Positions 1 through 42,399 of a stretch of 42,399 bases of DNA are shown one piece after another (within the stretch, counting starts at the first letter, position 1; every line of letters starts with the position of its first letter). A program made the translations under genes and the position numbers. The DNA is from Bdellovibrionia bacterium (GTDB taxonomy: Bacteria; Bdellovibrionota; Bdellovibrionia; Bdellovibrionales; UBA1609). The notes beneath the pieces were generated by a model. That model was given only the letters and a program-made list of their open reading frames with translations, did no database searches and had not been told where the DNA came from. The stretch covers positions 1 to 42,399 of the forward strand of contig JAUILT010000015.1 of assembly GCA_030432925.1 (NCBI GenBank). The letters run 5' to 3'.

Positions 1-135
1 ACTTCCATGTCCCAACTTTAAATAAAGTCGAGAGTCTTCCATTTGTTGCAATTTTTCAATAATAAGATGACCGATTTCTTTTTCACGTTTTCTCAAAACA
101 AGAAGTTCTTCATGTAGCTGCAAATGGACCTCCAT
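1..135 (-). CDS. HNH-endonuclease-like protein, N-terminal part (cut by window edge)
   Basis: The reverse strand is open from an ATG at 135 to the window edge and gives 45 residues. They include the stretch LVLRKREKEIGHLIIEKLQQ and then RLYLKLGHGS. This alpha-helical block followed by LYxxLGxxS resembles the N-terminal region of the HNH endonuclease proteins that are numerous in Bdellovibrio and relatives; in those the HNH nuclease motif lies at the C-terminus, which is outside this window. A stop codon sits seven codons upstream, and no other ATG lies between, so this start is the only good one. The ribosome-binding site is weak. Family assignment comes from recalled pattern only, and the nuclease function cannot be tested here. 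Confidence 0.55.
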   Translation of the reverse strand, partial: MEVHLQLHEELLVLRKREKEIGHLIIEKLQQMEDSRLYLKLGHGS

Positions 136-913
136 TTTCGATGCCAGAAAAAACTATTGAGTGCGAATGGCAATATATCATGGTTTTTCAAATTTAGAAT
201 TTTACTTCGAGGTGGGCTTTTTGGGGCTGCTAACAAAAAAGGCCAGCTCGACCTCTCCGAGAAAAAAAGATCACTCCTATGGGGATCTATGAGCCTAGCA
301 ATGGGAATGGAACAACGGTTTTGTGGTGGCGAGGCAAGGTGAATTTTTTAAGAAAAACCATCGTCAAAAGGTTTTTATTTTTTCTTTGTTTAATAACGCA
401 AACTTTTCTATGCATGGAAATGAGAAATTATTCTTTCTAGGAATGGTCAATCCAACACTTCAATAGGACTGTAGTTATTTGCAAGAGAGGTATTTAAAGA
501 CTCATGCTGAATTCAAAGCTACGATAGCCTTACGTATAATCCGTTTAAGGCGAATTTAAATCGGCACAAAAATGGGCACAGTCTTTACAGAGAGATGACG
601 AAAAAGGGCCCATAGCCTCAAGGTTTCAAGGGTTGGACAGCTTCTTATTTACAAAGGCTGATCCGGATAGATCACTGTTTTGCATCCTGACAGGGCCTTT
701 CTCACGGCCTTCCTGGCCGCGAGGCCTATAGAAAAACAGACTCTTTGGTTTCCTGAAAGCTCGCCCCGAAGGGGGCCGAGCTGGATGCGAGGACTTTCAG
801 GAAACACCAACCCGGAGGGGCGGTAGTTTTTACTCACCAACCTCAAAAACGGAGAGCCCAAGTACTTCAGGAGTTAGAACCTGACCTGAAATGACGGGCC
901 AGTTTAAACTGTC
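136..913. other. Gene-poor region, 778 bp
   Basis: No convincing protein gene was found between the HNH-like gene and the XRE regulator. The short open frames at 124-342 (forward) and 649-861 (reverse) lack family features and normal-looking composition. The left half is AT-rich. A weak AT stem at about 353-378 (AAAAACC / GGTTTTT) could be a poor terminator. The right half, 640-870, is much richer in GC and self-complementary and is described separately. Confidence 0.5.
640..860. other. Strongly self-complementary element, possible structured RNA
   Basis: GTTTCCTGAAAG at 748-759 is the exact reverse complement of CTTTCAGGAAAC at 794-805. Nested inside, AGCTCG at 758-763 pairs with CGAGCT at 777-782, with a CCCC/GGGG core around a GAAG loop. 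A second hairpin lies at 705-719 (CGGCC / GGCCG), and GCATCC at 682-687 can pair with GGATGC at 783-788, giving a multi-arm fold. CACCAACC occurs at 805-812 and again at 835-842. GC content is clearly above the flanks. It could be a non-coding RNA or a repeat-type element; I do not recognise a known RNA family, and the strand is unknown. Confidence 0.4.
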
Positions 914-1240
914 TTAAGAGGAGAATCTTTGGGGGGTTTCTACAGAGTCTGACGTCATCAGGTGAGGTGCCTTTGAGTTCAGATTCAATGCTTCTCTTAA
1001 CAGAGTTTCATGCTCAGAAAGTAGGAGGCCAATAAGTTCTTCGGAGTCAAGGTGGTACATTTTGGCAAAGTCTTTTAGGTGTTTTACTGGAGCTGAGCAC
1101 AGCCCCCTTTCAATATTAGAAATAAATTGAGGAGAGGTGTAACCCAGCCGTTGAGCCACATCAGATTGAGTGAGGCCTGCTTTTACACGGTGCTGTTTAA
1201 GAAATTGACCAATTCGTTTTTGAGAGGGAGCTTTATTCAT
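914..1240 (-). CDS. XRE-family helix-turn-helix transcriptional regulator
   Basis: This 108-residue protein carries one Cro/CI-type helix-turn-helix domain at about residues 10-70. The first helix is LTQSDVAQRLG at 23-33 and the recognition helix is TSPQFISNIERG at 35-46, the classic XRE pattern. The C-terminal 35 residues are not a recognised domain and may serve for dimer formation. Such stand-alone regulators usually repress their own promoter. A small palindrome, ATTAATTAAT at 1292-1301, lies upstream and is a candidate operator. It diverges from the flavin reductase gene, so the 203-bp gap may hold promoters for both. Targets are unknown. Confidence 0.85.
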   Translation of the reverse strand: MNKAPSQKRIGQFLKQHRVKAGLTQSDVAQRLGYTSPQFISNIERGLCSAPVKHLKDFAKMYHLDSEELIGLLLSEHETLLREALNLNSKAPHLMTSDSVETPQRFSS

Positions 1241-1291
1241 CCTACAACGTACCTTTTTTCTACTGTTTTTCCGTTTTTTACTCTATCAGTG

Positions 1292-1301
1292 ATTAATTAA
1301 T
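1292..1301. promoter_or_regulatory. AT palindrome in divergent promoter region
   Basis: ATTAATTAAT is a perfect 10-bp palindrome in the gap between the XRE regulator and the flavin reductase. Its position suits an operator for the XRE protein, but AT-only palindromes arise easily by chance. Confidence 0.2.
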
Positions 1302-1443
1302 GAGATCTTAACAAAAAATAAGGAAAAGTTAAACAAATTTCTGTGAATTTTAACATTAAGGGCAATTTATCATTCCTCTTGCCTGGACCTTTTTCGACTT
1401 TTAAACTTCGGCCCTTTCTAGGGTCTATTGAGGGGAGAATTCT

Positions 1444-2025
1444 TTGATTTGTATTATTTCAGGCACGAACCGTCCTTCCAGCCGAAGTTTGGAAGTCAGC
1501 CAAATCGTTAAATGTCTCTTTGAGGCCCAAGGAGCTGAATGTGAGATTTTAGACCTGAGCCGCTTAGACTTCTCCCAGCTGGATGGTCATCAGTACTCAG
1601 AGCAAAAACCCGAAGCTATTCAAAGTGCCATCGAAAAGGTCAACCAGGCTGATGGGCTCTATATTGTATGTCCAGAGTATAATGGGTCTTACCCTGGAAT
1701 TTTAAAGTATTTTATTGATCATTGGAGTTATCCATTGAGCTTTGAGTCTCGGCCTGTGGCTTTTGCAGGTTTAGGAGGAAAATTCGGTGGTTTGCGCCCT
1801 GTGGAGCATCTTCAGGGGGTTTTTGGATATAGAAATGCCTATATCTTTCCCGAAAGAATCTTTTTATCTAATATTTGGTCCATTTTAAAAGATGGAAAAA
1901 TTCTTGATGAATCTTTGCGAGAACTTCTTAGCAAGCAGGTGAGGGGATTTATACGTTTTGTACAGGGGCTTCAATCACAAAATTTGGATGCAAACTCTAG
2001 GCTGCAGATCGAAAGTTCACAGTAG
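1444..2025 (+). CDS. NAD(P)H-dependent FMN reductase family protein
   Basis: This 193-residue flavodoxin-fold protein belongs to the NADPH-dependent FMN reductase family, cytosolic enzymes that bind FMN and reduce flavins, quinones or azo compounds. The FMN-phosphate loop is visible as GTNRPSSRS at residues 7-15, and the second flavin-binding motif as PEYNGSYPGILK at 77-88. The start is TTG at 1444, preceded by a strong GAGGGGAGA ribosome-binding site; no ATG occurs nearby. The C-terminal tail of about 25 residues beyond the fold is not conserved in the family as I know it. It is followed 35 bp later by the exonuclease gene, so co-transcription is possible. The natural substrate is unknown. 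Confidence 0.85.
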   Translation: MICIISGTNRPSSRSLEVSQIVKCLFEAQGAECEILDLSRLDFSQLDGHQYSEQKPEAIQSAIEKVNQADGLYIVCPEYNGSYPGILKYFIDHWSYPLSFESRPVAFAGLGGKFGGLRPVEHLQGVFGYRNAYIFPERIFLSNIWSILKDGKILDESLRELLSKQVRGFIRFVQGLQSQNLDANSRLQIESSQ

Positions 2026-2060
2026 AAGTCCATTTCTGCAAAAAAATCAAAGGAGAGACT

Positions 2061-2762
2061 ATGATTGTATTGGGATTAGATTTAGAAACGACAGGACTTA
2101 ACCCGGCAACTGATAGAATTATTGAAATAGGCGCTGTGGTCTGGGATGTGGAGCAAAAAAAACCCTTAAAGTTAATGAGCGAGTTGATTCAACCTGAAAT
2201 CCCTGTACCTGCGGAGATCACTAAAATCACAGGAATTACCAACGAAGATATTGAGAAACACGCCATCTCACTCAGTGAGGGAATGCAGCGATTGGCTGAT
2301 TTAATGCCATCTTGTAGTTACTTTGTAGGTCATAATGGTCGTGAATTTGACAGGCTATTTCTTGAAAAGGCTGCTGAAGAATGTGGTTTAAAACTTCACC
2401 TTCCATGGATTGACACCATTCATGATATTCCTTATCCAGACTTTATCGGTACTAGAAAACTGACTCATCTTTGCGCTGAACATGGTTTTTTAAACCCATT
2501 TTCACATAGAGCCGTCTTTGATGTATTAAGTATGTTAGAAGTGTTTTCAAAATATGATTTTTCTGAAGTAGAGAAGTTCCAACAATCCCCAGAGATGAAG
2601 CTAATTGCAAAAGTCAGCTATGACGACAGAGACAAAGCAAAAAAGGCTGGATTTCGATGGGACCCTCAAGGTAAGGCTTGGTATAAAAAGGTTAAAGAGT
2701 GTCAGCTTCCAGTATTGAACTTTGATTTTCCTGTGGAATCTCAATTGTTACAATCTCAATAA
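2061..2762 (+). CDS. DnaQ-like 3'-5' exonuclease with C-terminal DUF5710-type domain
   Basis: The first 165 residues form a DEDDh exonuclease: DLETTG supplies D7 and E9, GHNGREFDRLF supplies D97, and HRAVFD supplies H149 and D154, so the metal-binding and catalytic set is complete. Such enzymes trim 3' ends of DNA or RNA, as in polymerase III epsilon or RNase T. Residues about 181-212 (YDDRDKAKKAGFRWD, then AWYK) match a small domain known as DUF5710, often attached to DNA-handling proteins. The polymerase-epsilon clamp motif is not obvious, so a repair or RNA role is as likely as proofreading. An AAAGGAGA ribosome-binding site precedes the ATG. Confidence 0.85.
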   Translation: MIVLGLDLETTGLNPATDRIIEIGAVVWDVEQKKPLKLMSELIQPEIPVPAEITKITGITNEDIEKHAISLSEGMQRLADLMPSCSYFVGHNGREFDRLFLEKAAEECGLKLHLPWIDTIHDIPYPDFIGTRKLTHLCAEHGFLNPFSHRAVFDVLSMLEVFSKYDFSEVEKFQQSPEMKLIAKVSYDDRDKAKKAGFRWDPQGKAWYKKVKECQLPVLNFDFPVESQLLQSQ

Positions 2763-2857
2763 GGCACATGTAAATTAAGTTTTTATAAAACCAAAGTTAT
2801 ATTTTAGAACCCTATCAAGTGTTCGACTTTTTTGAACTTCTTGATTATCATAATTCC

Positions 2858-3529
2858 ATGGATGATCAGAAAAAAACCCTACTTTTAATGGACGATAGTC
2901 GAGTGGCTTTGAAGTTTTTTGAAAGCCATTTCACCCTCTATGGATATCAAGTCAAGACGGTTCAGAGTGAAGAGCAATTAATGTCTATTCTTGAAATCTG
3001 CCAACCCAATTGTTTTATTATTGATTATGAGATGGATGGGGTCACAGGCCCTGAAATCACAATGAAGCTAAAAAATAATGCCAAGACTCGGCATATTCCT
3101 ATAATAATTCTAACCAGCCAGACGGATAAAAAGTATCTACTTTCGGCCATAAACTCTGGAGCCGATGACTTTGTTGACAAGAAAATTGATCCTGAAGTGA
3201 TTGTTTATAAAACTCAGGCAGTGATTCGTTCCAGCGAGTTATTAATTAAGCATATGGAACTGGAGAAGTTTCGAACGACTCATGCTATGATTACTACATA
3301 TAATCATGAGATCAATAACCCATTGGCAGTTGCTGCAGGCATGTTAGGAAAGAACCTAGAGTCATTAACCCCTGAACGTTTTGATAAGGCCCATAAAGCT
3401 TTAAATCGCATTAAGGAAGTGGTTCAAAAAATTGATGAGCTCACACAGACGGCAATTAATTTTAAAGACTATGTGAAAAGTGGCAACAAAGAGTCCAAAA
3501 TGATCGAGCTTAGGCGCAAGATAGAATAA
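2858..3529 (+). CDS. Response regulator receiver fused to lone DHp (H-box) segment
   Basis: With ATG at 2858 the protein has 223 residues. A GTG at 2819 would add 13 residues that do not look conserved; neither start has a good ribosome-binding site. The receiver domain is complete: acidic pair in MDDSRVA, phospho-acceptor Asp in IIDYEMDG, Thr in ILTSQ and Lys in FVDKK. After a linker comes TTYNHEINNPLAVAAG, a textbook histidine-kinase H-box, followed by the second DHp helix. No ATP-binding domain follows. It may act as a phosphorelay or dimer partner of another kinase, like Spo0B-type or HPt proteins. The next gene lies on the other strand, so its partner is not apparent nearby. Confidence 0.8.
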   Translation: MDDQKKTLLLMDDSRVALKFFESHFTLYGYQVKTVQSEEQLMSILEICQPNCFIIDYEMDGVTGPEITMKLKNNAKTRHIPIIILTSQTDKKYLLSAINSGADDFVDKKIDPEVIVYKTQAVIRSSELLIKHMELEKFRTTHAMITTYNHEINNPLAVAAGMLGKNLESLTPERFDKAHKALNRIKEVVQKIDELTQTAINFKDYVKSGNKESKMIELRRKIE

Positions 3530-3622
3530 CCTCTCTTTCAAAAATAACCTATAATGCAACATAATATAACTTATCGGAGGAAAGTGAAGGACTCCTGTTG
3601 GCTCTCCAATAGTTACCGATTC

Positions 3623-4576
3623 TTATTTACTGCCCTCTTTTTGGATCTTGGTCCCGGTGTAGGTTCCCAGAGTTCCATAATGATCCGTAATATCTTCAAA
3701 TAGAAGACGATCCTGGCGTAAATATCCACGAGCGTAAAATGTGCCATAACCGGGAACTCGTCCGACCCCACCAAGAGGCTTTCCTTCGACAATGATCAAA
3801 CCCGTCATTGGTTGATACTCTTTGACTTCAAGTGGTCTTGCAGAGCCTCCAACAGAATTGACCTTTTCTAGCATAGCCCCTAAGCTTGTGCCCTGAAGAA
3901 AAAAACTAAATCTCAAATTTAAACTTCTACGGTGTTTTTCAGGGTTTTGGGGGGCGTAGGTATTTCCTTCAAAAACACCTAAAAGTTTTTGATAAGACTG
4001 CTTAAGTCTTTTTCTTAAATCTTCATCACTACCTTCTCCAGGCGCTCGGACCTCTTTGCTTTTTAAAGATGCCTGAAAAGGACCAACAAGCCCTTGAGGA
4101 CCCCAAAACTCTCCGCGGACGAGCGCCTGATTTTTTGGGTATGCTTGAAACCAAACAACTTTTTCTTTCTCATTGAAGTTCAAAGAGGTATTTCCTGACA
4201 TTTGAATGCGCCCGTCCTGTGCGTACCAATACCTTCCTACAAAGTTAACTTCATTGTAGGGCCAAAGAAAATCAAGGATTCGAAAAGAACCATTGAGGCT
4301 TACTTGAGGAATTAACTCACCATCAGAGCGCCCTTCGTAGGAAATTTCTGGTTTGAGTCGAATTTCAATGTCTACGGGAAGAGTTCGATTTTCAATGGAT
4401 AACTGAAGAGTTCCTTCGTAGGTACCTTGAACCTTTTTATACTCATTGAGGATTTTACTGGATTCTTTTAAAGTTTCATTGTCATTTTTGTTTTCGTTGA
4501 ATCCTGCGTCGCAGCCGAGCATTGGGGTGAATAACATTATGATACATATATTCTTAAATAGATCTTTTATGTGCAT
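3623..4576 (-). CDS. Lipoprotein of unknown function, last gene of RND efflux operon
   Basis: The start chosen is ATG at 4576, which gives MHIKDLFKNICIIMLFTPMLGC, a signal peptide ending in a lipobox with Cys22 and Asp at +2. A longer frame upstream to 4684 would run through the end of the RND gene and lose the signal. The ATG overlaps the RND permease stop by 10 bp and has AAGGGA upstream, so translation is probably coupled. The 317-residue product is rich in beta-prone segments (GTYEGTLQLSIENRTLPVDI, later GVFEGNTY), with two similar halves that each open with YKK/YQK-x-x-G-x-(Y/F)-EG. I do not recognise a family. Location in the efflux operon suggests an accessory envelope role. Confidence 0.7.
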   Translation of the reverse strand: MHIKDLFKNICIIMLFTPMLGCDAGFNENKNDNETLKESSKILNEYKKVQGTYEGTLQLSIENRTLPVDIEIRLKPEISYEGRSDGELIPQVSLNGSFRILDFLWPYNEVNFVGRYWYAQDGRIQMSGNTSLNFNEKEKVVWFQAYPKNQALVRGEFWGPQGLVGPFQASLKSKEVRAPGEGSDEDLRKRLKQSYQKLLGVFEGNTYAPQNPEKHRRSLNLRFSFFLQGTSLGAMLEKVNSVGGSARPLEVKEYQPMTGLIIVEGKPLGGVGRVPGYGTFYARGYLRQDRLLFEDITDHYGTLGTYTGTKIQKEGSK

Positions 4577-7500
4577 TGAAGTTCCCTTTCCTTCTGTGCT
4601 GCATTGCTTGATGCTGGTTGAAATCTTGATCCCATCAGTCTGTAGAAAAGCTGTGATATATCTTCCACAATGGCAAAAAAACATGGAACCCAGATCAAGG
4701 TCAAAAGTGTGCCGCTGACGAGACCCCAGGCCAAGGCAAGAGTCATAGGAACCAGCAGTGAATCATATCCACCGACTCCATAGGCTGTTGGGAAAAGACC
4801 TCCAACGGTTGTCAGGCTTGTCACTAGAACAGCTCGTAACCTATGGGCAGAGGCTTTGGCGAGGACGGTATCCCTAGAGACAGAGTCTTTCAACTCCTGC
4901 TTTAAGTCACTAATGTAGCTCAAAAGAACAATTGCAGAATTCACGACCACACCAGCTAGTCCTACAATCCCAATCATGGCTAAAAAGCTTAAAGGTCTTC
5001 CGTGAGCCCAAAACGAAAGGCTAACTCCTACCAGGCCCAATGGAATACAGCTCAAAACTACGACCGGTTGCATGAAGCTTCGGAATAAAAATACAAGAAT
5101 GACAAAAATACCAAAGAAAGCCAGAAGCATGGCATTTTTCAGAGATTGCATGGATTCCTTAGTGCTTTCATCCTCCCCTCCAAATCGGTAGGTCGTTTCA
5201 GAAAAGTCTTTACTAAGTGTTTTTAAAATATCACGCGCTTTTTTATTGAGAGTCACACTGGTGATCTTTGCAGGAACGACTCCGCTAGAAACTGTTATGC
5301 TTCTTTTATAATCATAGTGTTTTCTTACAGCAGGTCCTTCTTCCTCAACCATTTCGACAATGGAAGACAGCGGGATCAGCTTGCCTTCTCGGGGTTGACG
5401 AATCAGAGTGGAGGACAATGCAGAGACTTTAGCTCTTTCGTCATCGTTGTAGCGGACTCGGATATAAAAATCTTCGCCATTGAGAGAGATTTCATCAGCA
5501 ATAGCTCCTTGTAGAGCTGTCCTTAAGGCCATTCCTACATCCTGTGTTGTCAGTCCAAGGCTGGCCATACGGTCATAGCGTGGACGTATACGCATTTCAG
5601 GTCCACCCCGAATCTTGTCGTCTGTCAAGTCCACAACACCATCGATCTTTGCTAGCTCAGCTTTAAATTTATCCGCTAGTTCTTGCATTTTTTCGTAGTG
5701 ATTTGAGCGAAATGCAACTTGGAGAGCATTTCCTACGGGGGGGCCATTTCTACTGGCATCAAATGACAGGCTTTTGAAGTTTCCTTTTGGAATGGACCTT
5801 AACTGCTTTAGAATCTCTTGGGGGTCTTGCTTTGCAGCCACCTCTCTTGGAATGGCCAGAGTGAGCATTCCGACGTAGTCTGCATTTTTAGCTGTTGGGT
5901 CATTAAATCCGACTCTCTGAACTCCGGCACGAGCAATAATATAACGAATCTTCTCTCTTCCTAATTTTTCAAAAATCTTTTCGGCTAACTCCCCAGACCA
6001 TTTATCAGTATTTTCTATGGTTGTGGATATGGGAGAGTCAAAACGTGCGTAATAGTACTCCACTTCTTCTGTAGGGAAGAGTTCAAAACGGTTGAATTTA
6101 ACCGCCACAATAATAGATCCAAAGAGGAGGGCCGAAATTAAACCAAAAACAAGGTATCTTCGAGCCACAGCGACTTTCATAAAACCTTCAAATCTGTCTC
6201 TTAAGGTGTCAAACCATGTTTGTTTTTTCCCCTTCTGAGCTTTAAGTTTATATTTTTCTAGTGAGATAATTGTCATCTGTAAACGGGCTGGCAACAAGAA
6301 AAAGCCTTCTACGAGGCTGGCAACAAGAGCAATGGTCACCATAATAGGAACCCACATAATAAATTGACCCATCACTCCTTTAGTCACCAACATGGGAACA
6401 AAGGCCGCAATAGTGGTTAGGACTGTTGCCAGCAAAGGTAGCCAAAATTGATGGACAGCTTTAAGAGCTGCAGATTGGCGGTCCAGTCCTTCTAGGCGTA
6501 ACCGAGCGTAGTTCTCACTAATCACCACAGAATTGTCCACCAGCATTCCAATGGCAATAATCAATCCTAACATGGTAATATTGTGAAAGTTTACATCAAA
6601 GGTTGGCATTACAGCTAATGAGGCAAAGATCGCCATGGGTAAACTGAGGGCGGCCATAAAGCCAAGAGATCCTGGCAAAAACAAAAGTAAAATAATCAAA
6701 ACGAGGATCAAACCTGTAAAAGCATTATTGATAACAATATTCAGTCGATTTGCAACACGTTCAGCCTCATCATCATAAACAATGATCTCAAAGTTCTCAG
6801 GAAGATTCTTAATAAAGTGGTTCAGTTGTTCTCTTAATCCATCGGCTGTACGAATAGCATCAGATTCAGCTTTTTTTGTGACTGTCATCAATGTCGCTGG
6901 TTGGCCATTGACTCGGACCAGGCTTTCTGGATCCTCCTCCCCGTCACGCACTTGAGCTACATCTCGAACTCGAACTTTTTGACCAGTAAAGTTTGATCTA
7001 ACAATAATATCTCCTAAATCCTTGGCCTTATCAATCTGTCCAGTTACACGAACCATCTTTTGATCCCCGGGTACTTTGAGATAACCAGCAGGTATATTGG
7101 GAACTCGTTCTTTGACAGCCTGGGTGACTTCAGAAATGCCAATGTAATGACGATTCAATGCGGCCGGATTTAGGAGAATCTGAAATTCGCGATTTCTAAA
7201 TCCAGATAAACGGACTTCAGCCACTCCATCAGAGTCTTCTAATAGATCTTTCAGTTTATCAGCGAGTAAATCTCGTTGTCTATTTTTGTTAGTGCCAATC
7301 AGTGCCATCTGAATGATAGGGATTTCTTTAGCATTGGCTTCCGAAAAAACTGGAGGATCAAGAACCTCCGAAGGAATGTCTGTAACTCTCTGAACAGCTC
7401 TTTGCAAGTCATCCATGACTCTTCGGGTGTTGACGTTATCCATATCAACTCGAACATTAATTGTGGAGCGATTAGCTTGTGAAACGGATTGAATATCTTT

Positions 7501-7734
7501 GATCCCTTCGACCTCACGAATCTGATCTTCAATTTTTATAGTTACTAGTTCTTCTACTTCTTCAGGGGAAGCTCCAGGATAAATAGTTGTGATTGTAGCT
7601 CGGGCAAAGTCTACTGGGGGGCGTGACTCACGCCTCACTTTTGAAAGCCCCAATAACCCAGAAACCACCGTAAAAATCATCAGTACCAGTGAAAGCTTCC
7701 AGTTATCTATAAAAAAATGCATGGTAGATTTCAC
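4567..7734 (-). CDS. RND-superfamily efflux permease (AcrB/MdtC type)
   Basis: At 1055 residues it has the usual AcrB-family length, with an N-terminal transmembrane helix, a large periplasmic loop (about 35-335), a block of helices at 336-480, a second loop and a final helical block. Family motifs seen are YPGASPEEVEE near residue 52 and GMLVDNSVVISEN near 396-408 in TM4. The first proton-relay Asp (D400) is kept but the second is Asn (N401), a substitution common in several RND branches. GTG at 7734 overlaps the TolC-like stop (GTGA); ATG at 7722 is an alternative. It probably exports drugs, metals or lipids by proton antiport across the inner membrane, with the adjacent TolC-like protein as exit duct. 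Substrate is unknown. Confidence 0.92.
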   Translation of the reverse strand: MKSTMHFFIDNWKLSLVLMIFTVVSGLLGLSKVRRESRPPVDFARATITTIYPGASPEEVEELVTIKIEDQIREVEGIKDIQSVSQANRSTINVRVDMDNVNTRRVMDDLQRAVQRVTDIPSEVLDPPVFSEANAKEIPIIQMALIGTNKNRQRDLLADKLKDLLEDSDGVAEVRLSGFRNREFQILLNPAALNRHYIGISEVTQAVKERVPNIPAGYLKVPGDQKMVRVTGQIDKAKDLGDIIVRSNFTGQKVRVRDVAQVRDGEEDPESLVRVNGQPATLMTVTKKAESDAIRTADGLREQLNHFIKNLPENFEIIVYDDEAERVANRLNIVINNAFTGLILVLIILLLFLPGSLGFMAALSLPMAIFASLAVMPTFDVNFHNITMLGLIIAIGMLVDNSVVISENYARLRLEGLDRQSAALKAVHQFWLPLLATVLTTIAAFVPMLVTKGVMGQFIMWVPIMVTIALVASLVEGFFLLPARLQMTIISLEKYKLKAQKGKKQTWFDTLRDRFEGFMKVAVARRYLVFGLISALLFGSIIVAVKFNRFELFPTEEVEYYYARFDSPISTTIENTDKWSGELAEKIFEKLGREKIRYIIARAGVQRVGFNDPTAKNADYVGMLTLAIPREVAAKQDPQEILKQLRSIPKGNFKSLSFDASRNGPPVGNALQVAFRSNHYEKMQELADKFKAELAKIDGVVDLTDDKIRGGPEMRIRPRYDRMASLGLTTQDVGMALRTALQGAIADEISLNGEDFYIRVRYNDDERAKVSALSSTLIRQPREGKLIPLSSIVEMVEEEGPAVRKHYDYKRSITVSSGVVPAKITSVTLNKKARDILKTLSKDFSETTYRFGGEDESTKESMQSLKNAMLLAFFGIFVILVFLFRSFMQPVVVLSCIPLGLVGVSLSFWAHGRPLSFLAMIGIVGLAGVVVNSAIVLLSYISDLKQELKDSVSRDTVLAKASAHRLRAVLVTSLTTVGGLFPTAYGVGGYDSLLVPMTLALAWGLVSGTLLTLIWVPCFFAIVEDISQLFYRLMGSRFQPASSNAAQKERELQCT

Positions 7735-9218
7735 GGAGAAGCTTCTCCGCCATTTGTAGTAACAAACTCTTGAATTAACTCATCTCTAAGGCTGGCCAGT
7801 GAATTGCGCCAGATATGGTAATTACCTATTGAGGTTGTCATTCTAGTTTTAGCTAGAAGTAATAAATTAAAGGCTTCAATCACGTGAGAAACATCCAAGC
7901 GTCCTTGGGTATAGGCCGCTTCAATTTGCTTTAAGGCTTTACTTCTTTTTTCTACTGTGGATTTGGAGCTTCGAGCAATTTTGTACCATGCGCTCACATT
8001 GCGATGAGCTTTTTGTAAGAAGTTTTTTAATTCCAATCGAGATTTTTCTAGTTGAAATTGGGATTTCTTATACTCGGCTATGGCTCTTTGGCGGGCACCT
8101 TTTTGAGAGGATGACCCTAAATAGGTTTGAAAAGTCAGTCCCACAAAGTAAGTAGGAGAATTCCATCCCGATAGATCAGAAAAAGTCTCTGAAGCCTCCT
8201 CGTCAGCACCTCTATAAGACAGTCGAGCTACGATATCAAGCTTTGGAGTTTGTTCGGAATCAATAATTTTTTTTTGAATTTCAATTGAGCGCGTGAGTAG
8301 CCTTTGAATTTTATAATGCCTCATGTTCTCAATACTCAACTCCTCAAGCTTGGGAAGAGGAGGAATACCTTCGTTTCCAGTGTGAAACTCCACCACTGGT
8401 GGTGTTTCGACCCCTAGTAACAAGAATAGAGTATCAAGCTCTGTCAAGTAGGCTGCAGACTGTTCTTTGACTGTTTGGTCTTTTTGTTCATATTCGGCCT
8501 CCACTCGAGAAAGTTCTCCAGGAGCTGCAAACCCAAGTCGGGATTTTCGTTGAGAGGTTTGGACAAGACGACGATAGTGATCTCTTGTATCAATGGCCGC
8601 TTTTAAATTCTCGCTGGCCACATAGGTTTTCCAAAATTGTTCGAGCCCGTCGATAATTAAACCCTCCGTAGACTCAAGCAGTTGTTCATCTCTGCGAACC
8701 TCAAGAAGCTCCTGCATCTTCAATCTTCTATCATGAATGCCTCCGGCAAAATTATTAAGAAGGTTTTGTTCTAGTTCAAGGTGAACAAAGTCTGTTGTAA
8801 AGGTAGAGAGGCTGTTGTTGTTGGCTAAAAAAGGGTTTAATTGGCGTCTTACTGAATCCCTAGAGTATTCAAGGCTCATTGTAGATCCCCAACCAAGAGA
8901 CTTTAACAATTTTGTACTGAAATTGTAGGTTTCTTCTTGTTCATTTTCAGATGGCCCCAGAGGTTCAAGGTGAATTTGTTCGTAAGAAGTTTTAGCTTCA
9001 AAAGCAAAGTCAAAAAAGCCTTTAGCATCGTAGTAATCTTTTGAGTCAATATTGCGTTGGAGGTCTACGAACTTTTTCTCAAAACCTTCAGCCATAAGTC
9101 GGTCCACAACTTTTTGAGGAGTTAATTTAAGACTTTGCTCACCCTTGGCGAGTGCTGTCTGTGTATTGAAAACGTCACCCCCTAATAGTTCGATGAATAA
9201 AATCAGAAAAACTCTCAT
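7731..9218 (-). CDS. TolC-family outer membrane efflux protein
   Basis: ATG at 9218 overlaps the upstream stop codon as ATGA, so this start is preferred to a TTG two codons earlier. It begins MRVFLILFIELLGG, a signal-like stretch. The 495-residue protein is largely helical with heptad-like Leu/Glu/Arg segments (for example LEQNLLNNFAGGIHDRRLKM and later GKTRMTTSIGNYH-type ends), as in outer membrane efflux proteins that form trimeric channels of about 450-500 residues. RKSRLGFAAPGELSRVEAE near the middle matches the conserved G-x(3,4)-P-x-(E/D)-(L/V) turn that follows the first helical hairpin and recurs in TolC repeats; GRLDVSHVIEA is the second repeat copy. It lies directly upstream of the RND permease and should be its outer-membrane duct. 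Confidence 0.88.
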   Translation of the reverse strand: MRVFLILFIELLGGDVFNTQTALAKGEQSLKLTPQKVVDRLMAEGFEKKFVDLQRNIDSKDYYDAKGFFDFAFEAKTSYEQIHLEPLGPSENEQEETYNFSTKLLKSLGWGSTMSLEYSRDSVRRQLNPFLANNNSLSTFTTDFVHLELEQNLLNNFAGGIHDRRLKMQELLEVRRDEQLLESTEGLIIDGLEQFWKTYVASENLKAAIDTRDHYRRLVQTSQRKSRLGFAAPGELSRVEAEYEQKDQTVKEQSAAYLTELDTLFLLLGVETPPVVEFHTGNEGIPPLPKLEELSIENMRHYKIQRLLTRSIEIQKKIIDSEQTPKLDIVARLSYRGADEEASETFSDLSGWNSPTYFVGLTFQTYLGSSSQKGARQRAIAEYKKSQFQLEKSRLELKNFLQKAHRNVSAWYKIARSSKSTVEKRSKALKQIEAAYTQGRLDVSHVIEAFNLLLLAKTRMTTSIGNYHIWRNSLASLRDELIQEFVTTNGGEASP

Positions 9219-9967
9219 AGCCAATCCTTTTCTAGGGTCAGTAAAAACTGATGGGCTTCAGAGACAATATCAGATCTTTTTGGAAAAAGCCGGTTTTCAA
9301 ACATCATACTGAACAAAAAGCCCTTTCCCAGATTTATTGACAACCCTGCTGCCGGGGCTAAAAAAATTGTGGAGTGAGAAAAGCGAGCTGAAGTATTAGG
9401 ACTCGATTGAGTGAAGTTCATTGCACCTGCTTGAATATGACTAATAAAGTGCAGCCTTTTCCAGAGGGGCCAGCAACCATAGACATCAGCCGCTGTTTGT
9501 AAGACCTGAAACTTCAAGTCCTTAATCACCCTCCCGCTAGTAGATGAAGCTGTGGCGTCCGCTTGTCCCCCAGCCATTATCAGGCCTAGACCCCAATGAC
9601 TTCCAGCTAGGGTTTTGGAAGTAAAATTTTTGTACAAAGTGGCAGAGTAAAAATTTATGGACGAAACAGATTCAGAAAAGTTTTCTTGATGAACAAAATC
9701 AAGAGAAGGTGTTCCACTGATTTTCATTTTTTGATATCGAATTCCCAGTCTCCAGTGAGAAGTGAGTTTGAAAGCTCTTTGATTTTTGTGTACGGACACA
9801 GTGGCCAGGTGTTGAGAGCGGGGCGCTGTCATTGTTTGCTCTGGCTTGGTACTGGAGTCTACAAAAAGTTCCTCTTTAGCAACATCAGATAGACTTTCTG
9901 ATTCAAAAGACGAGGCAAGCGCTATTGAGGGCACAATGGCTGAAAATAAAAGTATTAAAAACTTCAT
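9215..9967 (-). CDS. Predicted outer-membrane beta-barrel protein
   Basis: MKFLILLFSAIVPSIALASS is a clear signal peptide, probably cut after ALA. The mature part alternates polar and hydrophobic or aromatic residues in strand-like stretches (HWRLGIRYQKMKI, HWGLGLIMAGG, FLFSMMFENRLF) separated by loops, as in small eight-stranded barrels. It is not assigned to a named family. The stop overlaps the TolC-like ATG as ATGA, and this is the first solid gene of the efflux operon, so it is probably co-produced with the pump. A barrel protein in place of a periplasmic adaptor in such an operon is unusual. The ribosome-binding site is weak. Confidence 0.65.
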   Translation of the reverse strand: MKFLILLFSAIVPSIALASSFESESLSDVAKEELFVDSSTKPEQTMTAPRSQHLATVSVHKNQRAFKLTSHWRLGIRYQKMKISGTPSLDFVHQENFSESVSSINFYSATLYKNFTSKTLAGSHWGLGLIMAGGQADATASSTSGRVIKDLKFQVLQTAADVYGCWPLWKRLHFISHIQAGAMNFTQSSPNTSARFSHSTIFLAPAAGLSINLGKGFLFSMMFENRLFPKRSDIVSEAHQFLLTLEKDWL

Positions 9968-10110
9968 TTGTTCTTCGGCCTCCCTCCCCCTAAGAATCTG
10001 GGCCGTACCACTGCCCTTTTCGTCAGCAGTAACAGTGATTTTGCATAGGAGAATGGGAATGACAACAAAAAAAACTTCTTTAGAAATATTAAGATCTTGA
10101 CGCTTAGCAC
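9964..10110 (-). CDS. Possible small leader reading frame of the efflux operon
   Basis: A 48-codon reverse frame runs from a GTG directly after the LysR stop codon to a TGA that overlaps the barrel-protein ATG as ATGA, the same stop/start geometry as at the next two junctions of this operon. The product opens with a hydrophobic stretch (VKILIFLKKFFLLSFPFSYA) and ends in a basic, glycine-rich tail. There is no good ribosome-binding site, and the overlap could be chance. It may be a leader peptide, an extension of the operon, or nothing. Confidence 0.2.
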   Translation of the reverse strand: MLSVKILIFLKKFFLLSFPFSYAKSLLLLTKRAVVRPRFLGGGRPKNK

Positions 10111-10878
10111 CTAGAACTTTTCAGCCAGCTTCCAAAGCTCTTTAGAGAGGTAGTCTTGACCGATGACAACAACGGGAAGAGCGCCCTGAGGAGCCCTTCC
10201 ATCGAAAATTTTACTGGGAAGTTTAATGCTGCCTCCATACCTGTCTTGAAAACTTTTTCTTAAAAATAAACTATTGCTAATCACCCTTTTAATTTTTTTC
10301 TTTCTTTGTACGCTTGTTAAGGAGTTGAATTCAAATGTTGAATAAATTTTAATACCTGATCTCTTATCATTCACTGGTTCAATAAATTGATATCCCATAT
10401 TTTTTTGATAGGTAAATTTTTTATTGTTAGGAAGGCGAGAGGTAAAGGCCACATCGAGATCAGCAACTAAAAATTTTGCCTCCAAGTCATTTTGATCAAA
10501 AACGTTTAAGTGTAATGTTTCAACATTAGACTTTTCTAGTAATTTATGTCCAAAGTTTTCAGCTAAGGAGGAAAGCCCTTCAAGGCAACCAATGCTAACT
10601 TCCTTTTGTTGGCTTCCATCTTTAAACTCTTCAATAGACTGTTGGAGAGCTTTTTCACTCTTATTAAAAATCTCCGCTAACTTTCTAGCTTCTGGAGTCC
10701 AAGTTGTGTGCCTGGGTGAGGATCGGTCTAAAAGAGTCACATCAAGATTTTCTTCAAGCTGTTTGATTAGGCGAGATAATTGTGGTTGAGATATTCCGAC
10801 CTGCTGACTGGCAGCTGTCAGATTCTTATAAGGAATAGATCGATTAAGGACTGTCAACGGCCAATGTAGGTGTTCCAT
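10111..10878 (-). CDS. LysR-family transcriptional regulator
   Basis: The 255-residue protein opens with a LysR winged helix-turn-helix: NLTAASQQVGISQPQLSRLI at 19-38, then LEENLDVTLLDRS at 41-53. The rest (about 90-255) corresponds to a periplasmic-binding-protein-like effector domain but is shorter than the usual 200 residues, so the second subdomain looks reduced. LysR proteins commonly control the divergent neighbour and themselves. Here the divergent gene is the repeat protein at 10,990, and downstream on the same strand lies the RND efflux operon, so either could be its target. The effector is unknown. Confidence 0.8.
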   Translation of the reverse strand: MEHLHWPLTVLNRSIPYKNLTAASQQVGISQPQLSRLIKQLEENLDVTLLDRSSPRHTTWTPEARKLAEIFNKSEKALQQSIEEFKDGSQQKEVSIGCLEGLSSLAENFGHKLLEKSNVETLHLNVFDQNDLEAKFLVADLDVAFTSRLPNNKKFTYQKNMGYQFIEPVNDKRSGIKIYSTFEFNSLTSVQRKKKIKRVISNSLFLRKSFQDRYGGSIKLPSKIFDGRAPQGALPVVVIGQDYLSKELWKLAEKF

Positions 10879-10923
10879 TATTTACTATCTACTTTTTGCA
10901 TGAAGATAGGTCAATCATTCCTT

Positions 10924-10952
10924 TTGAATGTGAGCCAAGAAGCAGATAAAAT
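10924..10952 (+). promoter_or_regulatory. Sigma-70-type promoter for the repeat protein
   Basis: TTGAAT at 10924-10929 and TAAAAT at 10947-10952 are separated by exactly 17 bp. The predicted start, near 10959, leaves a leader of about 30 nt that contains the GGAGAGG ribosome-binding site before the ATG at 10990. It lies in the LysR divergent gap. Confidence 0.55.
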
Positions 10953-10989
10953 ATTCAAAATTATCTTAAAAAAGTTGGAGAGGGATATC

Positions 10990-13065
10990 ATGTGGAAGAA
11001 CCTTATTATAATTTTTCTTTTTCCCGTAGTGGCGTGGGCCTCTGACTGGAGTGATATTTTTAAAGACAAAGTCTATAAAGGCTCTGAGATAAGTGTGTAC
11101 AGCTCAGATATCAGAAATTTTTCTGGACAAAAATATATCTCACCTCTTTTGGAAAGTAGTATGAAAGACGGGCGTGCCCTCCCCTCTCTAGCTCAAATTA
11201 CTCGTAATATGATGTTGGATAAGAAACAGGATTTATCGACATTGATTGTTTACAGTATGGCAAGAATTGGTTATGGAGTGCGTAGAGACCTTATTGGTGA
11301 CCCTATAAAAAAAGCAAGAAACCACTCTCAACAAAAAAATGCTCTTTTTAAAGCCATTAAAAAAATATTTATTAAGAGCGGAAAAAAACCACCTAGCGGA
11401 TTAATTGAAAAAATAAAAAAAATTCCATTAGATATTCAAAAACTTTCTGCGTTTCTGATAGAAGTGGCTTTAGTCTCTAAAAGCTGGCACAGTAAAGCTT
11501 TTAAAAACAAAAAAGGCTCCATTTCTCAAGTTCAGAAAATTCTTTCTCAATATACCCGCCATACTCCTGGAATTGGTGGTGCTCTTGATCCTGTATTGAT
11601 AGACTTTGCGGATAGTATAAATATGAAATATCTATCTGCAGGGGCTGTGGATTTAGCTATTGCTGTAGAAGAGGCTAAAAGCCTACTCCTTAAAAGAAAA
11701 AACAATGAGAAGTTTCATTTTCATGTCAATACTCCTTTGGGAAAGGTTATTCTCAATGGCGTAGATGAGTCCAATTCCATAACAGGGCCACTCCTTCTTG
11801 CGCTGGATTTGGGAGGGGATGATCAATGGGTTTCTGCATCAGGAAGTAACTACTCTATGCCAGTAAATATTGTTATTGATGTTTCTGGGAGTGATTATTG
11901 GCTTGCAAAAAATGACATGAAATCCACCAGCATAAAGAATTATAAAAATCGAAAAAAACAAAACCTACCTTCGGATCAAGGAAGTGGTTATTTTGGATAT
12001 TCATTTTTAGTGGATATGAAAGGCAACGATATCTACCGAGCCCGCTCTTTTTCTCAAGGTTCAGGGATTTTTGGATTGGGTGTCATCTGGGACCTTAAAG
12101 GCGATGATATTTATGATTGTTATAGTTTTTGCCAGGCTTCTTCTTTGTTTGGGGGAGGATTTCTTCTAGATGCTGATGGAGAAGACAGTTATTCAGGATT
12201 CAGATCTTTACAGTCCTTTGCTGCTACAAATGGCTCTTCACTACTATTAGACACAGGAGGACAATCAGACTCCTATTTAGCTTATACATCACCTTTGGAC
12301 TTTCCATCTCTGGTTGACTCAAATGTGAACTCTAGCTTTGCCCAAGGGGCTACTTTAGGCAAGCGATCTGATACTATTGATGGCCACTCTTGGTCCGGTG
12401 GGGTTGCTGTTTTAATTGATGATGGTGGTCATAATAGATTTGAAGCTGGTTTTTTTGCTCAAGGGTTTTCGTATTGGTATGGTTTATCCATGTTATTGAC
12501 GAGTAAAGGTAATGATACTTACTTGTCAGATAAATACTCACAAGGAAGTGCGACTCATTATGGTATTGGAATTCTTTTTGATAAGGGCGGCGACGACAAA
12601 TATCAAGTGCGACAGGAGTTAGGGCTTGGCGTTGGGCATGATTTTTCTTATGGAGTGTTTATTGATCTCAAAGGCAATGACATTTATGAAGCTGCAAACT
12701 TGTCTTTAGGGTGTGGGAGTGCCAATGGAATGGGTTTTTTTTGGGATAATGAGGGAAATGATACTTATAATTTGTCAGCCAAACAGTTTATGGGTTGTGT
12801 CGTCGACCGAGTGGGTCGTCATTCAATCAGGAACAGGAACCACACTTTAGGTGTTTTTGTAGACGCCGGCGGCAAAGACATTATTAATTCTCCCCCTCAA
12901 AGTCCATTGAGAGGGCAAGTTTGGACAAAGGTCTGGAGACATGATCCCGGCCAAGTGGTACCTAAGTTTGCAAAACCTTTTTTTAAAGGGGGGAGCTTCT
13001 TTTTGTCAGACTCTTTAAAGCTATTTCCTGATGGAGTGGACCTTACTGACTCGCAGGTATTCTAG
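10990..13065 (+). CDS. Secreted protein with about ten 27-residue GxDxY repeats
   Basis: The start is ATG at 10990, preceded by GGAGAGG; it yields MWKNLIIIFLFPVVAWA, a signal peptide. The 691-residue protein has a helical N-terminal half (to about residue 255) and then a run of similar units of roughly 27 residues. Each follows the pattern G-x-G-(F/V/I)-x-x-D-x-x-G-(N/D/S)-D-x-Y, then about eight residues and SQG or AQG. Clear examples are FLVDMKGNDIYRARSFSQGS, VIWDLKGDDIYDCYSFCQAS and ILFDKGGDDKYQV. The regular spacing and Gly/Asp content suggest a beta-solenoid, perhaps calcium-bound. I know of similar repeats in uncharacterised bacterial surface proteins but no established function. It faces a LysR gene. 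Confidence 0.75.
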   Translation: MWKNLIIIFLFPVVAWASDWSDIFKDKVYKGSEISVYSSDIRNFSGQKYISPLLESSMKDGRALPSLAQITRNMMLDKKQDLSTLIVYSMARIGYGVRRDLIGDPIKKARNHSQQKNALFKAIKKIFIKSGKKPPSGLIEKIKKIPLDIQKLSAFLIEVALVSKSWHSKAFKNKKGSISQVQKILSQYTRHTPGIGGALDPVLIDFADSINMKYLSAGAVDLAIAVEEAKSLLLKRKNNEKFHFHVNTPLGKVILNGVDESNSITGPLLLALDLGGDDQWVSASGSNYSMPVNIVIDVSGSDYWLAKNDMKSTSIKNYKNRKKQNLPSDQGSGYFGYSFLVDMKGNDIYRARSFSQGSGIFGLGVIWDLKGDDIYDCYSFCQASSLFGGGFLLDADGEDSYSGFRSLQSFAATNGSSLLLDTGGQSDSYLAYTSPLDFPSLVDSNVNSSFAQGATLGKRSDTIDGHSWSGGVAVLIDDGGHNRFEAGFFAQGFSYWYGLSMLLTSKGNDTYLSDKYSQGSATHYGIGILFDKGGDDKYQVRQELGLGVGHDFSYGVFIDLKGNDIYEAANLSLGCGSANGMGFFWDNEGNDTYNLSAKQFMGCVVDRVGRHSIRNRNHTLGVFVDAGGKDIINSPPQSPLRGQVWTKVWRHDPGQVVPKFAKPFFKGGSFFLSDSLKLFPDGVDLTDSQVF
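11790..12890 (+). repeat. Coding region of degenerate GxDxY protein repeats
   Basis: Degenerate tandem units of about 80 bp encode the D-x-x-G-x-D-x-Y pattern about ten times. DNA identity between units is low and only the protein pattern is kept, which points to old, selected repeats rather than recent slippage. Confidence 0.6.
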
Positions 13066-13471
13066 ATTCTTCAAGGATGGCCTTCATTTTTAAGTACTTT
13101 TCAGCTAGTTTAGAACGATGCTCGGCAACCTGGCCTTCAGAGCAGTCGCTTTGTAGCTCAATCAAATCTGTAATATCTAATTTTGAGTGATTCTCGTTCG
13201 TAGAGGAAGTACAGGCCTCTTTACAGGTTTTTTGAGCCTCAGCACAAGACTTGCCCATACCATAGAGTTTGTCGACTTCTTTTTCAGCGACCCTCACTCG
13301 GGTTTCTCTTCCAATTGAACGTATTTGACCTGCTGAAATATGATGTTCATAAGCTTTGCACTTTAACAAAGCTTGTTTGTGAGCCTTCTCACAAGAGGTT
13401 TCAAAAGATTGAGCTGAAATAGCCAGGCTCAGGACAAAAAATAATGGGATATAAAAAAATATATATTTCAT
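13043..13471 (-). CDS. Small secreted cysteine-containing protein
   Basis: The 142-residue product has a signal peptide (MKYIFFYIPLFFVLSLAISA, cut probably before QSFE) and a mature part with six cysteines: ETSCEKAHKQALLKCKAYEHH, then SCAEAQKTCKEAC, then SDCSE. This paired spacing suggests periplasmic disulfides in a small helical bundle. No family is recognised. It converges on the repeat-protein gene, overlapping its end by 23 bp, so both stops are shared in that stretch. There is a 22-bp gap from the DUF454 gene upstream, with which it may be transcribed. Confidence 0.65.
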   Translation of the reverse strand: MKYIFFYIPLFFVLSLAISAQSFETSCEKAHKQALLKCKAYEHHISAGQIRSIGRETRVRVAEKEVDKLYGMGKSCAEAQKTCKEACTSSTNENHSKLDITDLIELQSDCSEGQVAEHRSKLAEKYLKMKAILEESRIPASQ

Positions 13472-13493
13472 ATTGCAAATATCGGAAGCTTTA

Positions 13494-13931
13494 TTAAAAA
13501 GATGAACTTATTGGAGGCGAAATCTTTGAGGGACGAGTGGCAATAAACAAAATGACAGTTATTCCAATCACGGCCAAAAAGACTTTCATCCAAAGCAAAA
13601 TAGGGCGAGTGAGTATGACAAATGAAAAGCTGCAGACAAGTGTGATAATAGATATCCATTTGGCTCTTTTAGATATCACTCCATATTTTTGCCACTTGAC
13701 CAATGGAGGGCCAACAATAGGGTGTCCGACAAGCCAGCGATGAAGTCTTGGACTGCCCTTTTCAAAAGCCCAGGCAGAGATTATGATAAATGGTGTTGTT
13801 GGCCAAATAGGAAGAAAAATGCCAATAAAACCCATTACTAAACTGATTAACCCTAGAGCAAAGTAAAATTTCTGACTTATAGACCCAAGGTGCTTTAGTT
13901 TTTTAGCTTTTGACTCGATCTTTTTTTCCAT
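13494..13931 (-). CDS. DUF454 (YbaN-like) inner membrane protein
   Basis: The 145-residue product shows the DUF454 pattern: a first membrane helix FALGLISLVMGFIGIFLPIWPTTPFI, with GxxLPxxPTTPF as the family signature, then an amphipathic stretch (AWAFEKGSPRLHRWLVGHPIVG) and two further helices. The ATG at 13931, with AGAGGAAG upstream, is preferred to a TTG at 13988, which would add 19 charged residues not typical of the family. E. coli YbaN is of similar size and has no well-defined function. It lies beside, and diverges from, the PilZ gene. Confidence 0.85.
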   Translation of the reverse strand: MEKKIESKAKKLKHLGSISQKFYFALGLISLVMGFIGIFLPIWPTTPFIIISAWAFEKGSPRLHRWLVGHPIVGPPLVKWQKYGVISKRAKWISIITLVCSFSFVILTRPILLWMKVFLAVIGITVILFIATRPSKISPPISSSF

Positions 13932-14110
13932 TTCGTGTGAGTCTTCCTCTCGAACTCTTAACCTACCAATATCATGATCTCTCCTCAATAGAACTTTTTA
14001 CCGACGAAAGACCTGTTTGAGGCTTGTCTCCGGCTTTCTAAGTCAAATCAATATTAGCTTTCACCGATAAATATCTGAAGTTTGACAAAAATAAGGGAAA
14101 TATTTTATTA

Positions 14111-14866
14111 ATGAAAAAACTTTCTCATTGGCTCAAAACAAAGTTCAGCCGGAGTAATGATGACTGGACACAAATGTCTTCTTCCATCCAAAAAATGGCT
14201 GCAAAAAATAATCTTCATCGAAGAAAAAATGTAAGAGTCCTATATCCAAATTCCCACTACAGTGCCAAACTTCCACAAATTATTTATAATTCAAAAGTAG
14301 AAAAAGCCATGGATATTAGTCTCGGAGGTGTTTGCCTTCTTAATGATACAAATAGGTTTGGTTTAAGATTAGGAGAGATCATAAGTCTTTCATTTCGTTG
14401 GTTCAATGAGAAAGATGTGGATTTTAAAGCCGTAATAGTGGGACATTCTTACAACAAGGTTCATCTTCAATTTAAAGATCTCTCAACAGATATTTACGTC
14501 AAATTAAGTATTAACTTAAAATCAGGAATGGTGGGAAGAAAAATTAAAAGATCTTTATTGAATGAGAACGAAGCTATTCAATCTGAGTATTCCGAACTTT
14601 GGGTTGGGTTGAATAATGAAAAGTTAATTTTTTTTAACGCAGATTCTCTCTATGCAAAACTGAGTTACTTTGGGACAACCATTGATTTTTTTGAAGATAA
14701 GAAACCTCAGGTTTTTAACAAGCAAGGAAGTAGCTTCAATTTTACAGAGATTCACCTTTCTGATTGCTTAATTTTATTAACAAACATCCCATCGCCATCG
14801 GACTCCATTAAAAAGTTGATCTGTCTATTGCAAAATTTTAACGAACACTATAGGAATGTTGGATAA
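14111..14866 (+). CDS. PilZ-domain protein (c-di-GMP receptor), C-terminus possibly PP2C-like
   Basis: Residues about 35-135 form a PilZ domain: RRKNVR supplies the RxxxR motif (R38, R42), and MDISLGG supplies DxSxxG (D68, S70, G73), so c-di-GMP binding is expected. The 110-residue C-terminal part (LWVGLNNEKLIFFNADSL, later EIHLSDCLILLTN) resembles the strand pattern at the end of SpoIIE-type PP2C phosphatases, but the metal-binding aspartates are not visible; this is a weak inference. A perfect TTGACA at 14082-14087 lies upstream, though no well-spaced -10 follows it. The stop TAA directly abuts the ATG of the next gene, so the two are probably co-translated. Confidence 0.8.
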   Translation: MKKLSHWLKTKFSRSNDDWTQMSSSIQKMAAKNNLHRRKNVRVLYPNSHYSAKLPQIIYNSKVEKAMDISLGGVCLLNDTNRFGLRLGEIISLSFRWFNEKDVDFKAVIVGHSYNKVHLQFKDLSTDIYVKLSINLKSGMVGRKIKRSLLNENEAIQSEYSELWVGLNNEKLIFFNADSLYAKLSYFGTTIDFFEDKKPQVFNKQGSSFNFTEIHLSDCLILLTNIPSPSDSIKKLICLLQNFNEHYRNVG

Positions 14867-15085
14867 ATGGGCAGTCGTCTGCAGAGATTCGAGACATTCA
14901 AACCTTACCTTAAAAAAGGTCAACTTACCGCCCGCGGCACCAAAGTCATTTTTGAAACAAAAGATCCATTCAATCAAATAGTTCTTCCTATGGATATGGT
15001 TGATGTTATTACGCTTTGTTCAGGTAAATACACCGTTAAAGAGATTATTGAAAAAATTTATATAAAGCAAATCTGTGTCTTTTAA
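14867..15085 (+). pseudogene. 5' fragment of frameshifted gene: PqqD-like winged-helix N-terminus
   Basis: The ATG follows the PilZ stop without a gap. The 72-residue product ends just after the start of the next frame. Its tail, PMDMVDVITLCSGKYTVKEIIEKIYIKQ, is the first half of a PqqD-like or winged-helix domain (LCSGKYTVKEII is typical). The second half, VSFKNVCLTILRLQKQGFLENG, is found immediately downstream in the +1 frame. The most economical reading is one gene broken by a single extra base near 15071; a sequencing error, a real mutation or a programmed shift would all fit. No classic slippery heptamer is visible. Confidence 0.6.
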
Positions 15086-16943
15086 AAATGTCTGTTTGAC
15101 AATACTGAGACTTCAAAAACAAGGATTTTTAGAAAATGGGAATGATCTAGAGGTTCCAGATTTTCAAATTCTCAAAAATAAGTCCCGAGAGTGGTTTGAG
15201 AAGTATATATTTCCATCTTTTTCTCTAACCGTTATCAAAAAAATTGTTTTAGATACAAATTATCCTGTAGTTTTTTATATGCTTTGCGTAGGAGTTCTCT
15301 CTACTGTTATTTCTACATTTTCACAATTTGAAAGCTCTATGTTGGAAGCTCCTTTTCTTTGGAAAAGTGGCTCTTATTTCCAAGGACTTTTAACTTTTTT
15401 TGCTGCGAGCTCAATTCTACTAACCTTTAAAACTTTGATTAAGTTTTCTCTTCTTACTCTTAGAACTGGACGAATCTATAATGTAAAATTAGAAGTCTCT
15501 CCAATTGCTATGTTCTTTAAAATAGATCATGAAGGATCCCACTTGATTGATCGATTGAACGAACGTTGCCTACACCACTTGACTTCAGCTACAGTTTTTA
15601 TTCCAGGTTCTGTTATTTTATCGACGCTTCCCTGGTTTTCTGACTTTTCTCAACAAATTTTTTTGATAGCTATTGGACTTACCCTATGGGACCTCAATCC
15701 GTTTTATAAAAGTGAAATGAGTGAATTTTTTAAATCAATTGAACCTTTCGATAAAAACAACCCTTGGTTTGTGGTTCAGGGGGGGCATGGTTCTGCTTTT
15801 TTAAATAAGCATCCTTTAGTGAATCAAATTGAATACCGGAAGATCTATAATTTTGCTTGGTCGGCTTTTACTATAATGTTTACTCTAAAGCTTACTTTGG
15901 AGTCATATCCATACTTTAATTACACTCTATTCTCCAATAAAAATTGGTTGGATAAATCTGCATCTGTTTATATTTTATATTTTTTGGGATTATTTTTAGT
16001 ATTTGGTTTCTATCATCTTATACATCAAATTCTCAGCAAATTAGGAGAGTGGGGATCCCGACTAACTCGGTTGTTTCAAGCATTATTGAAGTCTGTAAAA
16101 AAGAATAAATTGGACAAAGGTATTTTGCATCAACAACTAACCTCTATTCCTGTATTAAGTTGGTTTCAAGAGGATGTTCTTAATGAGATCATTGATCAGA
16201 GCGAAGTTCTGATGTTCAAGGCAGGAATGATTATTTTTGAAGAAGAAGATGTTGCAGATTCATTGTATGTTCTCACAGAAGGTCAAGTGCGAATTTATAA
16301 AAAAATCCCTGGTGATCATAAAAAAACTAAGGTTCAGACGCTTAAACCAGTTTCTGTTTTTGGAGAATCGAGCCTTCTTGAAGATCAAAAACGCCTAGCT
16401 GCAGCTATTTCTAAAGGACAAAGTACACTTGTTAAAATTCCTTCTCATGTACTGAAGGAGTACATGAGGTCAGAGACCATTGCATTTGATTTAGATTCTT
16501 TTAGAACCTCTATTCTTGTGGATCAGTTTTTTCACTCGGCTCCAATTTTTAGTCAAATGGATCAGTCCGCCGTACAGTTTCTTATGTCTAGAGGGGTTGT
16601 TGAGGAGTTCGTGAAGTCAGAAGTTTTATTTCATCAGGGAGATTTTGCTCAAGATTTTTATCTTATAATAAGAGGCTCTGTACAAATTGTGATCAATGGA
16701 AAAAAAATTAATACTATTCCACAAGGAGGTTTTTTTGGGGAAATTGGTGTTATTGCCTCCTCCCCCAGAACAGCCACTATTGTTTGTAACCCTAATAGTG
16801 TTTTTTTAAAAATAGATGGAGATTCACTTTGGGAATTTCTTACTCAAAATATTGAAGTTGCATTGATGATTGAAGCCGTTGGAGAAATCCGTCTTCGTGA
16901 AGGCCTTGAACACCATTCTCATTGGGAGAGAGATGTTGCTTAG
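15066..16943 (+). CDS. Membrane protein, S2P/M50-like core plus two cNMP-binding domains
   Basis: The frame is open from 15066; GTG at 15075 is the only early start if translated alone, giving 622 residues. Residues 1-22 complete the winged helix of the preceding frame. About six membrane segments follow (near 64-84, 102-125, 168-205, 258-275, 297-318). DLNPFYKSEM at 206-215 resembles the LNPxxKxDG motif of site-2-protease (M50) proteins with DG replaced by EM. A literal HEGSH lies at 152-156 but not at the usual place in a helix, so activity is doubtful. Two cyclic-nucleotide domains end the protein (about 362-468 and 485-600); phosphate-binding cassettes are FGESSLL...R440 and FGEIGVI...R565. 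Likely a cAMP- or cGMP-responsive membrane regulator. Confidence 0.75.
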   Translation, partial: SKSVSFKNVCLTILRLQKQGFLENGNDLEVPDFQILKNKSREWFEKYIFPSFSLTVIKKIVLDTNYPVVFYMLCVGVLSTVISTFSQFESSMLEAPFLWKSGSYFQGLLTFFAASSILLTFKTLIKFSLLTLRTGRIYNVKLEVSPIAMFFKIDHEGSHLIDRLNERCLHHLTSATVFIPGSVILSTLPWFSDFSQQIFLIAIGLTLWDLNPFYKSEMSEFFKSIEPFDKNNPWFVVQGGHGSAFLNKHPLVNQIEYRKIYNFAWSAFTIMFTLKLTLESYPYFNYTLFSNKNWLDKSASVYILYFLGLFLVFGFYHLIHQILSKLGEWGSRLTRLFQALLKSVKKNKLDKGILHQQLTSIPVLSWFQEDVLNEIIDQSEVLMFKAGMIIFEEEDVADSLYVLTEGQVRIYKKIPGDHKKTKVQTLKPVSVFGESSLLEDQKRLAAAISKGQSTLVKIPSHVLKEYMRSETIAFDLDSFRTSILVDQFFHSAPIFSQMDQSAVQFLMSRGVVEEFVKSEVLFHQGDFAQDFYLIIRGSVQIVINGKKINTIPQGGFFGEIGVIASSPRTATIVCNPNSVFLKIDGDSLWEFLTQNIEVALMIEAVGEIRLREGLEHHSHWERDVA

Positions 16944-17068
16944 TTGTTTCATAATGATACAAATAACGGAAATCTCTACGTCTTTTTATGAAACAAAAGC
17001 AGTATAAGGATATAATAGCCCCAACACAAGGGTTGAACCATTTTAAAGTTAAGGAATTATTAAATTCT

Positions 17069-18700
17069 ATGAAGTCTATTAGTTTTTTTATATTTTTTAG
17101 TTTTGCTTCTATCCCTGTATTATTTTTTACCTCTTGCGATAAAGGGGCTAGTGGCGAACAGTCCGCACCAGCACCTAGCTCAAGTCAACTCTCTGCTCCA
17201 GATTTTATAAATCAATTTTGCTCCAATCCTGGTGTGAGTGGAAAAACCCAATCCAAGGTATCAAGATTTAAAGCCTATTCAAAAATTGACCTCTCAAACC
17301 TTACTGACACTCATGTAGATACCATTAATGGCGTGCCCCATTATAGCTTAAACATAACCGTGAACAATACTTGTCTTTTGAACAGCCAAGCAGGATTTAC
17401 CTATGATAACTTCAGGAATAGAATAACCACGTCAATGAGAATCCAATCGTTTCTATATCACCATCCTATCAGAGGAGATCTAGATGCGTTAGCCAATCAA
17501 CTTTTACAAGATGATTGTGTTTTACGAGCGTCCCCTAACCAGAAAATGGAGTTTCAGTCACATACAGAGAGCAATTTTACATGGCCCGCCTTTAATGATG
17601 ACTACGTAAAACAACAAAAACATTTGGAATCTATTGATGTGACTGGTGGTTTTTCTCATATTTACAACCCAACCTTGGGTATGAATGTACTACTCAATAA
17701 TGGCTCTGAAGTCATTATTGCAGTTGTTGATACGGGTATCGATACGTCTCATCCAGATCTTTTAGATAACTATTGGAGCTTTACTGTAACAAATAGTAAT
17801 AAAACTATTGATGGGCCATTTTATGGTGTAGATGCAGTGAGTTTGGATCGATTAGTTCAATCCTATACGGATTATAACCCTTATGATGAAGATGGTCACG
17901 GAACACATGTCGCTGGTTTAATTGGGGCAACGGCCAACAATGATCGAGGTGTTGTGGGGGTTATCCCCTACCGCTCAAAAATTATGGGTATTAAAGTCTA
18001 TCGTTATAATTCCTCTACTGGGCAGAACAACCCTTATAAAACAGCTGTTTTAAATGGTGCACGTTGGGCTCGAGATAAAGGGGCTAAGGTTATTAATATC
18101 TCAATGGGAACACTTCCTATTTACAATACAGCTTTTGACCCTGATTGGGAGATTTTATTTGATGAGCTACTTTCAGACGGAGTCTCTGTGGTTTTGGCTA
18201 CTGGAAATGGTACAGGCTCTGATCCGGCCACAGAAATTAACAATAAAACATTTGCTATTTTGCCAGCTATTTATGGGTACTCCTATAAGGGAGTCATAAA
18301 TGTGGGAGCTACCCAGGCTGAAAATAAATTGCGAGCGTCTTTTAGTCATTACAGTACGAAATATGTGGAGATGAGCGCTCCAGGAACTCAAAATAACAAT
18401 GGTCATTTAGCGCCTGGTTTGATGTCTACAGCTCCCACATATAACGTTTTGAGATTTGGTACAACAACGGGATATGCTTACGCTTCTGGAACCTCACAAT
18501 CAGCACCTCAAGTGGCTGGAGCTGTGGGGCAGGTCTACGCTTTTGTCAAAGACAAGACAGGATCTTGGCCTTCTCCTTGCGTTGCTGAGGCCATTATTCA
18601 GTACTCAGCAGATAAAGTCGATGGTTTGAAAAAGGACTTCAAAGATGGGAATCATCTTAACCTGCATAGGTTGGGTGAAGTCCTTCAAGAGTTGTACTGA
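17069..18700 (+). CDS. Subtilisin-family (S8) serine protease lipoprotein
   Basis: The ATG at 17069 gives MKSISFFIFFSFASIPVLFFTSC, a signal peptide with lipobox Cys23 and Asp at +2; an earlier ATG at 16988 would bury this signal. The 543-residue protein has a propeptide-like region to about 175, then the S8 domain with its full triad: VVDTGID (D221), DGHGTHVAG (H277) and YASGTSQSAPQVAG (S476), plus the oxyanion Asn in ATGNG (N380). It should cleave proteins at the cell envelope after prodomain removal. It follows the cyclic-nucleotide membrane protein by 125 bp on the same strand and may be its output or a partner. The end overlaps the convergent small gene by 44 bp. Confidence 0.9.
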   Translation: MKSISFFIFFSFASIPVLFFTSCDKGASGEQSAPAPSSSQLSAPDFINQFCSNPGVSGKTQSKVSRFKAYSKIDLSNLTDTHVDTINGVPHYSLNITVNNTCLLNSQAGFTYDNFRNRITTSMRIQSFLYHHPIRGDLDALANQLLQDDCVLRASPNQKMEFQSHTESNFTWPAFNDDYVKQQKHLESIDVTGGFSHIYNPTLGMNVLLNNGSEVIIAVVDTGIDTSHPDLLDNYWSFTVTNSNKTIDGPFYGVDAVSLDRLVQSYTDYNPYDEDGHGTHVAGLIGATANNDRGVVGVIPYRSKIMGIKVYRYNSSTGQNNPYKTAVLNGARWARDKGAKVINISMGTLPIYNTAFDPDWEILFDELLSDGVSVVLATGNGTGSDPATEINNKTFAILPAIYGYSYKGVINVGATQAENKLRASFSHYSTKYVEMSAPGTQNNNGHLAPGLMSTAPTYNVLRFGTTTGYAYASGTSQSAPQVAGAVGQVYAFVKDKTGSWPSPCVAEAIIQYSADKVDGLKKDFKDGNHLNLHRLGEVLQELY

Positions 18701-19031
18701 TTCTTCTTTTACAAAAACGCTGTTGTCCAGCAATTTCTACACAGGTGAATATCCAATGGGAAAATAGTTTATCACTTGTTTTCAGGCAGTCCTCGACAAC
18801 ACTAAGGATTTGCCAGTAACTTTGTTCACCATCTGAAAATACTTGAAGTGCCCCCAAGTGATGATGATCTACTTTTTGTAGAATCTGCTTTTTTAAAACT
18901 ATCCACTCGTTATCTAGACCCATAAAGGCTTCAAAGCTTAGTGATAAACGAGCATTGCAGCCTAGCCCCTGAGGGATATTGGGAGCCTGGACAGCTGTAG
19001 AAATAGTTATAAAAAAGATTTTTTGAGTCAC
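18657..19031 (-). CDS. Small protein, possibly degenerate 6-pyruvoyl-tetrahydropterin-synthase-like
   Basis: The 124-residue product starts at a GTG that overlaps the apt stop codon (GTGA), so it is the last gene of the bamB-apt operon. The stretch CNARLSLSFEAFMGLDNEWI, then LKKQILQKVDHHHLG, resembles the PTPS fold pattern (substrate strand, DxxxVxxKK, LDHxxLN), and the zinc-binding first His is absent. I hold that match as weak. The N-terminus could equally be a short signal-like strand. Its 3' end overlaps the protease gene on the other strand by 44 bp. Confidence 0.5.
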   Translation of the reverse strand: MTQKIFFITISTAVQAPNIPQGLGCNARLSLSFEAFMGLDNEWIVLKKQILQKVDHHHLGALQVFSDGEQSYWQILSVVEDCLKTSDKLFSHWIFTCVEIAGQQRFCKRRISTTLEGLHPTYAG

Positions 19032-19546
19032 AAAACTATATGGGAAAGTACCGGACTAGAGAGTTTGTCACGCCCTTTAAGAAACCCCAACTCGATTAAA
19101 AACTGAAATTGCACAACTCTTCCGCCAGCACGAGTGATGAGCTTTTCAGCTGCTTCAGCAGTACCACCTGTGGCGAGAACGTCATCAATGATAGCTATAG
19201 AGTCATCATTTTCAATGGAGTGATCATGAATTTCTAATTGATCTTCACCATATTCCAACTGGTAAGTTTGTGATAAAGTTTTTCTGGGCAGTTTTCCAGG
19301 CTTTCTCATTAGGATGACACCAACGTTCATGTGTTGGGCCATAGCTGAGGCTAGAATAAATCCACGGCTTTCAATAGCAACAAGTTTATTCACCTGTTTA
19401 GGGGTGTTTTGAGCAAAAATAGTCGCTAGGGCTCTAAAAGCCTCTGAATTTTCAAGAATGGGAGTAATATCTTTAAAGGTAATTCCCGGTTTAGGAAAGT
19501 CCTTAACGTCTACGATCAGAGATGTGACATCTTCTAAAGTCATCAT
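19028..19546 (-). CDS. apt: Adenine phosphoribosyltransferase
   Basis: The 172-residue enzyme makes AMP from adenine and PRPP in the cytosol for purine salvage. The PRPP-binding loop is IAIIDDVLATGGTAEA, the family signature ESRGFIL is present, and the N-terminus carries DVKDFPKPGITFKDITPIL, typical of bacterial Apt. Length matches the family (about 170-180). The start ATG overlaps the upstream stop as ATGA; a second ATG follows at once. Residence after bamB and a small lipoprotein is a local arrangement with no obvious functional link. Confidence 0.95.
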   Translation of the reverse strand: MMTLEDVTSLIVDVKDFPKPGITFKDITPILENSEAFRALATIFAQNTPKQVNKLVAIESRGFILASAMAQHMNVGVILMRKPGKLPRKTLSQTYQLEYGEDQLEIHDHSIENDDSIAIIDDVLATGGTAEAAEKLITRAGGRVVQFQFLIELGFLKGRDKLSSPVLSHIVL

Positions 19547-19959
19547 TGTTCAAACTCCCAGACCTTAAACCCTGCCTCAATAGCTGCAGCTTTATTTTTT
19601 ACAGAGATTTCATAAACATTGGCATAACCCGTTGCAGATCCACAGACTTGAATGTGCATAAGACCATCCCCTTTATTTTCCATAGAATAAATACGAATGC
19701 CATCCAACTGTCCGGCCATTTCTTTTAAAGGAATTTTCCGTCCTTGTCCACATTGAAGGCTCCCATCATATTTGTAGACAAAGACTCTCTTTTCTTTTTC
19801 ATTTTTTTTTAAATTATGGCCTTTGTCATCCATTTGCTCTGGGGTGACTACTGGGGGAAGAGATTTATCTATTTTCCGACAATGCCCTGATTGGCAGGCT
19901 ATTTGAGAAAAAACAGTGAATAGAATTAAGATCAATGATTTCAATGACTTTGAAATCAT
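19543..19959 (-). CDS. Small lipoprotein of unknown function
   Basis: ATG at 19959 overlaps the BamB stop as ATGA and gives MISKSLKSLILILFTVFSQIAC, a lipoprotein signal with lipobox Cys22; a longer in-frame start at 19998 would destroy it. The 138-residue product has a charged linker (GHNLKKNEKEKRVFVYKYDG) and a C-terminal compact region with Cys in LQCGQGRK and in HIQVCGSATG, which may form a disulfide. VYEISVKNKAAAIEAGFKVW ends the protein. No family recognised. Its start codon lies in a 17-bp perfect inverted repeat (see 19928-19966), which might control its translation relative to bamB. Confidence 0.7.
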   Translation of the reverse strand: MISKSLKSLILILFTVFSQIACQSGHCRKIDKSLPPVVTPEQMDDKGHNLKKNEKEKRVFVYKYDGSLQCGQGRKIPLKEMAGQLDGIRIYSMENKGDGLMHIQVCGSATGYANVYEISVKNKAAAIEAGFKVWEFEQ

Positions 19960-19966
19960 TGATCTT
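19928..19966 (-). repeat. 17-bp perfect inverted repeat over the lipoprotein start
   Basis: AAGATCAATGATTTCAA at 19928-19944 is the exact reverse complement of 19950-19966, with a 5-nt centre. On the transcript it would form a 17-bp hairpin holding the ATG of the small lipoprotein and the stop of bamB. It encodes MISKSLKSLI of the signal peptide, so both constraints act on the same bases. Exact pairing this long inside coding sequence is unlikely by chance. Confidence 0.7.
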
Positions 19967-21098
19967 CCCAAGTCCACAACCTTTGTTGACTTGACCAATG
20001 GATATTCAGGTGGAATAAGTTTCCATCAGCACTCATAAAAAATAAATCCCCATTCTTTTTATCGATGGCTACTTTTGAATGAACACCTCGTCCTGGTGGA
20101 AAATCACTGATAAGTTCACCCGTTTGTATATCCAAGAAATTCAAGCGACCAAGAAATTCTCCCACAATAAGAAGTCCTTTGTACTCTTCAGGACCTGTGC
20201 CAAGGCTTTTTAATGGGTGCTCCCATATTTTTTGTCCAGTGGATTTTTGAAGAGCTACAACTTTTTTCTCGGTGGTGGAGTAATACAAAACTTGACCTTC
20301 TTTGTAGGGACTGGAGTAACCACCAAGGTCTACTTGCCAAAGTGATTCACCAGATGAAGCCTTCAAGCTATGCAAAGAGTGATCATATCCGGCAACATAG
20401 AGTCGATCACCATCCAAATAAGGGTGAGCATCTACATCTTGAAATCGCTTATTTTTATTAATTACAGTCTCCCAGGCCAAATTGCCGGAAGTTTTTTTGA
20501 GAGCAATAACAGAGCCATCAGAAAACCCAACGTAAACATGAGAATCATCAATGCTGGGTCGGCTACCACCACGAATAGAAATATTGGAAGGATCCCTCCT
20601 GTTGTACAACCAGATAGATTTTCCAGTGTCAGTATTTAGGCAATAGATAATATTGTTACCGGCCAGAAAGTAAACACGATTTCCTTCGAGAGTTGGCTGT
20701 CCGAGCCCCTCAGCGCGAATAGGAAAAGACCACTCAACTTCACCATTCATTTTTTTGACTTTATAAAAGAAGCCATCGCCGGCACCAAAATACAGAAATT
20801 CTCTGTCTTCAGCAACACCGGCCTCCACGCCGCCCTCCAAAGAGAGGCGCCAAATCTCTTTTGCGCTCATTCGGTCATAAGCAACAAGTCCATCAATAGA
20901 ATTGCCAGCAATAACTAAGGAGTCTGTAAGAACTGGAGTCATTCTATGAACTCTACGAAAATCATAGTAAGGTTTGACGGGAGTATTCCTGACCCAAACC
21001 TTTGAAATCTTCAAACGCTTTTGAGGAGGAGTATTCCAGCTGACACAGGCTGTACTGAGACCTGTTATAAATGTCAGTTGGACAATGAAAAGGAACAT
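19956..21098 (-). CDS. bamB: Outer membrane assembly lipoprotein BamB (PQQ-type beta-propeller)
   Basis: MFLFIVQLTFITGLSTAC is a lipoprotein signal (Cys18). The 380-residue protein consists of repeated PQQ-like propeller blades, each with the pattern G-x-(V/L)-x-A-L-(D/K)-x-x-(S/T)-G-x-x-x-W: for example VYVGFSDGSVIALKKTSGNL and later DHSLHSLKASSGESLWQ. Length and RGGSRPSI blade fit BamB of the BAM complex, which helps insert barrels into the outer membrane. The yfgM-like gene directly upstream (TAATG overlap) is the same pairing found in enterobacteria. Expected at the periplasmic face of the outer membrane. Confidence 0.9.
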   Translation of the reverse strand: MFLFIVQLTFITGLSTACVSWNTPPQKRLKISKVWVRNTPVKPYYDFRRVHRMTPVLTDSLVIAGNSIDGLVAYDRMSAKEIWRLSLEGGVEAGVAEDREFLYFGAGDGFFYKVKKMNGEVEWSFPIRAEGLGQPTLEGNRVYFLAGNNIIYCLNTDTGKSIWLYNRRDPSNISIRGGSRPSIDDSHVYVGFSDGSVIALKKTSGNLAWETVINKNKRFQDVDAHPYLDGDRLYVAGYDHSLHSLKASSGESLWQVDLGGYSSPYKEGQVLYYSTTEKKVVALQKSTGQKIWEHPLKSLGTGPEEYKGLLIVGEFLGRLNFLDIQTGELISDFPPGRGVHSKVAIDKKNGDLFFMSADGNLFHLNIHWSSQQRLWTWEDQ

Positions 21099-21943
21099 TA
21101 TAAATCGATGGCCGATGCGTTACTACCTTCTGTTGTCTTTGATTTTGGAGCTATAAAACGGATCATTTTTAAAAAGTTTTTGGCGGTTTTTCCAGCCTCG
21201 GTCTCTCCAAACTCCATTGTTACTCGACGAAAGAGTTCTTCTGCGCGAGGTGTATTTCCTGTTTCTTTATTTAAAATCCCTAGTTTGAGCAGAACTTCTG
21301 AATGCAAATAAGAGAGGCTTTGGTCATCGAGAATTTGTGATAAAGCCTCGATGGCTTCACCTGTTTGTCCCTTATAGCTAAGAACAGAAGCCAGAAGAGT
21401 TCGTGATAACCCATAAAGAGAAGTTCCTTTTTTAGACTGAGCTATGGCAGGTTTCAAGATGGCTTCGGCCATGTCCAGCTTCTCATAATCAATGTAGAGT
21501 CGAGCCAGGCGGATTCGAGCTCTCTGGGCGCTTTGCGTAGATTTATGCTCGGTAATCACCTGCTCCACTTCTTTGGCAAGGCTTGCAAAATCCTTATCAA
21601 AGCTCAGCTCCGGAACCTCTTTTAAGCGAGCGTCTGTTTTCTTCTGAGTCCCCTTTGAATTGTCAATGAGGTCTTTTACGGATTCTTGCTGTTTTTTAGC
21701 ATGCTCAGTTTTAATATTGGAGATTTTTTGCTCTACTTTAAACAAAGCTTCGCTGGCAGTTTGCTCTTGGGCACGGTTCATTGCTGTGAATGCCGTATAT
21801 CCGATGCCACCCAGCAATAAAATTCCGATGCCACCTGCAATAGGTTTCCAATACTCAGAAAGGCCTTGTCCCACTTTGTCAGCAAAGCTCAAGAAAGCAT
21901 CGGGTGATTTTAACTCTTCTTTGGATATTTTATTTTTAGCCAA
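21098..21943 (-). CDS. YfgM-like membrane-anchored TPR protein
   Basis: The 281-residue protein has a cytoplasmic N-terminus (MAKNKISKEELKSPDAF), one transmembrane helix at about 33-54 (PIAGGIGILLLGGIGYTAF) and a periplasmic helical-repeat domain from about 55. The C-terminal part (AEAILKPAIAQSKKGTSLYG, later GNTPRAEELFRRV) matches tetratricopeptide repeats. It is longer than E. coli YfgM (206 residues) owing to a charged coil at 60-140. YfgM acts as a periplasmic chaperone partner at the translocon and sits upstream of bamB in enterobacteria, as here; the stop overlaps bamB's ATG. Family identity is inferred from architecture plus position. Confidence 0.75.
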   Translation of the reverse strand: MAKNKISKEELKSPDAFLSFADKVGQGLSEYWKPIAGGIGILLLGGIGYTAFTAMNRAQEQTASEALFKVEQKISNIKTEHAKKQQESVKDLIDNSKGTQKKTDARLKEVPELSFDKDFASLAKEVEQVITEHKSTQSAQRARIRLARLYIDYEKLDMAEAILKPAIAQSKKGTSLYGLSRTLLASVLSYKGQTGEAIEALSQILDDQSLSYLHSEVLLKLGILNKETGNTPRAEELFRRVTMEFGETEAGKTAKNFLKMIRFIAPKSKTTEGSNASAIDL

Positions 21944-21981
21944 TCTATCAACTCCATTTCTAACTGTTTAGGAGGTGCAAC

Positions 21982-23103
21982 TTACTTCTGGCGACGGGTC
22001 ATTTCTTTCAGTGTACTGAAAGGTCTGGCTGTGCGTCCGTGGTGGTGTTTTCTCAAATCCCCTATCTGGGTGATTCGACGTTCTGCCAACCGGTCGGCTG
22101 CTCTGTGCGTCGCGATGCCCTCTTCTTTACTGATTTTAAAGACATGCATGAGGTTGTCAAATACCTGGGTGGTTTTCTCAAAAGCTCTTTCAGAAGAATA
22201 GCCTTCGAGCTCTACAAATACGTTCATGAGGCCGCCAGCATTCACCACATAGTCTGGAGCATATAGAATTCCCAACTCCATCAGTTGTTCACCGTGTCTA
22301 GGCTCTGCCAGTTGGTTGTTGGCTCCTCCAGCCACCGTCTGGCACTTTAGGTTTCCAATGGTATTATCATTAATCACGGCACCCAGAGCACATGGGGCCA
22401 AAACATCACACTCGCTGGTAATAATTTTATCTGGGTCCAGAATCTCTAGGCCATGCTTCTCAGAAATCCTCTTGGTCTTAATGGTGTCAATATCAGCAAT
22501 GGTTACAAGAGCTCCTTCTTTTACTAAAAAATCGACGAGGTGGGAACCAACATTTCCAAGACCCTGAACGGCCACGCGAACCCCTTTCAAAGAATCCGAT
22601 CCTAGTTTTTCCTTCACGGCAGCCTTAATGCCCATTAAGGTCCCATGGGCCGTATAGGGACTGGGGTCTCCAGAGCCCCCAAAGGCGACAGGAATTCCCG
22701 TCACATAAGGGGTCTCCATAAATACGTACTCCATATCATGAACAGTTGTTCCCACATCTTCTGCGGTGATGTATTTTCCCTGAAGACTGTTGACGTAAGT
22801 TCCAAAGGCTCTAAATAAGGCTTCTGTTTTCTGAGATTTAGGATCGCCAATGATGACGGCCTTTCCGCCGCCTAAGTTGAGACCTGCCGCTGAGGCTTTA
22901 TAGGTCATGCCTTTTGAGAGTCTTAACACATCAACGAGGGCTTCTTCCTCATTGTTGTAATTCCACATTCTTGTTCCGCCTAAGGCAGGGCCAAGGCTTG
23001 TATTGTGGATAGCTATAATTGCTTTGAGACCGGCTTCTTTGTTGTGGCAAAAAATAACCTCTTCATGTTCTCCATGTTTTTCGATCAATTCAAAGGTGAG
23101 CAC
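21982..23103 (-). CDS. ldh: Leucine (Leu/Val/Phe) dehydrogenase
   Basis: This 373-residue enzyme of the Glu/Leu/Phe/Val dehydrogenase family converts branched amino acids reversibly to 2-oxo acids with NAD. Visible marks: GPALGGTRMW (substrate pocket), YKASAAGLNLGGGKAVI with K69 and catalytic K81, GDPSPYTAHG, and the Rossmann glycine motif QGLGNVGSHLV. Length and motifs point to leucine rather than glutamate dehydrogenase. The start is GTG at 23103, preceded by GGGAGG. The start region lies near a possible hairpin (23128-23192). It stands 38 bp before the yfgM-like gene; co-transcription into the bamB operon is possible. The symbol is used in the leucine dehydrogenase sense. Confidence 0.9.
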   Translation of the reverse strand: MLTFELIEKHGEHEEVIFCHNKEAGLKAIIAIHNTSLGPALGGTRMWNYNNEEEALVDVLRLSKGMTYKASAAGLNLGGGKAVIIGDPKSQKTEALFRAFGTYVNSLQGKYITAEDVGTTVHDMEYVFMETPYVTGIPVAFGGSGDPSPYTAHGTLMGIKAAVKEKLGSDSLKGVRVAVQGLGNVGSHLVDFLVKEGALVTIADIDTIKTKRISEKHGLEILDPDKIITSECDVLAPCALGAVINDNTIGNLKCQTVAGGANNQLAEPRHGEQLMELGILYAPDYVVNAGGLMNVFVELEGYSSERAFEKTTQVFDNLMHVFKISKEEGIATHRAADRLAERRITQIGDLRKHHHGRTARPFSTLKEMTRRQK

Positions 23104-23127
23104 AGGAACCTCCCAAAAAATGTTTCA

Positions 23128-23192
23128 CTCAGTATTTTCCGTAACTTAAAATCGACGGTCGAGGGGAGAATGAGGGAAAATACCCTACTGAG
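23128..23192 (-). repeat. Imperfect inverted repeat upstream of leucine dehydrogenase
   Basis: CTCAGTATTTTCC at 23128-23140 pairs with the right arm at 23175-23192 (GGAAAAT, five-base bulge, ACTGAG). It lies in the likely 5' leader of the dehydrogenase gene, about 25 bp before the GTG. It may be an RNA hairpin or a protein-binding site. Confidence 0.35.
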
Positions 23193-23322
23193 CAAGGAAA
23201 AAAAATCTGAAGCCGAAGTGCTTAAATGCTGAGCTATAGAACATCACGACGAGTAAACAGTAGCGCCTTTTGCAGCTGCTTACTGCGTCATATGTTGGCG
23301 AAAGCGACGAGTGAGACCGCTT

Positions 23323-23907
23323 CTAAATAAACATCCATAAAAGAGTAAAGAAAAAGACGCAGGAATGAATCAAAACAATAAGCTTCCAAATTGTCAGACT
23401 TGCGTCTTTTTTATCAATGCGTTCTTGAAGAGTGACTCGCTCCTGTTCCCATTCGACCCGGCTCTTTTCTAGTTTCTCACTCATATCTGTGGACTGATTT
23501 TTGATACGCACTAAGGACTGCTCCATGGCCACTTGAATTTCATCCCATTGTTTGTCGAATTTTGGTTGAAACTGGCCCGTGTAAGGGTGAAAACTATTTT
23601 TTGGAGACCACTCCGGGCGCTTTTCAATCAATTCCACATACCACTGAAGGGCCCTATATATGTGGGGAGGGGCCTGGGATTCATCTTTAACCCACCGAGT
23701 CCATGCTGATGGGTCCACTAAAAGAAGTTGGCTTATTTTTCGCTTGGAAAGTCCTAGATGATTCCGAACCCCCTCTAACCCCCCTAACTGATGAATAAGA
23801 ACCGATCTTTCGGCCTCATATTTCAATCGCAAGCTACTTTTTGTTTTTTTAGGGGTCGATGATGCTATTAAAAACTCTCGCGACCCTAGGGTTTGATCCA
23901 GGTCCAT
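23323..23907 (-). CDS. Tail-anchored protein with N-terminal helix-turn-helix
   Basis: The second ATG (23907) is preferred because GGAGAG lies just before it; an ATG at 23919 adds four residues. About 40-90 hold a helix-turn-helix pattern (GGLEGVRNHLGLSKRKISQLL, then DPSAWTRWVKDES-type segment). A charged, probably coiled-coil stretch follows (near 118-168), then a single C-terminal membrane helix (IWKLIVLIHSCVFFFTLLWMFI) ending the protein. So a DNA-binding-like domain would be held at the inner membrane by its tail. The gene diverges from the tyrosine recombinase across an AT-rich, palindrome-rich gap. No named family recognised. Confidence 0.6.
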   Translation of the reverse strand: MDLDQTLGSREFLIASSTPKKTKSSLRLKYEAERSVLIHQLGGLEGVRNHLGLSKRKISQLLLVDPSAWTRWVKDESQAPPHIYRALQWYVELIEKRPEWSPKNSFHPYTGQFQPKFDKQWDEIQVAMEQSLVRIKNQSTDMSEKLEKSRVEWEQERVTLQERIDKKDASLTIWKLIVLIHSCVFFFTLLWMFI

Positions 23908-24270
23908 TTTTCTCTCCATAAACCTTTATGCTTAAAAATAAAGCAAAAACAGTTTTTTAAATATGGTAAAACACCATATAAAAGTTATAAATCACTATAA
24001 TATTACTTGTTAAATACAATATTTAAAACTGGACCCGACCATAATGATGCGCATTAAGTGTTGAAATGATTTGGCTTTTTTAAAAATGCACCCCCCAGCA
24101 CCCTTAATTTTAAAATAGACTATAACTTTTAGTTATAAGTTATAGCTATAATATATTGATATTACTTGATTATTTAAATTAATACTGATAAAGTTTTTGA
24201 GAAATAAGAGGAGAACCTCAGATTTTAAATAATAATTATTGATATTTTTTTTTACTCGCGAGTTTTACAC
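23908..24270. promoter_or_regulatory. AT-rich divergent region with clustered palindromes
   Basis: No gene is seen in these 363 bp. Inverted repeats are frequent: ATATGGT/ACCATAT (23961-23979), TAATG/CATTA (24042-24056), TATAACT/AGTTATA (24121-24137), TTATAGCTATAA (24140-24151) and ACTCGCGAGT (24254-24263, just before the recombinase ATG). AGTTATA occurs at 23983-23989 and as a tandem pair at 24131-24144. Possible promoters for the recombinase are TTGATA-18-TAATAC (24156-24185) or TTGATT-17-TAAAGT (24166-24194). This suits a control region, or recombination and arm sites for the recombinase. Confidence 0.45.
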
Positions 24271-24819
24271 ATGACAACAAAGCCTCAACAAAAAAAGCAA
24301 CGCTATGCACTTAACAAAAACAAATATCTTCTTCCCCCAGAATTCGAAAAACTAGAGTGGTTAATAGAGTCCTATTGGGACAACGACCGTCGCAACTGCA
24401 CTCTGCTGAAATTAGCCTTAGTCACTGGAGCCCGAGCCACGGAGCTTCTATTACTCACTACCAAAGATCTGAACCCCTACGATAAAACATTATTTATACG
24501 GGGAATTAAAGGCTCCAACGATAGGGAGCTTCCCTTAAAAGAAAAGGTTTTTGAAAGCCTTCAAACGTTAACTCCAGAGGCTGGAAGTGGCCGGCTTTTT
24601 CCGATCACCTATAACCGGCTGCGGCAGATCTGGGAACTTTACCGCCCAACCCCCAAAACCTTTCATAGCCTTAGGCACACGTTTGCCATTCGCCTTTATC
24701 AAAAGACACGAGATATAAGACTGGTACAAGTTGCTTTGGGACATAGAAATATCACCAATACGATGATCTATGCTGACTATATATACTCTCAACAGGAACT
24801 GCGTCGCTTGATTCTATAA
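24271..24819 (+). CDS. Small tyrosine recombinase, catalytic domain only
   Basis: At 182 residues the protein is little more than the catalytic domain. The active set is intact: R55 in TGARATELL, K80 in the hairpin GIKGSNDRELPL, H132 and R135 in HSLRHTFA, H158 in LGHRNITNT and nucleophile Y167 in MIYADY. The N-terminal core-binding (SAM-like) domain of XerC/XerD and phage integrases is missing, as in FimB/FimE-type invertases, which are about 200 residues. No ribosome-binding site precedes the ATG. It could invert or resolve a nearby site, or be a reduced integrase relic; the 3' flank shows no attachment repeat or tRNA gene. Confidence 0.85.
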   Translation: MTTKPQQKKQRYALNKNKYLLPPEFEKLEWLIESYWDNDRRNCTLLKLALVTGARATELLLLTTKDLNPYDKTLFIRGIKGSNDRELPLKEKVFESLQTLTPEAGSGRLFPITYNRLRQIWELYRPTPKTFHSLRHTFAIRLYQKTRDIRLVQVALGHRNITNTMIYADYIYSQQELRRLIL

Positions 24820-24847
24820 GAGAGTTCCCACAGTCCCTAGTTTTTAT

Positions 24848-24876
24848 TTCTCAGCTTCTGAAATTTCCCTTATAAT
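24848..24876 (+). promoter_or_regulatory. Sigma-70-type promoter, predicted leaderless transcript
   Basis: TTCTCA at 24848-24853, 17-bp spacer, perfect TATAAT at 24871-24876. The predicted start lies about 7 nt on, at the A of the ATG at 24883, and no Shine-Dalgarno sequence is present. Confidence 0.5.
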
Positions 24877-24882
24877 TTTTCA

Positions 24883-25647
24883 ATGGAACGTTTGTGGGTC
24901 GGATTTATTTTCACTTTTTTGCTTTCAAGCTGTGCTTCGAAGCCTATATTTTCCTCAAAGCTTCTGATAGAAAGCGCCAAAGAAGATCTTCAAAGTGCCA
25001 AAACATTAGCTGATAGCGCCCAAAAAGCCTACGGGCAATACATTGGCGCTCATAAGCACATGCTAAAAGCAAAATCCCTCGGGGATAAAGAGAAAATGCG
25101 AGCCCTGCACAAGCTCATAAAAGAGGTTCGGACTCAGGCTTTGGTAACATTTATGCTCAAGAAAGAGATTCAGGCAGATGTGAAGTTTCTAGAAAAAGAG
25201 CTGGGAGTCAATCTTGCTATTTCAGAAGGTTCAGATATCTATAAGAAAGTGGAGCCTAAAATAAAACTCTATGGTCTGGGGAACCCACACCCGAACCTAA
25301 AGGCTTCTAAAGATGCATTTAAAAAAGCCTTAGACGCCTATATGGAAAAACTGGGCGAATACTCCGGATACCTTACAGATAAGAGCAGCCTCAAAAGTCA
25401 CTTTGATCGTAGTTTAATGGGGCTTACCTCGCGCCTTAATGAAATGGTCTTGAAAGTAAAGGGGGAAGTTGCATTGGTAAATAGGATTTCTCAGATAAAA
25501 CTTCAACTCTCTGATCTACAGGCCAAATTTTATGGAGAGCTGCCGGAGCAGTCCAAAAAAGTTTTGTTATTTCCTAATATGATCTCTTACTCAGTCATGG
25601 ACCGCTTATCAGCCGTAGACGAACAGTTAAAAGAAATAGCCAAATAG
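24883..25647 (+). CDS. Helical lipoprotein of unknown function
   Basis: MERLWVGFIFTFLLSSC is a lipoprotein signal with lipobox LSSC (Cys17), Ala at +2, which favours the outer membrane. The rest of the 254-residue protein is rich in Ala, Lys, Glu and Leu with long helices (SAKEDLQSAKTLADSAQKAY, LKKEIQADVKFLEKELG), so a helical bundle or coiled coil is expected. No family recognised. It lacks a Shine-Dalgarno sequence and may be leaderless. It follows the recombinase by 63 bp. Confidence 0.65.
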   Translation: MERLWVGFIFTFLLSSCASKPIFSSKLLIESAKEDLQSAKTLADSAQKAYGQYIGAHKHMLKAKSLGDKEKMRALHKLIKEVRTQALVTFMLKKEIQADVKFLEKELGVNLAISEGSDIYKKVEPKIKLYGLGNPHPNLKASKDAFKKALDAYMEKLGEYSGYLTDKSSLKSHFDRSLMGLTSRLNEMVLKVKGEVALVNRISQIKLQLSDLQAKFYGELPEQSKKVLLFPNMISYSVMDRLSAVDEQLKEIAK

Positions 25648-25673
25648 ACCCAAGGCTATTGAGCTTGAGTCTA
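25645..25673 (+). terminator. Hairpin between convergent genes
   Basis: TAGACCCAAGGCT pairs with AGCTTGAGTCTA (one mismatch, one bulge) around a short loop. It lies between convergent gene ends and starts at the stop codon of the lipoprotein. There is no good T-run on either strand, so it may be a Rho-independent terminator of low strength or only an RNA end structure. Confidence 0.35.
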
Positions 25674-25686
25674 CTTATAAAAAATA

Positions 25687-26007
25687 TTATTTTCGTAATA
25701 GAGCCGGGGGCTGATTGACAGAGTTCATACGACGATCAACGACGTTCTCACTTTTACCGCCCCAGTGGACTTCGACGTCCATAAAATCAGAGACTATTTT
25801 TTCTTCCTCTGTCTGGGCAGCTATTTTTTGACTGTCTTTTTTATAGAGGTCTTTTATTTGAGACTCTAGTTTGGCTTTATCACTGGATGAAGTATCGATT
25901 CTGTGATGAAAGGGCAGTTTTATATTGCTCTTTTGAACTCCCTCCAGTCCCAGGGCTACGGTACTAAAAGCAAATAATGTAATCAGAGCTAAGTGCTTCA
26001 AATTCAT
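25687..26007 (-). CDS. Small secreted protein of unknown function
   Basis: The 106-residue product has a signal peptide, MNLKHLALITLFAFSTVALG, then a basic and charged mature part with a short helical stretch (DKAKLESQIKDLYKKDSQKI) and no cysteine. GGAGG lies seven bases before the ATG. A sigma-54-like element is found about 40 bp upstream of the start (26048-26062). It converges with the helical lipoprotein. No family recognised. Confidence 0.6.
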   Translation of the reverse strand: MNLKHLALITLFAFSTVALGLEGVQKSNIKLPFHHRIDTSSSDKAKLESQIKDLYKKDSQKIAAQTEEEKIVSDFMDVEVHWGGKSENVVDRRMNSVNQPPALLRK

Positions 26008-26047
26008 GGAATCATCCTCCGTTCAATCCGTACTGTCGTTTTCTTTT

Positions 26048-26062
26048 GCACTCTGTATGCCA
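26048..26062 (-). promoter_or_regulatory. Sigma-54-like (-24/-12) promoter element
   Basis: On the reverse strand TGGCATACAGAGTGC matches TGGCAC-N5-TTGC at the key GG and GC pairs with exact spacing; two other positions differ. A start near 26036 would leave a leader of about 29 nt that holds the GGAGG of the secreted gene. TTGGCA also occurs once more just upstream. Confidence 0.35.
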
Positions 26063-26173
26063 ATGCCAAATAGCTGAAAATCAGATGTTTTTACAAATGG
26101 ACTGTCAAAAATTGAGACACTTTGGTGACATATTTTGAATCTGTTTAAAAACTAGACGATCACATACTGGTCA

Positions 26174-27139
26174 TTAAAGGGCCCAGCCCAATGAAAGAGC
26201 CCCTTCGATAAAATAAATACGAGGGTCTTGGTTGTAGACTGTACCCAGGCGAATTTCTCCTAAGGCAAATAGATGATTTGTTAGCCTCATATCATAGCCT
26301 GCAGCCACATAGAAGATAATGAATAAAGGCAGGTCATCATTACTGACTGGGATTTCTGTGTTGTCATAGGCGATGGTCAACTTCTGCCCCTGAGCTCCTT
26401 CTGCACCGAAACCCCACCAGTATTTGCGCTTTTTAAAATAATCTTTGTATGCAAGCCCCAAACTCAAAAAAGTTTGAGAAAAACTGGTCTGTTTAGTTCC
26501 AATAAAATCCGCGGTGCTCTCCCCTTCAAATTCTGCAGTCCTGTAACCTATATAAAACCGAACTTTAGACCGAGACCACGCGGGTAGGTCTACAAAGAGT
26601 GAGGGCCAATAAGTTGTGCTGGTGACTTCGGAGACCGTCCACAGAGTCTCATCAGAAAGCTGAAAGGTTCTTTTTCCCCACTGGAGATGGGATACATGCA
26701 AAGAGAGTCCAAGGCCTACAGAGTTATACCAGAGATTGTGACTTTGCTCTTTTTGGATTCTTTTTGATTGAACTTGACTGAGCTCTGACTCCAGTTCTTT
26801 GACCAATTTTGAAGTCTCTTCTTTTTGTAGCTTTCTTATGCGAGCCCGGCCCTTCATGTGCTCAACATGAGCCCACACTTTGACGGCTCTCCCCTCGGAG
26901 TCAGTGACAAGGAGCTTTCTCCAACGGCCGTATTTTTTAGGAGAAATAAGCACTCTTTCACCAGGAACGAGCATTTTTAAACGATGGTTTTTTTGAGTCT
27001 TGGGAACCAAATAAACAGGAAAGCCTTTAATGGCCTCTAACTCCCAGGAGGCTGCATGCAGAGAAGCTGGCAACCCCAGGGCCATCAGACACAGTAAAAC
27101 CATAGCTTTACGAAGAATTCCCAAAAACAATGGTCTCAA
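26174..27139 (-). CDS. Envelope protein: SH3-like N-terminus, coil, outer-membrane barrel-like C-terminus
   Basis: Possible starts are TTG codons at 27139 or 27130 (the second lies nine bases after GGGGAGG) or an ATG at 27103; the longer ones keep the RK before the hydrophobic stretch of a signal peptide ending LPASLHA. After it, about 35-95 look like a small SH3-like module (FPVYLVPKT, LVPGERVLISPKKYGRWRKL), then a charged helical linker (EETSKLVKELESELSQVQSK) and strand-like aromatic segments to the end (KVRFYIGYRTAEF, HLFALGEIRLG), ending in LSLGWAL. The order suggests peptidoglycan or partner contact plus an outer-membrane barrel. Not assigned to a named family. It diverges from yceD. Confidence 0.6.
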   Translation of the reverse strand: MRPLFLGILRKAMVLLCLMALGLPASLHAASWELEAIKGFPVYLVPKTQKNHRLKMLVPGERVLISPKKYGRWRKLLVTDSEGRAVKVWAHVEHMKGRARIRKLQKEETSKLVKELESELSQVQSKRIQKEQSHNLWYNSVGLGLSLHVSHLQWGKRTFQLSDETLWTVSEVTSTTYWPSLFVDLPAWSRSKVRFYIGYRTAEFEGESTADFIGTKQTSFSQTFLSLGLAYKDYFKKRKYWWGFGAEGAQGQKLTIAYDNTEIPVSNDDLPLFIIFYVAAGYDMRLTNHLFALGEIRLGTVYNQDPRIYFIEGALSLGWAL

Positions 27140-27183
27140 CCTCCCCGTGAGATTTTTTCAGTGTATCTGGGCCTTTGCTGTCA

Positions 27184-27212
27184 TTGCAAGTTAACGCAAA
27201 TTGTTGTAAAAC
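27184..27212 (+). promoter_or_regulatory. Promoter of the yceD-rpmF-fab cluster, possibly leaderless
   Basis: TTGCAA at 27184-27189, 17-bp spacer, TAAAAC at 27207-27212; the expected start lies next to the yceD ATG at 27220. No Shine-Dalgarno sequence precedes that ATG. Confidence 0.35.
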
Positions 27213-27219
27213 AGCTTCC

Positions 27220-27771
27220 ATGAAACGACCCATAGAAACTCCACAGGTTATCATGCTTCAAGAGTTACCTGATTCTGGTAAAAACTTTGAGTACACCGCA
27301 GAGTCTGCTGAATTGAATGAAGTCCTGAAAGACACTCTGGGGGAAAATAACTTTAAGGTCCATCTATTTGTGGAACGACTGGGCAATATTTGGCAAGCGA
27401 CAGGCCAGGTGATGAGCCAGCAGGATTTTCAATGCTCTCGCTGTGGGGCCGATCTTAAGCACTCCGTAAATTTGACTGCCCGTGAAATTATTATGGTTCA
27501 CCCAGAAATGCCCCGGTCTGGCAAAAATGCTAAGGTCAATCATTCCACAGAGTTAGACCCTATGAGTCCAGATGGCCTTATTCTGCATCAGCCAGAACTC
27601 CATGTGGGAGAATTTATTCGTGAATTGATTATTTTGAATGAGCCTCTCAAGCCTCTTTGTGAAAAGCCCTGTGAGAATCCCTATTTGTCATCGCAGAGCC
27701 CATCTCAAGAGCTTCCTGACGACGCCAGGAACCCTTTTTCAGTCCTTAAGGATTTTAAATTAAACTCTTGA
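27220..27771 (+). CDS. yceD: DUF177 / YceD-family protein (23S rRNA accumulation)
   Basis: With the ATG at 27220 (an earlier TTG at 27175 adds 15 residues that do not look conserved) the protein has 183 residues. The YceD pattern is clear: FQCSRCGADLKHSVNL (C72, C75 of a probable zinc site), later DGLILHQPELHVGEFIRELI and, near the end, LKPLCEKPCENP with the other cysteines. E. coli YceD is needed for normal 23S rRNA levels, and its gene is linked to rpmF in most bacteria, as here (68 bp to rpmF). Confidence 0.88.
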   Translation: MKRPIETPQVIMLQELPDSGKNFEYTAESAELNEVLKDTLGENNFKVHLFVERLGNIWQATGQVMSQQDFQCSRCGADLKHSVNLTAREIIMVHPEMPRSGKNAKVNHSTELDPMSPDGLILHQPELHVGEFIRELIILNEPLKPLCEKPCENPYLSSQSPSQELPDDARNPFSVLKDFKLNS

Positions 27772-27839
27772 TTTTACCTGCGTTTAAGGTAGTTTAACCG
27801 CTTTGAATTTTTTTGTGAACGGAAACCCTGAGGTGTGAT

Positions 27840-28034
27840 ATGGCCAGCCCAAAAAGCAAAATCTCTCGCTCTAAACGTGGCATGAGACGAGCTCACAATG
27901 CTTTAAAGCGAAATGAAATGAGAACAGACCCCACAACTGGGGACCTACACAGGCCCCACAGAGCCGTTAAGTCCTCTGATGGCGCCTACTATTATAAGGG
28001 TCAACAGATCTCTGCTACAAAATTTGAAGCCTGA
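27840..28034 (+). CDS. rpmF: Ribosomal protein bL32
   Basis: The 64-residue protein starts MASPKSKISRSKRGMRRAHN, the standard L32 N-terminus, and ends GAYYYKGQQISATKFEA. The four cysteines of the zinc-binding L32 type are absent; the region where they would lie reads GDLHRPHRAVKSSDG. This is therefore a cysteine-free version. GAGG lies just upstream of the ATG. It follows yceD in the same order as in many bacteria. Confidence 0.95.
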   Translation: MASPKSKISRSKRGMRRAHNALKRNEMRTDPTTGDLHRPHRAVKSSDGAYYYKGQQISATKFEA

Positions 28035-28073
28035 TTTTTTGAAATATGCGGGGGAGGTTTCAAAGCGCTTCAG

Positions 28074-28118
28074 GCCAATGGCTCAACGACGAATCTATAA
28101 GCTACAGTAGCTATTGGC
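28074..28118 (+). promoter_or_regulatory. Compound palindrome upstream of fabH
   Basis: AGCTACAGTAGCT (28100-28112) is a 13-bp palindrome with a single central base. GCCAAT (28074-28079) and ATTGGC (28113-28118) form an outer pair around it. It sits about 45 bp before fabH and could be an operator for a fatty-acid regulator or an RNA fold between rpmF and fabH. Confidence 0.35.
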
Positions 28119-28158
28119 TCCTATTGAAAGCCCCTTTTAAAACCAAGGTGGGCGCATC

Positions 28159-29163
28159 ATGAGTACTTCTCAAGGTTTTTATAGATCGCGAATTGCCGGA
28201 ACAGGCAGCTATCTCCCTGAAAAGGTTCTTACTAACAAAGACCTAGAAAAGCTGGTTGAAACCAACGATGAATGGATCCGAGAACGCACTGGAATTGTTC
28301 ATCGGCATATAGTTGCTGAGGGAGAATACACAAGTGATATTGCTTTAAAAGCGTCCCATATGGCCCTTGAGCAGGCCCATAAGAAAGCCTCTGATATTGA
28401 TATGATTCTTTTTGCCACAGTTTCACCAGATCAGGTGATGCCAAATACGGCCTGTGTTCTGCAAGAAAAACTAGGTGCTAGAGATTGCATGGCAGTGGAT
28501 ATTTCCGCAGCTTGTACGGGCTTTGTTTATGCCATGACTATTGCTGATCAATTTATTAAAACGGGCATGTATAAAACTATTCTTGTGGTGGGAGCAGAGG
28601 TACTTCACAAATATGTGGACTACACAGATAGGGATACTTGTATTTTATTTGGTGATGGTGGAGGGGCCGCCGTTGTGACCCGTGCCACAGATGACCAGGA
28701 CTCCTACGTATACTCCTCCCATTGTCATGCAGATGGTTCCATTGGAGACCTTTTTGTTCTGCCGGCGGGAGGGAGTAAAATGCCTTTCACTCAGCAGGTT
28801 TTAGATGAAAAGTCGCAGTACGTGCGTATGAAAGGTCGGGAGATTTTTAAGCATGCTGTTAGAACTATGTCTCAATGCTGTGACGAGGCTCTCAAAGCCA
28901 ACAATATAACTCCTGATGATGTGGCTTGGGTGATTCCACATCAAGCCAACGTACGGATTATTGAGGCTGTCGCCAAGCATTTTGGAATCCCCATGGATAA
29001 GGTTGTTGTTGAAATTGAAGATATGGGAAACACCTCTGCGGCCACAGTTATTGTGGCCATGGATAAGGCCATCAAAGATGGTCGCATCCAGAGAGGACAA
29101 AATATTTTATTGACGGCCTTTGGTGCCGGAATCACCAGCGGCAGTTTACTTCTGAGGTACTAA
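28159..29163 (+). CDS. fabH: Beta-ketoacyl-ACP synthase III
   Basis: FabH joins acetyl-CoA (or another primer) to malonyl-ACP and starts each fatty acid chain. The 334-residue protein keeps the Cys-His-Asn triad: C119 in ISAACTGF, H261 in VIPHQANVRI and N291 in GNTSAAT. Length matches the family (about 320-335). It opens the fab run; fabD follows 2 bp later, so translation is coupled. In many bacteria plsX precedes fabH; here only 124 bp separate it from rpmF and no plsX is present. Confidence 0.96.
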   Translation: MSTSQGFYRSRIAGTGSYLPEKVLTNKDLEKLVETNDEWIRERTGIVHRHIVAEGEYTSDIALKASHMALEQAHKKASDIDMILFATVSPDQVMPNTACVLQEKLGARDCMAVDISAACTGFVYAMTIADQFIKTGMYKTILVVGAEVLHKYVDYTDRDTCILFGDGGGAAVVTRATDDQDSYVYSSHCHADGSIGDLFVLPAGGSKMPFTQQVLDEKSQYVRMKGREIFKHAVRTMSQCCDEALKANNITPDDVAWVIPHQANVRIIEAVAKHFGIPMDKVVVEIEDMGNTSAATVIVAMDKAIKDGRIQRGQNILLTAFGAGITSGSLLLRY

Positions 29164-29165
29164 CG

Positions 29166-30167
29166 ATGAAATGGGGAGTTGTTTATCCAGGTCAGGGAAG
29201 CCAGCACGTGGGAATGGGCCGGTTTTTATTTGAAGAATTCTCTCTTGTCAGAGAGCTTTTTGAAGAGGCTTCTGACACAATAAAAGTGAACCTTAAAAAA
29301 CTGTGTTTTGAGGGATCAGAAGCCGAATTAGCTCTGACGGAGAATGCTCAGCCTTGTTTACTTCTAGTCTCTACAGCTGTTTATAAAACCCTGGAGTCTT
29401 TGACTCCTTTTCAACCAAAAGGAGCCGCAGGACATTCCATTGGAGAGTATGCGGCCTTGGTTTGTAGCGGAGCCATGAGGTTTTCTGACGCCATAACAGC
29501 TGTAAGAAAGCGTGGAGAGTTTATGCAAAATGCTGTGCCCCTTGGAAAAGGCGGTATGGTCGCCGTAATGGGGCTCACCCCTGAGCAGGTTGAAGAGGTT
29601 TGTGAATGGGCCCTAAAAGAGTCCAAAAAGGACGGTGTTTTGGAGCCGGCCAACTTTAACGCTCCTGGACAAATAGTTTTAAGTGGATCACAAAGCCTTA
29701 TTGAGTGGGTTTTGAAGCACTTTAAAACAGATCTTCTTAAAACTCCTTCCCGCAGAGTGAAGTTCATCCCCCTTAAGGTTTCAGCTCCATTTCACTGTTC
29801 TCTGATGAAGCCCGCAGAAGAAAACATGCGACCTCTTCTTGAATCTATGAAATTTCAGGCTCCTGCTTATCCTATTTTTCAAAATGTCTCTGCTCAGGGA
29901 GAAACGAATCCTTCTATTTTAAAGGAAAACTTGATTCGACAGATTTCGTCATCTGTTCGTTGGGTGGAGTGTATTGAAAGTCTGAAAGAGCATGGGCTCA
30001 CTCATGTGGTGGAATGTGGCAGCGGTCAGGTTCTGTCTGGATTGATTAAAAAAAGTGTTGGTGATGATATAGCTGTTCTTAATGTGAATGACCTCAAAGA
30101 GTTGAAAAAGGCCGAAGAGCAAATCAATGTAGGATCAGCCATTGCATCTGAAAGGAAAAAAGTATGA
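29166..30167 (+). CDS. fabD: Malonyl-CoA:ACP transacylase
   Basis: FabD moves malonyl from CoA to ACP. Seen in the 333-residue protein: the nucleophile motif GHSIGEY (S91), R116 in VRKRGEFM that binds the carboxylate, and H210 in APFHCSLM. The N-terminal PGQGSQHVGMG is standard. It is slightly longer than usual (about 310), the extra part being a charged C-terminal tail. The stop overlaps fabG's ATG as ATGA. Confidence 0.95.
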   Translation: MKWGVVYPGQGSQHVGMGRFLFEEFSLVRELFEEASDTIKVNLKKLCFEGSEAELALTENAQPCLLLVSTAVYKTLESLTPFQPKGAAGHSIGEYAALVCSGAMRFSDAITAVRKRGEFMQNAVPLGKGGMVAVMGLTPEQVEEVCEWALKESKKDGVLEPANFNAPGQIVLSGSQSLIEWVLKHFKTDLLKTPSRRVKFIPLKVSAPFHCSLMKPAEENMRPLLESMKFQAPAYPIFQNVSAQGETNPSILKENLIRQISSSVRWVECIESLKEHGLTHVVECGSGQVLSGLIKKSVGDDIAVLNVNDLKELKKAEEQINVGSAIASERKKV

Positions 30168-30901
30168 CTCTGAAAGGCCAAAAAGTTCTTGTTACTGGTG
30201 GCAGCCGTGGAATTGGGGCCGGAATCGCCAGTCACCTGGCAGAACAAGGAGCTCGGGTGGCGATCACTTACGCTCATCGTTCGGAAGCTGCAGAAGCTGT
30301 GGTTAAAGGTTTACCAGGAGAGGGGCACTTTCATTTGAAAATGGATGTCAGTGATCCTGAGAGCGTTGAGACTGGAGTCAACCAGGCGTTGGAAACTCTA
30401 GGAGGACTGGATGGTCTGGTCAACAATGCAGGAGTCACAGCGGATCAACTGCTTCTTCGAATGAAGATAGAAGATTTTGACCGGGTGGTTCAGACCAACT
30501 TGAGAGGGGCTTTTCTTTGCTCCAAAGCTGTATTGAAACCCATGATAAAGGCCCGTAAAGGAAGTATCGTCAATTTAAGCTCGGTCATTGCCCAAATGGG
30601 AAACCCTGGTCAAGCCAATTATGCAGCCAGTAAAGGCGGCCTCGAAGCCATGACCCGCTCTATGGCCATAGAGCTATCCTCTAGAAAGATTCGCCTCAAC
30701 TGTGTTGCACCTGGCTTTATTGCTACAGAGATGACAGATTCCCTGGAGGAAAAGCAGCAGGAGGCTATTTTACAACGTATACCTTTAGGCCGCATGGGGA
30801 CAACCAATGACATCGCCGCTGGAGTTGCCTTTTTATTAAGCGACAAGAGCTCCTATATCACTGGACAAGTGATCCAAATCAATGGTGGACTTTACATGTG
30901 A
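30164..30901 (+). CDS. fabG: 3-oxoacyl-ACP reductase
   Basis: This 245-residue short-chain dehydrogenase reduces 3-oxoacyl-ACP with NADPH. Cofactor motif TGGSRGIGAG is at 11-20, NNAG at 87-90, and the catalytic set is S140, Y153 and K157 in YAASKGG. Length and the ending VIQINGGLYM are typical of FabG. The ATG overlaps the fabD stop. Confidence 0.96.
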   Translation: MTLKGQKVLVTGGSRGIGAGIASHLAEQGARVAITYAHRSEAAEAVVKGLPGEGHFHLKMDVSDPESVETGVNQALETLGGLDGLVNNAGVTADQLLLRMKIEDFDRVVQTNLRGAFLCSKAVLKPMIKARKGSIVNLSSVIAQMGNPGQANYAASKGGLEAMTRSMAIELSSRKIRLNCVAPGFIATEMTDSLEEKQQEAILQRIPLGRMGTTNDIAAGVAFLLSDKSSYITGQVIQINGGLYM

Positions 30902-30927
30902 TTGACGCTTTTAATAGTCTTTAAATG

Positions 30928-30955
30928 ATTGAAATTGTGGAATTTCGATTATAAC
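30928..30955 (+). promoter_or_regulatory. Inverted repeat and -10 box upstream of acpP
   Basis: GAAATT (30931-30936) and AATTTC (30941-30946) form a hairpin with a GTGG loop, widening to nine pairs with a G-U. TATAAC at 30950-30955 could be a -10, with TTGAAA at 30929 only 15 bp away. This suggests a separate, possibly regulated, acpP promoter; acyl carrier protein is commonly needed in excess over the enzymes. Confidence 0.35.
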
Positions 30956-30988
30956 AGTATCCGGACAGAAATCTGAAGGAGAGAGAAA

Positions 30989-31225
30989 ATGTCTATTCAA
31001 CCTAAAGTGACTAAAATTATCGAAGAACAATTAGGCGTGGACCCTGATCGCATTAAGCCAGAAGCGTCTTTTATCGATGACCTTGGGGCCGATAGCCTTG
31101 ATATTGTGGAGCTGGTTATGGCTATGGAAGAGGAGTTTGATTTAGAGATTCCTGATGAAGATGCTGAAAAACTGAAGACAGTTCAGGATGTCACTAGCTA
31201 TATTGAAGGCAAAGGCAAGGCTTAA
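30989..31225 (+). CDS. acpP: Acyl carrier protein
   Basis: The 78-residue acidic protein carries growing acyl chains on a 4'-phosphopantetheine attached to S36 in the motif [10 protein letters not shown]. Helices and length match E. coli AcpP. A strong GAAGGAGAGAG ribosome-binding site precedes the ATG, in keeping with high expression. It lies between fabG and fabF, the common order. Confidence 0.97.
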
Positions 31226-31298
31226 ACTCCAAACTCTTTGGCCTCATAATTAGCAACCACTCATTCAAAAGCATTTTTGTATTTAGGGAAGATTCATT

Positions 31299-32570
31299 AT
31301 GGGGAGTGAGAATATATTCATACGTGGCCAGAAAATAGAGCGTCGGGTGGTGGTTACAGGCATTGGCCTTATCACCCCTCTCGGAGCTGACTTGGGCACT
31401 TCCTGGACAGGCCTCACTGAAGGCCGGTCTGGTATTTCTGGTATTACCTTTTTCGATACTGAAAAATTTGACGTCAAAATCGCCGGTGAAGTCAGCGACT
31501 TCAAAGTGGATGATTTTATCGAAAAAAAGGAACAAAAGAAAATGGATCGGTTTATCCATTTTGCTATGGCCTCCGCAGAAATGGCGCTCAAGGACTCAGG
31601 GCTGGAACTCTCTGAAGAAGTGCGCGCCACTACAGGAACTTTTATTGGTGTCGGCATGGGTGGATTACCGTACATTGAAAAAAACCACACCGTAATGATG
31701 AATCGTGGACCTTCGCGGATCACTCCATTTTTTATTCCTGCTGTCATCACCAACTTAGCTAGTGGCCAAGTCAGTATTAAGTATGGGCTTAGGGGCCCCA
31801 ATTACAGCATCACTTCGGCTTGTGCCTCTGGAGCCCATGCTATCGGTGAGGCGACAAAATACATTAGAGATGGACTTTGTCAGGTTATGGTGGCCGGAGG
31901 TTCTGAGGCTGTAGTCTCTGAAATGGCCGTCGGTGGTTTTGCCTCAATGAAAGCTCTCTCTACGAGAAATGACTCTCCTAAAACAGCCTCTCGACCTTGG
32001 GATAGGGATCGAGACGGATTTGTGTTGAGTGAAGGGTCGAGTGTGTTGATTCTTGAGGATTATGAACATGCTAAAAAACGAGGCGCTCGGATTTATTGTG
32101 AGGTGAGCGGTTATGGAGCCAGTTCAGACGCCCACCACATGACAAATCCATCTCCCGGTGGAGCCGGTGCTGCTCAGGCTATGTACAATGCCCTTAAAGA
32201 TGGACGTATCAATAAAGAAAAAATTGACTATGTCAACGCTCATGGCACCAGCACACCTGTCGGAGATGAAGTTGAAACACAGGCTGTTAAAGCTATTTTT
32301 GGAGATCATGCCGAAAAGCTTTGGATTTCTTCAACAAAAAGTATGACGGGACACACTTTGGGAGCCGCAGGAGCCATTGAGAGTGCAATTAGTATTATGG
32401 CCTTAAGCACAGGGGTGGTGCCGCCAACAATCAACCTGGAGAACCCCAGCGATGATTGTGATTTAGACTTTGTACCGTTAACTGCTCGAGAAAAAGACCT
32501 GAACTGTGTACTCAATAACAGCTTTGGTTTTGGTGGAACAAATGCCTGTCTCATATTTTCAAAAATATAA
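31299..32570 (+). CDS. fabF: Beta-ketoacyl-ACP synthase II
   Basis: FabF elongates acyl-ACP with malonyl-ACP. The Cys-His-His triad is complete: C175 in SACASGAH, H315 in [12 protein letters not shown]352 in TGHTLGAAG, plus K347. The N-terminal extension of 15 residues (MGSENIFIRGQKIER) before RVVVTGIG is longer than usual, but no later Met fits. Position directly after acpP is the normal fabF place. A second paralogue (FabB type) lies at 35,493. Confidence 0.95.
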   Translation: MGSENIFIRGQKIERRVVVTGIGLITPLGADLGTSWTGLTEGRSGISGITFFDTEKFDVKIAGEVSDFKVDDFIEKKEQKKMDRFIHFAMASAEMALKDSGLELSEEVRATTGTFIGVGMGGLPYIEKNHTVMMNRGPSRITPFFIPAVITNLASGQVSIKYGLRGPNYSITSACASGAHAIGEATKYIRDGLCQVMVAGGSEAVVSEMAVGGFASMKALSTRNDSPKTASRPWDRDRDGFVLSEGSSVLILEDYEHAKKRGARIYCEVSGYGASSDAHHMTNPSPGGAGAAQAMYNALKDGRINKEKIDYVNAHGTSTPVGDEVETQAVKAIFGDHAEKLWISSTKSMTGHTLGAAGAIESAISIMALSTGVVPPTINLENPSDDCDLDFVPLTAREKDLNCVLNNSFGFGGTNACLIFSKI

Positions 32571-32590
32571 AACTTTCTGTGAGAGTAACC

Positions 32591-33025
32591 ATGAGTGTTG
32601 AAATTCAAAATCTATGGATTGCCAGTGATCATGCTGGTTTTGACTTGAAAAGTTTTTTAATAGAATCCAACCCAACCCTCCCCTGGAAAGACCTGGGACC
32701 AGACTCTGACTCTCGCGTGGATTACCCCGACTTTGCAGAAAAACTAACAGGACATCTAAACCCTGATACAGATTTGGGTGTTTTGGTCTGTGGATCCGGG
32801 CAAGGTATGGCTATTAAAGCAAATAGAAACTCAAAAGTTCGTGCGGCTCTTTGCTGGACAGAGCAGGTGGCTCAACTTTCTCGGGCCCATAATAATGCCA
32901 ATATCTTATGCCTGGGATCTAGAGTTATGAAGCACGAACTTTGTAATGATATTTTGAAAACATTTTTGCAAACACCTTTTGAAGGTGGACGACATGCGGA
33001 CCGAGTGAGGAAACTTTCTGTATGA
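32591..33025 (+). CDS. rpiB: Ribose-5-phosphate isomerase B
   Basis: RpiB interconverts ribose 5-phosphate and ribulose 5-phosphate in the pentose phosphate pathway. The ATG at 32591 is preferred to a GTG at 32579. Motifs seen in the 144 residues: [33 protein letters not shown] with catalytic C67, and [13 protein letters not shown]. The glyA ATG overlaps its stop as ATGA, a pairing also known from other bacteria. Confidence 0.93.
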
Positions 33026-34266
33026 GTTTATTAAACAGTGATCCACAAATAGCTGAAATTATAAAAAAAGAGGCCCATCGCCAAGAGTATGGTCTAGAAA
33101 TGATTGCTTCCGAGAATTACACATCCAAGGCTGTTATGGAGGCTCAGGGCTCTATTTTGACTAACAAATATGCCGAAGGCTATCCAAGCAAACGCTACTA
33201 CGGAGGCTGTGAGTTTGTGGACCAGGCAGAAGACCTGGCCATAGAAAGGGCACAACAGCTTTTTGGTGTTGAGCATGCCAACGTCCAACCCCACTCAGGA
33301 TCGCAGGCAAATATGGCCGTCTATTTGGCCTGCCTCAAAGCTGGAGATAAGGTTTTGGGCATGGACCTTTCTCATGGTGGACACCTGACCCATGGTTCTC
33401 CAGTAAATTTTAGTGGAATTTTATTTGAAGCCACTCACTATGGTCTGGATCCCGAAACAGGGCTTTTGAACTACAATGCCATCCGAGATCTCGCTAAAAA
33501 AGATCCACCTAAAATGATTATTGCCGGGTACTCGGCCTATCCAAGAGTATTGGATTTTGAAAAGTTTCGGTCCATTGCTGACGAGGTGGGAGCCACACTT
33601 TTGGTGGATATGGCCCACTTTGCAGGGCTTGTGGCTGGGGGGGTTCATCCAACACCTGTGGGATATGCAGACTTTATCACCACGACGACCCATAAAACTT
33701 TAAGGGGACCTAGGGGGGGGCTTATTCTCACTCACGAGAAGAATGCTAAAAAAGTGAATTCCAAAATTTTCCCTGGTATTCAAGGTGGCCCCCTGGAGCA
33801 TGTTATCGCTGCAAAAGCAGTGGCTTTTGGTGAGTGCTTAAAAGATGACTTTAAGGTTTATTGTCAAAATGTGATAAAAAATGCCAAAGCGCTTTCTGAG
33901 GCATTGCTCTCTGAAGGTTTTGAGTTGGTCACCGGTGGTACTGACAACCACTTACTCTTAGTGGATTTGAGTAAAAAAGAGATCACTGGAAAGGATGCTG
34001 AAAAAGCTCTGGACTTAGCAGGGATCACAGTAAATAAAAATACCGTTCCCAATGAGACTCGCTCCCCCTTTGTTACCAGCGGCATTCGAATAGGAACCCC
34101 TGCTTTAACCACACGAGGCTTTGGTACAGAGGAAATGACTCTTATTGGCAAGTGGATTTCGCGAGTGATGGAAAATATAAACAATGAGTCTGAACTGCAT
34201 AAAATTAAAGGAGAAATCCGAGAGCTTTGTTTAAAATACCCTATTTATACCGGGTCGGTATTATAA
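33022..34266 (+). CDS. glyA: Serine hydroxymethyltransferase
   Basis: GlyA converts serine and tetrahydrofolate to glycine and methylene-tetrahydrofolate, feeding one-carbon metabolism. The 414-residue protein shows [26 protein letters not shown], the PLP Lys in [13 protein letters not shown] (K225) and the usual length (about 415-420). It follows rpiB with an ATGA overlap and ends this run; a GC-rich stem-like stretch (near 34281-34297) follows the stop. Confidence 0.97.
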
Positions 34267-34314
34267 CGGGGAAACACTATAGAGGCCACGGGCCCTCTCC
34301 GATACAATAAAAGA

Positions 34315-34851
34315 ATGAGACGACGAGATTTGACCTTAGTGAGCTTTATAACATTTGTGGCGATGATTTCACTCGTTGCCTGCGGGAATTTTCGAAGACC
34401 ACAGTATCGGACAGCTCGTGCTCCTCAAGGCGGCACGGCTATCACACAGGGGCCCTTTCGGCTCCATTGGCCGGTAGATCAGGTTCATGTCACTCAAAAA
34501 TTTAAGCCCTACAAAAAACGCCCCCACCACGGAGTGGACCTTGATGGAGTGAAAAATGACCCTATTTATTCTGCACACGAAGGTTATGTTATTTATGCGG
34601 GCTCTGGGTTTAAAGGCTATGGCAAGATGATTATTGTTCAATATGATAATGAATGGGCTTCTCTTTATTCTCACTTGAACTCTATCAAGATTCAAGAGGG
34701 TCAGTACGTACGTCCTCGCCAACTTATCGGAAAAATGGGGCGCACCGGCAGAGCTTCAGGTGTGCACCTACACTTTGAACTGATGCGCTATAAGGTACCT
34801 ATAAACCCTCTTCCACTTCTGAAAGATGAGCAACGACTCGTGAAGTATTGA
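34315..34851 (+). CDS. M23 (LytM-type) peptidase lipoprotein
   Basis: The 178-residue protein has a lipoprotein signal with lipobox LVAC (Cys23). The rest is an M23 domain: HHGVDL gives the zinc ligands H71 and D75, SHL contains H120, and HLHFE gives the last ligands (H151, H153). All needed residues are present, so it should cleave peptidoglycan cross-links or, as in NlpD, activate amidases. No LysM domain is present. There is no Shine-Dalgarno sequence; TACAAT at 34303-34308 suggests a start of transcription at or near the ATG. Confidence 0.85.
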   Translation: MRRRDLTLVSFITFVAMISLVACGNFRRPQYRTARAPQGGTAITQGPFRLHWPVDQVHVTQKFKPYKKRPHHGVDLDGVKNDPIYSAHEGYVIYAGSGFKGYGKMIIVQYDNEWASLYSHLNSIKIQEGQYVRPRQLIGKMGRTGRASGVHLHFELMRYKVPINPLPLLKDEQRLVKY

Positions 34852-34954
34852 CACTCCTTTTGGTCGATCTTGATTGACTCCTGTTAAATTCTGCTAAATT
34901 CTCTGCCCCAATATGTTTGCTCTCTGTTTTTATCAATTGTAAAGGGTTGTCTTC

Positions 34955-35473
34955 ATGTTCGAAAAAAAATCTTTTTATAGCAAAGAAGAGCTGATTCTTT
35001 GTGGCGAGGGTCAACTGTTTGACTCTGGACTTCCTCGGCTGCCCTTGCCCCCTATGTTGATGTTTGATCGCTTTACTGAGGTTTCAGAAAGTGGGGGCTC
35101 TTTTGAAAAAGGACTCATTCGAGCAGAACTAGATATCAACCCAGACTTATGGTTTTTTAAGTGCCACTTTAAAGATGATCCTGTTATGCCGGGATGTCTG
35201 GGATTAGATGCACTTTGGCAAATGCTGGGCTTTTACCTGGGGTGGTTAGGTCACAGTGGAAAAGGTCGGGCTCTTGGTTGTGGTGAGGTGAAGTTCACAG
35301 AGCAAGTTCTGCCAAATGCCGGCATTGTGGAATACAAAGTAGAAGTAAGAAAACTTATTCAAAGAAAACTTGTTATGGGCGTTGCTGATGCCGAACTGAG
35401 TTGCAATGGCAAAGTTTTTTATCAATGTAAAGATCTAAAAGTGGCCCTCTTTAACGAACAACTCACCTCCTAG
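34955..35473 (+). CDS. fabA: 3-hydroxydecanoyl-ACP dehydratase/isomerase
   Basis: FabA dehydrates 3-hydroxyacyl-ACP and isomerises trans-2-decenoyl to cis-3-decenoyl-ACP, the branch point to unsaturated fatty acids. The 172-residue protein shows [20 protein letters not shown] with H71 and D85, the two catalytic residues, and [10 protein letters not shown] in the N-terminal part. This is the FabA rather than FabZ pattern. It stands next to a FabB-type synthase, 19 bp downstream, as in classical anaerobic unsaturated-fatty-acid pathways. Confidence 0.93.
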
Positions 35474-35492
35474 AAAGATATAGGCAAATATC

Positions 35493-36695
35493 ATGAAACG
35501 AGTCGTAGTTACAGGTTTGGGAATTATCAGCAGCATCGGAAATAACCAGAAGCAAGTGCTTGAATCATTAAGTTCTGGCAAATCTGGAATTACTGAAGCT
35601 CTTGATTACAAAGAGCTCGGCTTGGGCAGTCAAATCTATGGAAGCCTTGATTTGGACCTTGAGTCTGGAGTGGATAAACGGATTCGACGCTTTATGGGTG
35701 ATGGTGCTGGCTACGCTTATGTGGCCATGCAACAAGCTATTAAAGATTCAGATTTGAATGAGGCTCTTGTTTCGAACCCTATGACAGGTCTTGTAGTGGG
35801 CTCTGGAGGGGCTTCTACAGAAGCCATTGTAAAAGCTGCAGATATACTCAGAGATAAGGGCGTTCGTCGTGTAGGACCATTTGCCGTTCCCAAGGCTATG
35901 TCTAGCACTATTTCTGCTTGTCTTGCGACACCCTTTAAAATCCAAGGGGTTAATTACTCAATCACTTCGGCCTGTGCCACCAGTGCTCACTGTATTGGAA
36001 ATGCTGCTGAACTTATTCAAATGGGTAAGCAGAATATTGTTTTTGCAGGAGGGGGCGAGGAGCTGCACTGGTCTCTCACTCACTTATTTGATGCTATGAA
36101 GGCCTTGTCAACTCGGTACAACGAAACTCCTAGTAAAGCCTCCAGAGCTTTTGATATTGATAGAGATGGCTTTGTTATTTCTGGTGGCGGTGGAATAGTT
36201 GTTCTCGAAGAGTATGAGCACGCCAAAGCCAGAGGGGCTAGAATTTATGCTGAAGTTACGGGCTATGGCGCCACCTCTGATGGCTATGATATGGTCGCGC
36301 CCAGTGGAGAGGGAGCTTTTCGCTGTATGAAGCAGGCTATCGGTAACAAAAAAATTGATTATATTAACTGCCATGGAACGAGTACTCCCGTAGGAGACGT
36401 GGCCGAACTCAAGGCCATCAAAGAGGTTTTTGGTTCTGAGGCCCCAGCTTTTTCTAGCACCAAATCTCTTACGGGCCACTCTTTGGGAGCCGCAGGAGTT
36501 CATGAGGCCATCTATTCACTCCTGATGCTCAAAAACCAGTTTGTTGTAGCATCGGCCAATATTGAAAATTTAGACCCAGAGGCACAAGGAATGCCGCTGG
36601 TGCTTGAGACTCAAAGTCAAAAGTTGGAACATATACTTTCGAACTCTTTTGGTTTTGGTGGCACCAATGCCAGCCTGGTATTTTCAGTCATTTGA
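35493..36695 (+). CDS. fabB: Beta-ketoacyl-ACP synthase I
   Basis: The 400-residue condensing enzyme keeps C161 in [14 protein letters not shown]294 in [11 protein letters not shown] and H329 in TGHSLGAAG, with K324. [10 protein letters not shown] and pairing with fabA identify it as the FabB type that elongates cis-3-decenoyl-ACP. The ATG lies 19 bp after the fabA stop. It is clearly divergent from the fabF at 31,299, so it is not a recent duplicate. Confidence 0.93.
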
Positions 36696-36723
36696 ACTGC
36701 TACCGCAGAAAAAAGTAGGTTAC

Positions 36724-37659
36724 ATGTTTAAAAGACACTCAACATACTCCAAATGGATAATGGCCCTAATTGTATATTCTCTTTTTGTTTTTTTGTGGGG
36801 AGCTTGGGTAAGGATTTCTGGAAGTGGAGATGGGTGCGGTGAGCACTGGCCCTTTTGTCACGGAGAACTGATCCCTAGCTCCTATGCCGTCAAAGTCTGG
36901 ATTGAAAACTTTCATAGGATTTCCACAAAAATCTACGGATTCTTTGTGATAGGTTTGGTGATTTTGGCATTTCGATGGACGACAAAAGGACATGCTGCAA
37001 GAAAAGGAATTCTTTGGACACTTTTTTTTACACTGACCGAGGGAATTATTGGAGCCATTCTTGTTATTAAAGGATTTGTTGTCAATGACGAGAGCCCACA
37101 AAGAGCTATTATTATAGGACTTCACCTTATTAATACTTTTTTCTTAATGGGAGCGTTGTTTTATACTTGGTTTGTGTCTTTTTATAACATTGCAAAACTA
37201 AGGGTTCTTTTTAAAAAAAACATTATGTTACTTATAATGGGATGGATTCTTTTGCTTGGAGGAACAGGAGCTATTGCAGCGCTTTCCACGACACTATTTC
37301 CTTCAGAGTCTTTACTCTCTGGGCTGCTCAGTGATTTTTCTGCCGAAGGGCACTTTTTAGAACGTTTAAGGGTCCTTCATCCACTGATTGCCATTGGTTT
37401 TTTTGTATTTGTACTCATGCAGTGGGACCAAAGCCTGAAACTCAATTCTCTGGCCATGAAATGGAGATGGGGGTTCTTTTTCAGCGTGGGTCTGGGCTTT
37501 TTTGGAGGAGTTTTGACGTTGGGACTTCTTTCTCCTATTTGGCTAAAACTTACGCATTTAATGACAGCCCATATTCTTTGGTTGGCTTTTTGTGGATTTT
37601 ACCTATCTCACAATCTTCCAGATGCGTTGGTAAAACAAATAACCCAAAAAACTCCATAG
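36724..37659 (+). CDS. ctaA: Heme A synthase (CtaA/COX15 family)
   Basis: ATG at 36724 gives 311 residues and about eight membrane helices; a longer frame into fabB is not real. Family marks: RISGSGDGCGEHWPFCHG with the Cys pair C38/C45, ENFHR (E61, H64), then conserved histidines in IIIGLHLINT (H134), RVLHPLI (H219) and THLMTAHI (H278, H283). It oxidises the heme O methyl group to heme A in the inner membrane for terminal oxidases. No cytochrome oxidase genes lie beside it. The end overlaps the convergent small membrane gene by 57 bp. Confidence 0.85.
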   Translation: MFKRHSTYSKWIMALIVYSLFVFLWGAWVRISGSGDGCGEHWPFCHGELIPSSYAVKVWIENFHRISTKIYGFFVIGLVILAFRWTTKGHAARKGILWTLFFTLTEGIIGAILVIKGFVVNDESPQRAIIIGLHLINTFFLMGALFYTWFVSFYNIAKLRVLFKKNIMLLIMGWILLLGGTGAIAALSTTLFPSESLLSGLLSDFSAEGHFLERLRVLHPLIAIGFFVFVLMQWDQSLKLNSLAMKWRWGFFFSVGLGFFGGVLTLGLLSPIWLKLTHLMTAHILWLAFCGFYLSHNLPDALVKQITQKTP

Positions 37660-37944
37660 CGCTCCAAGGAATCCACCCAATAGAGCTGTTATAAGTATCA
37701 TCAACCACGATGAGCCTTGCAGCGGAAACAACACGGACATTTTATTAGCCATCAACCCATGGGATTTTATATTTAAAATGTAGGCCGCGCCCCACCAAAT
37801 CACAAATAGGCTCAAAAAACCAACCGTCAAGCTATGCCATGTCGAACGAGATTTCAAGCCGATCAAAAAACACGGGGGAGCAAAGCCCCACCAAGGCAAC
37901 AAAAAAGAAAAGGGAAGAATAAGCAGAATAGCTAGGTAAATCAC
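37603..37944 (-). CDS. Small membrane protein of unknown function
   Basis: The 113-residue product has at least three hydrophobic segments (ILLILPFSFLLPWWGF, LTVGFLSLFVIWWGAAYIL, WLMILITALLGGFLGALW). Its start GTG overlaps the acylase stop (GTGA), so it is the last gene of that operon. Its 3' end overlaps the heme A synthase gene on the other strand by 57 bp. No family recognised. Confidence 0.6.
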   Translation of the reverse strand: MIYLAILLILPFSFLLPWWGFAPPCFLIGLKSRSTWHSLTVGFLSLFVIWWGAAYILNIKSHGLMANKMSVLFPLQGSSWLMILITALLGGFLGALWSFLGYLFYQRIWKIVR

Positions 37945-40370
37945 TCTTGAGTCTCCATAGGCTCTGTTAAAAATCTAACTTGTCGATATTGATTCTCAGC
38001 CCAACCCTCTACTTGTGAGTCATAAAGTTTTGAAAAAGGATTTCCACTAGGACCTCCTGGAAAGTTTGTCCAGGCTTGAAAGTTTTCACCTATCCTAACA
38101 ATTTGCCTCCAAACAGCTCCGGCAGAACCTGTATTAACGTCCACAGTATAGCGACCACCACTTTTGGGCACGTTCAAAGAACTCAAAGCTAAAATTCTCA
38201 AAATATGGGGGACTCTTGTTGGGCGGGTTTCTTTCCACTTCCAAGATGTATAATCTCCACTATTCTTTTTACTGAGTTCCTCCCAAGCCTGATGAAAACT
38301 CTTATTGACCTTGTCAATAAGTAGTTTTTTGAGTTCGTTGGGTTGACTCAATTCTTTCAAAAACCAAAAGTGTGCAGGTTCAATAGTCTCAGGTTTTTTT
38401 AGAAGATCTCTAACTAACTGCACAGTTCGACGAGCTTTTGGGTATGCGTTTCGAACTCTAGGGCCAAAATGAGTTCTAAAAAGAGTTTCTTCAAAAGATT
38501 TCCACCAAAAATAAAATAGAGACATCTCCCAATCATCAGCTCTGGCGTGATAATCCCAAGTTGATAAATCTCTGATGGCTTGTTTTTGATCTTTATTCAG
38601 ATCTCCTACAAAAAGAACATCCAATAAAAGAGGTAATAACTCATTAGCATGAGGGCTATAGATTTGACTTTGCAGGTCTTTAAAGGCTTTAAAGTCAGGG
38701 GACCCTTTCATACTCTTTAACCCTTTTTCAATCTGAGAGGCTCGGTAACTCTCTTCCCAATCCCAATTGAGGTAATATTTGTAGTTCTTAGGAGCAATTC
38801 TTTGATTAGCACTAAAAACATAGCCCTGTTTGGGGTGATGGGATTGAGGCATTTCGCTGTACTCAATAAGCTCTTGCCATTCAGGGTCCGTTTGGCGACC
38901 GTTCTTAACCAAAGCTCCAGAGTAGCGGGTTCTCTTTGGAGCTTTTCCCATATGGATAATAGAAAGCTTTTTAGAGCTAGCACAGATCAGGTTTTGAATA
39001 GGAACATGATAGTACTTAACAGCTTCTAAGCAATCTTTATGGTTTTTTGCTTGAGTCAGGTTCAAAAAAGTTTTCAGTTCATTTTTGGCCTCGTGCCCCA
39101 TCCACCGAAAGGCCAGACCAAGTTTACCATCTCTACGATAGATCTTTCCAAACTTTCCCCACTCATGAGTAACAACAACCTTTTGTCCACTACGACTACT
39201 GACCGTGTCTGTACTTTTTTCCAACTGGAACCATTTTTTATCAAACAAATATTTATCTGAAAAATCTTCTTTAAACTCTACCTCATACCAATCCAATACA
39301 TCACTATTGCCGTTAGTGACAGCCCAGCCAAAACTTTTATGAAACCCAATCTGCAGCCCTGCACTTCCGATAATGCTGGCCCCATAAACATTAAAGTTTG
39401 GCGTGATCAACTGCTGTTCGTAAAAAATAGCTGGTAGTGAATAATTTAAGTGTGTGTCATTCGCTAGCCAAGTATGTTGATCCTTAGAGGATTCACCTGA
39501 AAAAGCCCAGTTATTACTACCGTTAGTAGCAAAAGGTTGAATGTACTCTTCGGCAATGTCCAGATTTACTTTGGCCAAAAATGGCTGATCAAAACCTTTT
39601 TGAACACTCCCTTTTGGTAGATTATTCTCACCTGACGGATAAGGGATAATAAGATCATCAGATAAAAACTGTGGGAACAAAGGTTTTAACTTTTCCCATC
39701 CGTGCTTTTGTGCATGACGGGTTAAAAATACATCATAAGATCTTCCTGCCAACCGAAAAGTCATTGCCATAAAAATTGCAATGGACGATCTGGGGGTCCA
39801 TTTTTTGGGTGAAGCACCTAAAAGTTTATACTCAACGGGAAGAGATTTAGAGTTCAGACTATCAATATACCTATTAACTCCTTCAGAATAGGCCGTAAAA
39901 GACTCCCTTGTTTCTGTATCTGCTAAAAGGTTATCAAGAGAGTTTTGGACGGCCTGCCTCATTCCAAGATTCACAAAGAATAAGTCTGTACTTAGAGTTT
40001 TATCTCCAAGAAGTTCAGATAAGCGCCCTTCTCCAGCTCGAGAGGTGACTTCCATCTGGAAAAGCCGATGTCTCGCATGAATAAACCCCTGTACACGGTA
40101 TAGATCTAAAGGGTTTTTTGCAAAAATATGAGGAACCCCATATTCATCCCATTGGACGGTGACAGTTTTATTTAGCTCCGGCCAATCTAAAACTTCAATT
40201 TGATGCTTTAAAGGTATGGGTGTGTTCTTCCAAAATCCAGTGAATGGACTCAGCAGCGGACCTAGGGCTGGAAAATCTGAAAATTGATGAGATAGAGTCA
40301 CAGTGAGAGTGAGTATTACAAATAATGCCAGATAAAACGGACACCATTTAAAAAATATTTTTTGAATCAC
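37941..40370 (-). CDS. Penicillin-acylase-family Ntn hydrolase
   Basis: The 809-residue precursor has a membrane or signal helix at 11-27. The acylase alpha-part shows WDEYGVPHIFA and HARHRLFQME, then the self-cleavage site TNGSNNWAFSG where S285 becomes the beta-chain N-terminal nucleophile. Downstream family motifs include WLANDTHLNYSLPAIFYEQ and FGWAVTNGNSDVLDWY. Length fits (about 780-850). Such enzymes hydrolyse amides such as acyl-homoserine lactones or beta-lactam side chains. The substrate cannot be told from sequence. It follows the histidine kinase by 37 bp on the same strand. Confidence 0.9.
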   Translation of the reverse strand: MIQKIFFKWCPFYLALFVILTLTVTLSHQFSDFPALGPLLSPFTGFWKNTPIPLKHQIEVLDWPELNKTVTVQWDEYGVPHIFAKNPLDLYRVQGFIHARHRLFQMEVTSRAGEGRLSELLGDKTLSTDLFFVNLGMRQAVQNSLDNLLADTETRESFTAYSEGVNRYIDSLNSKSLPVEYKLLGASPKKWTPRSSIAIFMAMTFRLAGRSYDVFLTRHAQKHGWEKLKPLFPQFLSDDLIIPYPSGENNLPKGSVQKGFDQPFLAKVNLDIAEEYIQPFATNGSNNWAFSGESSKDQHTWLANDTHLNYSLPAIFYEQQLITPNFNVYGASIIGSAGLQIGFHKSFGWAVTNGNSDVLDWYEVEFKEDFSDKYLFDKKWFQLEKSTDTVSSRSGQKVVVTHEWGKFGKIYRRDGKLGLAFRWMGHEAKNELKTFLNLTQAKNHKDCLEAVKYYHVPIQNLICASSKKLSIIHMGKAPKRTRYSGALVKNGRQTDPEWQELIEYSEMPQSHHPKQGYVFSANQRIAPKNYKYYLNWDWEESYRASQIEKGLKSMKGSPDFKAFKDLQSQIYSPHANELLPLLLDVLFVGDLNKDQKQAIRDLSTWDYHARADDWEMSLFYFWWKSFEETLFRTHFGPRVRNAYPKARRTVQLVRDLLKKPETIEPAHFWFLKELSQPNELKKLLIDKVNKSFHQAWEELSKKNSGDYTSWKWKETRPTRVPHILRILALSSLNVPKSGGRYTVDVNTGSAGAVWRQIVRIGENFQAWTNFPGGPSGNPFSKLYDSQVEGWAENQYRQVRFLTEPMETQE

Positions 40371-40407
40371 CAGGAAACCTCCTTCTTGCCTAAATATAGA
40401 CTTGTAA

Positions 40408-41721
40408 TTATGCGGCTTCCTTCTGAGGGTTTTTCTTAATAGAAATTTTTCTTGGTACAGTTACAATATTTGTTACACGCAAAGTGTTGTTGTCATCACA
40501 AACTTTCCAATTGAGCTGCCAATCGACGCCTGAAAGCTGCCCAACTTGGTCGACCAGCTTCATTCCTAGTCCCTGCCCTTGCTCGTTATGAGTTCCTTTT
40601 CTTGACACTATTTTCTTTTTGGCTTTTGCTTGAACAAGATTGGATAAATGCTCTTTACTAGCTGTATTTGTAATCTCAAAATAGACTCTATTTTTCACGT
40701 TATAAACCTTAAATTCCAACTCTGCCTCATCTTGTGAAAACTTGATTGCATTTCCCATAATGTTAGCCATTAAATGATGGCTGAAGCTAATGGGTTCAAC
40801 AGCCACAGTGTCTACGTCCTTATGAATCATCTTAACAATATTTAATTGTTTTGCCAAAAGAGATTCTTCAAAAATTAATTCTAACTTTTGCAAAACACTT
40901 TCGACAAGAACTTCTTTGGTTTTAATTTCTAATTCGCCTTCTTCCCCGTGACCCCTAAGCATTTTAAAATTATTAATAATGTCTCTGATATCCATCACAC
41001 CATTTACAGCTTGCTCATGATATTTTTTGTACTTTTTTGGATTTTCATGAAGGTTTTCTAAGAACTCTACACTCATTAAAAGTCGATTCAGGTGATTATT
41101 AATATCATGAGTAATCAAGTTAATCAAAAGTTGATTATCTCTATTGTAAGCATTGACGCTCTTTAGACTCTCTTCTAACCTTTGAATATTTATATCAAAC
41201 AGTGATTTAAAGTGATTCAATAAGCCCGTACACAGCACAATAGTAATCATAATTAAATATACATTTTTAGATTGATGCTCTACTTGAAGAGCAAATGGAG
41301 ATTTGTGATAAAACTCCATCATGACAAATGAGCTTAATGCCATAATCGCTGAAAAGCCAGAGTACCATATAGCGTGACTTCGCTTCATAGCAATGTACCC
41401 CGAGAGTACTAATGGTATAACCATGAATATATCCAGAGCAAATGTATCTACTCTTAAAAGTACATTTGTGAACAAGTGAAAACTTGCATAATAAAATGGC
41501 CAGGGAATCCACCGAGGGTTATTAGACTTGCTGATAAAATATAAAAATATTAAAGGGGGGCAAAATAATCGAATGAACTCCTCAGTAACACGAAGATTAT
41601 CATCATGAATATAAGACATGACCATAGCTGCGACAGCAAAAATTAACCATAACCAAAGAAAAGTTTTTGTTAGATGAAGCCTATTAGCTTGATCGTTTTT
41701 TTTAGGATTTAAATAGTTCAT
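40408..41721 (-). CDS. Membrane sensor histidine kinase
   Basis: The 437-residue protein has about six membrane helices in the first 170 residues, then a coiled stretch and the DHp motif LITHDINNHLNRLL with H205. The ATP-binding region shows the N-box NIMGNAIKFSQ and the glycine loop GQGLGMKLVDQ. The G1 box, usually DxGxG, reads ITNTASKEH, so its Asp is absent and activity may be reduced or altered. No response regulator lies next to it. Membrane part of 7TM-like type could sense hydrophobic or envelope signals. It may share a transcript with the penicillin-acylase gene. Confidence 0.85.
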   Translation of the reverse strand: MNYLNPKKNDQANRLHLTKTFLWLWLIFAVAAMVMSYIHDDNLRVTEEFIRLFCPPLIFLYFISKSNNPRWIPWPFYYASFHLFTNVLLRVDTFALDIFMVIPLVLSGYIAMKRSHAIWYSGFSAIMALSSFVMMEFYHKSPFALQVEHQSKNVYLIMITIVLCTGLLNHFKSLFDINIQRLEESLKSVNAYNRDNQLLINLITHDINNHLNRLLMSVEFLENLHENPKKYKKYHEQAVNGVMDIRDIINNFKMLRGHGEEGELEIKTKEVLVESVLQKLELIFEESLLAKQLNIVKMIHKDVDTVAVEPISFSHHLMANIMGNAIKFSQDEAELEFKVYNVKNRVYFEITNTASKEHLSNLVQAKAKKKIVSRKGTHNEQGQGLGMKLVDQVGQLSGVDWQLNWKVCDDNNTLRVTNIVTVPRKISIKKNPQKEAA

Positions 41722-41746
41722 TCAAACCAAATCAGTCTATATGTTT

Positions 41747-41796
41747 TCTTTTTTGTACCCAGACCCTTCATACAGAACTTTTCGGTACAAAAAAGA
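41747..41796. repeat. 13-bp perfect inverted repeat upstream of the histidine kinase
   Basis: TCTTTTTTGTACC (41747-41759) and GGTACAAAAAAGA (41784-41796) are exact reverse complements around a 24-nt centre, starting 26 bp before the kinase ATG. It could be a pair of operator half-sites or an RNA leader hairpin. Confidence 0.5.
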
Positions 41797-42044
41797 CTCC
41801 TTATTATGGCCCTATCACTAAAAGTAAAAAAGCTAGACTCACTATAAGTCGAGTTGGTGTTATACCGATCCGGTTTGAATAGCTCCTCAGATCTATTCTA
41901 TGTTTTTTATCTGTTTAAAATATTATGATACAACTTTTAATTAGAGGACCTCTTCCTTTATGGAGTCCAAGGCCTGAGCAAAAAATCTGAAAAAACTGAA
42001 TTTAACGACCGATAATCCATTGAGTACCTGCTGGATGAGAGCTG

Positions 42045-42326
42045 TTGAAACTTTCAAACTGTTACTATGCTCCAAAAACAAAGTGTCCTGCTTTTGGTGG
42101 AACGACGTGGAATACTGGCCATTGCTTCAAAGACTATCTTTTACCATCCCCATCCATCCCTATAGGTGATGGACTTTATGATGACCAAAACACAATAACC
42201 TTAAATTTTGTAGACTGTTGTCACCCCCTTGAGACACAGGTTTTTGATGATGAATTTCCAAGTAACGCCTTGACGAACACCGCTTACCGCTATGATCAAT
42301 ATGGGTGCATTGCCCTTCATCTCTGA
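42045..42326 (+). CDS. Doubtful cysteine-rich reading frame, possibly a gene remnant
   Basis: From a TTG at 42045 the frame gives 93 residues with seven cysteines (KTKCPAFGG, GHCFKDY, FVDCCHPL, QYGC). The composition looks protein-like, with DDQNTITLNF and DDEFPSNALTNTAYRYDQ segments. There is no ATG, no clear ribosome-binding site, and a stop lies two codons further upstream. It might be the end of a decayed secreted-protein gene. No family recognised. Confidence 0.25.
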   Translation: MKLSNCYYAPKTKCPAFGGTTWNTGHCFKDYLLPSPSIPIGDGLYDDQNTITLNFVDCCHPLETQVFDDEFPSNALTNTAYRYDQYGCIALHL

Positions 42327-42374
42327 GTTGAATTTGGTGCTTTACTTTTGCTGGCAGCGAAACTCGGCGAGTGA

Positions 42375-42391
42375 ATCTGTCTGAGACAGAT
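42375..42391. repeat. 17-bp palindrome near the right edge
   Basis: ATCTGTCT (42375-42382), one central G, then AGACAGAT (42384-42391): perfect eight-base arms. With only one base between arms it fits a dimeric regulator's operator better than an RNA hairpin. The gene it might serve lies outside the window. Confidence 0.4.
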
Positions 42392-42399
42392 AAGTGCGG

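Follow-up and report, generated by a model that had tools for sequence, protein, structure and literature searches.

A conserved, overlapping PilZ and membrane protein gene pair in the bacterial family UBA1609 as a candidate integrator of c-di-GMP and cAMP/cGMP signals

Results

In this study, we found that a gene encoding a PilZ protein and a gene encoding a membrane protein with a PqqD-like domain and two cNMP-binding domains form a conserved two-gene module in relatives of the predatory bacterium Bdellovibrio, and that the two genes are translated in overlap. From the sequences, we lean towards the reading that this PilZ/PqqD-like/cNMP module would integrate c-di-GMP and cAMP/cGMP at the inner membrane.

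The DNA analysed here (the window) is a stretch of 42,399 nucleotides from a Bdellovibrionia bacterium, positions 1–42,399 of contig JAUILT010000015.1 (GCA_030432925.1), and it carries a three-gene locus at 14111–18700 on the + strand. The PilZ gene (14111..14866) ends with a TAA at 14864–14866, directly before the ATG at 14867 of the membrane-protein gene, so the gap is 0. The gene of a subtilisin-family (S8) protease follows (16988..18700) after 44 bp or, if the start is at 17069 instead of 16988, after 125 bp. These values agree with the same-strand gaps of 0–125 bp given in an earlier note on this DNA, made from the sequence alone. No terminator-like site was found on the + strand within 13400–19200.

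A profile of the window-type PilZ was searched against 141 genomes of the order and a phylum set of 369 genomes. It was found in 16 of the 141 genomes, all belonging to the family of the window (UBA1609) and mostly uncultured Bdellovibrio relatives. The earlier note had proposed to check whether the genes stay adjacent in relatives, and for the PilZ/membrane pair they do: in all 16 genomes, the PqqD-like/cNMP gene comes immediately after PilZ, with gaps of 0, −1, −4 or −8 bp between the PilZ stop and the next start (for six of the 16, the nearest candidate start was used). The phylum set added two weaker matches from another order, both standing alone. The adjacency seen in the 16 genomes is far beyond chance.

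Further downstream, genes for an M14 carboxypeptidase, cytidine deaminase, apt, a BamB-like protein and LeuDH occur in many genomes, and apt, BamB-like and LeuDH keep the same order across the family. Therefore, general conservation of gene order could account for part of the adjacency, and PilZ and the membrane protein could be mere neighbours in a conserved chromosomal stretch, without joint function. We regard this as improbable, since the downstream order breaks (a CAAX-protease gene is inserted in G006, the M14/deaminase genes are inverted in G028, and the S8 gene is lost in six genomes), whereas PilZ and the membrane-protein gene always stay together, with overlaps of up to 8 bp, even though PilZ identity is low (22–33%). 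Moreover, outside the PilZ-paired clade the membrane protein has a different partner. The two genes are the sole never-parted neighbours in a partly syntenic region. The M14 carboxypeptidase and cytidine deaminase genes stand beside the module in several genera (e.g., L040:9407-10753) and are missing from the genus of the window.

The PilZ protein of the window has 251 amino acids, and its PilZ domain (residues ~37–145) matched PF07238 with an E-value of 1.4e-6 and 29 bits against a cut-off of 22.5. The AF2 model (pLDDT 81) superposes on PDB PilZ domains with VIA Z up to 11.9. The c-di-GMP motifs (14222..14329) consist of RxxxR (R38, R42), in which both arginines are invariant, and DISLGG (D68–G73), and RxxxR together with [DN]xSxxG is present in all 18 PilZ proteins of the window type. 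The protein had been described as a c-di-GMP-type PilZ, and its fold and motifs agree with this. It continues into a beta-rich C-terminal domain (residues ~160–248; 14590–14860 in the window) of ~90 aa, with six strands followed by two helices and a pLDDT near 90. This domain gave no clear structural match but a polo-box-like topology at Z 5.5–6.3, a likeness that we did not trust as an identity. A second PilZ gene was observed further upstream in G006, G035, G026, G134 and G013 (L058:6586-7212, L064:6619-7278, L219:2505-3143); its product has a weak PilZ domain (E 1.3e-4) and a distinct N-terminal domain.

The membrane-protein gene of the window is not one open reading frame, a point absent from the earlier note. 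The frame that starts at ATG 14867 runs for 72 codons, holds most of the PqqD-like domain and stops at TAA 15083–15085 (14867..15085). The remainder, which encodes the end of the PqqD-like domain, the helical membrane core and the two cNMP-binding domains, lies in a different frame that is open from 15066 to 16943, with a GTG at 15075. An intact homologue of 691 aa from the same genus aligns with the two halves one directly after the other (52% identity over 64 aa and 34% over 627 aa), and therefore one extra base lies between about 15066 and 15082. Relatives read through this site in a single frame, and the homologue comparison detected the break in none of them; programmed frameshifting was set aside because the break is confined to the genome of the window. 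An assembly error or a real, recent mutation would account for it. If the mutation is real and inactivating, the module would be dead in this organism, a possibility that we hold to be real though the less probable outcome. One extra base does split the frame, and this genome has no second full-length copy of the gene. On the other hand, there is only a single break, the remaining 1,870 bp are open and conserved, and the PilZ and S8 genes are intact. The sequence comes from a draft assembly in 172 contigs, which makes an assembly error or a very recent change just as probable as inactivation.

The model of the membrane-protein homologue of G002 (mean pLDDT 78) indicated an N-terminal beta-beta-beta-alpha-alpha-alpha domain (E15-20, E23-28, E34-38, H39-47, H54-65, H70-82), six long helices (134–402) and two cNMP domains, in this order. 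The N-terminal domain, which had been read as a winged helix, is present and is predicted to be PqqD-like, that is, of a peptide-binding type. In a single pairwise hhalign comparison with 15 PqqD proteins of the phylum, it reached 66% (E 5.6e-5, 72 columns), while Pfam matches among 26 members were all weak (PqqD in one, E 0.011; PaaA-like_N in five). PqqD-type domains are peptide binders in the systems where their function is known, and therefore a role in DNA binding cannot be taken for granted. Both ends of the protein are predicted to be in the cytoplasm, because the number of predicted helices is even.

The core had been called S2P-like, and the protein would then be a cNMP-regulated site-2 protease. 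It is suggested by the words HEGSH (15528..15542) and DLNPF in the window and by the best local hhalign match, a non-significant one, which places the M50 sequence NLIPLHPLDG on DLNPFxxSE. However, none of the 25 other aligned members has HExxH, and the HEGSH word, found in no relative, resembles it by chance. The M50 profile PF02163 did not match any of the 26 members, and in the genome of the window it found other M50 genes and missed this one. With hhalign, the probability against small M50 and RseP-like protein sets was 0.3%, and no PqqD–M50 fusion was seen among the matches listed for the phylum. The structure search with the homologue model had its matches taken up by the cNMP domains. 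Taken together, membership in the M50 family was rejected, and we consider a site-2 protease very unlikely. A cyclic-nucleotide-gated K+ channel was also rejected, as the filter T[VIL]G[YF]G is present in 0 of 26 aligned members.

The two cNMP-binding domains are present as the earlier note had read them (PF00027, E 1.5e-34, in two stretches). Domain 1 (16215..16472, cassette FGESSLLEDQKRLAA) is partly degenerate in the window, where it retains FGE and, within KRLAA, the R, with L in place of the T/S residue; the relatives have FGE and usually RTA or RSA, and G023 and G034 have lost the domain. Domain 2 (16545..16862, cassette FGEIGVIASSPRTATI) is canonical, and FGE..PRTAT is kept in nearly all members. 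In the homologue model, this domain superposes on the domains of SthK, HCN2 and PKG with VIA Z of about 18–20, the value for SthK and HCN2 being about 20. Genes for class III cyclases (PF00211) and GGDEF proteins were found in 11 of the 11 module genomes tested, so that these bacteria can probably make both c-di-GMP and cAMP/cGMP.

A tree of 39 proteins (a quick search that included several long rows) placed all PilZ-paired members in one clade (SH-aLRT 100) that also holds three members at contig edges, and hence the PilZ pairing arose once. Most membrane-type members outside this clade are followed by a small gene with a GspG-like domain (PF08334, best E 8.6e-5), which begins either in overlap with their stop codon or shortly after it (L067:10179-10568, L070:5101-5505, L072:10028-10405, L073:10085-10483, L076:7541-7906, L078:10071-10457, L079:10028-10738, L081:2995-3405, L082:6613-7014). 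It looks like the GspG-like protein is the ancestral partner of the membrane protein. No prepilin cleavage motif was recognisable in these partners; their ends read SxGPDGxxxTxDDI, which is calcium-loop-like. G020 has both types of the membrane protein.

Soluble relatives of ~440 aa, in which two cNMP domains follow directly on the PqqD-like domain, are present in several Bdellovibrionales genera (L214:4702-6027, L215:2732-4090, L217:4097-5422, L224:4570-5898), with no PilZ gene nearby, and soluble cNMP-pair relatives of the membrane protein are found in further genomes. In G013, the PilZ-paired protein itself is without the membrane core (397 aa, no predicted TM) and PilZ still overlaps its gene, which indicates that the pairing needs no core. 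Taken together, these observations on partners and soluble forms suggest that the PqqD-like/cNMP part is a constant regulatory unit around which partners were exchanged.

The third gene encodes an S8 protease (PF00082, E 1.7e-39) with a lipobox-like Cys, consistent with the subtilisin-family lipoprotein named in the earlier note, the lipoprotein nature being probable. All nine copies have an intact Asp/His/Ser triad (D[TS]G[IV]D, HGTH, GTS), and the residues around it vary slightly in G013, G034 and G002. The three-gene group of that note was only partly retained in relatives, since the PilZ/membrane pair is constant and the protease is present in nine of 15 contexts (the window, G002, G006, G035, G026, G134, G023, G034 and G013) and absent in six (G005, G028, G137, G138, G012 and G135); G139, where the contig ends, is outside this count. 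For this reason, its role as output or client of the module stays a guess. The pair may well be the whole module. The S8 protein would then be a passenger, or an envelope protease that shares the operon but has no link to the pair, a view to which we give only a little less than even weight. Besides the six absences, another gene intervenes in G006, and the M14 carboxypeptidase and cytidine deaminase genes occupy the same place in many genomes. Against it, the nine best matches of the S8 subfamily in the order are all within the module cluster (partly circular, as seven of them are in the profile), on the same strand and mostly with short gaps, and the triad is intact. Overall, we put the protease as output or as passenger at about even.

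Discussion

The earlier note had proposed joint control of the membrane protein by c-di-GMP and cAMP/cGMP, and had named loss of adjacency in relatives, or pockets unable to bind the ligands, as grounds against it. Neither was seen: PilZ and the membrane protein stay coupled in all 16 genomes, all 18 PilZ proteins have intact motifs, and domain 2 keeps its cassette. Therefore, joint control is a reasonable proposal, although the membrane-protein gene is frameshifted in the genome of the window itself.

We suggest the following course of events for the module. PilZ would bind c-di-GMP and dock on the membrane protein at its cytoplasmic part, and cAMP or cGMP would bind mainly at domain 2. The docked PilZ and the cNMP together would determine which state the PqqD-like/membrane part adopts, and this part would relay the state to a partner in the envelope. 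The co-encoded S8 lipoprotein could be this partner in five genera. As a more specific and rather speculative proposal, the module might be a coincidence detector, in which docked PilZ with c-di-GMP and the tandem cNMP domains with cAMP/cGMP jointly set the PqqD-like peptide-binding domain and the core, the output being in the envelope (the S8 lipoprotease in some genera), and in which the GspG-like partner was swapped for PilZ.

Bdellovibrio-type bacteria have unusually many PilZ receptors, with 15 reported in B. bacteriovorus HD100 (PMC3271064). For few of these receptors is a target known. An invariant, overlapping PilZ/partner gene pair names the likely target of one such receptor from genomics alone. 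Each domain of the module is already known. The earlier note knew of no described system with this gene set, and in the open-licence PMC papers we likewise found no description of a PilZ receptor co-encoded with a tandem-cNMP membrane protein, no text joining PilZ with cNMP domains in Bdellovibrio and no name for the architecture.

Several known systems share parts of this arrangement. MapZ-CheR1, YcgR and MotI are stand-alone PilZ receptors that act on partners; they have the PilZ fold and the RxxxR/[DN]xSxxG motifs in common with the window PilZ, and a similar partner-binding mode is probable. The partner here, however, is a PqqD-like/membrane/tandem-cNMP protein, and the C-terminal domain of the window PilZ is without a clear counterpart. 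SthK and HCN channels, which have six TM helices and a cNMP domain, also carry a helical membrane core ahead of the cNMP domain, but our membrane protein has two cNMP domains, an N-terminal PqqD-like domain and no T[VIL]G[YF]G filter, and the core alignments gave an rmsd of 17–19. The best NCBIfam match was TIGR03896, a bacteriocin-type transport-associated protein that also has tandem cNMP domains, but its 64 bits are far under the cut-off of 161 bits, and the match is limited to the cNMP domains.

Among described cases, Bd1971 of Bdellovibrio bacteriovorus comes closest; it is a cNMP-EAL phosphodiesterase in which cNMP binding activates c-di-GMP hydrolysis (PMC6717892). It joins cAMP/cGMP sensing to c-di-GMP signalling in a related bacterium, as the module would, and its cNMP domain, like those of the module, resembles the domains of protein kinases. 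Bd1971 differs in being a single soluble enzyme, which breaks down c-di-GMP upon cNMP binding, whereas the module has no EAL domain, and a protein of its own, PilZ, would read c-di-GMP next to a membrane protein that carries two cNMP domains. If our reading is true, c-di-GMP and cAMP/cGMP signalling would meet directly at the membrane in this module, unlike in Bd1971, where the cNMP alters c-di-GMP hydrolysis.
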